51,508 bases of DNA, from NCBI GenBank assembly GCA_025350905.1, contig JANXWY010000407.1, positions 1 through 51,508 on the forward strand, in the 5' to 3' direction. The stretch is from Verrucomicrobiota bacterium (GTDB taxonomy: Bacteria > Verrucomicrobiota > Verrucomicrobiia > Limisphaerales > JADLHS01). This document shows positions 1-51,508 of this stretch, piece after piece. Positions within the stretch are counted from its first letter, which is position 1. Each line of letters opens with the position of its first letter. The notes beneath the pieces were generated by a model that was not told the DNA's origin, ran no database searches, and saw only the letters and a program-made list of their open reading frames with translations. The position numbers and the translations under genes are program-made.

Positions 1-109
1 GAATGAGATTGCAGAGTTGCCCAAAGACGGAGAGCTTGGAGCGGGTTGGCGTGGCGGTGGAGGTTTTTTTCATCCCTGCCTTGTGGCAGGAGTTCCTCTC
101 CGCGCCAAC

Positions 110-1222
110 TCATCTTTTCATCCCGCTATGGGATGGCTGTGCAAAATCTTTGTATATCATGGACATCCCCACCTTCTGTTGGTCGCGAATAACTTTCCAC
201 ATGGCAGGATCAGTCTTGATGGCGCTGAGCGCACTCGGACCGTTGGTTCGCGCCTGCTCGCTCGCAACGTCCTGCCGCAGCCGCGCCACTTCCCCCCGCA
301 ACCGAAGCAACTCCAACGACGGACTGGCCGCAACCGCGGGCGCCGACTTCGTTTGCTGAGCCAGCTTGTTCCAACGGTCATTCTCCGCCACCAACGCACG
401 GTTGCGTTCGGTCTGTTGCTGCAGGGCCGTCGTCACCTCGGTCAACTTAACCTGTGCTTGATGGCGCATCACCCACGGCACCGCAACGCCGGCGGCGACG
501 ATGGCGGCGACGATTCCAACTTTCAGTTTGGTCAGGCTCATAATTTTTAGAACGGTTAAGGTGGTTCCGCCGCCCGTGGCCGCACCCGCCAGCGCAACCG
601 TGGCAATGGTCAGGGCAAATCCCACGGGCGCGGCGGTCACCGTCTGGGTGGCGAGCGTGGTGGCCAGGGCCGCGGTGGACAGCGCCACCCCCCGCGCTCT
701 TAAGAACGACTGCAACTTGTCCAACGCGCGATCCACCCGTTTGCGCGCAGCTGCTTCAGTGCTGCCCAACGCTTCGCCCACGGATCGAAAATCGCGCTGC
801 TCAAAATAGCGGAGCATGATGGCCGTCCGATCCTCGGCGCCCAATTGATTGACCGCTTCATCCAACACTGGCGCGATCAACGCGAGATTCTCCGCGGAAT
901 GGTCTTCGAGGTCATTCATTGCCACAGCCTGCCTTTCCCGGGCTTCACGCCGGCGCTCGCCCCGCATGGCATGGCCGGCCACGAAACAGGTGTGCCGGTG
1001 CAACCAGCCCCCCAGCATCACTTCGCGCGACAGGTTGCCCGCCTGCCGGGCGAGGTCCGCAAATACCGTTTGCGTGACATCCTCGGCCCGATGGGTGTCG
1101 CCATTGACCAGCCGGACCGCCGCGGAATAAACCAGATCGACGTAGCGCGCCACCAGTTCGCGAAAGGCCGTTTCCGAACGCGTCGCGACGTATTCGGCGA
1201 GTAATTGCTGGGGGTCGGTCAT
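110..1222 (-). CDS. ECF-type RNA polymerase sigma factor with C-terminal membrane/coiled-coil extension
   Basis: The first ~175 residues are a sigma-70 ECF factor: region 2 at about residues 18-92 (FRELVARYVDLVYSAAVRLV, then AEDVTQTVFADLA) and region 4 at about 115-172 (LGAEDRTAIMLRYFEQRDFR followed by a helix-turn-helix). Typical ECF factors stop near 190 residues, but this protein has 370. The extension holds a hydrophobic Ala/Thr-rich stretch (180-225), a convincing membrane segment (about 234-252), then a probable coiled coil (255-325) rich in Gln, Arg and Leu. Extended sigma factors of this kind are common in Verrucomicrobia; the extension may tether the factor to the membrane and act as a built-in anti-sigma module (inference). 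The ATG start gives a full region 2. No partner anti-sigma gene lies within view. Confidence 0.85.
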   Translation of the reverse strand: MTDPQQLLAEYVATRSETAFRELVARYVDLVYSAAVRLVNGDTHRAEDVTQTVFADLARQAGNLSREVMLGGWLHRHTCFVAGHAMRGERRREARERQAVAMNDLEDHSAENLALIAPVLDEAVNQLGAEDRTAIMLRYFEQRDFRSVGEALGSTEAAARKRVDRALDKLQSFLRARGVALSTAALATTLATQTVTAAPVGFALTIATVALAGAATGGGTTLTVLKIMSLTKLKVGIVAAIVAAGVAVPWVMRHQAQVKLTEVTTALQQQTERNRALVAENDRWNKLAQQTKSAPAVAASPSLELLRLRGEVARLRQDVASEQARTNGPSALSAIKTDPAMWKVIRDQQKVGMSMIYKDFAQPSHSGMKR

Positions 1223-1493
1223 CTTGCAACACTAGTAAAGACCCGCCGCGGGCGCAAAGCGGACAAAAATATTTTCCCTGCCTCCCAAAATCTCCCAGCC
1301 GTGACGCCAACGGCGGCACGAGGTTCGAACCGTTACGACCGACTCCATTGCCCACCGTTTCTCCACCTTGGTCCGCCAGCCCAACGCCGCCGGGTTGTCG
1401 CCGGCAGTTACCACGACCCAGTTCCGCTGCGAGCCCTTGCATTGGATTCATGTGGGACCGGCTCCGGCAGTATCGACTCTCCATTTCGACGGA

Positions 1494-1522
1494 TTGACAA
1501 TTGTTCCCGAAAATCATATCGG
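1494..1522 (+). promoter_or_regulatory. Possible sigma-70 promoter for the outer-membrane barrel gene
   Basis: A perfect TTGACA (1494-1499) is followed 17 bp later by TATCGG (1517-1522), a weak -10. The downstream gene starts at 1573. The -35 match is good but the -10 is poor, so this is tentative. Confidence 0.3.
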
Positions 1523-1572
1523 ATGGTTTGAACAAACCTGTGATTCAACCAACGAACCAAACCAATCAAGTC

Positions 1573-2247
1573 ATGAAAACATACTTACGAACGATCCTTC
1601 GACTGTCCGTCATGAGCGTGGCGTTGCTGGCGTTGTTGCCGGCGCAGGCTGAGAAAAACAAGTTCTATGTGGAAGGTGATATCGGCGGAGCGGTCACGGT
1701 GGATACCCAATTGAAGGAATTCTTCGGACCGGTCCTGCCCAACAGCCAGGTGAAATTTGATCCCGGTGTCTGGCTCGGCCTGCGGGGCGGTTACGGAGTG
1801 ACCGACTGGTTCGATGCCGAAGTCGAAACCGGCTTTGTGGCGAATCGGATCGAGTCCGTCACCCTCGCTACGGAAACGGAAGCGGCGCTAACCAACATTC
1901 CCCTGCTCCTGAATGCCCGATTCCATTGTCCGGCCTTTCATCGGCTGAGCCCCTATTTCGGTGGCGGCTTGGGATTTTCAACAACGATACTGTCGGGGGA
2001 CGACCTCGTGATTGGCGGCACCCGATTGCAGGGCAGTGTCGGCGGCGTGGCCTTCGCCTATCAAGCCTTCGGCGGATTGCGTTTTGCCATCAATGACCGG
2101 ATGGGCTTGAGCGTGGAGTATCACTATTTCGCCACCACGTCCTCGGAAATGCGCGCCAACTCAACCATCGGCACGATTTCCGATACCGCTCAACTGGGCG
2201 GGACTGCAACGCACGCGGCTACCATCGCGTTCGACTACCGTTTCTGA
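1573..2247 (+). CDS. Outer-membrane beta-barrel protein (porin-like, OmpW/OmpA-barrel type)
   Basis: 224 residues. The start at 1573 is chosen because it gives a clean signal peptide ([20 protein letters not shown]... ending at PAQA); the frame is open further upstream but that part is not protein-like. The mature part has alternating hydrophobic/polar beta-strand patterns ([52 protein letters not shown]) typical of 8-stranded barrels, and the last residue is Phe in an aromatic-x-Phe pattern (YRF) recognised by the BAM machinery. Its precise role is unknown. It stands alone, in the opposite direction to the sigma-factor gene, so the two could share a divergent regulatory region. Confidence 0.75.
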
Positions 2248-2297
2248 ACGGGCTCGTCGCTCGACAAATGACTCCTGGCCCGATTAGATTGGGCGGG

Positions 2298-3086
2298 ATG
2301 TCGCTATCCGCCCAACCGCTGGTCATCGCCGGCCGCACCTTTCGCTCGCGCCTCATCCTTGGCACGGGCAAATTCTCGTCGCCCGAAGTCATGCGCGATG
2401 CGCTGGCCGCCAGCGGCACGGAAATGGTCACAGTGGCCTTGCGGCGCGCGGATTTGAGCGGGAAGAAAGATCCGTTCGCAAACATCCTCGAGTTTGTGGA
2501 CCCGAAGAAATATCTCCTGCTCCCGAATACCAGTGGCGCCATGAACGCCGAGGAAGCCGTGCGGCTTGCGCGACTCGCCGTCGCCGCCGGCCTGCCCAAG
2601 TGGCTGAAGCTGGAAATCCATCCCGACCCGCGCTACTTGCTGCCCGATCCGGTGGAGACTTTCAAAGCCGCCCAGATCCTGGTCAAGGAAGGCTTCACCG
2701 TCCTGCCGTATATCAATGCCGATCCCGTACTCGCGAAACGGCTGCAAGACATCGGCACGGCCACGGTGATGCCGCTTGGCTCCCCCATCGGCTCGAATCG
2801 CGGCCTCCAGACGCGCGACCAGATCCGCATCATAATTGAACAAGCCACGGTGCCCGTCATCGTTGATGCGGGTCTTGGCGCGCCGAGCCATGCGGCGGAG
2901 GCGATGGAGCTCGGCGCGGACGCGGCCCTCGTGAACACGGCGATTGCGGTGGCGCACGAACCAAATCGCATGGCGATCGCGTTTAAAATGGCAGTGGAAG
3001 CGGGACGGGCGGCGTATGAATCTGGCTTGGGCGCTCAAAACGAAACTGCCAGCGCGACGAGTCCGCTCACAGGGTTTCTGGATTAA
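2298..3086 (+). CDS. thiG: Thiazole synthase ThiG
   Basis: 262 residues from the chosen ATG; a longer form beginning at 2268 is possible but adds residues that ThiG proteins normally lack. ThiG builds the thiazole ring of thiamine from 1-deoxy-xylulose 5-phosphate, dehydroglycine/iminoglycine and ThiS-thiocarboxylate in the cytoplasm. Recognisable parts of the TIM barrel include the N-terminal [19 protein letters not shown], the Schiff-base lysine in [10 protein letters not shown], the loop [15 protein letters not shown], and the phosphate-binding [20 protein letters not shown] with ALVNTAIA near the end. No thiS, thiF or thiE is adjacent, so the rest of the pathway must be elsewhere. No TPP riboswitch was seen upstream. 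Confidence 0.95.
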
Positions 3087-3170
3087 CTAGGAGACGACCT
3101 AAGGAGTCTCAAATCAAATGTCGCGCCATGCCATTCTAACAGGTTTGAGTCTCGGAGCCTCACCTCCTAC
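3087..3170. repeat. Imperfect palindromic intergenic repeat (TAGGAG...CTCAAA type)
   Basis: The left arm starts TAGGAGACGACCTAAGGAG and runs into TCTCAAA; the right arm reads TTTGAGTCTCGGAGCCTCA and ends CCTCCTA. The outer and inner parts of the arms pair while the middle is mismatched. Arms of the same type bracket the region 29077-29380, so this is a repeat family. It lies directly after the thiG stop and could also act as an RNA hairpin. Confidence 0.6.
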
Positions 3171-3218
3171 CATTGAGGCAACAAATCGCGTCGAAATGTT
3201 GCCCGGCGCTCAAACCGC

Positions 3219-4235
3219 ATGAACCAAAATACCCTATCACCGGCCCGGGTGCGGCAACTGCTTTCTGCCGCCGGCAAGGCTCGCATCCTCGTCCTCGGTG
3301 ACGTGATGCTGGACCAATTCATTTGGGGCAGCGTGGCGCGGATTTCGCCGGAAGCGCCCGTGCCGGTGGTGGATTTTCAACGCGAGAGTTTCATGCCCGG
3401 CGGCGCGGCGAATGTGGCGCGCAATCTCACGGCGTTGAACGTGCCGACCGAGTTATTTGGGGCGATCGGCCGGGATGATGCAGCCAAAAAACTTAAATCT
3501 TTGCTGAAAGCGCAACACGTCGGTTGCGGCGGGCTGGTCGCCAGTTCCGCGCGGGCCACCACGCGTAAAACGCGTATCGTCGCCAACCAGCAACAGGTCG
3601 TGCGCATTGACCGCGAGACGCGGAGTCATCTGAACGATGCGTTGACGACCCGGTTGGTTACCGCGCTCACGGCGCAGCTGCATCGCGCCGACGCCGTCAT
3701 CGTCGGCGATTACGGCAAGGGCGTCGTCACCCAGGCATTGTTGAATGAAGTGAAGGGACTTTGCCGCGCCCGTGGCCTCTGGCTGAGTCTCGATCCGAAA
3801 CCCGTCCACAACTTGAATCTGGCGAGCCTCTCGCTCATCACGCCGAACCGGAAAGAAACCTTTGAACTGGCAAATCTTGCGGATGACACGCGGAACGCGA
3901 ATCCGCTGGCGGACAAGAGCCTGATGCTCGCCGCAGGACGGTTGCTGAATGAACTGCGCCCCGCCGTGCTGCTCATCACGCTCGGCGAGCTCGGCATGCT
4001 GCTGTGTCAGCGCGCCCAACCACCGTTTCATATTCCCACCGTGGCGCAGGAAGTGTTCGACGTGTCGGGCGCGGGCGACACCGTCATCAGCACGTTTACG
4101 CTGGCCATCGCGGCCGGCGCTTCGCCCATCGAGGCTGCCATTTTTTCCAATCACGCGGCCGGCATCGTGGTGGGAAAAGTCGGCACCGCCACCACGACGC
4201 CCGAGGAGCTGCTCCAGAGTTTTGGCGGCCGATGA
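3219..4235 (+). CDS. rfaE1: PfkB-family sugar kinase, RfaE/HldE kinase domain (heptose 7-phosphate kinase type)
   Basis: 338 residues, the length of the RfaE domain I kinase that phosphorylates D-glycero-beta-D-manno-heptose 7-phosphate at C1 during ADP-heptose synthesis for lipopolysaccharide. Signatures: ILVLGDVMLDQFIWG near the N-terminus, the substrate loop RISPEAPVPVV and the PfkB motif 1 region MPGGAANVARNL, and PfkB motif 2 DVSGAGDT starting at residue 281, with the catalytic base Asp287. The nucleotidyltransferase domain found in two-domain HldE is absent. The gene ends inside the start of panB (ATGA at 4232-4235), so the two are translationally coupled, although they have no obvious pathway link. 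An alternative is another PfkB-family carbohydrate kinase, but the N-terminal signature favours RfaE. Confidence 0.85.
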   Translation: MNQNTLSPARVRQLLSAAGKARILVLGDVMLDQFIWGSVARISPEAPVPVVDFQRESFMPGGAANVARNLTALNVPTELFGAIGRDDAAKKLKSLLKAQHVGCGGLVASSARATTRKTRIVANQQQVVRIDRETRSHLNDALTTRLVTALTAQLHRADAVIVGDYGKGVVTQALLNEVKGLCRARGLWLSLDPKPVHNLNLASLSLITPNRKETFELANLADDTRNANPLADKSLMLAAGRLLNELRPAVLLITLGELGMLLCQRAQPPFHIPTVAQEVFDVSGAGDTVISTFTLAIAAGASPIEAAIFSNHAAGIVVGKVGTATTTPEELLQSFGGR

Positions 4236-4993
4236 GCACCAAAATCACACCGGCCACCCTCCAGCGCATGAAACAGCGCGGCGAAAAGATCGCCGCCCTC
4301 ACGGCCTACGATTATCCCATGGCGAAGTTGCTGGATGAATGTGGCGTCCCGCTGCTGCTGGTGGGCGATTCGCTGGGCATGGTCGTGCTGGGCTATCCCA
4401 ACACGACGCTGGTTTCCATGGCCGAGATGGAGCATCACACGCGCGCCGCCGCCCGGGCGAAAACGAACGCCTTGCTCGGCGCGGATTTGCCCTTTCACTC
4501 CTATGAAACTTCGGACCAAGCCGTGGCCAATGCGCGGCGGCTGATCGCGGCCGGCGCGGAATACGTGAAGGCCGAAGGCGGCCGCGACATCCTGCCGCAA
4601 ATCCGCGCGATCGTCGCGGCCGGCGTTCCGTTCATCGGCCACCTCGGGATGTTGCCGCAGCACGTCCTGGAAGAAGGCGGCAAATATCGCATCAAGGGTC
4701 GCGATGACGTCGGCCATGCGAAATTGCTGGCCGATGCCGCGGCGCTCGCCGAGGCGGGCGCCTTCGCCGTGGTCCTCGAACTCGTCGTCCCCTTCGTCGC
4801 CCAGGAAATCACCGCGCAGTTTCCGTTCGCCACCATTGGCATTGGCTCGGGGCGGCATTGCGACGGGCAGATTCTCGTCACGCCGGATCTCCTGGGCACG
4901 TATCCATGGTTCACCCCCAAGTTTGTGCAGCCGAAACTCCAGGCAGCGGTGCAAATGCGAACGGCCGTTCAGGAGTGGCGAGCCGCGCTGTAG
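4232..4993 (+). CDS. panB: 3-methyl-2-oxobutanoate hydroxymethyltransferase PanB
   Basis: 253 residues. PanB transfers a hydroxymethyl group from methylene-tetrahydrofolate to 2-oxoisovalerate to give ketopantoate, the first step of pantothenate/coenzyme A synthesis. Metal and active-site residues are visible: Asp46 in LLLVGDSLGMV, Asp85 in GADLPF, Glu115 in VKAEGG, and the catalytic Glu near 183 in VVLELV. The C-terminal TPDLLGTYPWFTPKFVQP is also typical. The ATG at 4232 overlaps the upstream kinase stop as ATGA; the frame is open further upstream, but only this start begins the conserved STKITPATLQRMKQRGEKI. No panC follows. Confidence 0.95.
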   Translation: MSTKITPATLQRMKQRGEKIAALTAYDYPMAKLLDECGVPLLLVGDSLGMVVLGYPNTTLVSMAEMEHHTRAAARAKTNALLGADLPFHSYETSDQAVANARRLIAAGAEYVKAEGGRDILPQIRAIVAAGVPFIGHLGMLPQHVLEEGGKYRIKGRDDVGHAKLLADAAALAEAGAFAVVLELVVPFVAQEITAQFPFATIGIGSGRHCDGQILVTPDLLGTYPWFTPKFVQPKLQAAVQMRTAVQEWRAAL

Positions 4994-5054
4994 CCTTCGG
5001 GTTGGATTTACGGGGCGCTGCCCGAGCCGCCCCGTTTCCAAAAGCAAAACCTCA

Positions 5055-5456
5055 TCAATGCCCGGGCGTCATCGCCAGGCTCGCCGGCAGCATGGGTGGA
5101 ACAGTGCGGGGGGCCAGGGCCCGCTTCCGCATTTTCGTGAATACCACCAGATTGAAGAAATGCATCCCGCCCAGCACCAACAGCACCAGTCCGACCTTCG
5201 TGCTCAGGGTTTCCACGGCCTCCTGGGCGGTGGCGGCCACCACCCCGTATTTCAAGGCCAGGGTCACGAAGCCAATGTTAATGAGGTAAAATCCCACTAC
5301 CAGGAGGTGGTTGACCGAATCCGCCAGCTTTTCGTTGCCGAGAAAGCTGTCCACCAGAAAAATCCGACCGCTCTGATGCAAAGTGCGCGCCACCCAAACG
5401 GTCAGGGCGACGCTGATGGCGAGGTACGCGAGGTAGGTGGGGAGGATCCAGTTCAT
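5055..5456 (-). CDS. Small integral membrane protein of unknown function
   Basis: 133 residues with three to four probable membrane helices: about 5-22 (LPTYLAYLAISVALTVWVA), 48-68 (HLLVVGFYLINIGFVTLAL) and 82-103 (TKVGLVLLVLGGMHFFNLVVF), followed by a basic cytoplasmic-looking KMRKRA. The start is fixed by an AAAGGA ribosome-binding site about 9 bp upstream of the ATG. Similar small proteins with a conserved FLVDSFLGNEKLADSVNHLLVVG-like core occur widely as 'hypothetical membrane protein'; I know no function. Upstream lies a strong palindrome that may be its operator. It faces panB tail to tail. Confidence 0.75.
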   Translation of the reverse strand: MNWILPTYLAYLAISVALTVWVARTLHQSGRIFLVDSFLGNEKLADSVNHLLVVGFYLINIGFVTLALKYGVVAATAQEAVETLSTKVGLVLLVLGGMHFFNLVVFTKMRKRALAPRTVPPMLPASLAMTPGH

Positions 5457-5495
5457 AATATTTATTCCTTTCTCAGCTTGTGATTTGCTCACTGT

Positions 5496-5517
5496 TATTT
5501 CTGTCATTACAGAAATA
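5496..5517. promoter_or_regulatory. Operator-like perfect inverted repeat upstream of the small membrane protein
   Basis: TATTTCTGT and ACAGAAATA form a perfect 9-bp inverted repeat separated by CATT. It sits 40-61 bp upstream of the membrane-protein start codon in otherwise AT-rich promoter-like DNA, a usual position for a dimeric repressor site. No repressor gene is adjacent. It is not followed by a T-run in the direction of panB, so it is not a typical terminator. Confidence 0.5.
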
Positions 5518-5655
5518 GAATAACACACGCTCCGAACGAGGCAAGGGATTTTTTTGTGGCCGGGGCTACCTCCGGGCGGCCCGCCGGTTCGGGACCGAGG
5601 CGGTCGACCGGGGTCGCAAAAGTCTTTTGTCATCCGCCGCCAAAACCGCTATTCC

Positions 5656-6150
5656 ATGGCCGTGAACCGACTCTCACATATCAATCCGCGGGGCGAGGCC
5701 CGCATGGTGGATGTGTCCGCCAAGCCCGTCTTGCTGCGGGTCGCCGTGGCGCAGGGCGAAATCCGGTTGGCCCCCGCGACCCTCTTGCTGATCAACTCGC
5801 AGCGCCTGGCCAAAGGCAATGTGCTCGCGGCAGCGCGGCTGGCCGGAATCCTGGCGGCCAAAAAAACGGGCGAACTGATTCCCCTCTGCCATCCCCTGCC
5901 ACTGACGCATTGCGAAGTGAACTTTAAGTTTCCCCGCACCCATGATCGGATCCTCATTACAGCCTCGGCAAAAATTGCCGCCCAAACCGGGGTCGAAATG
6001 GAGGCGTTAACCGCCGTGAGCCTAGCGGCCCTCACGATTTATGACATGTGCAAGGCCGTGGACAAGACGATGCGGATTACGGAGGTAAAACTCATTTCGA
6101 AGACTAAGAAACGGTCACCCGGCGCCGCGGGCACGAAAGCGAAGAAATAA
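5656..6150 (+). CDS. moaC: Cyclic pyranopterin monophosphate synthase MoaC
   Basis: 164 residues. MoaC converts the MoaA product (3',8-cyclo-dihydro-GTP) into cyclic pyranopterin monophosphate, the first stable intermediate of molybdenum cofactor. Conserved pieces: MVDVSAKPVLLRVAVA (17-32), the GELIPLCHPLPLTH motif (72-85) with the active-site Cys-His, GVEMEALTAVSLAALTIYDM (112-131) and the catalytic-site Asp130/Lys133. The start at 5656 matches the usual MoaC N-terminus; upstream residues in the same open frame are not conserved-looking. A lysine-rich tail (KTKKRSPGAAGTKAKK) is extra. A mog/moaB-type gene follows 51 bp downstream, making a molybdenum-cofactor pair. Confidence 0.95.
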   Translation: MAVNRLSHINPRGEARMVDVSAKPVLLRVAVAQGEIRLAPATLLLINSQRLAKGNVLAAARLAGILAAKKTGELIPLCHPLPLTHCEVNFKFPRTHDRILITASAKIAAQTGVEMEALTAVSLAALTIYDMCKAVDKTMRITEVKLISKTKKRSPGAAGTKAKK

Positions 6151-6201
6151 TCGATGCCTTGGCGACCTTGTCCTTTCTGCACTTGCCGCCAAATTTAAGC
6201 C

Positions 6202-6684
6202 ATGCAAATTAAAGTCGGCCTCATCACGATTTCGGATCGCGCGTCGCGCGGGCTCTATGACGACTTGGGCGGCCCGGCCTTGAAGTCGGCCGCCGAAGGT
6301 TACGGCTGGAAGGTTATCGCCGAGACCCTCGTCCCCGACGAAAAGCACGACATCCAGCGGGCCATCCGTGCACGAATTGCCGACGGCTGCCAGTTGATTC
6401 TCACCACCGGCGGCACCGGCGTAGCGGTGCGCGATGTGACGCCGGAAGCCGTGCGCGAAATTGCACGGCGCGAACTGCCAGGCTTCGGCGAAGTCATGCG
6501 CGCGGAATCGCTGAAAATCACCCCCAATGCGATTCTCTCGCGCAATCTGGCGGTGGTGGTGGATCAGGCGCTCGTAGTTTGTCTGCCGGGAAAACCCAGC
6601 GGCGCAGTGGAATGCCTTGGCTTTGTAATGAAAGCCGTTCCGCACTGCATTGAGGTGCTTCAGGAAGTCCCGACAAGTTGTTGA
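6202..6684 (+). CDS. mog: Molybdenum cofactor protein, MogA/MoaB family
   Basis: 160 residues, a single MoCF-binding domain. MogA adenylylates molybdopterin to activate it for metal insertion; MoaB-named relatives have the same fold. Visible motifs: VGLITISDRASRG at the start, LILTTGGTGVAVRDVTPEAV (66-84) which binds the pterin/nucleotide phosphate, and LPGKPSGAVECL (128-139). It lies directly downstream of moaC and upstream of an alpha-oxoamine synthase on the same strand. The presence of moaC plus mog implies that this organism makes a molybdo-enzyme; none is encoded in the window. Confidence 0.9.
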   Translation: MQIKVGLITISDRASRGLYDDLGGPALKSAAEGYGWKVIAETLVPDEKHDIQRAIRARIADGCQLILTTGGTGVAVRDVTPEAVREIARRELPGFGEVMRAESLKITPNAILSRNLAVVVDQALVVCLPGKPSGAVECLGFVMKAVPHCIEVLQEVPTSC

Positions 6685-6739
6685 GGCTCTTGAATGTTTG
6701 CTCGCCTCCGCCGCCGCGCCACCGCTAAGGTGGCGGCGC

Positions 6740-7843
6740 ATGAGGGAAGCTCCGGCTCTGCAGCAATGGAAGCGCACCTACGTTCGCGGCAACGGGCGAA
6801 CCCTCAGCTACTTTTCCGGCTGCGATTATTTCCGACTCGCGAGTCACCCTGGGGTTTTGCGGGCCGTGCGCGACGGCTTAAGCCGATTTGGACTGAATGT
6901 GGCTGCGTCCCGGGTTACCACCGGTAACCACGCGCTGTACTCAAGACTGGAAAATGACCTCGCCCGGTTCTTTGGCGCCCCGGCCGCCCTGCTCACCAGT
7001 TCCGGTTACGTCACCAATCTCCTGGTTGCGCAAGCGCTCGCCGGAAATTTCTCCCACGCACTCGTGGACGAACGAGCGCACGCGGCGTTGCAAGACGCCG
7101 CCTTCTTGTTGAATTGTCCGATCTTGCGGTTCCACCATCGCGATGTGGACAACTTCGCCGCCGCTTTGCATCGCTGTGGCCCCGGTTCGCGTCCGGTAAT
7201 ACTTACCGACGGGATGTTTGCTCACGACGGTGCCGTCGCTCCGCTGCGCTCGTATTTAAAGCTCCTGCCGCAGGACGGCCTACTCGTGGTCGACGACGCC
7301 CACGGTGCCGGCATCTTGGGTCCAACGGGCCAGGGCACCATTGAAATGGAACGCGTGAGCCGAAGTCGCGTGGTGCAAACCATCACGTTCAGCAAGGCGT
7401 TGGGGGTTTACGGCGGCGCGATCCTCTGCTCCAACAAATTGCGCGCGAAGTTGGCGGCCAGCCGGATGTTTGTGGGCAGCACTCCCTTGCCTTTGCCGCT
7501 CGCTTTCGCCGCTGGGCAATCCCTGGAAATTCTGCGGCAGGACAAAACGCTCCGCCAGCGATTGGAACAGAATTCCAGCTTCCTGAAAGCCACGCTGCGT
7601 CGAGCCGGCTTTCCTTTACCTGAGTCCCCCGGCCCGATTGTGCCGCTCCACTTTGAAACTTCGAAACAGATCGCGCGCGTGAAGCGGGCGTTGTTGGCGG
7701 CCGACATCTGGCCACCCTTGCTTTACTATCCCGGCAGTCCGGCGAACGGTTATTTCCGCTTCGTCATTTCCAGCGAACACACGCCGCGCCAGTTGGAACG
7801 CCTCGTTCGCGCAGTGAAGCCGTTTGCGGCGCTGGCCCGCTGA
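6740..7843 (+). CDS. Alpha-oxoamine synthase (8-amino-7-oxononanoate synthase / glycine C-acetyltransferase type)
   Basis: 367 residues of a PLP-dependent fold-type I enzyme that condenses an acyl thioester with an amino acid. Motifs in order: YFSGCDYFRLASHPGVLRA (the family's 'NDYLGL' region, here diverged), SRVTTGNHALYSRLENDLA, LTSSGYVTNL, VDERAHAAL, VDDAHGAGILG (PLP-binding Asp plus His), and TFSKALGVYGGAI with the Schiff-base Lys219. The ATG at 6740 has a good AAGGTGG ribosome-binding site 6 bp upstream. The substrate cannot be decided from sequence; BioF is plausible because of the length, but no bio gene adjoins. The diverged N-terminal signature and the Met-rich GSTPLPLPLAFA region argue for some caution. 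Confidence 0.8.
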   Translation: MREAPALQQWKRTYVRGNGRTLSYFSGCDYFRLASHPGVLRAVRDGLSRFGLNVAASRVTTGNHALYSRLENDLARFFGAPAALLTSSGYVTNLLVAQALAGNFSHALVDERAHAALQDAAFLLNCPILRFHHRDVDNFAAALHRCGPGSRPVILTDGMFAHDGAVAPLRSYLKLLPQDGLLVVDDAHGAGILGPTGQGTIEMERVSRSRVVQTITFSKALGVYGGAILCSNKLRAKLAASRMFVGSTPLPLPLAFAAGQSLEILRQDKTLRQRLEQNSSFLKATLRRAGFPLPESPGPIVPLHFETSKQIARVKRALLAADIWPPLLYYPGSPANGYFRFVISSEHTPRQLERLVRAVKPFAALAR

Positions 7844-7850
7844 CCCGCGC

Positions 7851-8324
7851 TTACAACGCGGCCAGCACTTCCGCCGCATGTTCCTCTGGTTTCACCTTGG
7901 GCCAGATTTTCCTGATCCGGCCGTCCGGCCCGATCAGGAAGGTGACGCGATGGATGCCCAGGTATTTGCGCCCCATGAAACTTTTCTGCCCCCACACGCC
8001 ATAATCGTTGACGATTTTCTTGTCCTCGTCGGCGAGCAGCGGAAACGGCAGTTGGAATTTCGCCACGAACTTGTCGTGCGTCTTCACCGGGTCAACGCTC
8101 ACCCCGAGCACCACGGCGCCCCGCTTTTGGAACGCGGCGTAGTGGTCCCGAAACGCGCACGCTTCCTTCGTACAACCCGGCGTGTCGTCCCGCGGATAGA
8201 AATAGAGAATGACTGATTTGCCTTTCAAATCGGCGAGGGAAACTTTGCCGCCGCCGCTGGTTAACGCCGAAAAGCTCGGCGCGGGGTCGCCCTCCCGGAG
8301 TTTTAGTTTTAGTTGGGTGGCCAT
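7851..8324 (-). CDS. bcp: Thioredoxin-dependent peroxiredoxin, Bcp/PrxQ type
   Basis: 157 residues. Bcp/PrxQ enzymes reduce hydroperoxides in the cytoplasm using thioredoxin. The peroxidatic Cys51 lies in the classical DTPGCTKEAC motif, and the resolving Cys56 five residues later gives the atypical 2-Cys arrangement. Other family features: REGDPAPSFSAL at the N-terminus, KGKSVILYFYPRDDTPGC, VVLGVSVDPV, FPLLADEDKKIVNDYGVWG, and R-VTFLIGPDGRI near the end. It converges with the upstream oxoamine synthase with only 7 bp between the two genes. Confidence 0.95.
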   Translation of the reverse strand: MATQLKLKLREGDPAPSFSALTSGGGKVSLADLKGKSVILYFYPRDDTPGCTKEACAFRDHYAAFQKRGAVVLGVSVDPVKTHDKFVAKFQLPFPLLADEDKKIVNDYGVWGQKSFMGRKYLGIHRVTFLIGPDGRIRKIWPKVKPEEHAAEVLAAL

Positions 8325-8449
8325 AAGGATTTTCCGGTTCTTAACGCGGCCTTAGGTTAGCGCAAACTTTGCGTTCGTCTAATCAGGAATCCGTTGGTTG
8401 CAAAATCAGTGCGGTGACATGGAAGGAATTCGGATGCGAAGGAAAATGG

Positions 8450-8623
8450 GGGTGCGACTGGAAGTGGCGGTCCGTGTGGTAGAACGGCTCGCGCTGCGAG
8501 CCGTCGTGCCGCGTCCAGCGGCACGCCCGAGTCACCGCACGTTCCGCCCGCTCTACGCGGGCGGAGTGTTCGCAGCGCGAACACTCCTACCACCCGGGTT
8601 GACCGCCACTTCTGGTCGCACCC
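8450..8623 (+). mobile_element. Inverted-repeat element, copy A (174 bp, MITE-like)
   Basis: The ends are near-perfect inverted repeats of about 23 bp (GGGTGCGACTGGAAGTGGCG... at 8450 and its complement ending at 8623, with C-to-T variation). Inside are three smaller hairpins: GGCTCGCGCTGCGAGCC, CCGCCCGCTCTACGCGGGCGG and AGTGTTCGCAGCGCGAACACT. It encodes no protein. A nearly identical 174-bp copy lies in reverse orientation at 20970-21143 and a variant with the same ends at 17244-17468. Such a structure fits a non-autonomous transposable element or a REP-type palindromic element (inference). It lies 57 bp before the tRNA gene. Confidence 0.8.
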
Positions 8624-8679
8624 GGAAAATGGCTTTGACTTGGCATCGCCCACGCGGCTAGAGTGTCGCCGCTTTGGTT

Positions 8680-8755
8680 GGGGTCGTAGCTCAGTTGGTA
8701 GAGCACCACAATGGCATTGTGGGGGTCACAGGTTCGAATCCTGCCGGCTCCACCA
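8680..8755 (+). tRNA. tRNA-Ala (anticodon GGC)
   Basis: Cloverleaf folded by eye: acceptor GGGGTCG/CGGCTCC (two G-U pairs), D-arm GCTC AGTTGGTA GAGC, anticodon stem CCACA/TGTGG with loop ATGGCAT giving anticodon GGC at 8713-8715, and T-arm with TTCGAAT loop (one A-C mismatch at the stem base). The 3' CCA is encoded (8753-8755). A terminator hairpin follows directly. It would read GCC (and GCU) codons. Confidence 0.95.
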
Positions 8756-8764
8756 CCTTTTTAG

Positions 8765-8806
8765 GCCCGTAAGTGTTGAATAACATCAACGTTTACGGGC
8801 TTTTTT
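8765..8806 (+). terminator. Rho-independent terminator after tRNA-Ala
   Basis: GCCCGTAA (8765-8772) pairs with TTACGGGC (8793-8800), with an inner GTTGA/TCAAC stem, and six T residues follow at 8801-8806. It sits 9 bp after the tRNA CCA end. Confidence 0.9.
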
Positions 8807-8917
8807 GTTCAATAAGAACAGCCCGACAAAAATGTTCGGCCCCACGTCGCAAACTTAAAAACGATGGATGATTTTGGCCGTATTGGATTAAGCTCAGCCA
8901 TCAACAAATCCAATTCG

Positions 8918-9379
8918 ATGCGGTTTCTCGAACTCAAGGTCCCGCCTCCGGTGGTGGCTCTTTTCATGGCCGGACTCAGCTGGCTCACTTCGGCGGCGCT
9001 GCCATCCCTCGGCTTTGTTCTGCCGCATCGGAGCGCCCTCGCCCTCGGCTCGGTTGTGGCCGGCGTTGGCGTCGCCCTGTTGGGAGTCGCCAGTTTCCGG
9101 CGAGCGAGGACCACCGTAAACCCGCTTAAACCCGAGAATTCGTCCGCCTTGGTGAGGTCAGGTATCTACCGATACACCCGCAATCCAATGTATCTCGGTC
9201 TGCTGTTGGTTTTGTTTGGCTGGGCGTCATTCCTGGCGAACCCATTGGCCTTCGTTTTCCTCGCCGCCTTCATCCTTTATCTGAACCGTTTCCAAATCGA
9301 GCCGGAGGAACGAGTGCTGGCTTCAAAATTCGGTCAGGAATTCACTGCCTACCGAACATCGGTGCGACGATGGCTATGA
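8918..9379 (+). CDS. Isoprenylcysteine carboxyl methyltransferase-like / phospholipid methyltransferase-like membrane protein
   Basis: 153 residues from the ATG at 8918 (an upstream ATG at 8864 would add 18 polar residues). Four probable membrane helices: PPVVALFMAGLSWLTSAAL, ALALGSVVAGVGVALLGVASF, MYLGLLLVLFGWASFL and PLAFVFLAAFILYLNRF. The C-terminal catalytic-type signature is present: SGIYRYTRNPMYLG, then EPEERVLASKFGQEFTAYRTSVRRW. Members methylate isoprenylcysteines, phospholipids or other lipophilic substrates with S-adenosylmethionine; most bacterial members have no assigned substrate. The stop overlaps the next reading frame as ATGA (9376-9379), implying coupling to it. Confidence 0.85.
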   Translation: MRFLELKVPPPVVALFMAGLSWLTSAALPSLGFVLPHRSALALGSVVAGVGVALLGVASFRRARTTVNPLKPENSSALVRSGIYRYTRNPMYLGLLLVLFGWASFLANPLAFVFLAAFILYLNRFQIEPEERVLASKFGQEFTAYRTSVRRWL

Positions 9380-9588
9380 GGCCTCACTCAGCCATGGCGG
9401 CTTTCGTTCTCGTCGCCATGCTTGGGTTCAAACTCGACCTCTGGCTCGTGGTCGGAGCATGGTTTGCCCATGGTGTCTGCGATGTCTTCCACAGTCACTT
9501 CAGCACGAAACCTGGCGTGCCGGCGTGGTGACCCGGATTCTGCCGGACCTTCGACATCATGGCCGCAGGATATCTGGCGGGGCAATGA
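9376..9588 (+). pseudogene. Small membrane protein reading frame interrupted by one in-frame TGA
   Basis: The frame begins at the ATGA overlap with the methyltransferase-like gene and reads 51 codons (hydrophobic AAFVLVAMLGF and LWLVVGAWFAHGVCDVFH), meets TGA at 9529-9531, and then continues sensibly for 18 codons (PGFCRTFDIMAAGYLAGQ) to a second TGA at 9586-9588. The sequence around the first stop reads GVPAW-stop-PGFC. In small membrane proteins with the pattern AHGxWDxxH...VPxWWPxFC a second Trp is expected exactly there, so TGG has probably become TGA. A truncated 51-residue protein may still be made. The family resemblance is from memory and the function is unknown. Confidence 0.6.
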
Positions 9589-9884
9589 CGCGTAGGAATG
9601 CCGAATCCATGCCGAGGTGAGCCGGTGAGATATTTTGGATGGATGAACTGCGCGCAATACCCGCCGACCATCACACCGTTATGAAATGGCTTAACCGCGA
9701 TGGTCCAACTCCCAATTGGTGAATTGCCGGAGCACACTACCGCGAGAATTGGGAGCGCTGTCACCGTGAGCAGCTGCATTGTTACCCCGTCGCAAGCAGC
9801 CGTCCGAGCCGCTCCGCGGTATAAATGCGTGAGCGGATTGCATTGCCGGAACCCGCTCCGAAATCCGCACTGTTTGGAAGAGTC
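9589..9884. other. Intergenic stretch without supported gene
   Basis: On the minus strand a frame at 9779-9495 begins with a signal-peptide-like hydrophobic stretch, but it runs antisense through the interrupted membrane-protein frame and has no recognisable domain. Nothing else is supported here. Confidence 0.4.
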
Positions 9885-10328
9885 TTACTTTTTCTCTTCC
9901 ATCCCGGCGGTCGGGCCGCCACCTTTTTTCATCACGCAGCAGGCGACATCCTTGCTGCCGCAGGTCTTGCAGGTGTGGACTAACGAATTCACCGCCGCCT
10001 TGCCTTGGCCCTTGGTTACCATCTTGGTATCGCAGGCGGCGCACAGATGAATGGGGACCTGCTTCAATTGGTCGGGCGTCGCACCCTTGAACGACTTCTC
10101 CACCACCGTCGCATAGGTGTCTTTGCACTTCGGGCACGACATGATGATCGTGTCGCCGGCGTCGACCGACTGTAATGCCTCCACGGTGTTGAGCTTTTGC
10201 AGCTGCATGAGTTTTTCCGCGCCTTTCTCCTGCGCGAACCCAAACGTCGGTAGCGCGATCAGGCCAGCGATGGCGAGGGCGGCGATGGATCGGGTGAGCT
10301 TGCCTCGGACTTGAGTGATGGTTTTCAT
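9885..10328 (-). CDS. Exported Cys-rich protein with paired CxxC motifs (unknown function)
   Basis: 147 residues. Residues 1-32 form a signal peptide (KLTRSIAALAIAGLIALPTFGFAQ). The mature protein has three CxxC knuckles, C65-C68 (SCPKC), C96-C99 (LCAAC) and C120-C123 (TCKTC), plus C130-C131, suggesting one or two zinc-ribbon-like metal sites outside the cytoplasm. It ends in a charged, Gly-rich tail. A related but frameshifted copy lies at 43006-43435, beside the copper-efflux locus, which hints at a role in metal or redox handling (inference). I do not recognise a named family. The upstream GAAAGAA could serve as ribosome-binding site. Confidence 0.75.
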   Translation of the reverse strand: MKTITQVRGKLTRSIAALAIAGLIALPTFGFAQEKGAEKLMQLQKLNTVEALQSVDAGDTIIMSCPKCKDTYATVVEKSFKGATPDQLKQVPIHLCAACDTKMVTKGQGKAAVNSLVHTCKTCGSKDVACCVMKKGGGPTAGMEEKK

Positions 10329-10855
10329 TTTTATTCTTTCGGTTTAATTTTTCTTTTCATTGGGCGGTGACTCACCACCCGTTGTATCGACTTACACCGC
10401 CCGGAGCGTTTCCCCTCAGCTTAGGGAAGTGCCGGTAAGAAATACCAACTGCCAGCGACTACCTCCATGGGGTGAAACCCTACCGCCCGTTCGACCGCCA
10501 TCCTGCGCGATCTCGCCCTCCGGTTTTAGACGTACGTGACGGGCCGGGCGTGATGGGAAGGATTGTATCTCAAGCACCCTGATGCTGCCGGTAAAGCAGA
10601 CCAAAAATGAGTCGTTGTATCGAACCGGTAAAGACGTAGCCCAAACCGAAAGCTAAACGTAGGTCCATTGGATTGCGGGAGCGATCGTTGGTCTTTGTTC
10701 AAAGAAACAAAGAAATCGGGATGCGCCTTGAAGCAGCAAACCAGCAGCGCTGCCAGCATAAAACCCATTAACCAAAACACGCGGGCGCAATCGTTGGCGA
10801 ATGCCTGACAACTCGCCACCCCAGACGCTCACCGCTCAAGCGAAAGACTGGGCGG
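10329..10855. other. 527-bp intergenic region, no gene supported
   Basis: Contains only short frames without family resemblance. One minus-strand frame (10819-10526) has a hydrophobic N-terminus but then reads as non-protein-like sequence. Promoter signals for the flanking minus-strand Cys-rich gene should lie at the left end; none stands out. Confidence 0.4.
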
Positions 10856-11407
10856 TCATTTGCGGCGACGGAACATTAGCAGCGAGACCGCACCGAAACC
10901 TGCCAAAACTAGATTAGAGGGTTCGGGAAGAGGGTCGACGAGTACGGCCCCGAAACCACCGGCCACGGGCTGTGTTCCAGTCGCCCAGGTGGACAACGTT
11001 GTGCCACCCGGATTGAAAAGACTGTTGTAGGCAATTGATCCGCCCGGCTGCATGGTGAATACGCTTGATTGTCCCCAATAAATACCATGCGCAGGGATAA
11101 ATACACGGACTTGAAACGTTGACGCCACTCCTCCCGGAAAAGGTGAATTCCAGTTGTACGGCCCAAATACTCCCGGGATGCTTGAATTCATTGGTGTCGA
11201 CGTTAGCAATGCTAAGCTGCCTGCACCCGTGCCGACATAGCCATATAGATCAATTCTAAGCCCGTCCGCCGCGGTCACGAGCGAGCCATTATTCCAATAA
11301 ACCAAGTGATTCGCATCGTTCAGAATATTGATTTTGCCCTGCGCGCAGATCCCGAGGCACATGGCCGTCAAGGGGATGGCGAGGAGGGTTGTCTTTATGA
11401 TGTTCAT
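10856..11407 (-). CDS. Secreted protein with PEP-CTERM-like sorting signal
   Basis: 183 residues. A signal peptide (MNIIKTTLLAIPLTAMCLGICAQG) is followed by a Gly/Asn/Thr-rich beta-type body. The end reads PLPEPSNLVLAGFGAVSLLMFRRRK in outline: a Pro-Glu-Pro motif, a hydrophobic helix and an Arg cluster, the hallmark of PEP-CTERM proteins processed by exosortase and linked to exopolysaccharide export. The body (degenerate repeats such as YGYVGTGAGSLALLTSTP) is typical of short verrucomicrobial PEP-CTERM proteins. The ATG at 11407 is preferred to a TTG at 11425 because it starts the signal peptide directly. Confidence 0.8.
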   Translation of the reverse strand: MNIIKTTLLAIPLTAMCLGICAQGKINILNDANHLVYWNNGSLVTAADGLRIDLYGYVGTGAGSLALLTSTPMNSSIPGVFGPYNWNSPFPGGVASTFQVRVFIPAHGIYWGQSSVFTMQPGGSIAYNSLFNPGGTTLSTWATGTQPVAGGFGAVLVDPLPEPSNLVLAGFGAVSLLMFRRRK

Positions 11408-11883
11408 AATTCGCTTACGTCCCAACCTTGCGCCTCTCTCAAGTGGAGGGCAACAGAAAATTAATCCTTACGGGTACGCGCGGCTGGGTTGTCGCCAAAA
11501 AAGGATTTGCCGGGCACGAAATCGGGTCCTCGGTTCGAATCCGGTTGTCGGCTTCCACCCAGGTGGGCCCATCGCGAACCCGAAGATCGGCGCGGAATGC
11601 ACTCCCGGGATCGTTTCAAATCGCTGCGCTGAGTTCAGCGTCCGTCGGGACCGACGGGCTCTCAAACGTTGAGGTTACCGCGCGTCACCCTGCTCTGGAA
11701 TCGTGACCGCACAATGGGTTCAAGGAGCAGACTCAGTTAAAACACGACGATTGGTCGAGAGCGCAAAGTCTGGATGGCCAAAACTATCATAGCGCTACGG
11801 ACATTTTCTCGGCATGGGTTTGGGTCCCGGATTACAAATTGCAGATTTCAAACTTCGGATTTTGCTTTAACTTCGGCGCCATC
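11408..11883. other. 476-bp intergenic region between divergent genes
   Basis: No supported gene. It should hold divergent promoters for the PEP-CTERM-like gene and the large DUF1080 fusion. A stretch near 11530-11545 (GGTTCGAATCC) resembles a tRNA T-arm, but no full cloverleaf can be built. Confidence 0.4.
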
Positions 11884-14800
11884 ATGAATTCGCGCACCCT
11901 GACTCTATCGCTGATGCTTTGGTGCCTGGCGCCCGCCTTCGCGGCCACGACGAATTTGTTCGATGGCCAGACGCTGACCGGCTGGGAAGGCGAGACGAAT
12001 TCCGTCTGGCGCATTCGCGACGGCGTGATTGTCGGCGGCTCGCTCAACGGCAATCCGCGCAACGAATTCCTGGCCACGCGCACGAGCTACCGAAATTTCC
12101 GCCTGCGGCTGGACTACAAGCTCGTGGGCACGGAGGGCTTCGTGAATGGCGGCGTGCAGTTCCGCAGCCAGCGCCTGGTGAATCCGGCCAACGAAATGTC
12201 CGGCTTCCAAGCCGACATCGGCGCGGGCTTCTCCGGCTGTCTCTACGATGAATCGCGACGCAACCAGACGCTGGTGAGGGCCGATACGAATCTCGTGGCG
12301 CGCGTGGAAAAGCCCGGCGACTGGAACCGTTACGAGATCGTGGCGCGCGGGCCGGAGATTGAACTAACACTCAATGGTCAACGCACCGCTTCGTGGGTGG
12401 AACGAGCGCCCGGCATCGCCGCCGAAGGCCTCATCGCGCTGCAGATTCACGGCAACTGCAAGGCGGAGATTTCTTTCCGCGATATTACCCTCGAGGAGTT
12501 GCCGAGCCCGACCTTGCCGACCGCGAGCGAGATCTTCGAACGGTTCGGTGATGGCCAACCGGGCGTACCCGTCGCCGCCTTTACCAGTGGGAAATTCGCC
12601 CTCGGCGACAAGGAAGCCGTCGTCTTCGTGGGCCAGGAAAATTTCGTGCGCGATCAGAAGGCGGGCGAGTTGGAGGCGCAACTGGCCGTCGCCTTCGCCG
12701 CGCAGAATCCACGCTTCCGTCCGATGGCGTGGGAGGCCGACACGGTTTACGAGCAGTGGCGCGATCTGAACTTTGGCGCCTGGCCCCGCCAACTCGAGGC
12801 CGCCGGCGCAACCATCGTCGTAGCGCAATTTGGACAAATGGAAGCCCTCGATGGCAAGGCCCGATTGCCGGAATTTATCGCGGCGTATCATCGGCTGCTC
12901 GATCAGTTTGCCGGACGCACCCGGCGGTTGGTCCTGGTCTCCCCGATGCCCTTTGAAAAGCCGCTCGCCTCGCACGCCCCCGACCTCCGCCAGCGGAACG
13001 ACGACGTGGCGGCTTACGCAAACGCGGTCAGCGGCCTGGCGAAGCAACGGAGTGCGGTGTTTGTGGACTTGTTCGGTCCGCTCCAGGAGCACCAGTCAAC
13101 CCCGCGACTCACCGAAGACGGCATTCACTTGACTGAGTCCGGGTTGAAGGTGGTCGCTGGGATCATTGCCCGCCAGCTTGGGGCCGAGGAAAATCGATCC
13201 GCAGCAATGTTACCATTGCGCGCCGCTATCGTGGAAAAAAACCGGCTGTGGTTCGACTGTTGGCGGCCGGCGAACTGGTCGTTCGTCTACGGCGACCGGG
13301 TTTCGCAACTCTATCCCAAAGCCGGAGGCACCGACCCTTCGTTGAAGGAAGCTTTGGAGCGCTACCGTCCACTGGTCGCAGCGGCAGATGCACGGATTCA
13401 GGCTTTGGCTCGGGGTGAGAACGTCTCAGCCACGGTAACGGCGGCCCAACCGGTTTCCCCGGAGGAAGCCAAAGCGCTTACGCCCGAGGAGGAGCTGGCC
13501 ACCTTCTCCATGGCGGAAGGCTACGCGGTGAATCTCTTCGCCTCCGAGCGCGATGGGGTGGTGAAGCCCACGCAGTTTTCCTGGGACGAAAAGGGCCGGC
13601 TCTACGTCGCGTGTTCACCGACGTATCCGCAATCGCAAGCCAGCGCCAAACCCGCCGATTACATCCTCGCGTTGCAAGACACCGACGGCGACGGCAAGGC
13701 CGACCAGGCCGGGAAGTTTGCCGAGGGACTGACCATGGTGCAGGGCGTGGAACCGGGCGAGGGCGGCGTGTTCGTCTGCGACTTCGATCAAATCGTGCAT
13801 CTCCGCGACACGGATGGCGACGGTCGCGCCGATGTGCGGCGCGTGGTCTGCAGCGGATTCGGCATTGGCGACACGCACCAACTCGTGAACTCCATTACCC
13901 ACGGGCCGGATGGCAGCCTGTGGTTCACCCAAGGATTGCATGCGATGTCGCGCGTCGAATCGCCGTGGGGCATCGCGCGGCTCGACCGCGCGGGAGTATG
14001 GCGCTGGCGGCCCCGCACCCTGCGGCTGGACGGATTTTTCGGCGGCGGCATGGCGGGCGCGAATTGCTGGGGCGTGGCCTTCGACGACTTCGGCCAGGTC
14101 TTCCACAAGTCCGGCGATCGGCCGCACGGATATTGGACGGTGCCCGGCATGGTGCGTTGGGCCGAGCCGGCGCGCGGCGTCGCCCCCATTTCCGCCGATG
14201 CCTCGTATGCTGATTCACCGGAGCAATACCATTCCGTCGGCCCGCTCTTTGAATCGTCCCCCAAGACGACCGCGCTCGATATCATCGGGACCCGCGCGCT
14301 GCCCGAGGACATTCAGGGCTGCGCCCTCATTGCGGGATATTTTGGCGGCGTGGTGGAACTGCATCGTTTCGCGGACGCCGGCTCCGGCTTCAAGACCACG
14401 CAATTGCCGCGGCTGATGAAATCCTCTTCCAGTTCTTTCCGCCCGGTGGATGTGAGCGTCGGGCCGGATGGGGCGATCTATGTGGCCGACTGGTTCAATC
14501 CGGTGATCGGCCATTACCAAGCCAGCTACGCCGACCCGCGCCGCGACAAGACGCACGGCCGCATCTGGCGGATCACCGCGCCGGGCCGCGCGCTGATCAA
14601 GCAACCCAACCTCGCGGCCATGAAGCCCGCCGAACTGCTCGCGCACCTCCGTTCGCCGGAACGGTGGACGCGTTATCAAGCCAAGCGCCTGCTCTTCGAT
14701 GCGCCCAGCGCCGCAGTGCTGAATGCGGCAGATGATTTCGTAGCCAAGTTGACTTCGTCCACACCGGAAGACGAGCGGTTGCGGCTGGAGGTCATTGGGG

Positions 14801-15585
14801 TCTTCGAAGCCCATGAGACGGCGCGACCGGTCTTGCTGAACCAACTGCTAACGGCGAAAGACCCGCGCATAAGGGCTTACGGGGCGCGGGTCGTGGGGGC
14901 TTGGGCGGAAAAGTTGCCCGAGGCGATGAAACTCCTGCGTGAACGAGCGCGGGATGAACATCCGCGCGTGCGGCTCGAAGCCGTCGTGGCCGCGAGTTAT
15001 TTGCCGCAACCAGAAGCGGTGGAAATCATCACGCAAGCCTTGGACGCGCCGTGCGACCCCTTCCTCAATTACGCCATTCGTCTGAGCGCGCGCGCTTCGC
15101 AGCCGCGGTGGGCCGCCGCATTCCTGGGGCACCAGCTCACCTTCGGCGGCAGCCAGACCCAGGCGGATTACTTGCGCCAACTGCTCGGTACCCCACCCAA
15201 AGCGCCGTCACGCAGCCAGATGATTTATGAGCTGGCCTGCCTGCCGTGCCATCAACCGGAAGGCAAAGGGCTGCCCGGAGTTTATCCGCCGCTGGCTGGC
15301 AGCGACTGGGTGCGCGATGACTCGTCGCGGCTCATCAAGATTCTGCTACACGGCCTGAGCGGCCCCATCACCGTGTCCGGCCAGAGTTTCGGCGGTCGGC
15401 CCGAGGCCCTCGCGATGCCTTCTCTTAGTGGCCTGACGGACGAGCAAATCGCCGAGGTGCTGACCTACGTGCGCACAGCGTACGGCGGTCTGTCCGACGA
15501 GGTCGCCGCCGACGCGGTGACGAAGCTGCGCGCGGCCAATCTGAATCGGGAAGCGCCGTGGAATGCGGGGGAGTTGGGGAAGTAG
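11884..15585 (+). CDS. Multidomain secreted protein: DUF1080 + SGNH-like + PVC-type propeller + HEAT + cytochrome c
   Basis: 1233 residues. After a signal peptide (1-21) comes a 3-keto-disaccharide hydrolase-type (DUF1080) lectin-like fold (about 22-200; TNLFDGQTLTGWEG, FVNGGVQFRSQ). Residues about 235-430 look like an SGNH/GDSL hydrolase: AVVFVGQENF occupies the block I position without the serine, and D412-x-x-H415 (DGIHL) matches block V. A PVC-type membrane-bound dehydrogenase-like beta-propeller follows (about 535-895; repeated DTDGDGKAD/DTDGDGRAD, PDGSLWFTQGL, GPDGAIYVADWFNPVIGH), then HEAT repeats (about 905-1100) and a cytochrome c domain with haem motif C1119-LP-C1122-H1123. Such fusions in Verrucomicrobia/Planctomycetes are thought to handle carbohydrate in the periplasm. 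The start at 11884 is chosen to begin the signal peptide. Confidence 0.85.
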   Translation: MNSRTLTLSLMLWCLAPAFAATTNLFDGQTLTGWEGETNSVWRIRDGVIVGGSLNGNPRNEFLATRTSYRNFRLRLDYKLVGTEGFVNGGVQFRSQRLVNPANEMSGFQADIGAGFSGCLYDESRRNQTLVRADTNLVARVEKPGDWNRYEIVARGPEIELTLNGQRTASWVERAPGIAAEGLIALQIHGNCKAEISFRDITLEELPSPTLPTASEIFERFGDGQPGVPVAAFTSGKFALGDKEAVVFVGQENFVRDQKAGELEAQLAVAFAAQNPRFRPMAWEADTVYEQWRDLNFGAWPRQLEAAGATIVVAQFGQMEALDGKARLPEFIAAYHRLLDQFAGRTRRLVLVSPMPFEKPLASHAPDLRQRNDDVAAYANAVSGLAKQRSAVFVDLFGPLQEHQSTPRLTEDGIHLTESGLKVVAGIIARQLGAEENRSAAMLPLRAAIVEKNRLWFDCWRPANWSFVYGDRVSQLYPKAGGTDPSLKEALERYRPLVAAADARIQALARGENVSATVTAAQPVSPEEAKALTPEEELATFSMAEGYAVNLFASERDGVVKPTQFSWDEKGRLYVACSPTYPQSQASAKPADYILALQDTDGDGKADQAGKFAEGLTMVQGVEPGEGGVFVCDFDQIVHLRDTDGDGRADVRRVVCSGFGIGDTHQLVNSITHGPDGSLWFTQGLHAMSRVESPWGIARLDRAGVWRWRPRTLRLDGFFGGGMAGANCWGVAFDDFGQVFHKSGDRPHGYWTVPGMVRWAEPARGVAPISADASYADSPEQYHSVGPLFESSPKTTALDIIGTRALPEDIQGCALIAGYFGGVVELHRFADAGSGFKTTQLPRLMKSSSSSFRPVDVSVGPDGAIYVADWFNPVIGHYQASYADPRRDKTHGRIWRITAPGRALIKQPNLAAMKPAELLAHLRSPERWTRYQAKRLLFDAPSAAVLNAADDFVAKLTSSTPEDERLRLEVIGVFEAHETARPVLLNQLLTAKDPRIRAYGARVVGAWAEKLPEAMKLLRERARDEHPRVRLEAVVAASYLPQPEAVEIITQALDAPCDPFLNYAIRLSARASQPRWAAAFLGHQLTFGGSQTQADYLRQLLGTPPKAPSRSQMIYELACLPCHQPEGKGLPGVYPPLAGSDWVRDDSSRLIKILLHGLSGPITVSGQSFGGRPEALAMPSLSGLTDEQIAEVLTYVRTAYGGLSDEVAADAVTKLRAANLNREAPWNAGELGK

Positions 15586-15861
15586 AGTTGCGCCAGCAGG
15601 ACGCTGCCATTCAGCAAGCCTCGCCGGTACTACAAAAATATTCAGCAGAGCCCAACAACCGATGTACAAAGACCCAAACGGCTTAAAACCAAAGCTGCAT
15701 CACGGCAACAAACTGCCGTAAGGAGACGTCGCGGCCCGGCGCACAATACGTGGGTCACTGGACACTGCACCAGTCGGGCACGCCTCCGCGTCCGGACCGC
15801 GGAGATCAATTGATCCTTGAGATCCGATCCGCTCCCAATTAAGCCACCCAGTCGGTGGGCG

Positions 15862-17190
15862 TCACAGCGGCTTGAGCCGGATATTTCGGAAGGCCACCGG
15901 ATCGTTATGGCCGGCGAAACCGAAATGACCGCTTGGGAGGTCCTTGCCCGGGTGTTTGGAGTTCGCCATGAATTCCTTCACGTCCGCCAGATCCGTATTA
16001 AGGATCACGAACCCGTTCAATTCCACTTTGATCTTCGATCCGTTCACCGTGACTTCCTCAAAGTTCCATTCGCCAATCGGCCGCTGATACCCGCGCGCCG
16101 CGGCCACCATTCCATAGGCGGAGCCGTGCGCCTGGCGCGGGTCGATCTTCTCCCCCGTGGCTTGTTCGTAGTGGTCATCCAGCACCTGCGATTCACACAT
16201 GCCGTCATAAGCGGGGTTGCCCTGGCCGGGAAAGCGAATCGCCAGCCCGTTATTGCCACCGGGTGGCAGCTTGAATTCGAGCCGGGCGCTGAAGTCAGCG
16301 TATTCAGCTTTGGTGAAAACATTCCCGCCCTGCTTGGGCCGGCAAACAATCGCACCGTCCTGAACTTCGTAGTTCTCTACCGACCCAGCCCATCCAGTAA
16401 AGTCGCGCCCGTTGAATACTGACGTGAACCCAGTCTCGCCGTGGGCGGCGAGAATCTGGTTCGCTTCCGCCGTCCCAATCTCGCGGAGGAAGATGTTGCG
16501 CCACCGAATTTCGCCGCCGTGGGTCTGCAGTTCAATCGGGCCGCGGACGGGAATCGGTTGTTTGCTGTCGTAATAATTTTCCAGGTTCGCGTGATCCACC
16601 ACCAGCGCGCCATTCAGCCAGACGCTGACCCGGGCCCCGACCATCAGGATGCGGAACTGGTTCCATTCGCCGAAGGGTTTGTCCGCGAGCACCAGCGGAT
16701 CTTTGCCGGGCGCCCCGGCGCTGTTGTTCCACAGGCCGCCGCTGCCTTTGGCGGCGCCGTTCTTGAACTCCTTGGGGTTGGTGTGATCCCAAATCTGAAC
16801 CTGCGGCACACCGCGCAGGTAGATGCCCGAATCGGCGAGCGGCACAGTCTTATATTCCACCAACAATTCAAAGTCGCCGTAGTCCTTCGTGGTGGTGGCG
16901 TATTTGCCGAAACCATCGTTGACCAGCTCATCGCCTTCCGCGCGCCAGTGCGCCTGCATTTCGGCCGTCCATTTGGCGTCCTGCTCGGCGCGTTGGTCCG
17001 CTGGCAACGCCAGATATTTGCGATGGTCAAACGTATCCCCACCGCGCCAGCCGGCGAGATCTTTGCCGTTGAAGAGCGCGGTGAAACCAGCGGGTGGCGT
17101 GGCCGCCGCCGCGGCGGCGACGAGACCGGCCAATGCCAGCACGCACCATAGCGAAGGGGAGTGGCCAATTGTTTTCATGGTTGTTTTCAT
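15862..17190 (-). CDS. Secreted protein with two tandem DUF1080 (3-keto-disaccharide hydrolase) domains
   Basis: 442 residues: signal peptide (HSPSLWCVLALAGLVAAAAAA, cleavage near ATPP), then two jelly-roll DUF1080 domains. Domain 1 is about residues 33-238 (GFTALFNGKDLAGWRGGD, YLRGVPQVQIWDH, EWNQFRILMVGARVSVWLNG, ELQTHGGEIRWRNIFLREI); domain 2 is about 255-442 (GFTSVFNGRDFTGWAG, GGNNGLAIRFPG, ESQVLDDHYEQ, GEWNFEEVTVNGSKIKVELNG, GHFGFAGHNDPVAFRNIRLKPL). Characterised relatives hydrolyse 3-keto-glycosides. Two Met codons at the start (17190 and 17178) both precede the signal peptide. The large DUF1080 fusion lies convergently next door, and a Gfo/Idh/MocA oxidoreductase, the usual source of 3-keto sugars, is encoded 20 kb away. 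Confidence 0.9.
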   Translation of the reverse strand: MKTTMKTIGHSPSLWCVLALAGLVAAAAAATPPAGFTALFNGKDLAGWRGGDTFDHRKYLALPADQRAEQDAKWTAEMQAHWRAEGDELVNDGFGKYATTTKDYGDFELLVEYKTVPLADSGIYLRGVPQVQIWDHTNPKEFKNGAAKGSGGLWNNSAGAPGKDPLVLADKPFGEWNQFRILMVGARVSVWLNGALVVDHANLENYYDSKQPIPVRGPIELQTHGGEIRWRNIFLREIGTAEANQILAAHGETGFTSVFNGRDFTGWAGSVENYEVQDGAIVCRPKQGGNVFTKAEYADFSARLEFKLPPGGNNGLAIRFPGQGNPAYDGMCESQVLDDHYEQATGEKIDPRQAHGSAYGMVAAARGYQRPIGEWNFEEVTVNGSKIKVELNGFVILNTDLADVKEFMANSKHPGKDLPSGHFGFAGHNDPVAFRNIRLKPL

Positions 17191-17243
17191 GTGCCGTCAT
17201 ATTGTCTGGTGACACGGAAAAAGCCAATCAACAACTTGGGAGG

Positions 17244-17468
17244 GGGTGCGACTGGAAGTGGCGGTCAGCCTAGGTAGCGGCCAGGCATCCGTGCCTGCCG
17301 TAGAGCCGGGGCTTCCAGCCCGGCGGCCACGCCACGCATCGTCCGCCGCGTGGGAGCTTTCGGAGGTCGGCCCGGCTTCGGAACATTACTTCCGGACGGC
17401 AAGGATGCACGCCCTTTACGTCAGGCCGGGAGGCCTGACGCTACGTTGACCGACACTTCCGGTCGCAC
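17244..17468 (+). mobile_element. Inverted-repeat element, copy B (about 225 bp, same ends, different core)
   Basis: It starts GGGTGCGACTGGAAGTGGCG at 17244 and ends with the complementary CCGACACTTCCGGTCGCAC at 17468. The ends match copies A and C, but the core is unrelated, with its own hairpins (for example GGCCAGGCATCC/GTGCCTGCC, GGGGCTTCCAGCCC and GTCAGGCCGGGAGGCCTGAC). It lies just 9 bp after the stop codon of the PPi-PEPCK gene. Confidence 0.7.
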
Positions 17469-17477
17469 AACTGGGGG

Positions 17478-20400
17478 TCAGCTCGCGGTCAGGTACGCAT
17501 CCATCGGTTCCGCGCCCAAGGTGCCGGAAAGTGTCTGCCAGTACTCCACCGCTTCCACGGTGGCCAGCATTTGCCGGGCGGCCGTCAGGCGCGCCGCGAT
17601 GCCCAGCCGTTGGGCTTCATCGGCATGGCTGCCCCGTTTCAAAAATTTGTCCAGGTATTCGACGTGGCGCCGCCACAGCCCCCGGTCCACGGCTTGTTTG
17701 GCTTGAAGCCGCCGGGCATACCATTCGCTCGCCAGCAGGTTTTCGCGCGTGAAAAGCTGACGCACGTCGGGATGGTTGAGCCCCTTCCCCTCCCACGTGT
17801 CCCGCGCCATGATCTCCAACAGCGCGCGCAAGGGCGGACACGCCTGCGCAATGCTGCCGTCGGCAAAATACATCTGCGCGACGCGTTGCTGCGTGGTGAC
17901 GATGTTGTCCATGCCGTCGGCGAAAATGGCCGCATCCTGCAACTCGGGACGTAGCATCTCCGCCGTGAAGACCGCGTGCGGATGGTTGAACACCCGCCCA
18001 AAGAAGGCATGGACGAACCGAATATTGATGCGGTAACCGAGGCGGCTCGCTTGCACCGTTTTCCCGTCAAATTCAAAGTCTTCACATCGTTCGAGATAGT
18101 GATTGGCGATGAGGAACTGCGGGTCGCGCTCCGCCGGAGTCATCCGGCACCAGACCTCGGGCACCAGGAGGCTGATGTCGTGATCCACCCGGACGCGCGG
18201 ACCGACACATCCCGCCGCGGTGACAAACCCGTGATGGCCCGTGAGCAACCAGGACACGAGGGCGTTGTTCAGGTCCATGATCGGCGGCAAGGCGTTGAAC
18301 GGGCCTTTGGTCAACGCGCCTTCCGAACCCGCCCCGGTGGTCGAAGGCGATTTGCCGGTCATGCTGCAAATAAATTCCAGGAACAATTCCGGCAGCTCGA
18401 AATAATGAATCGGGTTGAACACCGCGAGCGCGCGGATGCCGGCCTCCGGCGGATTATTGCGGCGCCCGGGGAGCACGGCCGTGACTGGATTATGAATCGG
18501 CTGGCCGGGCGGAACATGGCGGCGCAGCCGGGCGGACATTTCCCCGAGATAACGATCGCGCGGTTGTTGGAGATCCGCCCGGACTTGCAAATAGCGCGGG
18601 TTCTTGCTGGGCTTGCCGTCCACGAGGCGGGGGTGAGCGGAACTGACAAAATACCCGACGCCCGGGCCTTCCGCCGCGTGGCGGATGAGCGTTTGCATGG
18701 GCTCGGTGAACTGATTGAAGCCAATGGCCTCTTCGACCATTTCGCGCGCGTCCGCCGCCGTCAGCGGTTCGTAGTTCGAAAAGAAATTGTCGCACCGCGC
18801 AAAATCGGCTTCCGTCTGTTTGTCGTAACCGCGATGGATGGCGTCGTCGGGCCGCTGGAACAACCGGCGCTCGCAATTGGTCACGAACTTCAGCGACGGG
18901 GCCGTCGCCGCCTCGGACAAATATTTCAGCCGGGCGGTTGGGACGACGACGGAGGCCGTGATGTCGTCCTCCGCCTGAATCTTGGCGGCGGGATAAAAAT
19001 CCTTCCGCAAGCCAAAGGTGCGCCACGCGCCGTCGCTCTCGAAACCCACGCGCAGGTAGGTGGTGACGAGTTTGCGATTGTCGCATTTGAGCTCGTTGCC
19101 CGGCGTGCCATTGATGATGTCCACGCTGAAATGGTCGCGCCACTTGGCGCCCCACGCGGGTTGATAGTATCGCTTCACGACGAACACCAGTTCCTTCAGA
19201 TATTGCGGGACGCTTTCCAGCCAGGCGTTGTACGCGGGCGTGAAATCGCGTTCGTCTGGCATGAGCAGCTTGATGACGGACCCCAGCGAACGTTCCGGCG
19301 CCAGCACCGCGCGGCGGTCCACCCGGGTCGGGTCCTGAAACCGGTCGGAGTAATCGCGGTTGATCAACTTCGCCACCTTGCCCAGGTCTAATTTCAGATC
19401 GGCGACGAACACGGGTCCAATCAGGACCGCATCCGTGATCGGCTTGGAGATCTCTGATTTTCCCCCGCCGGAGACGGTGCAGGGCTTATGACAAAACGTG
19501 CCTTCGGCCGCGACGCCCACCAGCCGCCAGGCCCGATTCGGCCCCGGCTTTTCCATCCGCACCTTGTAGCCGGAAGGGCGGACGTAGGTCTGACCCGGCA
19601 AAAGTTTGATCCCCTGCTCGCCGTCTGCATTCACCCAGACCACCCGCTGCGCGTGCAGATCAAACCGCGCGTTTTCCGGCACATAAAGAATGTCCGGGAA
19701 TTTTTTGTCCACGGCATAACCGGCCGGCTGCGCCGTGACCAGTTCCCCATAGCGGGCGAGGACGTCGGCCATCGTGTGGCCGAGCTGCTTCACATGGACA
19801 TCCCCGCTGAATTCCTCGCCAAGATCGTAGGCCGGAAACACCAGCGCGCCCCCGGCGTGTTCCTCTTCGCACCAACCGAACAGATTCGCGGCGTAACTGA
19901 TCTGGGTCTTGACCTCCTTCTTACAATACCCGAAATAATTGTCCGCGATCAGCGTCACGATTACACCGCTCTCGTCGCGGCAGGTGAGTTTGAACGCCCC
20001 GCCATTGTTGTAACATTCGCTCTCACTGCGCCAGCACATGCCGTCACGCCGCTGGCGTTCGGTGGCTTGATCCCAGTGGGGGAGGCCGACGGACTGCTTG
20101 GTGGCTCTGACCAGTTGCGGAGCGAGAATCACGCAGCCGGTGTGACCGGTCCAATGCTCGGTGTCGAGGCCGGCATCGTTCTCCGGCAGCATGGGATCTC
20201 CGGCGTTGCCGAAAATGTTTTCCACGAAATCCAGATTGCACACCAGGTTGCCCGGGACGAAGAATCGGACCTCCATCGTCTTCTCCGGAATGAAACCGGG
20301 CACTTCCGGGCAGACAATCGGCCGCAGCAACAAGGAGACGAAGCCTTCCGCCGGTTGCGGTTGCGTCGCCGTAAAGGGCAGGCGCATCAATTCGCGCGGC

Positions 20401-20915
20401 GGATTGAGCGCGAGGGTGAGCATTTTTGAAAATGTGACTTTCGGGACGCCGAACTTGTCGTCCGGGATGGGCAGGCCGCCCTCCGTGATGTGGAAAATGC
20501 CCTGGGTGGTGCGCCGGTCGCTAAGGGGATTGTGCAACACCCCCTGCTGGAGGCGGTACGAATTGACGATGTCGGAGGAAAAAACATCGCGATCGAACGG
20601 CAGCGACAAAATGCGCGCCAAGCCGGGGCGATCCAGCGTGAAGGTGCGCAACGGCAGCCGCGGGACCGGAACATCCTGCAGGTAATCATAGAGAAAAGTC
20701 TGGAGGCGCTGGTCGGCGGGGCAAAGATACTGACCCAGCAGCCGGTCCTTTTCCTGAAACTGCGCCGCGAACGCGGCCACGATATCCGGCGCTTTCGCAC
20801 CCTCCGCACCCGCCACCGGCGGGAAACCCAGTAAGGCCAGTTTGATGTTGATGTAGGTGATCAACTGGCTGGCCGTGAACGTCGGCGCATTCGCCGTGGC
20901 ATTAGATTCAACCAT
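17478..20915 (-). CDS. PPi-dependent phosphoenolpyruvate carboxykinase (PPi-PEPCK)
   Basis: 1145 residues (~130 kDa), the size of PPi-PEPCK first described from Propionibacterium and Entamoeba, which interconverts oxaloacetate + PPi and PEP + Pi + CO2 and is about twice as long as ATP/GTP PEPCK. Recognised blocks: DRRTTQGIFHITEGGLPIPDDK, VCNLDFVENIFGNAGDP, WTGHTGCVILAP, YFGYCKKEVKTQISYAANLFG, the Gly-rich CHKPCTVSGGGKSEISK beginning at C475 (P-loop-like and metal region), FQRPDDAIHRGYDKQ, GRRNNPPEAG, and MTGKSPSTTGAGSEGALTKG beginning at M852. No signal peptide, so cytosolic. The gene is isolated, flanked on both sides by members of an inverted-repeat element family. Identification is from family memory; the motifs are dense enough to make it likely. 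Confidence 0.88.
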   Translation of the reverse strand: MVESNATANAPTFTASQLITYINIKLALLGFPPVAGAEGAKAPDIVAAFAAQFQEKDRLLGQYLCPADQRLQTFLYDYLQDVPVPRLPLRTFTLDRPGLARILSLPFDRDVFSSDIVNSYRLQQGVLHNPLSDRRTTQGIFHITEGGLPIPDDKFGVPKVTFSKMLTLALNPPRELMRLPFTATQPQPAEGFVSLLLRPIVCPEVPGFIPEKTMEVRFFVPGNLVCNLDFVENIFGNAGDPMLPENDAGLDTEHWTGHTGCVILAPQLVRATKQSVGLPHWDQATERQRRDGMCWRSESECYNNGGAFKLTCRDESGVIVTLIADNYFGYCKKEVKTQISYAANLFGWCEEEHAGGALVFPAYDLGEEFSGDVHVKQLGHTMADVLARYGELVTAQPAGYAVDKKFPDILYVPENARFDLHAQRVVWVNADGEQGIKLLPGQTYVRPSGYKVRMEKPGPNRAWRLVGVAAEGTFCHKPCTVSGGGKSEISKPITDAVLIGPVFVADLKLDLGKVAKLINRDYSDRFQDPTRVDRRAVLAPERSLGSVIKLLMPDERDFTPAYNAWLESVPQYLKELVFVVKRYYQPAWGAKWRDHFSVDIINGTPGNELKCDNRKLVTTYLRVGFESDGAWRTFGLRKDFYPAAKIQAEDDITASVVVPTARLKYLSEAATAPSLKFVTNCERRLFQRPDDAIHRGYDKQTEADFARCDNFFSNYEPLTAADAREMVEEAIGFNQFTEPMQTLIRHAAEGPGVGYFVSSAHPRLVDGKPSKNPRYLQVRADLQQPRDRYLGEMSARLRRHVPPGQPIHNPVTAVLPGRRNNPPEAGIRALAVFNPIHYFELPELFLEFICSMTGKSPSTTGAGSEGALTKGPFNALPPIMDLNNALVSWLLTGHHGFVTAAGCVGPRVRVDHDISLLVPEVWCRMTPAERDPQFLIANHYLERCEDFEFDGKTVQASRLGYRINIRFVHAFFGRVFNHPHAVFTAEMLRPELQDAAIFADGMDNIVTTQQRVAQMYFADGSIAQACPPLRALLEIMARDTWEGKGLNHPDVRQLFTRENLLASEWYARRLQAKQAVDRGLWRRHVEYLDKFLKRGSHADEAQRLGIAARLTAARQMLATVEAVEYWQTLSGTLGAEPMDAYLTAS

Positions 20916-20969
20916 ATCGAAGTTCTTTTAGCGTACCACTTTCGGATTAACAAGCCTGCGCCCGCGCGC

Positions 20970-21143
20970 GGGTGCGACTGGAAGTGGCGGTCAACCCGGG
21001 TGGTAGGAGTGTTCGCGCTGCGAACACTCCACCCGCGCCGAGCGGGCGGAACGTGCGGTGACTCGGACGTGCCGCTGGACGCGGCACGACGGCTCGCAGC
21101 GCGAGCCGTTCTACCACACTGACCGCCACTTCCAGTCGCACCC
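20970..21143 (-). mobile_element. Inverted-repeat element, copy C (174 bp, reverse orientation of copy A)
   Basis: Its reverse complement is nearly identical to copy A at 8450-8623 along the full 174 bp, with only scattered substitutions (for example in the GGCGCGGGTGGAGTG stem). The same three internal hairpins are present. It lies 54 bp upstream of the PPi-PEPCK start codon, where it may also influence transcription of that gene. Confidence 0.8.
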
Positions 21144-21346
21144 CCCCGCGCGCCAGCAATCTCGGAAGGTTGATTCCGATTCGCTATGAGGTGAGGTCTG
21201 GAGAAATCTCGCTCGGCAACTCGACTGCACTGTGAGGGTTGACGGCGGCGCGAGACGACACGCCTCCGGTATTTGGACCGGGCTTTGTTTTCTGCGTGTG
21301 TTGGTTTGTCAAAGCATACCGTTCCGAACCGACCGCCCCCGGTCTC

Positions 21347-22084
21347 TCACCCGCTGTGAAACCATTGTTCCCACGGCAAATCTTCTTCCAACGCCCGATC
21401 CAATTCCTGGGTCAGAGCCTTGGCGGTCAAGGCGCCCAGGCGTATCAGCTTATTGTGCAACTGGGCCAACGCCGTGAAGACCGTGAAGCCCAGCAACAAG
21501 ATCAGCATCTGCGCCAGCATGGAAGCCGGTTCATCATGGTAGCAGTGTTCCAGATGGCAGGCTTGAGTTAATTCGTTGAAGGCTTGGTTTTCAATCCCCC
21601 AGCGGCGGTGACCCGACTGATAAATCACCTGGGCGCCGTAGCCATCCAGTCCGTCGCTGGCGCCCCATAACCATTGACTTTGGCGGGACGTGCGCGGCTT
21701 GATTCCAGCGCGAACCCGTGCTTCCTCCTAGTGTTCCTCGGAACGCACGACCCGAAAAGGCTTGCCCTGGCTTGCGCTGAAATGGAGGTCTTTGACTTCC
21801 CACAACCGCACCTGTTTATCTCGGGCTGGGTCTGCAAAAGCCAACAGCGGCTTCTGACCCTGGCTTAATTGCAGCGCCTCGTGATAGGCTGCCATGCGCT
21901 CCTGCTTGAACACCACCACCCATTGCCCGCCCCGCTTTTCGACGGCGCGCAGAAACGGGCCTCGCACGTATCCGGCTTCCACCGTGATCGCGTCAAAGAA
22001 GCGCGGACCGTAAACCCGGCGCAGCAGCGTCTTGAGACCAAATACCTTCTGGGCATACTGGAGGAATCGGGCCAGGCGGTTCAC
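21347..22084 (-). pseudogene. Decayed DDE transposase (IS4-like), N-truncated and with an in-frame TAG
   Basis: One frame of 246 codons starts at a GTG overlapping the upstream stop (GTGA) and is broken by a TAG at 21728-21730. Before the stop it reads YGPRFFDAITVEAGYVRGPF, VVVFKQERMAAYHEA, VRLWEVKDLHFSAS, VVRSEEH; after it, ARVRAG, SQWLWGASDGLDGYGAQVIYQSG, HRRWGIENQAFNELTQ, the C-terminal Y-R-E signature of IS4-type transposases. Where EEH-stop occurs a Trp codon (TGG) is likely ancestral. The N-terminal part, with the first catalytic Asp, is missing, so the element is dead. No clear terminal inverted repeats were found. Confidence 0.8.
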
Positions 22085-22335
22085 GGCTGTTTGTGCGAGG
22101 ACTTCTCCCGGCGCAGCCGTTCGGCGTTGATCTGGGAGAGTTCTTCCATTCTGTCATAAAAGACGTTGAAGGCGGCCGCCGCCGCGCGGGCCCGGTCCTG
22201 GCCGGCGGGCGTCCGGAGCAAAAACTTGTTCACCTTTCCCGCCGCCAGGCATTGAGTCAGATAATAGAAAGGACCGTTTTTTGTCCCTGGGCGCAGGCGC
22301 AATTGGGTTTCGGCGCAGGGTGTAGCCGGCGCCAC
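22081..22335 (-). pseudogene. Transposon-associated small ORF (DUF6788-like), frameshifted at N-terminus
   Basis: The frame reads NGPFYYLTQCLAAGKVNKFL and then AAFNVFYDRMEELSQINAERLR, resembling short DUF6788-type proteins carried next to transposases. These normally begin with a C-G-x-P-x-C-x-C-A-Q-G zinc-knuckle-like motif. That motif is visible here only in a neighbouring frame (PKPNCACAQGQK, about 22270-22310), indicating a frameshift at the A-run near 22275. Its stop overlaps the transposase GTG by 4 bp, so the pair was once coupled. Confidence 0.5.
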
Positions 22336-22344
22336 CGTCAGGGC

Positions 22345-23454
22345 TCACCGGTTTCGCACGAACAGCTTGCCCGGCAACTGGCGCACCACGCGTTTCATTT
22401 CCAAACTCAACAAGGCCACGCTCACCGTCGAGCTCGGCAGGCCGCTGGCCCGGATCACTTCGTCAATCGTAGTTTCATCAGCGGATTTGAGCGCGTCGTA
22501 AACTTTTTGTTCCGTCGCCGAAAGTTCCAGCGTGGGCAGTACGCCGGTTTCGCCGGGCGACGGTGGACGGTTGCTCCCGGGAAACAAATATTCAAACTCG
22601 CTCAGAATGTCCTCCGCGCCTTCGCACAATTTTGCGCCCTTCTTGATCAGGTCGTGACACCCTTTGCTCCGCGGCGAATCAATCCGACCCGGTACCGCGA
22701 AGACCTGCCGCCCGTATTCGGTCGCGAAGTTGGCGGTGATGAGCGCGCCGCTGGTGAGGTTGGCCTCGACGACTACCGTGCCCAGCGTCATGCCGGCCAC
22801 GATGCGGTTGCGAATCGCAAACGATTGCCGGTCGCCGTTGCGATTGAAGGGAAACTGCGTCATGACCGCGCCGTTGGCCGCGATGCGCTCGAACAATTCT
22901 GCGTTCTCCGGGGGAAAGACAATGTTGATTCCGGTGCCGAGTACGCAAATCGTCCGGCCCTTCGCGCTCAACGCGCCCTGATGCGCCGCCGTGTCGATCC
23001 CGCGCGCCCCACCGCTGACCACGGTGACGCCGACATAGGCCAGTTGATACGCGAGCTTGCGCGCCGTCTCGATGCCGTAATGGGTCGTCTGGCGCGAACC
23101 GACCATGGCCACGCCGTTCTTGTCCTTCGCGGTCAACGCGCCCCGCACGTACAGCACCAGCGGCGGATCATAAATCTGGCGCAGGGATTCCGGATACACC
23201 GCGTCGCTTTGGGTCAGGACGTGACAGCCAAAATCCTGGATACGCTTGAGCTCGCTGGCGAGGTCCACCGTTTTTTCCCAGCCGGCGATGGCTTCCGCGG
23301 TGTCGTCCCCGATGCCGCGCGCCTGGAGCAACTGATGTTTGGAGGCGGCGAGGATGGCCGGAGCTTCTCCAAAATGTTCCAGCAAGGACCGGGCACGCAC
23401 CGGACCCACGCCTTCAATCAAGTTGAGCGCCACATGTGCTTCGCGGGAGTCCAT
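22345..23454 (-). CDS. dprA: DNA-processing protein DprA (Smf)
   Basis: 369 residues. DprA protects incoming single-stranded DNA and loads RecA during natural transformation. Domain order: N-terminal SAM/HhH-like part (ALNLIEGVGPVRARSLLEHFG, ARGIGDDTAEAI), the extended Rossmann fold (about 80-285) with MVGSRQTTHYG (117-127), VVSGGARGIDTAAHQGAL (145-162), GTGINIVFPPEN, FPFNRNGDRQSFAIRNRIVAG and VVVEANLTSGALITA, and a C-terminal winged helix (about 300-369; LSATEQKVYDALKSADETTI). All key blocks are intact. No competence genes adjoin, though a type IV pilus-like operon lies 9 kb away. Confidence 0.95.
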   Translation of the reverse strand: MDSREAHVALNLIEGVGPVRARSLLEHFGEAPAILAASKHQLLQARGIGDDTAEAIAGWEKTVDLASELKRIQDFGCHVLTQSDAVYPESLRQIYDPPLVLYVRGALTAKDKNGVAMVGSRQTTHYGIETARKLAYQLAYVGVTVVSGGARGIDTAAHQGALSAKGRTICVLGTGINIVFPPENAELFERIAANGAVMTQFPFNRNGDRQSFAIRNRIVAGMTLGTVVVEANLTSGALITANFATEYGRQVFAVPGRIDSPRSKGCHDLIKKGAKLCEGAEDILSEFEYLFPGSNRPPSPGETGVLPTLELSATEQKVYDALKSADETTIDEVIRASGLPSSTVSVALLSLEMKRVVRQLPGKLFVRNR

Positions 23455-23657
23455 GCGCCGTGATTAGCGGGGAAAAGCAACGGATGCAAGCCGGGAAAAA
23501 GCCAGGGTAAAGCGAAGGCGGTCGTTGCCTCCCGGCCGCCGTTATGGCCGAGCTACCAACCAGGCCGGCGACGAAGACCGGTGACATCATTTTCCAAGCG
23601 TCATCGGGCTGAACTTGGAGCGAATGCGTGGGATCGCCGGGCGCGTTTCCCGGCGCC

Positions 23658-24203
23658 TCAATGCATCGACCGGTAAATCACGTTCGTGGCAAACAGCGCG
23701 ATCATGATCACGCAAATGGAAAATTTGCCGACGACTCCTATCAACAGCCCGATCACCGCACCGGTGCCCGCCTTGGCCGCAATTTTTGCTTCCTGCCCAC
23801 CGAGCATCTCGAACAGCATGGCGCCCAAAAAGGGTCCGAGAATAATCCCCGGCAAGCTGAAGAAAAGTCCGATGATGCCACCGATCACCGCCCCGACGGC
23901 CCCGCGCCAGGTCGCCCCAAATCTTTTCGCGCCGAGCGCACCGGCCAGGAAATCGAACCCAAATGAAACCACTGTGAGGACGACCAGGGCGACAAGTCCC
24001 GTGTTGTTAATGCTGGCGGCGCCAAAATAAACTCGATGCCCAATCGCGGCCACCAACACGATGGGCGTGCCGGGCACGACCGGCAGAATGCTGCCGAGGA
24101 GACCCAGCAGCATCACCACCAGCGTCAGACTCAGCCCGATGATTTGTTCCCAGGTCACGGCGACAAGGTTAGCACAGTCATGCTGCCAAGGGCATCCGTT
24201 CAT
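23658..24203 (-). CDS. DUF456 family membrane protein
   Basis: 181 residues with several membrane helices: IIGLSLTLVVMLLGLLGSILPVVPGTPIVLV, GLVALVVLTVVSFGFDFLAGALGAKRFGAT, AVGAVIGGIIGLFFSLPGIILGPFLGAMLFEM, and AGTGAVIGLLIGVVGKFSICVIMIALF. The glycine-zipper-like segments and the motif PGTPIVL followed by FxxGPFLGA are characteristic of DUF456; the function is unknown. The ATG at 24203 is supported by AAGGTG seven bases upstream; a GTG at 24158 is an alternative start. It is divergent from the methyltransferase gene. Confidence 0.8.
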   Translation of the reverse strand: MNGCPWQHDCANLVAVTWEQIIGLSLTLVVMLLGLLGSILPVVPGTPIVLVAAIGHRVYFGAASINNTGLVALVVLTVVSFGFDFLAGALGAKRFGATWRGAVGAVIGGIIGLFFSLPGIILGPFLGAMLFEMLGGQEAKIAAKAGTGAVIGLLIGVVGKFSICVIMIALFATNVIYRSMH

Positions 24204-24272
24204 TTGACATCACCTTGGCTTCCCGGTTGCCTCGGCGGACAGAATGGAGGACAATTCAACCGCGCCGTTCCC

Positions 24273-25196
24273 ATGCAACCGCAACCTCACTCGGCCGATC
24301 AGTTCGGCTCGCAACGCGACTTTTGGTGGCATCGCGATTTTCTTGATCTCATGGCCACGCGTTGGCGGCTGCGCGAAGCCACGTCGCTTGCGGACATCGG
24401 GTGTGGACAGGGACACTGGTCGCGCCTGCTGTATCGCTACTTGCGCGCGCCCGCGCTGTTGACCGGGGTTGATCGTGAGCCGCAGTGGGTAACCGCGGTG
24501 GCGCATAATTTCCGCCGCGCCTTTCCGCATGTAGCTCCGGACCAGTTTGCCTTCCTGGTAGGGGATGCCACCCAGCTCCCGCTCCCGGACAACACGTTCG
24601 ACGTCGTCACCTGCCAGACCCTGCTCATGCATCTGGCGCAGCCCAAGACGGCGCTGCGTGAAATGCTCCGCATTCTGCGTCCCGGCGGGCTGCTGATTTG
24701 CGTCGAGCCCAACAACTTGTGGAATTACCTGGCCTTCACCTCGCTTACGCCGGCCGAACCCGTCGAGACCATCGTGCGCCGTTTTGAATTCTGGTTACGC
24801 TATCATCGCGGCAAGATGGCGGCGGGCCAGGGCGACCACACGCTGGGCGATTTGCTCCCCGGATATTTCGCCGAGCTGGGACTGACCGAAATCGCCGTGC
24901 ATCAATCCGACCGAACCGCCTCACTCTTTCCGCCCTACGACAGCCCGGAGCAACAGGCGATCCTCGAACAAGAGCGCACAGCGAAAGCTTCGGCCAGCGG
25001 ACAGTGGAATCGTGAAGCCGTGCGCCGAAGCGTCTTGGACGGTGGTGGCACGGAGGAATTCTTCGAGCGCGGGTTTGCAGAACTGCTGGAGAAATTCGCG
25101 CAAGAACAGCAAGCCATCCGCGCCGGCACCTTTCACGCCGCCGGTGCCGGCATGCACTATCTGGTGTCCGGCCGGAAACCCTCAGGTCGTGACTGA
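24273..25196 (+). CDS. Class I SAM-dependent methyltransferase
   Basis: 307 residues. Motif I is LADIGCGQGHWSRLL, followed by an acidic ribose-binding Asp in LTGVDREPQW, motif II/III as FLVGDATQLPLPDNTFDVVTCQTLLMHL and motif IV RILRPGGLLICVEPNN, the pattern of Methyltransf_11/25. The C-terminal 100 residues (LPGYFAELGLTEIAVHQSDRT onward) are less conserved and may carry the substrate site. The substrate is unknown. The start at 24273 precedes the first conserved residues; the frame is open further upstream but overlaps the divergent DUF456 gene. Confidence 0.85.
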   Translation: MQPQPHSADQFGSQRDFWWHRDFLDLMATRWRLREATSLADIGCGQGHWSRLLYRYLRAPALLTGVDREPQWVTAVAHNFRRAFPHVAPDQFAFLVGDATQLPLPDNTFDVVTCQTLLMHLAQPKTALREMLRILRPGGLLICVEPNNLWNYLAFTSLTPAEPVETIVRRFEFWLRYHRGKMAAGQGDHTLGDLLPGYFAELGLTEIAVHQSDRTASLFPPYDSPEQQAILEQERTAKASASGQWNREAVRRSVLDGGGTEEFFERGFAELLEKFAQEQQAIRAGTFHAAGAGMHYLVSGRKPSGRD

Positions 25197-25359
25197 ATAG
25201 AAGCATTTTGCTTTGAGCCGCGGGCCCGGGGGCCGCGAAGCGGGCCCCGTCGCGACGGATGAATGAGTCGGAAAGAAGCGATTGACCAGTTCCGTTGGCA
25301 GAGTGGCCCACATTAACCAAAGGCCGCACCCCGCCGCCAACGCAGCCAATGCTACCGGT

Positions 25360-27333
25360 TCAAGGAAGCATGAGCCGATAGAAGCGGCCGGCATTTATCG
25401 GCGCGTTCACCGTGGCGAGGTTGTTGGAAATCCCCACGCTGTTTGTGTCGGCCAGCCAGGAGGCCGGCGCCAAGGTGGCGGCTGATTGCAGCACAAAGCC
25501 CGCGGCCGCTTGCGTCCACGACAGCGTCACGGTCTCCGGACCGCTCTGCGTCACGTTCAAGCGCGGTGGGGCCGCGCCGTAAAGGGTCACCACGCCATAA
25601 CCCGGTACGGTCACGGCGGCAGTCCCGCTGCCGAGGCCGACGGCCGACGATTGCCAGTAATTGGTATTGCTTGAAGTAAAGGCCCGGAACGACTCGAGGC
25701 CCGGCGCCGCTGGAACGTGGAGGGTGGCAGCGATGGACGCCTCTGAGGTGTTGAGTAGCACGACGGTCAACGTCCGGTTCGTTTCGTCAACGTAGGCGCT
25801 GGCCAGCAGGTTGGAGGCGCCGCCGACGGCCGCAGTGACCGCAACGGCGCCGGGCCGGATGTAGCGGAAGAAATGTTTCGCGGCGATGTATTTGGCCGAA
25901 TTGGTCAGCAGCGTGGAACTGGTGAGCGTTTGGGCGCCGACGGCTTTGCCATCGGTCATTTGCCAGTAAACCCAGGCGCTCTGCCGACCGGTCGTCAGGG
26001 CCTGATGAATCCGCAATGCCACGCTCCAGGCCCCGGCGTTCGGATAGCCGTTCGGTGGCGAAAGCCACTCCGGATTTTCCCCCGAAGTTTCCGTCATCCA
26101 AGATTTTTTCCCGTAGAAAGCATAGCCGTGAACATTGGCCGGAATGCCGGCGGCGGGGCTCGTGGTCCAACCATTCGCCCACCAATCCCAGGACGTTGGA
26201 TTGGCATTCGCGGCATTGACCCCATCGCTCGCGTAGCCGTGGATACAGAAAAAAGCTGCAGCCGCCGCGGCTTGCGAATCCGCTGCCAGGTTTTGGAGAT
26301 ACTGGAGATTCTTGTGAACGGTGGAACTCCCACCGCCGTACTGCCACATGCTGTACGGGTCGCCGCCGAGCAGATCTTCCGGGCCCATGAGCTGGATAGG
26401 GGCAAGGTCCGGATATTTGTCCAGCTCGGCCCGGACCGCCTTGAGGGCGATGAGATAATTCGCCGCGAGCGGGTAGGTGCAACTGTTATAAAACTCCTCG
26501 AAGTTGAGTTCGTTCTGAATGCTGATGGCGTGGAAACGGACCTGGTAGGCGCTTTGGAAGCCGCGCAGATACGCCGCCGTGCCGCGGGCGAACTGCGTCA
26601 GTGCGCTGGTCGGCCCGGTGCCGCCTTGCGCCGAATCGTCAAACTCGGCGCGTGGGGTGCCGGACGTGTCGAGCTGGCCGCCGGCAAAATTGCCTGCCCA
26701 AATGAATGGCCAAGGCGTGCCGTTGACAGGCAGGACGCCGCTCTGGCCGCTGATCGCGTTGCCGGAAGAAATTTTCACCCACGGCGCCGGCGACCAATGC
26801 GAGCCGATGAGTTTGAAAGCGCCGAGCCGGGCGGCTTGGCTGGCGCCCAGTCGGGCCAGCGTACCGGCGACGCGCGGACCATCGGCGTTGAAATTAAAAT
26901 AGTTGGTGTTCTGATTGATGTCCGGGCCCATGACCGCGATGGGCGCGTGGCGTCCGGCAAAGAGTCGGAGGTAATCCGCTGCGTTCGTATAGGTGCGGAC
27001 GTTGTTGTTTTCGGGACCGGGCAACGCCGGATTATTGTGGAACCACGGCGAGTTGTACGTGAAGTCGGAATACGGTGACTTGAACGTCGGCGTCAGGTCC
27101 ATACGGAGCAACGAGGCTTGCAGATCGTTGAAGTAAAGATTCTGCCACCAGGCTTGTTCGCCTTCGGTGCCGGAGAAGCAGGTGCCAAAGCCATCCATGA
27201 CCTGGTGGCGACCGGCGGGTGAAGTATCAATCGTCACCGACTGGCCGAGGCTCGCTGGCGGTTCGCTCGCCAGCATCAGACTCATCAGCAACCCGAGGAG
27301 TGACAGCGGCGCCGGATCCAGCTTTGAATTCAC
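25360..27333 (-). CDS. Secreted glycoside hydrolase, GH30-like
   Basis: 657 residues. A signal peptide (LSLLGLLMSLMLASEPPASLGQ) is followed by a (beta/alpha)8 barrel: RHQVMDGFGTCFSG (typical GH30 opening), ASLLRMDLTPTF, SHWSPAPWVKIS, HAISIQNELNFEE with the probable acid/base Glu275, and KSWMTETSGEN with the probable nucleophile Glu415. A beta-sandwich (about 475-590) follows, as in GH30 xylanases and glucosidases. The last ~60 residues (VTLSWTQAAAGFVLQSA... ending NAGRFYRLMLP) match a short beta-rich C-terminal module common in secreted verrucomicrobial proteins. The likely substrate is a plant or microbial beta-glycan, not decidable here. Confidence 0.85.
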   Translation of the reverse strand: MNSKLDPAPLSLLGLLMSLMLASEPPASLGQSVTIDTSPAGRHQVMDGFGTCFSGTEGEQAWWQNLYFNDLQASLLRMDLTPTFKSPYSDFTYNSPWFHNNPALPGPENNNVRTYTNAADYLRLFAGRHAPIAVMGPDINQNTNYFNFNADGPRVAGTLARLGASQAARLGAFKLIGSHWSPAPWVKISSGNAISGQSGVLPVNGTPWPFIWAGNFAGGQLDTSGTPRAEFDDSAQGGTGPTSALTQFARGTAAYLRGFQSAYQVRFHAISIQNELNFEEFYNSCTYPLAANYLIALKAVRAELDKYPDLAPIQLMGPEDLLGGDPYSMWQYGGGSSTVHKNLQYLQNLAADSQAAAAAAFFCIHGYASDGVNAANANPTSWDWWANGWTTSPAAGIPANVHGYAFYGKKSWMTETSGENPEWLSPPNGYPNAGAWSVALRIHQALTTGRQSAWVYWQMTDGKAVGAQTLTSSTLLTNSAKYIAAKHFFRYIRPGAVAVTAAVGGASNLLASAYVDETNRTLTVVLLNTSEASIAATLHVPAAPGLESFRAFTSSNTNYWQSSAVGLGSGTAAVTVPGYGVVTLYGAAPPRLNVTQSGPETVTLSWTQAAAGFVLQSAATLAPASWLADTNSVGISNNLATVNAPINAGRFYRLMLP

Positions 27334-27641
27334 AATGGGAACTGTACCTCTGCCGACCGGCCATTACCAACCAAACCATTGTGGAATGATTTGCGGCTGG
27401 TTCGGGTGAATTGATGGACGCATTGAATCCGATTCGCGGCCGACGAAATGGGAACCGAAGCCGTCGCTACCATCACGGTAGCTCTTGGATTCCTATCTCT
27501 CGTGACCATCGAGCGGTCTCCGTATCAGCCACCCGCCAGGCGGTTCGGCATGGGCTATGGCGACCCCGAACCCAAGCTTTCCGGGCTTTCCATCCTCGTC
27601 CGCCATCGTAAGCTTCGGTCAGCGAATCGGACTTGTCCCGC
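27334..27641. other. 308-bp intergenic region between divergent GH30-like and pyk genes
   Basis: Both flanking genes must be driven from here. No strong promoter, operator or riboswitch pattern was recognised. Short frames present have no family resemblance. Confidence 0.4.
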
Positions 27642-29048
27642 ATGAGAAAAACCAAAATCGTCGCCACCCTCGGTCCCGCCACCAGTTCACCCGCCATGCT
27701 CGGCGCGCTGTTGGACGCGGGCGTGAACGTTTTCCGCCTCAACATGTCGCACGCGCCCCACGACTGGGTGCGCCGCATCGTGCTGGATATTCGCGCCGCC
27801 GCCGCGGCGCGTGCGCTGTTCACCGGCATCATGATGGATACGCAAGGCCCCGCCATCCGCACCGGCGATTTGCGCGTGCCGCTCGATCTCAAACCCGGCC
27901 AGAAGTTCACCCTCACGGTCCGGGGGGAACGGAGTGAGGAGGAACATTCCGTGGACGTGAATTACGCCGATTTCGTGAACGACATCAGTGTGGGCGACGT
28001 GGTGTTGGTCGACAACGGCACGATCCAGATGAAGGTGCTCGCCAAGGACGGGAACCAGGTGGAATGCGAAGTTCTCACCGAAGGCACGCTCGGCAGCCGG
28101 CGCCATATCAATCTGCCGGGCGTCAAAGTCAGCCTGCCGGCGCTTACCGCCAAAGACATCGCCGACGTGCAACTCGGCCTCGAAGTCGGCGTGGATTTCA
28201 TCGCCCTCTCGTTTGTCCGGGAAGCAGGTGACCTGGTTCAGTTGAAAGCACTGTTCGCGGACGGCCAACCCCGCCCGCTCGTCATCGCCAAGATTGAAGA
28301 CCAGCAAGCCGTCAAAAATCTCGAATCCATCGTCCACGAGGCCGACGCCGTAATGGTCGCGCGCGGAGACCTTGGCATCGAGATTCCCTATGAAGAACTA
28401 CCCATCGTCCAGCGGCGCATTGTGAAAACCTGTCTCCGCCTGGGCAAACCCGTGATCGTCGCCACCCACATGCTCGAGAGCATGATCGAATCGCCCATGC
28501 CGACGCGCGCCGAGGTCACGGACGTCGCCAACGCCGTCTATGAACAGACCGACGCCATCATGTTGAGCGGCGAGACGACTGTCGGCAAATATCCCGTGAA
28601 ATGCATTGAAGTGTTTGATCGCATCGCCCAACGCATTGAGCGGAGCGGAGGCGCGAACTTTTTCGAGGCGGCCGAACTCACGCAACCTCGTCAGAAAGTG
28701 GTTAAGAGCGCCGTGGTCATGGCCAATGAACTCAAGGCCGAGGCCCTCCTCGTGTTCACCCGGAACGGCAGCATGGCGCGCTACACCGGCTGGCTGCGTC
28801 CGCGCCATTCGAAAATTTATGGCCTGTGTGCGCGCGACGCGGTCGCGCGCGGACTGAGCTTGAGCTGGGGCGTCACGCCGGTGGTCATCCCGTTCGACCT
28901 GATCAATCCCATGAACACCATTGACACCGCCTTGGCTGCCTTGGTCGCCCAAGGGCATATCAAACCCGGCCACACGGTCGTCATCGTGAGTTCCATTCTG
29001 GTCGGCGATCAAATCGTGGACGCAGTGCAAATGCGCGTCGTAAGTTAA
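27642..29048 (+). CDS. pyk: Pyruvate kinase
   Basis: 468 residues. Catalyses PEP + ADP to pyruvate + ATP in the cytosol. The N-terminus MRKTKIVATLGPATSSP fixes the start at the ATG at 27642, rather than a TTG nine bases earlier. Active-site blocks: VFRLNMSHAPHDW, MMDTQGPAIRTG, VLVDNGTIQMKV in the B domain, INLPGVKVSLPALTAKD, DFIALSFVREAGD, VIAKIEDQQAV (catalytic Lys-Glu), ADAVMVARGDLGIEI, KPVIVATHMLESMIESP, RAEVTDVANAVYEQTDAIMLSGETTVGKYP. The C domain (about 345-468) is present and of normal length. It stands in metabolic opposition to PPi-PEPCK encoded 7 kb upstream. Confidence 0.96.
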   Translation: MRKTKIVATLGPATSSPAMLGALLDAGVNVFRLNMSHAPHDWVRRIVLDIRAAAAARALFTGIMMDTQGPAIRTGDLRVPLDLKPGQKFTLTVRGERSEEEHSVDVNYADFVNDISVGDVVLVDNGTIQMKVLAKDGNQVECEVLTEGTLGSRRHINLPGVKVSLPALTAKDIADVQLGLEVGVDFIALSFVREAGDLVQLKALFADGQPRPLVIAKIEDQQAVKNLESIVHEADAVMVARGDLGIEIPYEELPIVQRRIVKTCLRLGKPVIVATHMLESMIESPMPTRAEVTDVANAVYEQTDAIMLSGETTVGKYPVKCIEVFDRIAQRIERSGGANFFEAAELTQPRQKVVKSAVVMANELKAEALLVFTRNGSMARYTGWLRPRHSKIYGLCARDAVARGLSLSWGVTPVVIPFDLINPMNTIDTALAALVAQGHIKPGHTVVIVSSILVGDQIVDAVQMRVVS

Positions 29049-29076
29049 GAGCCGATTGAAAAAGTCCCAAGTCATC

Positions 29077-29380
29077 GTAGGAGACGACGTGAGGAGTCGC
29101 AAACTTCCTGGTTCATCGCGCCGACACACGGAGGCCATCAGCCCGAACAATGCAGGAGGATCAACCACGAAATACACGAACCACACGAAAGGCACCGGCG
29201 GCAGCATCCGTGTTGTCGATCCGGCAAGCCTACTAAAAGTTGGCTTCAGTTGTTCAGGCAGCTTGATCCAGCAGCAGCCCGGCCCGCTTGGTTTTCCTTT
29301 TCGTGTGGTTCGTGTGGTTCGTGTATTTCGTGGTTTGAAAGAGTGGTCTCACATTAGAGCCTCCTCACGTCGGCTCCTAC
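29077..29380. repeat. Nested palindromic intergenic repeat region
   Basis: Outer arms: GTAGGAGACGACGTGAGGAG (from 29077) and, complementary, CTCCTCACGTCGGCTCCTAC (ending 29380). Inner arms: CCACGAAATACACGAACCAC (near 29165) and GTGGTTCGTGTATTTCGTGG (ending near 29333). The outer arm type recurs at 3087-3170. No gene lies between pyk and the ygfZ-like gene; the 304-bp block fills most of the gap. Confidence 0.75.
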
Positions 29381-29416
29381 TTTACGAAGTCGGCGCGGTA
29401 ACTCCTGGCATTTAGT

Positions 29417-30640
29417 GTGAACCCTGCCACCTCATTACCCTTGCGCGAGTTTCACCAGAGTCTCGGCGCCAACTTCGCGTCCCTGAACGGCGCCGAGATC
29501 GTGGCCGACTACGGTGACGCGCCGGCTGAACACGCCGCGTTACGCCAGACCGCCGGCGTGCTGGACTTGAGTTTTCGCAGCCGCTTGTGCCTCACGGGCG
29601 CGGATCGCGTACGGTTTCTTCACGGCCAGATCACGAATGACGTAAAACGCCTGCGCCCCGGCGAGGGTTGCTACGCCGCCGTCGTCACCGCGAAGGGTAA
29701 AATGCAGAGCGACCTGAATGTCTTCGCATTGCCCGACGAATTGCTCCTGGATTTCGAGCCCGGCCTCACCGCGGCCGTGACTGCGCGGCTGGAGAAATAC
29801 CTTGTCGCGGACGACGTGCAGGTGGTGGACGTCGCGCCCCACTACGGTTTGCTCAGCGTGCAAGGTCCGCAGGCGGAACCCGTCGTGCGCGCCGTGGGTC
29901 TGTTCGCGGAAATCCCGGCCAAGGAATTCAGCTCCGTAGAGATCACCGATGCCACACTCGGCACAATTTACTTGATGAACCAGCCGCGCCTTTTTCTCCC
30001 TCTCCCCGCGACGCAGGAGCGAGGAGAGGGTCGGGGTGAGGGGCAATCACAGAATAATCCAACCTCCCCTCCCCGGCCCTCTCCTCCTTTGATGGGAGGA
30101 GAGGCAGTGTTTCCGACTGGCTCTGGCTTCGATTTTTTCGTCCCCACCGCTGCCCTCGGCGCGGTGGCCGACAAACTTATAGCCGCTGCGAAAGCCGTCG
30201 GTGGCTGCGCCTGTGGCTCGACGGCCTTTGAGATTGCGCGCATCGAGGCGGGCATTCCGCGCTTTGGCGCGGACATGGACGAGACAAATATTCCGTTGGA
30301 GTGCGGCATCGAAGCCCGGGCCGTGAGTTACCAGAAGGGTTGCTACATCGGGCAGGAAGTCATCAACCGCATCCACAGCATCGGCCACGTGAATCGCGAA
30401 CTGCGCGGCCTGCGGCTGCCGGAGGAACCAAATACTCTGCCCGCGAAAGGCGACAAACTTTTCCATGCGGGCAAGGAAGTCGGCCACGTCACGAGCGCCG
30501 TTCACTCGCCCATGCTCAACGCGACCATCGCGCTGGGTTACGTGCGGCGCGAAGTGAACAAGGTGGGCACCGAGTTGAGCCTGCAATCGAGCGGCGGCGA
30601 GTGCGGGGCGACAATTGTGGCGTTGCCATTCGTGAAATAG
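29417..30640 (+). CDS. ygfZ: YgfZ/GcvT-like folate-binding protein with repeat-derived insertion
   Basis: 407 residues; family members are usually about 300-370. YgfZ-type proteins bind tetrahydrofolate and support Fe-S enzyme maintenance. Signatures: RVRFLHGQITNDVKRLRPGEGCYAAVVTAKGKMQSDLNVF near the N-terminus, GLLSVQGPQAEPVV, and the diagnostic YQKGCYIGQEVI with KGCYIGQE at 307-314. Residues about 191-229 are Pro/Gly/Glu-rich and read like a translated genomic palindromic repeat, inserted between IYLMNQPRL and GSGFDFFVP where relatives are continuous. The insertion keeps the frame. The GTG at 29417 is the likely start. Confidence 0.88.
   Translation: MNPATSLPLREFHQSLGANFASLNGAEIVADYGDAPAEHAALRQTAGVLDLSFRSRLCLTGADRVRFLHGQITNDVKRLRPGEGCYAAVVTAKGKMQSDLNVFALPDELLLDFEPGLTAAVTARLEKYLVADDVQVVDVAPHYGLLSVQGPQAEPVVRAVGLFAEIPAKEFSSVEITDATLGTIYLMNQPRLFLPLPATQERGEGRGEGQSQNNPTSPPRPSPPLMGGEAVFPTGSGFDFFVPTAALGAVADKLIAAAKAVGGCACGSTAFEIARIEAGIPRFGADMDETNIPLECGIEARAVSYQKGCYIGQEVINRIHSIGHVNRELRGLRLPEEPNTLPAKGDKLFHAGKEVGHVTSAVHSPMLNATIALGYVRREVNKVGTELSLQSSGGECGATIVALPFVK
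29998..30104 (+). repeat. Palindromic repeat embedded in frame within ygfZ
   Basis: Two hairpins: CCCTCTCC (29998-30005) with GGAGAGGG (30023-30030), and CCTCTCCTCC (30078-30087) with GGAGGAGAGG (30095-30104). The sequence between includes GGTCGGGGTGAGGGGC. This is the composition of dispersed intergenic palindromes, not of the surrounding gene. Confidence 0.75.
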
Positions 30641-30796
30641 GCGGGCGGGCTATGCGCAGGGCGAATCTGGCCAGCCACTTTCGCAACGAAGCCCCATTGC
30701 CCGGACTTGCCTCTGCCCTTTTGAAAGCAACTGTCAGCGGGCGGTCAAAACCGGGTAGGGATAGGCAGATGAAAACCGCCAACCTTTTGAGACGAA

Positions 30797-32278
30797 CTAT
30801 TTTTCTTTGGTTGCTTGAAGCAATTTCCCGCGATCGGGTACGACAATCGGCCCGCGTGCCATGTACTCTGGCCTTTCAATCACGAGCTGTTCCAGTGACC
30901 GCTCCGGTTCCAGCACCTCCACCATCGCAGCGACGTCTCGCCTCCCACTGCCTTCGATTGGTTTGGACCATTCAACGGTAAAAAGCGGCACACAATAATC
31001 CCCTAAATCCCACGGCACCGTGATCCGGTGTGGGTAGTCAGCTTCAAGTCGCTTTAGGTCAACCGAAACCGCCGCCAGCCACTGCGTCGCGAGGTTGTAC
31101 GCCCCAGTGGGATTCATCCGGCTTCTCGGCACCGCATGGCGGGTTCTCAGAGAAGCGATGTAATGTTCTTCTTCGCCCGTAAAGAGATAGGGGCGACCTA
31201 TGGCGGTGAGTTTCTGACCAGCCCCGTAACAATATTTCTCCGTGTACACGGTAACGAAACAACCTTGATGATCGGCGGTAAACGGAGTGCCGATGAGCAT
31301 GTCGGTCAGGTCGGAGGACTCGATGGGGAGTTGCTCCGGAAGTCGCAGTGCGCGGGCCGCCCAATTGACTTCTTCGAGCATGAGCTTGAGGGCGGCCGCT
31401 CGATACGCCTCCGTGGTGAACCAAAGCTCACGCAGTTTGGGATCATCGGAACTTTGCAGCAAGCGCTCCCGGTCGGGCACGGTCAGCGCCTTACGCCTGA
31501 TGTATTTCGCTTGGTTTACCCGCATCTGAAGTATCCGGCGCTCCGGCGCGACGAACTGGATGCTCGCAACGGATTCCAACTTCGGAGGCGAACTGTCGCC
31601 ACGAAACTGGGCGAGCTTTTGCCAACGCACCAAATAAACCGGCACAAAGTTGCCGCCAATCTCCCGGGCGCTGATATCTACTCTTTCTGCGTCCCTTTCG
31701 AGCGCCGGAACATCTGCTCCGACTTTTGCGAGCCATTGAGTCGCCATCGCATAAGCCGCGTTCGTGTCCATCTGAGCTTTTGGCCTGAGAAATCGTTTCC
31801 TGACGGACTCCATAAAGACTGGCCTTCGGACCTCATCAGGTCCAAAGTTTGGATCAACCCAGCCAAGTCTGTTGCCCACGTTTGCATAATAATAGTAATT
31901 GCTAGTGCTGACGAAACCAAACTGCCTGGCGTGCTCGGCCCAATATGGTGTGTTAATCCGTGCTTCCCGCAGATCTGAACGCTTGATAGGAAGTCTTTCA
32001 GGCAACTCGAGTTCGCGCGCAATTTGGTTTGCTTCCGCCAACAGGACTTCGAGTGCTGCCTCCTGATAGGCCTTGGTCGTGGCGCGCAGCTCCAGCCCTT
32101 GAAGGTCGTCTCGTTCATCACCGAGCGCCATGCAGACAGAAACAAGCAGGATTACCGTCGCCAAAAGTTTCGGACGGGGCACCAGCTCCGACGCGAATAA
32201 GGGATCCCCCTTGGACTGTGCAGCCAAACTGTCGGCCTTGCTCCTTTCCACTGGAAAGCGAGTGAATGCATGGGGCAT
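30797..32278 (-). CDS. Membrane-anchored or exported protein with two tandem homologous halves, function unknown
   Basis: 493 residues from the ATG at 32278. A hydrophobic segment (KLLATVILLVSVCMA, about residues 37-52) suggests export or anchoring. The rest is an internal duplication of about 215 residues: YQEAALEVLLAEANQIARELELPERLPIKRSDL / YRAAALKLMLEEVNWAARALRLPEQLPIESSDL in outline; INTPYWAEH / IGTPFTADH; TNAAYAMATQWLAKVGADVPALERD / TGAYNLATQWLAAVSVDLKRLEAD; FVPVYLVRWQK / CVPLFTVEWSK; and a closing VPDRERLLQ / VPDRGKLLQ. The unit is alpha-helix then beta-rich. I recognise no named family. The long polar N-terminus before the hydrophobic segment is unusual, so the true start may be further downstream. 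Confidence 0.75.
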   Translation of the reverse strand: MPHAFTRFPVERSKADSLAAQSKGDPLFASELVPRPKLLATVILLVSVCMALGDERDDLQGLELRATTKAYQEAALEVLLAEANQIARELELPERLPIKRSDLREARINTPYWAEHARQFGFVSTSNYYYYANVGNRLGWVDPNFGPDEVRRPVFMESVRKRFLRPKAQMDTNAAYAMATQWLAKVGADVPALERDAERVDISAREIGGNFVPVYLVRWQKLAQFRGDSSPPKLESVASIQFVAPERRILQMRVNQAKYIRRKALTVPDRERLLQSSDDPKLRELWFTTEAYRAAALKLMLEEVNWAARALRLPEQLPIESSDLTDMLIGTPFTADHQGCFVTVYTEKYCYGAGQKLTAIGRPYLFTGEEEHYIASLRTRHAVPRSRMNPTGAYNLATQWLAAVSVDLKRLEADYPHRITVPWDLGDYCVPLFTVEWSKPIEGSGRRDVAAMVEVLEPERSLEQLVIERPEYMARGPIVVPDRGKLLQATKEK

Positions 32279-32506
32279 GGGGTTTCTTTTAGTGCAGTTG
32301 TGTTTCAAAGTCTACAAGGGATTCGTTGCCGAAGACGATGTGGAGCCGCTCTCCGTTTTAATTCATTTCGATCCAAACGAAGAAGGCGGCGCGACCACGG
32401 CCCAAAGCCAGCTCTCAGAACTCCCCTGAATACAACCGGATTCTCGTGACAAACTAGACTCGGCCTTGTCCCATCTCTTGGCGGATCATGATTCCGCCCA
32501 TTTGCC

Positions 32507-33607
32507 ATGACACCAACACTCCCCGCGCCCGACGGACTCAACCCCGGCGAACTCGATGCTCCGCAAATTCTCAGCGAGATCGTTCGCCAGGCCACCACTG
32601 CGGGCGCCAGCGACATTCACCTCCAGATGCGGGGAACGCAGGCGGAAGTCGCGTTCCGTCTGGATGGCGTCATCACCCCCGTTACCACACTGGCCCCCCC
32701 GCTTGCCGAGCGCGTGTTCGGGCGCATCAAATTTCTTGCCCGCCTCAAAACCTATCAGGATTCCTTGCCGCAGGATGGCCGCATTGAACACGCGGACCTC
32801 AGCAGCCCGCACGACATCCGCGTGGCCACCTATCCGACCGTGACCGGAGAAAAAATCGTCCTCCGGCTGTTCAACTTCGCCACAGTCAAAACCATCCGGG
32901 AACTCGCGATCCCGGAAGACGCGGCCGTCGAGTTGGAATCATTCCTCCGTCAATCAGCCGGCCTGCTCTTGCTCACCGGGCCGGCGGGCAGCGGCAAGAC
33001 CACCACCATTTACGCCTGCCTTCAACATCTGCTCGCGCTCGGCGGCCGCCACATCATCACGGTGGAGGATCCCGTCGAACAGATCATCCCGGGCATTATG
33101 CAGACCGAAATCAACGAAGCCGTCGGCCTCGGTTTCGCGCGCGCCGCGCGGCATCTGCTCCGCCAGGATCCGCAGGCGCTCATCCTCGGCGAGATTCGCG
33201 ACGAGGAAACCGCCAACCTCGCCGTGCGCGCCGCACTCACCGGGCATCTGGTCATTTCCACCCTGCACGCCGGCTCGTGTCGCGGCGTTTTGGAACGTTT
33301 GCTGACGTTGTGCCCGGATCATTCCGCCGTAGCCGCCGCCGTGGAACTCATCTTCAATCAACGCCTCATCCGACGCACCTGCGATGCGTGCGGTGGCAAA
33401 AAGTGCGCCCAATGTTTTCAGACCGGCTACCTCGGCCGTATTCCGGTGGTGGAATGGCTGCGCGTCACGGATGACTTGCGGGCGAAGTTGCGGACCCGGG
33501 ACCTGCAAACCATCCAACCGCGCCGGCCACTCGCGGAGCTGGCGCGTGATCTTTTACGCCAGGGCCTGTCCAACGAATTGGAACTCCAGCGGGTGCTGGG
33601 CCTATGA
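32507..33607 (+). CDS. Type II secretion / type IV pilus assembly ATPase (GspE/PilB/PilT-like)
   Basis: 366 residues, short for GspE (about 500), lacking the N1 domain. N2-like domain: ASDIHLQMRGTQAEVAFRLDGV. C-terminal ATPase: Walker A GPAGSGKTTT with Gly158-Lys164, the Asp box TVEDPVEQIIPGIMQTEIN, Walker B LILGEIRDEETA (about 224-234), and the His box LVISTLHAGSC. A tetracysteine zinc site near 293-306 reads CDACGGKKCAQC, compact relative to PilB. It powers assembly of a (pseudo)pilus at the inner membrane. It opens a seven-gene operon; its stop overlaps the next start (ATGA). Confidence 0.92.
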   Translation: MTPTLPAPDGLNPGELDAPQILSEIVRQATTAGASDIHLQMRGTQAEVAFRLDGVITPVTTLAPPLAERVFGRIKFLARLKTYQDSLPQDGRIEHADLSSPHDIRVATYPTVTGEKIVLRLFNFATVKTIRELAIPEDAAVELESFLRQSAGLLLLTGPAGSGKTTTIYACLQHLLALGGRHIITVEDPVEQIIPGIMQTEINEAVGLGFARAARHLLRQDPQALILGEIRDEETANLAVRAALTGHLVISTLHAGSCRGVLERLLTLCPDHSAVAAAVELIFNQRLIRRTCDACGGKKCAQCFQTGYLGRIPVVEWLRVTDDLRAKLRTRDLQTIQPRRPLAELARDLLRQGLSNELELQRVLGL

Positions 33608-34581
33608 AAACCGACGAATTCGCCTTCTTCAACCAGCAACTCGCCGCCATGCTCCGGGACGGCATCCCGCTCGAAGGCGCGTTGCAGCGCCTCTGCACCG
33701 AAATGCAGGACGCCCCGCTCCGCGCGGAGCTACATACGCTCGCCGCCGATCTGGCTCAAGGCGTGCCGCTACCCGAAGCCATCCGTCGCCGCCAGCTGCC
33801 CGAGCTCTACCGCTGCCTCGTTGCAGTCGGCGCGCAAAGCAACGATCTCCCCGGCGTTTTGACGCTCCTCGCCGATCATTACCAACGCCGCTACCATATT
33901 TGGAACCGGCTTAAAGGTCTGATGGTTTATCCTTTCATCGTCCTGACCGCCTCCCTCGGACTTTCCCTGCTGCTCGCGTACGTGCTGGAAGAACTGGTCC
34001 GGCCCAGCTTGTCGCTGATCAGCCAACCCCAGCCCCCGGGCTTTCATCCCGCGCTTTGGATGTCGCCGATCTTGCTCGCGCTCCTGCTCGGGGCCGCGAT
34101 TGTTGGGCTCACGGTCCCGGCCGCGCGCCAGCGGCTCCGGTGGCGCGTCCCGACTTTTCGCGAATCCAGCCTTGCGCAAATCGCCTCCGCCCTCGCCCTG
34201 CTGCTCCGCAATGGCGTTGCGCTCGACCCCGCGCTCGCCCTCGTCGAACGCATGGAAAGCGGCAGTCGCGCCGGGGCGGAAATCTCCGACTGGCGCCGCC
34301 GGCTCGCCGCCGGTCGCGGCAAGTTTTTGGACCTGGCGCAACCTGGTCGCGCGTTTCCGCCGTTGTTCCTTTGGCTCGTGGCGCATGGCCGGGAGGACCT
34401 CGGCGCCGGATTTCAACACGCCGCCGACATCTACCAATCGCGGGCCAACCACCGCGCCGAACTGTTGCTCTACTCCGCTCTGCCGTGCTCCGTCCTCGCG
34501 CTCGGCCTGTTGATCGTCATGCAAATCCAGCCGATCTTTTTCGAACTGTCGAAGATCATGAACCTGCTCGGCTCGGAATAA
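33604..34581 (+). CDS. GspF/PilC-like inner-membrane platform protein (first copy)
   Basis: 325 residues with two T2SSF domains: domain 1 about 5-110 (FFNQQLAAMLRDGIPLEGALQ, LAQGVPLPEAIRRRQLP, VAVGAQSNDLPGVLTLLADHY) and domain 2 about 180-285 (SLAQIASALALLLRNGVALDPAL, LVAHGREDLGAGFQHAADIYQSRA). Membrane helices are LKGLMVYPFIVLTASLGLSLLLAYVL, WMSPILLALLLGAAIVGLTV and the C-terminal LYSALPCSVLALGLLIVMQIQPIFF. These proteins form the inner-membrane platform that couples the ATPase to pilin insertion. It overlaps the ATPase gene by 4 bp. Confidence 0.88.
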   Translation: MKTDEFAFFNQQLAAMLRDGIPLEGALQRLCTEMQDAPLRAELHTLAADLAQGVPLPEAIRRRQLPELYRCLVAVGAQSNDLPGVLTLLADHYQRRYHIWNRLKGLMVYPFIVLTASLGLSLLLAYVLEELVRPSLSLISQPQPPGFHPALWMSPILLALLLGAAIVGLTVPAARQRLRWRVPTFRESSLAQIASALALLLRNGVALDPALALVERMESGSRAGAEISDWRRRLAAGRGKFLDLAQPGRAFPPLFLWLVAHGREDLGAGFQHAADIYQSRANHRAELLLYSALPCSVLALGLLIVMQIQPIFFELSKIMNLLGSE

Positions 34582-34592
34582 CGGCATCCCGC

Positions 34593-35738
34593 ATGAACGA
34601 TTTTCCCGACCTCCTCCTGCGCCTTGGCCTCGCGCTAGCCCTGCTTTGCATCTGGGCGCTCGTTCTCGGCGGCGGGCTAGCGCTGCTGCACTTTCTCGTC
34701 TCCCTGCCGATGCGCCGCGCCGAACGCGCGCGCGCGCTGCTGGAGCTGATGGAAACCTCGCTGCGCTTGGGCGAGCCCGTCGAGCAGGCGCTCATCTCCA
34801 TCTCGCAGAGCCGCGAGCAATCCCTGGGCGTCCGCTTTCATCTCTTCGTGGCGTGGCTCGAAAAGGGCTTGCGCCTCCCGGATGCGCTGGCCCAAGTGCC
34901 GCGCCTGCTGCCGCCGCAAATCGTCGCCATGCTCCAGGCCGGCGAACGCATCGGCGACCTGCGCAAAATTCTGCCCGCGTGCCGGCAATTGCTTGCCGAT
35001 GCCGTTTCCGAAACCCGGAGTGCCCTGAATTATCTGGTCGTCATCACCTTCGTCATCTCGCCCGCCACCCTGTTCGTTTTTTCCGTCCTCGCCATCATGG
35101 TTTTTCCAAAGCTGAACGAAGTCGCCTACGGCCTCGGCATGGACCACTCCGGGGGCATTCATTGGTTGATCGCACACCGCACGCTGTTTGTCGGCACGCA
35201 AATTCTTTTCCAGCTCGGCATGTGGAGCGCCGCCCTTATCTACGTCATCGGACCGCAGGCCCATGCCTGGCTGCCCGGCTACGATCAACTGAGCTGGCGA
35301 CTGCCTTGGCGCCGCAAACGGATGCAGCGCGATTTCTCCATCATGCTCGCCACGCTGCTCGACGCCCGCATGCCCGAACCCGAGGCCATTACGCTCGCCG
35401 CTGACTGCACGGCCAATCGCTGCTTTCAAAAGCGCGCCGCCACCGCCGTTCATGACTTGAGCGAAGGGCGCTCGCTCACGGAAGCCGTGCAGGCGATGGA
35501 CGACCACGGCGAGTTCCGCTGGCGGCTCACCAACGCGGCTCATTCCCGCAGCGGTTTTCTCACCGCGCTCGCGGGCTGGCACGACGCCCTCAACGCCAAG
35601 GCGTTTCAGCAGCAACAAGCCGCCGCCCATGCCATCTCGACCGCCCTCCTGCTGTTTAACGGCGCGTTCGTCGCCGCGATCGTCATCACCGTCTTCGCCT
35701 TTCTCATCTCCATCATCAACGCCGGGTGCCTATGGTGA
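34593..35738 (+). CDS. GspF/PilC-like inner-membrane platform protein (second copy)
   Basis: 381 residues, a diverged paralogue of the preceding gene. It begins with a membrane helix (LLLRLGLALALLCIWALVLGGGLALLHFLV). T2SSF domain 1 is about 40-145 (ARALLELMETSLRLGEPVEQAL, WLEKGLRLPDALAQVPRLLPPQIVAMLQAGERIGDLRKIL). Further helices and domain 2 follow (FSIMLATLLDARMPEPEAITLAA, LSEGRSLTEAVQAMDDHGEFRWRL, HSRSGFLTALAGWHDALNAKAFQQQQAA), then a C-terminal helix LLLFNGAFVAAIVITVFAFLISIINA. The start at 34593 gives a normal N-terminus. Tandem GspF genes suggest a heteromeric platform (inference). Confidence 0.85.
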   Translation: MNDFPDLLLRLGLALALLCIWALVLGGGLALLHFLVSLPMRRAERARALLELMETSLRLGEPVEQALISISQSREQSLGVRFHLFVAWLEKGLRLPDALAQVPRLLPPQIVAMLQAGERIGDLRKILPACRQLLADAVSETRSALNYLVVITFVISPATLFVFSVLAIMVFPKLNEVAYGLGMDHSGGIHWLIAHRTLFVGTQILFQLGMWSAALIYVIGPQAHAWLPGYDQLSWRLPWRRKRMQRDFSIMLATLLDARMPEPEAITLAADCTANRCFQKRAATAVHDLSEGRSLTEAVQAMDDHGEFRWRLTNAAHSRSGFLTALAGWHDALNAKAFQQQQAAAHAISTALLLFNGAFVAAIVITVFAFLISIINAGCLW

Positions 35739-36121
35739 TTCCTGCCGCCAGATTATTACGCGCCCGCCGCCGCCCGGCCGCGATGCTGATGACGGAACTC
35801 CTGGTTGCGATCGCGTTCCTGACCATTGCCGTTCTCCCGCTGGCGCTCTCGTTCGCGAAGGAACACCAGTACCTCCGCAACTGTTATCAGCACGCCGTGG
35901 CGATGGAGTTGGTGGACGGCGAAATGGAACTGCTCGTCGCGGGTGAATGGCAGCGCTACCCGGACGGTCGCCATACTCTCATTCCCACTGGCTCGGCCAT
36001 CACTAATCTCCCGCCCGGCACCCTGGCCCTGACCGTGAATGCGAAGCATCTCCGACTGGAATGGCAACCCGCCGCCCGGAATCAAGGCGGCGGCGTCATC
36101 CGCGAAGCCAACCGCCCATGA
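35732..36121 (+). CDS. Pseudopilin-like protein (prepilin N-terminus)
   Basis: 129 residues. Near the N-terminus a prepilin-type segment occurs: basic residues (ARRRPAA), then MLMTELLVAIAFLTIAVLPLALSF with Glu at +5 if cleavage is after Ala; the usual Gly at -1 is absent. The globular part (CYQHAVAMELVDGEMELLVAGEW) resembles GspI/GspJ-like minor pseudopilins. The ATG overlaps the end of the second GspF-like gene (ATGGTGA), and the stop overlaps the next ATG. Confidence 0.75.
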   Translation: MVIPAARLLRARRRPAAMLMTELLVAIAFLTIAVLPLALSFAKEHQYLRNCYQHAVAMELVDGEMELLVAGEWQRYPDGRHTLIPTGSAITNLPPGTLALTVNAKHLRLEWQPAARNQGGGVIREANRP

Positions 36122-36618
36122 ACGCACGAACAGATCGCATTAGCCGACGCGGCCGGTTGCACGGGATCACGCTTATTGAGTGCCTCGTTTACATCGGTGC
36201 GCTCGCCGCGGTTTTTGGCATGGGTACGGCCGCCTTTTATCAATGCTCCGAGAATTCCGCCCGGCTGCGACGCAACGCGGACGACGTCGCCCAGGTGTTG
36301 CACATCGGCGAACTCTGGCGCGCCGACATCCGAGCGGCCACGCAGCCGGTGCGCTTCGATGCGGCCGAACGAACCCTTCATCTGAGCCACGGCGAAACGA
36401 CCGTTGCCTACAAGTTTGCGGAAAATCAAATCCTGCGCCGCGCCAGAGCGGATGCGCAGTGGATCATAATCCTACCCCGCGTCGCCCGATCCAAGATGGA
36501 TCCGGAGCCACGGGCTCACGTGACCGGCTGGCGCTGGGAACTGGAATTGAAACCCATCCGCGAACCCGCTTCGCTCCCGCCGCTCTTCACCTTTACCGCT
36601 GCCCCTGGATCCAAATGA
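36118..36618 (+). CDS. Pseudopilin-like protein (GspJ/PilW-like)
   Basis: 166 residues from the ATG at 36118, which overlaps the previous stop as ATGA. The prepilin signal is clear: RRGRLHG then ITLIECLVYIGALAAVFGMGTAAFY, with cleavage after Gly and Glu at +5. The C-terminal part (AQVLHIGELWRADIRAATQPVRF, TVAYKFAENQILRRA, GWRWELEL) is like GspJ-type minor pseudopilins, which cap the pseudopilus. Its stop again overlaps the next start (ATGA). Confidence 0.82.
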   Translation: MNARTDRISRRGRLHGITLIECLVYIGALAAVFGMGTAAFYQCSENSARLRRNADDVAQVLHIGELWRADIRAATQPVRFDAAERTLHLSHGETTVAYKFAENQILRRARADAQWIIILPRVARSKMDPEPRAHVTGWRWELELKPIREPASLPPLFTFTAAPGSK

Positions 36619-36863
36619 AGCTTGCTCCGCCATCCCGTCACCCTTGCCACCACGAGCGCGGTTTTTTTCTCGTCATCGTGTTGCTGGCCCTCACCGCGAT
36701 TCTGCTGATCTACCTCACCGTCAACGCCCGCCGCCTCGCCGTTCTCAAACAGGACCTGCGGCTCATCGAACAGAAGCAGATTCAGCGCTTCAATTTCGCG
36801 GACCCGGCGGTAACGGGTGTCATCACCAACCGCGCCCTGGCGCCGGCCGCGGTTGCGCCATGA
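36615..36863 (+). CDS. Short pilin-like membrane protein
   Basis: 82 residues, coupled by ATGA to the genes on both sides. It has basic residues (HERG), a hydrophobic helix FFLVIVLLALTAILLIYLTV and an amphipathic helix (NARRLAVLKQDLRLIEQKQIQRF). This resembles the start of GspK-type minor pseudopilins (RG|FxLxxVL...) but lacks Glu at +5, as GspK also does, and is far shorter than GspK (about 300 residues). It may be a reduced pseudopilin. Confidence 0.65.
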   Translation: MKLAPPSRHPCHHERGFFLVIVLLALTAILLIYLTVNARRLAVLKQDLRLIEQKQIQRFNFADPAVTGVITNRALAPAAVAP

Positions 36864-37159
36864 TTCCGCGCGCCGATAATTTGCCAGCGATGGACAAGAT
36901 CGAATTGATCCAGCGTTCCCTGCGGGCGTTCGGTTTCGGTCTGCCCGGCATCGTGCCCTTTCTCGGCACCCCGTTCGCCATTATCGCTCTGGTGCAGAAC
37001 TCGCGCATCAAACGCCGCGGCCGCGGCCTCTGGAATCCCGCTGCTCGATACCTGTTCTGGGGCGTCATTTGCGCTCGCTTCGGCACGACGCTGACCATCA
37101 TCTTCACGCTGCTTCTTACCCTGGGCTCGCTGCTTTCGCTGCTGACGACTTTGCAGTAG
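36860..37159 (+). CDS. Small membrane protein closing the secretion operon, unknown function
   Basis: 99 residues, starting with ATGA overlap on the previous gene. Two probable helices: FGLPGIVPFLGTPFAIIALVQNS and LFWGVICARFGTTLTIIFTLLLTLGSLLSLL, separated by a basic loop (RIKRRGRGLWNPAARY). The stop codon TAG lies inside the left arm of a palindromic repeat (GTAGGACAGGCGTC), so the C-terminus may have been changed by the arrival of the repeat. I recognise no family. Confidence 0.65.
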   Translation: MIPRADNLPAMDKIELIQRSLRAFGFGLPGIVPFLGTPFAIIALVQNSRIKRRGRGLWNPAARYLFWGVICARFGTTLTIIFTLLLTLGSLLSLLTTLQ

Positions 37160-37289
37160 GACAGGCGTCGCGCCGGTCTCTAATCTCGACTGGCAGGGTT
37201 CCCTTCGAGGCTTATCGATCGAGAGCAACGTTTACCACTCAGCGAGCTTGGGGGGAGGAATATGGAGACAGGCGAGACGCCTGTCCTAC
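37156..37289. repeat. Palindromic repeat element overlapping a stop codon
   Basis: GTAGGACAGGCGTC (37156-37169) and its exact complement GACGCCTGTCCTAC (37276-37289) form 14-bp perfect inverted ends of a 134-bp block; GCCGGTCTC and GAGACAGGC pair imperfectly inside them. It follows the secretion operon and may also end its transcript. The remaining gap to 37514 shows no gene. Confidence 0.75.
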
Positions 37290-37514
37290 GCGACCGACCA
37301 AATCCTCGCCGGCATTTCCGGTCGTCTCAATACGACTTGGAGATCGACGCGATGGGGGCAAATGCTAGCTAACCCTCTCGCACTGTCGTAACCTCCGCCA
37401 AATCCAATCGACCTCGCCGAATAAGGTCCAGCCAATATGCTGCCAATATGCTGCTTGCCTATCGACGGGCGCTGACCTAAGAATCGGTTGCCACATTTAC
37501 CGGAAACCAAAGCC

Positions 37515-38807
37515 ATGAACACCGCGAATCACTTCACCCGCCGCCAGTTTCTCAAAGCCTCCGCCGTGCTGGCCGTCACGGCCCCGGCACTTTTTCCTTC
37601 GTCCATTTGGGGCGCTGCGAAAGGTCCGAACGACCGCATCACGCTGGGCTTTATCGGCATGGGCAAACAGAACAGCGGTCTGCTCAACGGGTTTCTCCAT
37701 AACAAAGAAACGCAGGTCGTGGCGGTCTGCGATGTCGATACCACGCGACGGGAACATGCCAAGAAAACGGTTGAAGATTATTACGCAACCCAAGCGAACA
37801 AAGGTTCATTCCAGGGATGCACCCCGTACAAAGATTTCCGCGAATTAATCGCCCGCCCGGATATTGACGCCGTCGTGGTCGCCACGCCGGATCATTGGCA
37901 CGCGCTCATCGTGATTGCTGCCGCCAACGCCGGTAAAGACATATATTGCGAGAAGCCGCTCTCACTGACGATACCCGAGGCGCGCGCCATGGTGAACGCG
38001 GTGCGGCGCAATCAGCGGATTTGCCAGACCGGCAGCATGCAGCGGTCGTCCCAGGAATTTCGCAAGGCCTGCGAGCTGGTGCGCAACGGCCGCATCGGCA
38101 AGGTCAAGACGGTGATCGTCGGCGTCGGGCCGTCCAGCAAATGGTGTGATCTGCCGGAGGAAGCGATGGAGCCGGGACTGGACTGGAATTTTTGGCTCGG
38201 CCCGGCGCCCGTGCGGCCCTACAACTCCGTGCTCAGCCCGCGCGGGGTGCATGACCACTTTCCGAACTGGCGCAGCTATCGCGAATACTCCGGCGGCGCC
38301 ATGACTGACTGGGGCGCGCATCACTTCGACATTGCGCAATGGGGGCTGGGCATGGACGACAGCGGCCCGGTGGAAATCATCCCGCCGGAAGACCCAAAGG
38401 CGACCACCGGCCTGCGTTATCTCTACGCCAACGGGGTGGAAATGATCCACGACACCGGCCGAGGCGGAGCGACGTTCATCGGTTCGGAGGGCAAGATTTT
38501 TGTGGATCGCGGCAAGTTTCAGGCGGACCCGGAAGCTCTCGGCCAGGAACCGCTGGGGGATCAGGCCGTCCGCCTTTACGTCAGCAGCAATCACTTGCAG
38601 GACTGGCTCAGCTGTATCCGGAGCCGCAAGCTGCCGATTTGCGATGTGGAGATTGGCTGCCGCTCGGTGACCGTGTGCCACCTGGGCAATCTGGCCTATT
38701 GGAATCACCGCCGGCTGAAGTGGGATCCGAAAGCTGAACAATTCGTCGGCGACCCGGAGGCAAATACCTGGCTGGATCGGGAGAAACGCGCGCCGTGGAA
38801 AGTTTAG
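37515..38807 (+). CDS. Tat-exported Gfo/Idh/MocA-family oxidoreductase
   Basis: 430 residues. The N-terminus carries a twin-arginine signal (FTRRQFLKASAVLAVTAPALF). The NAD(P)-binding Rossmann domain follows: ITLGFIGMGKQNSGLLNGF (52-70 region), VVAVCDVD, DIDAVVVATPDHWHALIVIAA and the diagnostic DIYCEKPLSLT. The C-terminal half (GLDWNFWLGPAPVRPYN, SGGAMTDWGAHHFDIAQWGL) is typical of the large exported sugar-oxidoreductase subgroup of Planctomycetes and Verrucomicrobia. Such enzymes can oxidise sugars at C3, giving substrates for DUF1080 proteins (inference linking it to the DUF1080 genes). The ATG at 37515 begins the Tat signal. Confidence 0.9.
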   Translation: MNTANHFTRRQFLKASAVLAVTAPALFPSSIWGAAKGPNDRITLGFIGMGKQNSGLLNGFLHNKETQVVAVCDVDTTRREHAKKTVEDYYATQANKGSFQGCTPYKDFRELIARPDIDAVVVATPDHWHALIVIAAANAGKDIYCEKPLSLTIPEARAMVNAVRRNQRICQTGSMQRSSQEFRKACELVRNGRIGKVKTVIVGVGPSSKWCDLPEEAMEPGLDWNFWLGPAPVRPYNSVLSPRGVHDHFPNWRSYREYSGGAMTDWGAHHFDIAQWGLGMDDSGPVEIIPPEDPKATTGLRYLYANGVEMIHDTGRGGATFIGSEGKIFVDRGKFQADPEALGQEPLGDQAVRLYVSSNHLQDWLSCIRSRKLPICDVEIGCRSVTVCHLGNLAYWNHRRLKWDPKAEQFVGDPEANTWLDREKRAPWKV

Positions 38808-39586
38808 CTGGGGCAGTGCCTTTCGCGGAAACTAAGGGCGAAGGCAGGGTCAGGTGGAACGCGAAAAATGCCAGTCGTTTTGCAATCCCAAGGAGCTTCT
38901 GTCTTTTCTTTCAAGCTGGGGAGGAACATGCTGCCTTGAATCTCGAGCTGTATGGATTTCAACTGCTTCCCCAACTCGGCACTTTCTTTTTCGGGTCAGT
39001 GCCACCCATCGGTCGCCGGTTCACCCGGCCCACCGCGTTTACCCTCACGCCGTGGGCAATGCTCCTCATCGGGACTTTCGCGCTGTCGATTCAGCGATCC
39101 AAGCAATGCGATAATTTTCTGCGCCAACGTTTCAATCCCCCAGAGCAACCGCGCGAGTTCGGCCTCGTCGCTCGAACCCGGAGTCGCCCGGCTCGGGCGC
39201 AGATTGAATCCGTTCCGGTCTTCGGCGAACTCCCGCAACGGTTTCTGGTCGCTCGCATTTTTCGCTCGGATAACAAGGACGGTCTTTGTGTTACCTCGCC
39301 AAATTGTCGAGTTGGTTGGCAATGTGGCCGGGGGTAATCTGAAGCCCGCGCCTTTCACGAAGGCACACCGGACCTGCGAAGACCTGGCTGTATCTCGGCT
39401 ATCGCCGCCTCTCCACCGTCCCCCGCCCCGACTTGATATGGCGGTCGGTGAGAGGTTTGTCATCAAGCGCCGGCCTCATGCACAATTCTTGCGCGGGGGC
39501 GGCGCGCGTTACCGTCGAGTCCTGCGTCACGTGAATTCCCCTGGCGACGAAGTCTCAGAAAGCTGACGTTTAAACCCATTTGCTCT
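38808..39586. other. 779-bp region with no confidently supported gene
   Basis: Overlapping open frames exist on both strands (for example 38996-39466 minus), but none has a domain, signal peptide or ribosome-binding site that supports it. Parts may be remnants of older genes. It separates the Gfo/Idh/MocA gene from the FG-GAP protein. Confidence 0.4.
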
Positions 39587-41920
39587 GTGCGCATATTCCG
39601 CAAGAACGGCCGCTTCCTGGTCGCGCTCTTAGCGCTCGGGACGCTGCTGCTCCTGTGGCTCACCCACAACTCATTTCCTTGGGAGGATTCCCTCAACGCC
39701 CCGCCCCACATCAGCGGCGACCCTTCAGGGCAGGGCTCGAGACTCGAAGCGCGGGAGAAAGCGGCGGACAATAATGTTTGGCGAAAGGAAATGCTTGCTC
39801 AGAGCTGCGGTCGGATTTTTGAATCGCTCTGGGATTCGGTCAACCGCGCGACCAATAAACTCAGCGTTATCGCCAGCTTTCCCTTGGGTGAAATCGTGCT
39901 GGGACAATGGCCACCGCCGAAAATCCTGCCTCACGCCATCGAGCTGTACGATCCCGCCCACACTGGTCCTTCGCTCTCAGCCGCCCAGTGGCGACAGTGG
40001 ATTGAGAACTTTGCGAGCGACGGTTGGCAACTTGAGAATATCGAGTTCCGGCACCACCGCTTCGACACCGATGAGCAGGGCCAGCCCTGGCAAAGCCACT
40101 TTTATGTCGCTGCCCGACTGAACCATTCCAAACGCCCGGAGCGCGCCGTGCTGGAAGGCGACCTAATCGTGGATTGGGAAACCAAACGGCCTGGGGACAT
40201 GTTCCCGTCGCTAAAACGGATCGACGCCAGTCATCTGAATGTGAAAACCCGGCGCGGTGAAACGCCCTTTCAACCGATCCTCCACCAGGACATCACCCCC
40301 CCGGAAAGGTCCACCTACATCGATCCACTAATCGTCTATGACCTCGACGGGGATGGCGTGCCGGAGATCATTTTGGCTGGGAAAAATCTGGTCTATCGTC
40401 GGCGCGGCGAAGACCGGTACGAGGCGGAGCCTTTGTGTCGTTACCCGCCCGAATCGCTCACCAGTGCGGTCATCGCCGATTTCGACGGTGACGGATTCGC
40501 GGATTTCCTCTGCGCGAATTCCCAGGGCCTATTTTTTTTAAAGGGGAGTCCACAAGGTACATTTGACGAGCCGGGGCGGCTGGCGTGGCCGGCCAGTCCG
40601 CCGTTGAAAAACACCATGGTGCTGACTTGTGGCGATATCGACCACGATGGCGATCTGGATGTATTCCTCGGTCAGTACCGAGTTCCCACTCTGGGCCAGG
40701 TCCTGCGGCCTTATTATTATGACGCGAATGACGGCTTTCCCTCCCACTTGTTGCAGAATGATGGCCACGCAAACTTCACGGACGTGACCGCTGCGGCCGG
40801 CCTAGGCCAAAAACGCTGGCGTCGTATCTACACCGCGTCGCTGGCGGACCTCAATGGCGACGGCCACCTTGACCTGGTCGTCGTGAGCGATTTTGCCGGT
40901 CTTGACCTTTACCAAAACGACGGCAGCGGTCACTTTACCGACGTGACTCGCCAATGGGTCGGCGAGCCGCATGGTTTCGGCATGGCCCACGCGCTGGCGG
41001 ATTTCAATGCGGATGGCCGGCTCGACCTGTTGATGATCGGAATGTCCTCGCCTACGGTGGATCGCTTGGAACATCTGGGCTTGCAACGTTTCTACTCAGC
41101 TGAAGATCGCCAGAGACGACCAGCGATGACGTTTGGCAATCGGCTTTATCTTGGAATGGCCAATGGCGGCTTCGAACAAACGGCGGTGAATGATTCCATC
41201 GCCCGCTCCGGCTGGTCCTGGGGTTGCAGCGCGTTTGATTTCGACAACGACGGTTTTCCAGACGTCTATATCGCCAACGGCCTTGAGAGCAAGCAGTCGG
41301 TCCAGGATTACGAGTCGGAGTTCTGGCTTCACGACATCTTCGTAGACGAAGCGATCGATGACGTCTCCGCCTCCCGCTATTTCATGGGGAAATTCAGTCG
41401 CACCCGGGGAGGGGGGTGGTCCTACGGCGGCTATGAGAAAAATCGGCTGTACCTGAACCAGCACGGAGCCTCGTTCGTTGAAATTGGGCATCTCGCAGGT
41501 GTGGCGCTCGAACAGGATTCACGCAACGTCATTGCCGAGGACCTCGATGGCGATGGTCGCGTAGACCTGCTCGTCACGACGTTCGAAGTTTGGCCGCAGG
41601 TCAAGCAAACCTTGCAGGTCTATAAGAACCGGCTAAACGATGGTGGCCACTGGATTGGCTTCCATTTTCGTGAGGAGGGGCGAGGTAAATCACCAGCCGG
41701 CGCGCAGGTGACGATTCATTACCAGGGTCACAACGCCATTCGACAGATTGTGACGGGAGATTCACACCGGTCGCAGCACGCGAATACGGTACATTTTGGT
41801 CTGGGCGCAGCCGCGCGGGTGGAGTTGGTGGAAATTCGCTGGATCAATGGGCCAGCGCTTTCGTTTTCGCAACTGGCTGCGGATCGCTATTATGAAGTCT
41901 CCGCCCCGACGCAACCATGA
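39587..41920 (+). CDS. FG-GAP/VCBS repeat protein with ASPIC/UnbV C-terminal domain
   Basis: 777 residues starting at GTG. An N-terminal membrane anchor (FLVALLALGTLLLLWL) is followed by about 200 residues without recognised fold, then a beta-propeller of FG-GAP/VCBS-type repeats, each carrying a calcium-binding-like loop: DLDGDGVPE, DFDGDGFAD, DIDHDGDLD, DLNGDGHLD, DFNADGRLD, DFDNDGFPD and DLDGDGRVD. The last ~80 residues (SPAGAQVTIHYQG, GDSHRSQHANTVHFGLG, VELVEIRWINGP) form the ASPIC/UnbV domain seen in CRTAC1-like proteins. It is probably anchored and extracytoplasmic, in adhesion or ligand binding. The unconserved N-terminal region is unusual for the family. Confidence 0.88.
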   Translation: MRIFRKNGRFLVALLALGTLLLLWLTHNSFPWEDSLNAPPHISGDPSGQGSRLEAREKAADNNVWRKEMLAQSCGRIFESLWDSVNRATNKLSVIASFPLGEIVLGQWPPPKILPHAIELYDPAHTGPSLSAAQWRQWIENFASDGWQLENIEFRHHRFDTDEQGQPWQSHFYVAARLNHSKRPERAVLEGDLIVDWETKRPGDMFPSLKRIDASHLNVKTRRGETPFQPILHQDITPPERSTYIDPLIVYDLDGDGVPEIILAGKNLVYRRRGEDRYEAEPLCRYPPESLTSAVIADFDGDGFADFLCANSQGLFFLKGSPQGTFDEPGRLAWPASPPLKNTMVLTCGDIDHDGDLDVFLGQYRVPTLGQVLRPYYYDANDGFPSHLLQNDGHANFTDVTAAAGLGQKRWRRIYTASLADLNGDGHLDLVVVSDFAGLDLYQNDGSGHFTDVTRQWVGEPHGFGMAHALADFNADGRLDLLMIGMSSPTVDRLEHLGLQRFYSAEDRQRRPAMTFGNRLYLGMANGGFEQTAVNDSIARSGWSWGCSAFDFDNDGFPDVYIANGLESKQSVQDYESEFWLHDIFVDEAIDDVSASRYFMGKFSRTRGGGWSYGGYEKNRLYLNQHGASFVEIGHLAGVALEQDSRNVIAEDLDGDGRVDLLVTTFEVWPQVKQTLQVYKNRLNDGGHWIGFHFREEGRGKSPAGAQVTIHYQGHNAIRQIVTGDSHRSQHANTVHFGLGAAARVELVEIRWINGPALSFSQLAADRYYEVSAPTQP

Positions 41921-42023
41921 AACCGCACCCAACCGAAGGCCACGATGGGCAGCCGTTCCTCAATGCCACGCCGCCCGCCGAAAACCGATGCTTGCGGTTA
42001 GACCGGCGGCAGCTCCACCCGAA

Positions 42024-42920
42024 TTAGCGGAACAAGGTGTAGCCGGTCCGCTCTTCATACCAAGCGTAATCATTCTTGCCGGCAGCATCGAAGGCCCTCG
42101 TGCTGAAACCCACTGTGGTGACTGGATAGACTGAGGTAGCGCTTTGCCATTTTTTAATTTCAGCGTGCCCATCGGCGAAAGAGAATCCGCACGCACGATT
42201 GTGAAACGACGCGGGGAGATCGCCCCACTGTCCAGCACCAGGACCCGCAATGAAAAAGCCGTCATTGTTCGAATCGGGGTGTTCATCGAGGGTCACCCAA
42301 GTCATCGCCGGCCGGGGAACCGTAGATTGCTTGATAAATTGCCGGTAATTCTGGTCGAACCAGGCCCGGCCGTCCCGGTCGTCGTGCCCATCGGTACCGC
42401 TGTAACCGAACAGGGCGTTCATGGAATTACTCCGCAGGCGCGCCGTCCAACCTCTGGATTTTTGCGCCGAACTTAAAAAATTATCCGCTGGGCATTTGTA
42501 AATCCCCAGGGCGTTGCCGGTGAAAGCAGAAAGAACTCCTTTCTTCACGTAATTCACGTTCGTGTTGCTTTCGTCCGTGTCCCAGGACATCACATTGTTA
42601 ACCCAGTTATCAAACTTTCCTGTACTAACGGCGTTTCTGGTTCCGGGAATTGTGAAATTATTGCAGACCTTATCCTGGAAGTCATTTGAATACATGTGCC
42701 ACGCCAAAATCAATTGTTTGTTATTGCTCAGGCACATAATGCCCTGCGCCTTGGTCTTGGCTTTGCTCAGGGCTGGCAAAAGCATGGCGGCCAGAATCGC
42801 GATGATGGCGATGACCACCAACAGTTCAATGAGGGTAAAAGCGCGCGTGATCGGCGCAAGATTTTCAGACTGAACGGAAATATGTCGATTTGGCCTCCTG
42901 CGGGCGCGTAAAGAATTCAT
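42024..42920 (-). CDS. Prepilin-like secreted protein with H-X9-DG motif (DUF1559-like)
   Basis: 298 residues. The prepilin signal [27 protein letters not shown] carries Glu at +5 and is followed by [23 protein letters not shown], standard for the very large PVC family of type II secretion-linked prepilin-like proteins. Near the C-terminus is the [19 protein letters not shown] region with the family's H-X9-DG signature. These proteins are exported by a type IV pilin-like route; individual roles are unknown. The start at 42920 is chosen because upstream codons in the same frame are not protein-like. It could use the secretion operon at 32.5-37.2 kb (inference). Confidence 0.9.
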
Positions 42921-43005
42921 ATTTTTTCTTTTTTTTTGAGGTTCTGGGCGAACTATCCGCGCTTGCACAGCGCTTGGCAAGTCTATTTTGAAGGTAAAAT
43001 CAGCA

Positions 43006-43435
43006 GTGAAAACCATCCATCAAATCAAAGAAATGCAGACCCGTTACAGCGCCGCCCTGGCCCTTGCCGACCTTGTGTCGCTGCCCACGTTCGCCTTCGC
43101 GCACGAGCAAAGCGCGACCCAACTTGCCCAACTTCAAACCCATCGGGATTGTCGCGGATGCAGACGTGGTCCAACCAGGCGATTTGGTCGTGCTGTCTTG
43201 CTCCGAATGCGAGGTTACCTTGTTAACCGTTGTCGAAAAGCAAGCCAAGACGGACGACAGCGCGGACATCAAGACCAATATTGTGGCGTGCCCCACCTGT
43301 CCCGGCGGGGAACACAAATTCCTAAGCGAAGACCACGGGTAAGCCAAGATGGACAAAATTGTCCATGCCTGCACGCAGTGTGGCAGCGAAGATGCGTTCG
43401 GCGGCGTCATGAAGAAAGGCTCGGTCGCACCGCAG
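43006..43435 (+). pseudogene. Frameshifted copy of the exported CxxC protein encoded at 9885-10328
   Basis: Frame 1 (from GTG 43006) reads [40 protein letters not shown], paralleling MKTITQVRGKLTR, ALAIAGLIALPTFGFAQE, EKLMQLQK of the intact gene. Near 43135-43142 the match jumps to another frame: GIVADADVVQPGDLVVLSCS, VTLLTVVEK, VACPTC, then a TAA at 43340-43342 where the intact protein has Lys, and then MDKIVHACTQCGSEDAFGG and VMKKG. So one frameshift and one nonsense change disable it. It sits at the head of the metal-efflux locus on the same strand. Confidence 0.85.
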
Positions 43436-43710
43436 GTATGGAGAAGCCTTAAATTAAGCATCGCCGCACCGAGGTGGAACCGGTTATGGCTCTCCGCTGT
43501 CCGCGAGGTTCATTGAGAACGACAACCCAAAATTGGCCCCGGCGCAAGTCGCTTGCAAGTCCGCTGCATTCTGTTAATTCTGCCCCTGAGCCGAGACCGC
43601 GGGCGGGGGAACAATACTTGCGGGATTTTCGTGACCTCGGGGTAAGCACCACCGAGACGCGCTCTCGAAGCGCCCTAAACAAACAACAAAACCAACAAAG
43701 AACTGACATT

Positions 43711-44010
43711 ATGAAACTATTCAATCGAACCAATAGCCTCCTCGCCGGCGCCGGAATGACGCTCGCCTTGCTGGCGCTGACCTCCCCGGCCCTGGCCGAA
43801 GATAAGAAAACCGACAAGCCGAAGCCCTACACACTGGACAAGTGCATCGTCTCCGACGAGAAACTCGGCGAGATGGGCAAGCCGTTTGTCTTCACCTACG
43901 AAGGCCAGGAAATCAAACTGTGCTGCAAATCCTGCCAGAAAGATTTCAAGAAAGAACCGGCCAAGTATATCAAGAAACTCGCCGACGCCGGGAAAACGAA
44001 CAAGAAGTGA
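43711..44010 (+). CDS. Exported metal-binding protein (YHS/TRASH-like)
   Basis: 99 residues. A signal peptide (NSLLAGAGMTLALLALTSPALA) is followed by a Lys-rich linker and a short domain: DKCIVSDEKLGEMGKPFVFTYEGQEIKLCCKSCQKDFKKEP. The single Cys, then Cys-Cys-x-x-Cys and the C-x-x-x-F-x-x-x-P ending are the pattern of YHS/TRASH-type zinc-finger-like domains that bind soft metals such as copper. A high Lys content follows. It lies upstream of the Cus-type efflux genes on the same strand and may deliver or buffer metal in the periplasm (inference). Confidence 0.82.
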   Translation: MKLFNRTNSLLAGAGMTLALLALTSPALAEDKKTDKPKPYTLDKCIVSDEKLGEMGKPFVFTYEGQEIKLCCKSCQKDFKKEPAKYIKKLADAGKTNKK

Positions 44011-44068
44011 GGCGGGAAAGCCAGCCGCCGGTTAGCCCGGCGCGCACACCTCATGTTCCATTAATCGC

Positions 44069-44407
44069 ATGAAACGGGCAGCCGCCATTATGCTGAGCCT
44101 GATATTCCTCTGGCTTCAGGTGCTGTCGGCTGCCCAATCGCCTTTCCTCCCCGCCCCGGCGGTCCGCGCGTGTTGCGGTTGCAAGCAACGGGCTTGCTGT
44201 GTGACCCCTCCCGCCCCCGCCCCCCGCCCGCTGCCCGTGACGGTCAATCCGCCAGGATCCCAAAACCAGTTGTCTGTTCCGGTTTCCACGCTCGAGGCCT
44301 GGACTTTGCCCACCATCGCCCCCGCACCAGTTTCGCCTTCCGCTTCCGCGCCGCTCCCGGCGCCGGGCGTGCCGCTCTTCACGCGGCATTGCGCCCGACT
44401 GATCTGA
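44069..44407 (+). CDS. Small exported Cys/Pro-rich protein of the metal-efflux locus
   Basis: 112 residues. Residues 1-22 form a signal peptide (AAAIMLSLIFLWLQVLSAAQS). The mature part begins with a dense Cys cluster, ACCGCKQRACCV (34-45), then a long Pro/Ala/Ser-rich tail without predicted fold. Five cysteines in twelve residues suggest a metal-binding site. It lies 58 bp after the YHS/TRASH-like gene and 85 bp before the outer-membrane component of the pump. I know no named family. The reading frame has clear signal-peptide character, so it is probably real. Confidence 0.7.
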   Translation: MKRAAAIMLSLIFLWLQVLSAAQSPFLPAPAVRACCGCKQRACCVTPPAPAPRPLPVTVNPPGSQNQLSVPVSTLEAWTLPTIAPAPVSPSASAPLPAPGVPLFTRHCARLI

Positions 44408-44492
44408 TTCTGCCTGGTTAAACACCCGAAGTGTGTACCGCGCTGTGGTACACCTGTGGCTCCGTGTTTTGCGTTGGGGAAGAATCGTGATT

Positions 44493-45812
44493 ATGAAAAA
44501 AAATATTCGGTTGATGTTGTTTTTGCTGCTGGCGCGCACTGGCTGGAGCGCTGAACCCCTGTCGACCAACGGCGTGGTCGTCACGCCGGAATTCGTGAAT
44601 CAGCTCGCCGAGGAAATGCGCGAACAGAATCCCGCCTTGCAGGCGGCCCGCGCCCGCACCAATGCCGCCGCAGCGAGCGTGGCCGCCGTGCGCAACTGGG
44701 AGGACCCCATGTTCATGCTCGGCGGCATGGTTGCCGACAAGGAAATGCGTGCCAACGATGGCGACATCCTCTATGGGGTGGAGCAGAAATTGCCGCTCTT
44801 CGGCCGGCCGGGCCTTGCGCGCAAGGTTGCCCTCGCGGAATCCGACGTCGCGGTGTCGAAAGAGAATGCCGAATTCCAGGTGCGCCGCGTCGAACTGGCG
44901 GTCGCCCTGTTCCGGACGGCGCTGGCGAATCGGACCGTACTTATCGGCGAACAGGATTTGGGCTGGCTCGACACCGTGGTTGCGGCGTTGGAAGCCCGGT
45001 ATCGTTCCGGAGCAGCTTCCCTGGTCGAGTGGACGCAGGCTCAGAACGAACGCTCCAAACGGACGGCGCAATTGCAGACCGACCGGGACCAGCTCACCCA
45101 GCAACACATTGTTCTCAATCGCCGGCTCGGCCGCAGCCTGCTGCAACGCTGGCCCGATCTGGAACTGCCTGCCGTGGCCGAAGCGGTGCGTTTCAGTCCG
45201 ACGCTGGTGAATTTTGCCACCCGATACGAACCGCGGCTACACACGCTCCATGAGGAGGCCCGCGCCGCGCGGGCGATGGCCGAGTTGACCCGGCGCGAGC
45301 GGCTTCCCGAAGTCAGTGCCGGCCTGCTGGCGCGCAATTACAGCGGCACTGGCGAATTCCGGCAGGGCGAGGTCGTGCTCCGCCTGAGCCTGCCGTGGTT
45401 CAACTCGGGCAGCTATCGCAGCGCCACCCGGCGCGACGAGGCGCGGGCCAAAGCCGCGGAACTGGACGCCGTGGACTACGCCGCCAGCTTGCGCGAGGAG
45501 GTTCATGGGCTAACGGTGAAAATCGCCGCCGCGCGACGTGAGGCGTTGGTGTACCGCGATGAGATCATTCCCCGAAGCGAAACCGCGATCGAAAGTGCGC
45601 GCGCGGCGTGGGAATCCGGTCGCGGCATGTTCCGCGATGTGCTCGAAGCGCGGCGCATGCTTTTCGAAGCGCGCTTGATGAATGCCCGTGCGGTCGCTGA
45701 ACAATACGAAATGCTGTCCGACCTCGCCCTCTGCTGCGGGCTCGGTGATCTGGAAGCGTTGAAAATGCTCGAAGACAAATTGAAAGCCGAACCGGGAGCA
45801 ACCCAACCATGA
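44493..45812 (+). CDS. TolC-family outer-membrane efflux protein (CusC-like)
   Basis: 439 residues. Signal peptide RLMLFLLLARTGWSAE, then two OEP repeats of long helices: AEEMREQNPALQAARARTNAAAASVAAVRNWEDPMF and DILYGVEQKLPLFGRPGLARKVALAE in the first, RLHTLHEEARAARAMAELTRRERLPEVSAGL and GEVVLRLSLPWFNSGSYRSATRRDEARAKA in the second. Together with the adaptor and pump genes downstream it forms a tripartite channel exporting metal ions across the outer membrane. The ATG at 44493 begins the signal peptide. It overlaps cusB by 4 bp (ATGA at 45809). Confidence 0.9.
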   Translation: MKKNIRLMLFLLLARTGWSAEPLSTNGVVVTPEFVNQLAEEMREQNPALQAARARTNAAAASVAAVRNWEDPMFMLGGMVADKEMRANDGDILYGVEQKLPLFGRPGLARKVALAESDVAVSKENAEFQVRRVELAVALFRTALANRTVLIGEQDLGWLDTVVAALEARYRSGAASLVEWTQAQNERSKRTAQLQTDRDQLTQQHIVLNRRLGRSLLQRWPDLELPAVAEAVRFSPTLVNFATRYEPRLHTLHEEARAARAMAELTRRERLPEVSAGLLARNYSGTGEFRQGEVVLRLSLPWFNSGSYRSATRRDEARAKAAELDAVDYAASLREEVHGLTVKIAAARREALVYRDEIIPRSETAIESARAAWESGRGMFRDVLEARRMLFEARLMNARAVAEQYEMLSDLALCCGLGDLEALKMLEDKLKAEPGATQP

Positions 45813-47527
45813 AAACGAAATCAAATCGGACCCGGGCGCTGTCCTGCATTCTGGCGGCGCTTATGGCGGGCTGCTTCGGCGGCTGCGGCAAGCCGGGATC
45901 GTCCGCCACCGCCGTCGGTGGGAAGGAGCGCAAAGTTCTCTATTACCAAAGCGCGATGCATCCATGGATCAAGTCCGATAAACCCGGACGCTGCACGATT
46001 TGCGGCATGGAACTCACGCCGGTTTACGAAGGCGAGGCCGGTCTCGACCTGACGGGCGATTCCTTACCGCTTTCCCCATCGACCATCCGCGTGTTGAATG
46101 TGCAAACTGCGGAAGCGCAGCTGCGGCCGCTCACCAAGACGCTCCTGGTTTCGGGAACCATCGACGATGATGACTCGCGACATCGCGTCCTGTCGGCCTA
46201 TCTCCCCGGGCGCATCGAGACGCTGCACGTGAGCTTTGTCGGCGCCGAGGTGAAGCAAGGCGAGGCGCTGGCCGAGTTTTACAGCCCCGCATTGCTGCAG
46301 GCCGAACGCGAGTACCGCCTGCTCGCCGGCCCGGATCAGGCCGATCTGCGAGTCGCGAGCGCCTCGCGTTTGCGCCAGATGGGATTGACGCCCGAGCAAA
46401 TCGCCGCGCTTGCGACGAAATCCCCCGAAGCCCTGACCTCCCAAATACTCGCGCCCATCAGCGGCACGGTCGTGGAGAAAAAAGTTTATGCCGGCCAGTA
46501 CGTGCAGGAAGGCGAGAAACTGTTCGAACTCGCGGATTTTTCGACGATGTGGTTTCAATTCCGCGCCTACGAACAGGACCTGCCGTTCATCCAACTCGGC
46601 CTGACGGTGGACGTCACGACGCCTTCCCTCCCCGGAAAAACATTTACCGGCAAGATCAGCTTCATTGATCCCAATTTTGATGAAGTCACGCGTTCAACCA
46701 AGGTGCGCGTCGAGCTGGGCAACCCGTTGGTGGACCACCACCGCCGGCTGCTGCATCGGCTCTACGCGGAAGGCAACGTACAATTGGACGCAGCCAAGGT
46801 GCTCACCGTGCCCCGCAGCGCCGTCCTCCAGACCGGCGCGGAAGCCGTCGCCTACGTCGAACAGGGCGGTGGCGCTTATGTTCGCCGGGTCCTCAAACTG
46901 GGTCGCCGTGGCGACCACTTCATCGAAGTGCAGGACGGACTCGCCGCCGGCGAAAAAGTCGTGGTGAATGGTAACCTGCTGATGGATGGTCAGGCGGAAA
47001 TGAATCGTTCGTTTGCGGCGCCCGCCGAAATGACCCCGGCCACAAACACCCTTCCGGCGGACTTGCCGCCGCTGACCGAAACCCAGCATAGAGCCGTCGA
47101 AGATTTTTTCCTGGTGGCGGATGCGGTTACGGCGGCGTTGGCGGCGGATAATTTGGAAAAATTCAACGCGCAAGCGGCAATTACCCACGACGCGGCCGGC
47201 AAACTGTTCACGTCCTTCGCGGGCAGCGAAAGCTGGCAAGCGCGCGCCAAGGAAGTTGAAGCCGCCTCGCATCTGGCCAAAGTCCACGATCTCAAAGAAG
47301 CCCGCCGCGCATTTTATCCCTTCAGCATGGCTGCCGTTGCCCTCGCCCAGGCGGCCCGGCGAGCGGGCAACGAATTCCCGTCCCTTAAAATCTTTCGTTG
47401 CCCGATGACCAAGGATGCGTTCCCGGGCGCCGCCAGCCGGGGGGAATGGATTCAACTGCGCCCGGAGATTCGCAATCCTTGGTTTGGCGCGGAGATGCTG
47501 GATTGTGGTTCGGAGGTGAAGCCATGA
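45809..47527 (+). CDS. cusB: CusB-like periplasmic adaptor lipoprotein with heavy-metal-binding and extra C-terminal domain
   Basis: 572 residues, longer than typical adaptors (about 400). Lipoprotein signal with lipobox ending at Cys22 (LAALMAGC). A heavy-metal-binding domain follows (about 43-74: YYQSAMHPWIKSDKPG, RCTICGMELTPVY). The membrane-fusion part comes next: beta-barrel and lipoyl halves (YLPGRIETLHVSFVGAEVKQGEALAEFYSPAL, SQILAPISGTVVEKKVYAGQYVQEGEKLFELAD) and FIDPNFDEVTRSTKVRVEL. After residue about 425 a helical DUF3347-like domain (VEDFFLVADAVTAALAADNLEKF) and a CPMTKDAFPGAASRG segment, probably also metal-binding, are added. It passes metal to the RND pump. It is coupled by ATGA to the genes on both sides. 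Confidence 0.93.
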   Translation: MKTKSNRTRALSCILAALMAGCFGGCGKPGSSATAVGGKERKVLYYQSAMHPWIKSDKPGRCTICGMELTPVYEGEAGLDLTGDSLPLSPSTIRVLNVQTAEAQLRPLTKTLLVSGTIDDDDSRHRVLSAYLPGRIETLHVSFVGAEVKQGEALAEFYSPALLQAEREYRLLAGPDQADLRVASASRLRQMGLTPEQIAALATKSPEALTSQILAPISGTVVEKKVYAGQYVQEGEKLFELADFSTMWFQFRAYEQDLPFIQLGLTVDVTTPSLPGKTFTGKISFIDPNFDEVTRSTKVRVELGNPLVDHHRRLLHRLYAEGNVQLDAAKVLTVPRSAVLQTGAEAVAYVEQGGGAYVRRVLKLGRRGDHFIEVQDGLAAGEKVVVNGNLLMDGQAEMNRSFAAPAEMTPATNTLPADLPPLTETQHRAVEDFFLVADAVTAALAADNLEKFNAQAAITHDAAGKLFTSFAGSESWQARAKEVEAASHLAKVHDLKEARRAFYPFSMAAVALAQAARRAGNEFPSLKIFRCPMTKDAFPGAASRGEWIQLRPEIRNPWFGAEMLDCGSEVKP

Positions 47528-47616
47528 ACCCCGAAAACGCTGTGGACCAACTTTTGTTGCCTATGCAGCAAAAGTTTGTCGCGGGAATCAAGGAACGCTC
47601 GGAGGTGTTCCCATGA
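47524..47616 (+). CDS. 30-residue micro-ORF between cusB and cusA, ATGA-coupled at both ends
   Basis: The ATG at 47524 overlaps the cusB stop (ATGA), and the TGA at 47614-47616 overlaps the cusA start (ATGA at 47613). A strong ribosome-binding site GGAGGTG lies 5 bp before this ATG (47512-47518), and the same site lies 5 bp before cusA (47601-47607). The product begins MNPENAVDQLLLPMQQKF and ends with SEVFP; it is amphipathic, with no signal or membrane segment. It may be a coupling peptide that keeps ribosomes loading onto cusA, or a small pump subunit. Its edges carry an 18-bp direct repeat, so it may also be a chance product of a duplication. Confidence 0.6.
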   Translation: MNPENAVDQLLLPMQQKFVAGIKERSEVFP

Positions 47617-50600
47617 TCACCCGCCTTATTGAATGGAGTCTGAAGAATCGCTTCCTCGTGCTCTGCGGCGCGCTGATGTTGATCGTCCTCGGCGTGCGCG
47701 CCGTCTTCCGCACGCCGGTGGATGCGATTCCGGACCTAACGGAAAACCAGGTGCTGGTTTATGCCGACTGGATGGGGCGCAGCCCGCGGGAAGTGGAGGA
47801 CCAGGTCACGTTTCCGCTCTCGACCGGCTTGCAAGGTCTGGCCGGCGTCAAGGATGTGCGGGCGACTTCGATGTTCGGCTTCTCGCTCCTCACGCTCATC
47901 TTCGAGGAAAACGTGGACCCCTACTTCGCCCGGACCCGCGTGTTGGAGCGGTTGAATTATCTCCAGGCAGCGATGCCCGAAGGCGTAAAGCCGCAACTCG
48001 GTCCGGACGCCACCGGTCTGGGTTGGGTCTATCAATACTACCTGCACGTGGACCCCGCGAAATCGCCGGACGGGGGTTACGACCTCGGTAAGCTTCGCGC
48101 GACGCAGGATTGGTTTGTTCGGTATCAACTCGCCAGCGTGCCGGGCGTGGCGGAAGTCGCCAGCATTGGCGGGTTCGTGAAGCAATATCAAATCGAACTT
48201 TCTTCCAGCAAAATGCGCGCGGTGAACGTCACCCTCGGCGAAGTGCTCTCCGCCGTCCAGGATGCCAACCTCAACGTTGGCGGCAAGGTCATCGAGGAAA
48301 ATGGCGCCGAGTTCGTGCTGCGCGGCGAGGGCCTGATCGAAAGCATCGACGACTTGGAACTCATCGCCGTGAAAGCGGCGGGCGGCACGCCGATCTATCT
48401 GCGCGACCTGGCGACGGTTCAGATCGGCGGCGATTTCCGACGCGGGGCGCTTGACCTCAACGGCGCGGAGGCGGTGGGCGGAACGGTCGTGATGCGCACC
48501 GGCGAGAATGCGAAGGCCGTCATCGAGCGCGTGAAGGCGAAAATCGCGAAAATCGCGCCGAGCCTGCCGCCGGGCATTTCCATCCGGCCGTTTTACGATC
48601 GCAGCACGCTCATCGACCGCACGATTGACACCCTCAAGCATGCGCTGCTCGAGGAAATCATCCTCGTGACGCTCGCGCACATCATTTTCCTGTGGCACTT
48701 CCGCAGCATCCTCATCGTCACCCTGCCGCTCCCCATTTCCATTTTGATTTCGTTCCTGCTCATGAAGGAATTCGGCATCACGAGCAACATCATGTCGCTG
48801 ACCGGCATCGCCATCGCCATCGGCGTGCTGGTGGATGCGGCGATTGTGGTGACGGAGAATGTGATTCGACACTGCGAGCAGGCGGAGGAGGAGAAACGGA
48901 AGAAGTATTCAGTATTCAGTGTTCAGCGTTCAACACCGGGAGGCGCCGACTCAGCAGCACTGAACACTGACGCTCTGACAACTAATCCATCTCCCCGCCT
49001 GACCGCAGCGGAGACCTTGGAAGTGACTTTGATTGCCTGCAAGCAAGTTGGCCGTCCGATTTTCTTTGCCATGGCCATCATCATCCTCGCCTTTGTGCCG
49101 GTGTTCGCGCTCACGGGGCAGGAAGGCAAGTTGTTCCATCCGTTGGCCTGGACGAAGACCTTTGCGATGGTGGGTTCGACGCTGCTTGCGGTCACGTTGG
49201 TGCCGGTGTTGTGCAGCCTGCTGGTGCGTGGACCGTTTCACAGCGAAGACAAGAATCTGGTGATGCGGTTGCTGCTCAAGATTTATGATCCCGTGCTGAA
49301 CTGGGCCTTGCGGCATCGCAAAACCGTCCTCGGCGCGGCGGCGACGCTGCTGGCGTTGGCGTTGCTCACGGCGTTCGGCTTGCCGCGCGTTTGGGTGAAG
49401 ACGATGCGTGATGCCGGTTGGCCGAATATGGCGAATCTGGTCCAGGGCTTCGGCAAGGAATTCATGCCGCCGCTCAACGAAGGCAGTTTGCTCTACATGC
49501 CCGTGATGCTGCCAAAGACCGGGCTCGCCGAAATCCAACGGGTGATGGCGTGGCAGGACCAGGTGTTGGCGACCGTGCCGGAGATCGAAACCGTCGCGGG
49601 CAAGGCGGGCCGCTTCGAGACGCCCACGGATCCGGCGCCGACCGAAATGTTGGAAACCACGATCACGCTGAGGCCAGAATGGATTCCCACGAATCGCACC
49701 GTGCTCGGCTTCATCAAAATCCCGCGCGTCATTCGCAACCCCGCATGGCGCGCGGGCATGACCGTCGAGAAACTGAAAGCCGAACTCAATGAAAGGATGA
49801 AGGTGGTGCCAGGTTACGTGCCGGCGTTTTTGCAGCCGATTGAAAACCGGATCCTCATGCTCTACACCGGCATCCGTGCCCAGGTGGGTGTGAAGATTTA
49901 CGGCGACAATCTGGAGGCGCTCCAGCGCAAAGCGTACGAGGTTGAGGCCGTGGTGAAGCAAATTCCAGGGGCCTCGGGCGTGTCGCCGTCGCGGGTGCAA
50001 GGCAAACCTTATCTGAATGTAAAGGTGGATCGCCGGGCCCTGGCGCGTTACGGCTTGAGCGCTCGGGCCGTGCTCGACGCGGTGGAAGTGGCCATTGGCG
50101 GCAAGAATGTGAGTGTGACCATCGAAGGGCGCGAGCGGTTTCCAATTCAGGTCCGGCTCGAACGCGGCGAGCGCGACGACATCGAGAAGCTGGGCAGTAT
50201 CCTGATCGCGGCGCCAAACGCGATGAGCGGGGGGGCAAAGGAAGCCGCGCCGAGCGGGGGCGCTGGTGGAGTCGGCGGCATGGGCGGAGGGGTAGCCAGC
50301 CCGGCCGCAAGTTCAGCGGGTGCGAGCGGAGGCAACCCTGCGCTCACTTACATCCCGCTGGCGATGGTGGCCAAGCTCACGCGCGAAATTGGCGCAAACG
50401 AAATCGCCAGCGAGAACGGCCGTTTACGCGCTTACGTGCAGGCCAATGTACAAGACCGCGACCTGGGCGGATTCGTGAGCGCCGTCGAGACGGCGATTCA
50501 GAAACTGGATTGGGGCAACATGACCTACCAGATGACCGGCGAATACGAGAACCAGCGGCGGTTCACCAAGACGATGCAGGTCGTGTTCCCGGCCGTGCTG

Positions 50601-51110
50601 CTGATCATTTTTATGATGCTCTACCTGGTTTATCACAGCGCCTTGGAGGCCGCGCATGTTTTGCTGGCGGTGCCCTTCGCCCTGAGTGGCGGCGTGTTTC
50701 TGCAAAAAATGCTGGGTTACAACTTCAACGGTGCCGTGTGGGTCGGCTATATCGCGCTGTTCGGTACGGCGGTACAAACCGGCGTGGTGATGGTGGTCTA
50801 TCTCGAAGAGATGGTGAAAAAGCGCATGGCCGAACGCGGCAACGCCTTCAACGCCGCCGATCTGGTTCAGGCTGTGAAGGACGGCGCGCGGCTGCGATTG
50901 CGGCCAAAGGTGATGACCGTGGCGACCATCGTGGCGAGCCTGCTGCCGATCATGTGGAGTCATCGGCAAGGCGCGGAAGTCATGAAGCCGCTCGCGACGC
51001 CGGTCATTGGCGGCATGTTGAGCAGCTTGATTCACATCTTGATTGTGACGCCGGTGATTTTCTGCTGGCTGCGCGAACGGGAGTTGAAGCAGCAAACCAG
51101 GGTGGAATAA
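47613..51110 (+). CDS. cusA: CusA-like heavy-metal RND efflux pump
   Basis: 1165 residues, some 100 longer than typical CusA/CzcA (about 1040-1050). Signatures: a first helix FLVLCGALMLIVLGVRAVFRTPVDAIPDLTENQVLVYADWMGRSPREVEDQVTFPLSTGLQGL in outline, PGVAEVASIGGFVKQYQI, the proton-relay helix ITSNIMSLTGIAIAIGVLVDAAIVVTENVI with its conserved Asp, and FGTAVQTGVVMVVYLEEMV in the C-terminal half. Two additions explain the extra length: residues about 432-463 derive from a genomic repeat, and residues about 870-912 are a Gly/Ala/Ser-rich stretch in the second porter region. The upstream locus with metal-binding proteins points to Cu(I)/Ag(I), though another divalent cation is possible. Confidence 0.93.
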   Translation: MITRLIEWSLKNRFLVLCGALMLIVLGVRAVFRTPVDAIPDLTENQVLVYADWMGRSPREVEDQVTFPLSTGLQGLAGVKDVRATSMFGFSLLTLIFEENVDPYFARTRVLERLNYLQAAMPEGVKPQLGPDATGLGWVYQYYLHVDPAKSPDGGYDLGKLRATQDWFVRYQLASVPGVAEVASIGGFVKQYQIELSSSKMRAVNVTLGEVLSAVQDANLNVGGKVIEENGAEFVLRGEGLIESIDDLELIAVKAAGGTPIYLRDLATVQIGGDFRRGALDLNGAEAVGGTVVMRTGENAKAVIERVKAKIAKIAPSLPPGISIRPFYDRSTLIDRTIDTLKHALLEEIILVTLAHIIFLWHFRSILIVTLPLPISILISFLLMKEFGITSNIMSLTGIAIAIGVLVDAAIVVTENVIRHCEQAEEEKRKKYSVFSVQRSTPGGADSAALNTDALTTNPSPRLTAAETLEVTLIACKQVGRPIFFAMAIIILAFVPVFALTGQEGKLFHPLAWTKTFAMVGSTLLAVTLVPVLCSLLVRGPFHSEDKNLVMRLLLKIYDPVLNWALRHRKTVLGAAATLLALALLTAFGLPRVWVKTMRDAGWPNMANLVQGFGKEFMPPLNEGSLLYMPVMLPKTGLAEIQRVMAWQDQVLATVPEIETVAGKAGRFETPTDPAPTEMLETTITLRPEWIPTNRTVLGFIKIPRVIRNPAWRAGMTVEKLKAELNERMKVVPGYVPAFLQPIENRILMLYTGIRAQVGVKIYGDNLEALQRKAYEVEAVVKQIPGASGVSPSRVQGKPYLNVKVDRRALARYGLSARAVLDAVEVAIGGKNVSVTIEGRERFPIQVRLERGERDDIEKLGSILIAAPNAMSGGAKEAAPSGGAGGVGGMGGGVASPAASSAGASGGNPALTYIPLAMVAKLTREIGANEIASENGRLRAYVQANVQDRDLGGFVSAVETAIQKLDWGNMTYQMTGEYENQRRFTKTMQVVFPAVLLIIFMMLYLVYHSALEAAHVLLAVPFALSGGVFLQKMLGYNFNGAVWVGYIALFGTAVQTGVVMVVYLEEMVKKRMAERGNAFNAADLVQAVKDGARLRLRPKVMTVATIVASLLPIMWSHRQGAEVMKPLATPVIGGMLSSLIHILIVTPVIFCWLRERELKQQTRVE
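48906..48970 (+). repeat. Inverted repeat embedded in frame within cusA
   Basis: TCAGTGTTCAG (48917-48927) and CTGAACACTGA (48960-48970) are a perfect 11-bp inverted pair, preceded by the direct motif TATTCAGTATTCAG. The block reads as a low-complexity peptide (YSVFSVQRSTPGG...) between the helix bearing the conserved Asp and the next helix. Confidence 0.7.
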
Positions 51111-51150
51111 TCGGGTCGCGCCAATATTTCTCACGGTCGGACGAGGAATC

Positions 51151-51480
51151 TTGAAAGAAGTCTCCGGTTCCTGCGAATGTGTGCCTGTGCCAGCAACTCG
51201 CATCCGAGATCCCGTCGCCGCTGACCCGGACGCCACGCGCTCGAGTCTCGTGAAGCGTCTGGGCAACTGGAATGACCACGGCAGTTGGCAGGACTTCTTC
51301 GACACCTATTGGAAGCTCATTTACGCGGTCGCCGTGAAGGCCGGCTTGTCGGATGCCGAGGCCCAGGACAGGGGTGTTTCATCTGGGATAAGCAAGCCGC
51401 AGGTGAGGAGGAGGTTAGTGGAAAATGACTGGACATCGGCAAGACGACTTTCTACACCTTGGGCATGCCGAAGCCACTAA
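51151..51480 (+). pseudogene. Truncated ECF RNA polymerase sigma factor
   Basis: Residues about 29-72 match the N-terminus of a planctomycete/verrucomicrobial ECF sigma group: SSLVKRLGNWNDHGSWQDFF, DTYWKLIYAVAVKAGLSDAEAQD. After AEAQD the family continues VVQETV..., but here the sequence changes abruptly at about 51369 into unrelated residues ending at 51480. Region 2.2 onward and region 4 are absent, so the gene is broken by a deletion, insertion or rearrangement. The TTG start is uncertain. The window ends 28 bp later, so a remaining 3' part beyond it cannot be excluded. Confidence 0.75.
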
Positions 51481-51508
51481 CCGGTGCTGAATCCGCGATT
51501 CTCCAAAG

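Follow-up and report, generated by a model that had tools for sequence, protein, structure and literature searches.

Introduction

In the bicistronic design, a short ORF carries the Shine–Dalgarno (SD) sequence of the next gene, ends in an overlap with the start of that gene and opens the RNA. Several described systems combine short ORFs or short repeats with the genes around them in other ways. The mycobacterial MIRU is an apparently mobile repeat that inserts at a start codon and brings an internal ORF, coupled with a spacing of −4 nt (Supply et al., 1997, as cited in PMC12548453). The same review mentions short ORFs that deliver ribosomes, and refers to some studies in which coupling was unchanged up to +25 nt, with a gradual effect from +50 to +850 nt (PMC12548453); in one study, gaps of about 20 nt almost abolished termination–reinitiation coupling (PMC10666635). 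In Salmonella, the small ORF mgtQ lies between mgtC and mgtB, where it promotes translation of the downstream transporter gene and is overlapped by stem-loops (PMC8092293). Lastly, the CGTC-tagged REPs, with stems of 8–9 bp and loops of 4–5 nt, apparently have no dedicated transposase (PMC3733652).

Here, we describe a junction between two genes of a verrucomicrobial heavy-metal efflux operon, cusB and cusA, which are separated by a 30-codon micro-ORF overlapping both. We compare this junction with those of relatives, trace the repeat within it through the order, and discuss how the resulting arrangement relates to the systems above.

Architecture of the cusB–cusA junction

The window, i.e. 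the whole 51,508-nt stretch of DNA that was analyzed, contains the following features around the junction:

44433–45812, + strand: outer-membrane factor gene (cusC-like) with a putative start; open reading frame, Pfam OEP 1.3e-35
45809–47527, + strand: cusB, periplasmic adaptor, 572 aa, with SD1 in its last codons; Pfam HlyD_D23 2.6e-54 and HMBD 2.5e-9
47510–47527, + strand: 18-mer copy 1, TCGGAGGTGAAGCCATGA, with SD1 at 47512–47518, the micro-ORF start at 47524 and the cusB stop at 47525–47527
47524–47616, + strand: micro-ORF (relay ORF) of 30 codons plus stop, peptide MNPENAVDQLLLPMQQKFVAGIKERSEVFP, with an ATGA overlap at either end
47545–47580, no strand: near-palindrome of 36 nt with 15/18 pairs, degenerate member of a dispersed family
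47592–47611, + strand: predicted 8-bp hairpin over part of SD2, its 3′ arm including the TTC specific to copy 2
47599–47616, + strand: 18-mer copy 2, TCGGAGGTGTTCCCATGA, with SD2 at 47601–47607, the cusA start at 47613 and the micro-ORF stop at 47614–47616
47613–51110, + strand: cusA, heavy-metal efflux RND pump, 1165 aa; TIGR00914 (CusA/CzcA) 976 bits against a cutoff of 701, Pfam ACR_tran

The stop of the cusC-like gene and the start of cusB share 4 nt, and CusB scores above the cutoff of the NCBIfam family RND_mfp. A preliminary description of this DNA had reported an 18-bp direct repeat with 15/18 identity and a spacing of 89 bp, a GGAGGTG 5 nt upstream of an ATG in each 18-mer, and a 30-codon frame joined by ATGA to cusB and to cusA; the repeat and its spacing are exact, and the SD motifs and the frame were confirmed. 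At either end of the micro-ORF, co-directed frames thus share an NTGA stop–start overlap. That description had overlooked two features, namely the near-palindrome at 47545–47580, GACCAACTTTTGTTGC CTAT GCAGCAAAAGTTTGTC, whose 15 of 18 pairs are the top count anywhere in the 51.5-kb window, and the hairpin at 47592–47611, which covers part of the second SD. When a random insert of 40–140 nt is placed between both 18-mers, an open ATGA–ORF–ATGA arises by chance in 9.2% of trials; therefore, the window alone proves little.

Two stretches of CusA, at which alignments to many relatives break, were noted separately. One is an extra segment of about 30 residues (KKYSVFSVQRSTPGG..., residues about 428–461, window 48894–48993), whose DNA holds TATTCAGTGTTCAGC-like repeats, so that an in-frame repeat insertion is possible. 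The other is rich in Gly, Ala and Ser (residues about 870–908, window 50220–50340).

Junctions in relatives and the ancestral state

We examined 193 loci from Verrucomicrobiota, beyond a single order, which yielded 186 junctions (seven loci gave none) and, after duplicate removal, 132 unique ones. A −4 overlap joins cusB and cusA in 57 of these. The nearest relative of the operon, L063 (MAG SJ485), has its junction and one tested 300-mer in common with G004, which belongs to the window's genus; compared with the window, the two stand at 70% for CusB and 92% for the start of CusA. Their junction, TTCGGAGGTGAAGCCGTGATCACG, is a direct GTGA overlap of cusB and cusA, with the same SD as in the window inside the cusB tail. 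Junctions were seen in two of the five other genomes of the genus, the direct overlap of G004 and an 11-nt gap in G003, and the same family also includes gaps of 187 nt (G006) and 334 nt (G011). The likeliest ancestral state would be a direct overlap, to which the window's lineage would have added 89 bp. The insert lies at an NTGA junction for which an empty site is known (GTGA in L063/G004), and its ORF overlaps both neighbors by 4 nt; both are traits of a MIRU-like insertion. The preliminary description had considered that a duplication added these 89 bp and created a new translated peptide: an insertion that made a new translatable frame agrees with the comparison, but a plain duplication accounts for only part of it, as the insert has a dispersed palindrome copy in its middle.

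The peptide itself appears confined to the window's own genome among those searched. With tblastn, 57 genomes returned the window itself and seven weak places (best E 0.03), four of which (G001:C228, G049:C77, G054:C35 and G054:C6) are palindrome copies, and at E 0.01 the own genome was the only one of 387 genomes of the phylum with a match. There is no NCBIfam match, and the single Pfam match is far under the cutoff (E 0.18). The peptide is free of Cys and His, its middle part is encoded by the repeat, and its GC content by codon position (0.60/0.27/0.67) is like that of cusB and cusA, over 30 codons only. Since, among the genomes searched, the peptide is found in its own only and a relative of the same genus has a direct junction, the functional small component that had been proposed is not supported; relatives with a direct NTGA overlap and no micro-ORF, such as G004 and the other cases among the 57, speak against a conserved small protein as well. 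Selection on the peptide was also sought in two pairs of relay ORFs of other loci (see below). The pair L111 and L122 gave no sign of it, as none of their nine nucleotide differences falls on a third codon position; the pair L066 and L069, with 12 differences (3, 3 and 6 by codon position), points neither way.

A dispersed palindrome at the core of the insert

Using the insert as a blastn query, we found matches in 24 of the 320 genomes of the order, the own genome included; the matches listed lie over the hairpin, except for one at its edge in G141. The consensus of the copies, GACGAACTTTTGTTGCATATGCAACAAAAGTTCGTC, read by eye, is a perfect palindrome with no stop triplet in any frame. Its 26-nt core, at up to three mismatches, occurs in 32/320 genomes (own included), and a reversed control in none. 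G054 carries 72 copies of a 24-nt core (up to two mismatches), with at least 10 pairs spaced 76 bp apart; the own genome holds two palindrome copies, that of the window and one at C475:11305. Membership in a dispersed family is a further trait that the insert shares with a MIRU-like insertion, although it is the palindrome that is dispersed, not the whole insert: the own assembly contains no second copy of the latter, which matched elsewhere only weakly at two short stretches (E 0.5 and 3.4), and a plasmid search with the insert gave no match.

Copies of the palindrome do not prefer gene overlaps, where three of 85 distinct copies lie, including the window's and two that are candidates. Flanking direct repeats are near expectation over 83 copies (seven at a score of at least 8 vs 6.6 expected), and a family-wide target-site duplication was rejected for lengths of about 8 nt or more. 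At scores of at least 10, which about 1% of cross-paired flanks of these copies reach, there are four cases vs 0.8 expected, namely the window, with 10.5, and three that seem to belong to a different repeat family. By eye, these three strongest cases (L235, L230 and L145) resemble a family with CCATGAACC/GGTTCATGG units. Together with L236, all in genus g19, they point to an apparent second dispersed family of GGTTCATGG...CCATGAACC units, with the palindrome inserted into its arrays.

Palindromes flank a PaaX-like gene

Several copies adjoin a gene whose 261-aa product carries two PaaX domains, the central Cas2-like one (PF20803, E 1e-18) and the C-terminal one. At E 1e-15 or better, this PaaX-like gene is present in 52 of the 320 genomes; it occurs in 26 of the 32 palindrome genomes vs 26 of the 288 others (Fisher p 2e-18, kinship uncorrected). 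We analyzed 30 PaaX-like loci, calling a palindrome at 14 or more of 18 pairs if centered up to 160 nt before the start or up to 150 nt after the stop. Palindromes were found upstream of the start in 22/29 and downstream of the stop in 23/30 cases, on both sides at 19 loci and on at least one side at 26; random 150-nt windows of cus loci, a control that is not matched for being intergenic, reached the threshold in 1/304. Usually, the upstream palindrome ends 32–39 nt ahead of the start, and the downstream one begins at most about 8 nt away from the stop; some loci deviate. In the 20 elements with both palindromes, core identity is 88% within an element vs 58% between elements, and over 26 elements palindrome identity correlates with protein identity (Mantel 0.75, 0/2000 permutations), a correlation that linkage and common descent also predict.

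The PaaX-like gene of the own genome (G000:C143:44871–45644; L195, L225) is flanked by two palindromes of another type, with a ATTGTCCCACGTGGGACAAT core, which at up to three mismatches occurs only at this gene; the window's copy therefore belongs to another lineage. That lineage adjoins an intact PaaX-like gene within the same genus (G001:C228). Partial PaaX-like matches lie beside palindromes in G010, G013, G020, G085 and G253, some of them maybe owing to contig ends or divergence, and together with the patchy distribution they suggest mobility. We found no description of a PaaX–palindrome pairing, or of a PaaX mobile element, in the accessible part of the open-licence PMC literature. Tentatively, we propose that the PaaX-like/Cas2-like proteins and their flanking near-perfect palindromes form an undescribed mobile or mobilizing system, an analog of RAYT/REP, whose parts would co-diverge and whose palindromes would scatter solo or paired; copies landing in operon overlaps would survive if they leave a translatable bridge, and the cus micro-ORF would be one such relay ORF.

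Relay frames in other cusB–cusA spacers

An excess of relay frames was first noticed in 79 junctions, and the collection on which it was afterwards tested included these. The first set, in which it was noticed, comprises the 80 best CusB matches and L042, with their duplicates; there, a relay frame occurs in 9 of 11 NTGA junctions (null mean 1.85, 0/1000). Sixteen new spacers gave 2 of 11 (null 1.31, 384/1000, not significant), and other RND pumps, represented by 36 junctions from 52 tried (16 had no clear start), gave 1 of 7 (null 0.49, 430/1000, not significant). Overall, strict relays make up 11 of 22 NTGA junctions (null 3.1, 0/2000; indel null 4.8, 3/2000), or 8 of 16 when the L066 clade and a group with 352-nt spacers are collapsed (null 2.4, 2/2000; indel null 3.8, 30/2000). 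Among the 35 spacers of 15–420 nt, 23 have a length of 1 mod 3, four of these from the 352-nt group, and stops take up 19/1742 codons in the relay phase vs 39/1770 and 39/1765 in the other phases. Outside the first junction set, the data do not support the idea that RND operons generally have a relay ORF; the pattern is suggestive in near relatives and not general.

In the first set, the relays of L042, L064, L109/L045, L111 and L128 span 64, 113, 45, 23 and 15 codons, and those of L066, L067, L069 and L098 span 13–14; in the later set, L038 has 55 and L320 has 9. As four of the nine first-set relays exceed 20 codons, they are not all mini-ORFs. By local alignment, the spacer sequences are unrelated, except for L042 with L064, which have a common repeat, and L066 with L069; L066, L067, L069 and L098 resemble one clade.

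The own genome has two further operons of this type. Its second cus operon (L343, G000:C465) carries a 21-codon ATGA–ORF–ATGA, MTAIDHGTGPIHWRSPGFRNL, between the adaptor and pump genes; unrelated in sequence to that of the window, it is the sole relay among the NTGA junctions of the other RND set. The third pump operon (C273) has a 47-nt spacer and no strict relay.

Five of 17 spacers of 30–340 nt (L079, L096, L042, L064 and L109) contain strong inverted repeats (z −6 to −9 vs mononucleotide shuffles), as if the cusB–cusA junction repeatedly acquired palindromic repeats. The spacers of L043/L080 and L044/L118 contain a real-looking small gene, whose product is either rich in Cys (CDGACCKQGPEACAKCCGKDCASCCKK, by-eye translation) or, by eye, similar to that of the window's ORF upstream of cusC (43474–44010).

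Predicted RNA structure and Shine–Dalgarno strength

A 141-nt region around the junction folds with −53.5 kcal/mol (z −3.55), which 0 of 200 shuffles equaled. SD1 and SD2 have the same anti-SD energy, −10.8 each, and two equal SDs are an unusual feature of the window. The sole differences between the 18-mers lie in one triplet, AAG in copy 1 and TTC in copy 2, and this TTC completes a GGAAC/GTTCC stem. The opening cost of SD2 is 9.1 kcal/mol as found vs 3.7 with the AAG of copy 1, and TTC gives the highest cost among all 64 triplets. The folding model hence predicts that the AAG-to-TTC change puts a hairpin over the SD of cusA. Selection favoring relay dependence could account for the change, as could a template-switch mutation at a quasi-palindrome.

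Each of the 11 relay junctions keeps a strong SD at the relay start (median anti-SD energy −10.1). At the end of cusB, 5/11 NTGA junctions without a relay and 12/28 other spacers have one. Conversely, cusA is devoid of a strong SD in 8/11 relay junctions, 8/11 non-relay NTGA junctions and 25/28 other spacers. Because a cusA without an SD is equally common outside relays, only the retained SD at the relay start is telling.

Discussion

On balance, we lean toward a MIRU-like insertion whose new frame hands ribosomes on from cusB to cusA, which would be why it was tolerated. Comparison shows 89 bp more in this lineage at a 4-nt NTGA overlap whose SD sits in the last codons of cusB; a copy of the dispersed palindrome forms the center of the insert, with an imperfect copy of the ancestral junction on either side. 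In this way, cusB retained its stop and cusA an SD, and the ancestral start now opens a frame of 30 codons that runs into the ATGA of cusA. Having finished cusB, ribosomes would start again on the micro-ORF; in translating it, they would traverse the palindrome hairpin and unfold the one over SD2 before initiating once more on cusA. Since gaps of about 20 nt almost abolished coupling in one study (PMC10666635), such a bridge ORF would restore it after the insertion. The peptide would be a by-product, and it would be the open frame, as a relay or bridge ORF, that matters; through it, the inserted RNA would continue to be translated as well. Judged from the sequence, the coupling role that the preliminary description had raised is plausible, and the tiny frame probably keeps ribosomes moving between the pump genes rather than yielding a useful peptide.

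Alternatively, the insert may be neutral debris, tolerated as its second SD lets cusA start alone, with a frame that is open by luck and has no role. The cusA of the window, with its own strong SD, may indeed start without coupling; SD2 equals SD1 in strength, and a random insert has a 9.2% chance of an open frame. Moreover, the further junctions show no relay excess, some relatives have spacers of 47 to 827 nt that contain no strict relay, and because some studies saw coupling over longer gaps (PMC12548453), a bridge may be unneeded, which slightly lowers the odds of the relay. Nevertheless, 9 of 11 NTGA spacers in the first set carry a relay frame, as does the paralogous operon of the own genome, and SD2 is predicted to stay covered as long as ribosomes do not translate the frame; these points make this account unlikely, if still one to be reckoned with.

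The remaining explanations carry much less weight. The micro-ORF could be the leader of a sensing attenuator, in which metal- or stress-altered translation opens or closes cusA; two predicted hairpins and the z of −3.55 would suit such a device, for which mgtQ, as an intergenic small ORF promoting transporter translation, provides a published example (PMC8092293), but the micro-ORF is lineage-specific, with no relative showing conserved codons, and we deem the idea improbable. We are yet more skeptical of a 30-residue peptide that acts as a functional component of the pump: the resemblance of its codon-position GC to that of cusB and cusA, over just 30 codons, is set against tblastn results that are weak places in 57 relatives, four of them palindrome, a single genome in 387 of the phylum, no NCBIfam match, a Pfam E of 0.18, the absence of Cys and His and a repeat-encoded middle. 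Finally, hairpins and repeats are prone to error in the assembly of a metagenome bin, but cusB and cusA are each intact and arranged as expected, and the assembly contains no further copy of the whole insert, which makes an artefact highly improbable.

If the relay reading is true, operons would survive insertions into overlapping genes by rebuilding the junction as a bridge ORF that could vary in sequence but not in frame, and such ORFs could be misannotated as small proteins. The PaaX-like/Cas2-like family and its cognate palindromes look like a counterpart of REP/RAYT that is directly testable for DNA binding and mobility.

Comparison with known systems

Like a bicistronic design, the micro-ORF carries the SD of cusA and ends overlapping its start; unlike that design, it is natural and lies between two operon genes. 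With mgtQ, it has in common that it is a small intergenic ORF inside an operon, upstream of a transporter gene and overlapped by stem-loops, whereas mgtQ needs acidic codons (PMC8092293) and the micro-ORF has no demonstrable conserved codon.

The palindromes resemble REP/BIME sequences and their RAYTs in being short, dispersed, often paired and arranged around a single gene, but this gene is PaaX-like (PF20803) and not a tyrosine transposase. As the consensus also has, by eye, no GTAG, we do not class the family as REPs with a RAYT. In many copies, CGTC/TGTC-like ends and AA/TT near the stem base (by eye) recall the CGTC REPs, from which the palindrome differs in being nearly loop-free, with up to 18 pairs.

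By architecture, the closest precedent for the cus micro-ORF is MIRU. The two differ in that the cus insert comes from another phylum, that what is repeated in it is a palindrome of 36 nt with a link to a PaaX-like gene, and that palindrome copies are not systematically in overlaps (3/85, counting the window and two candidates). What they have in common is the arrangement itself: an insert at a start codon, with an internal ORF that overlaps its neighbor by −4 nt.
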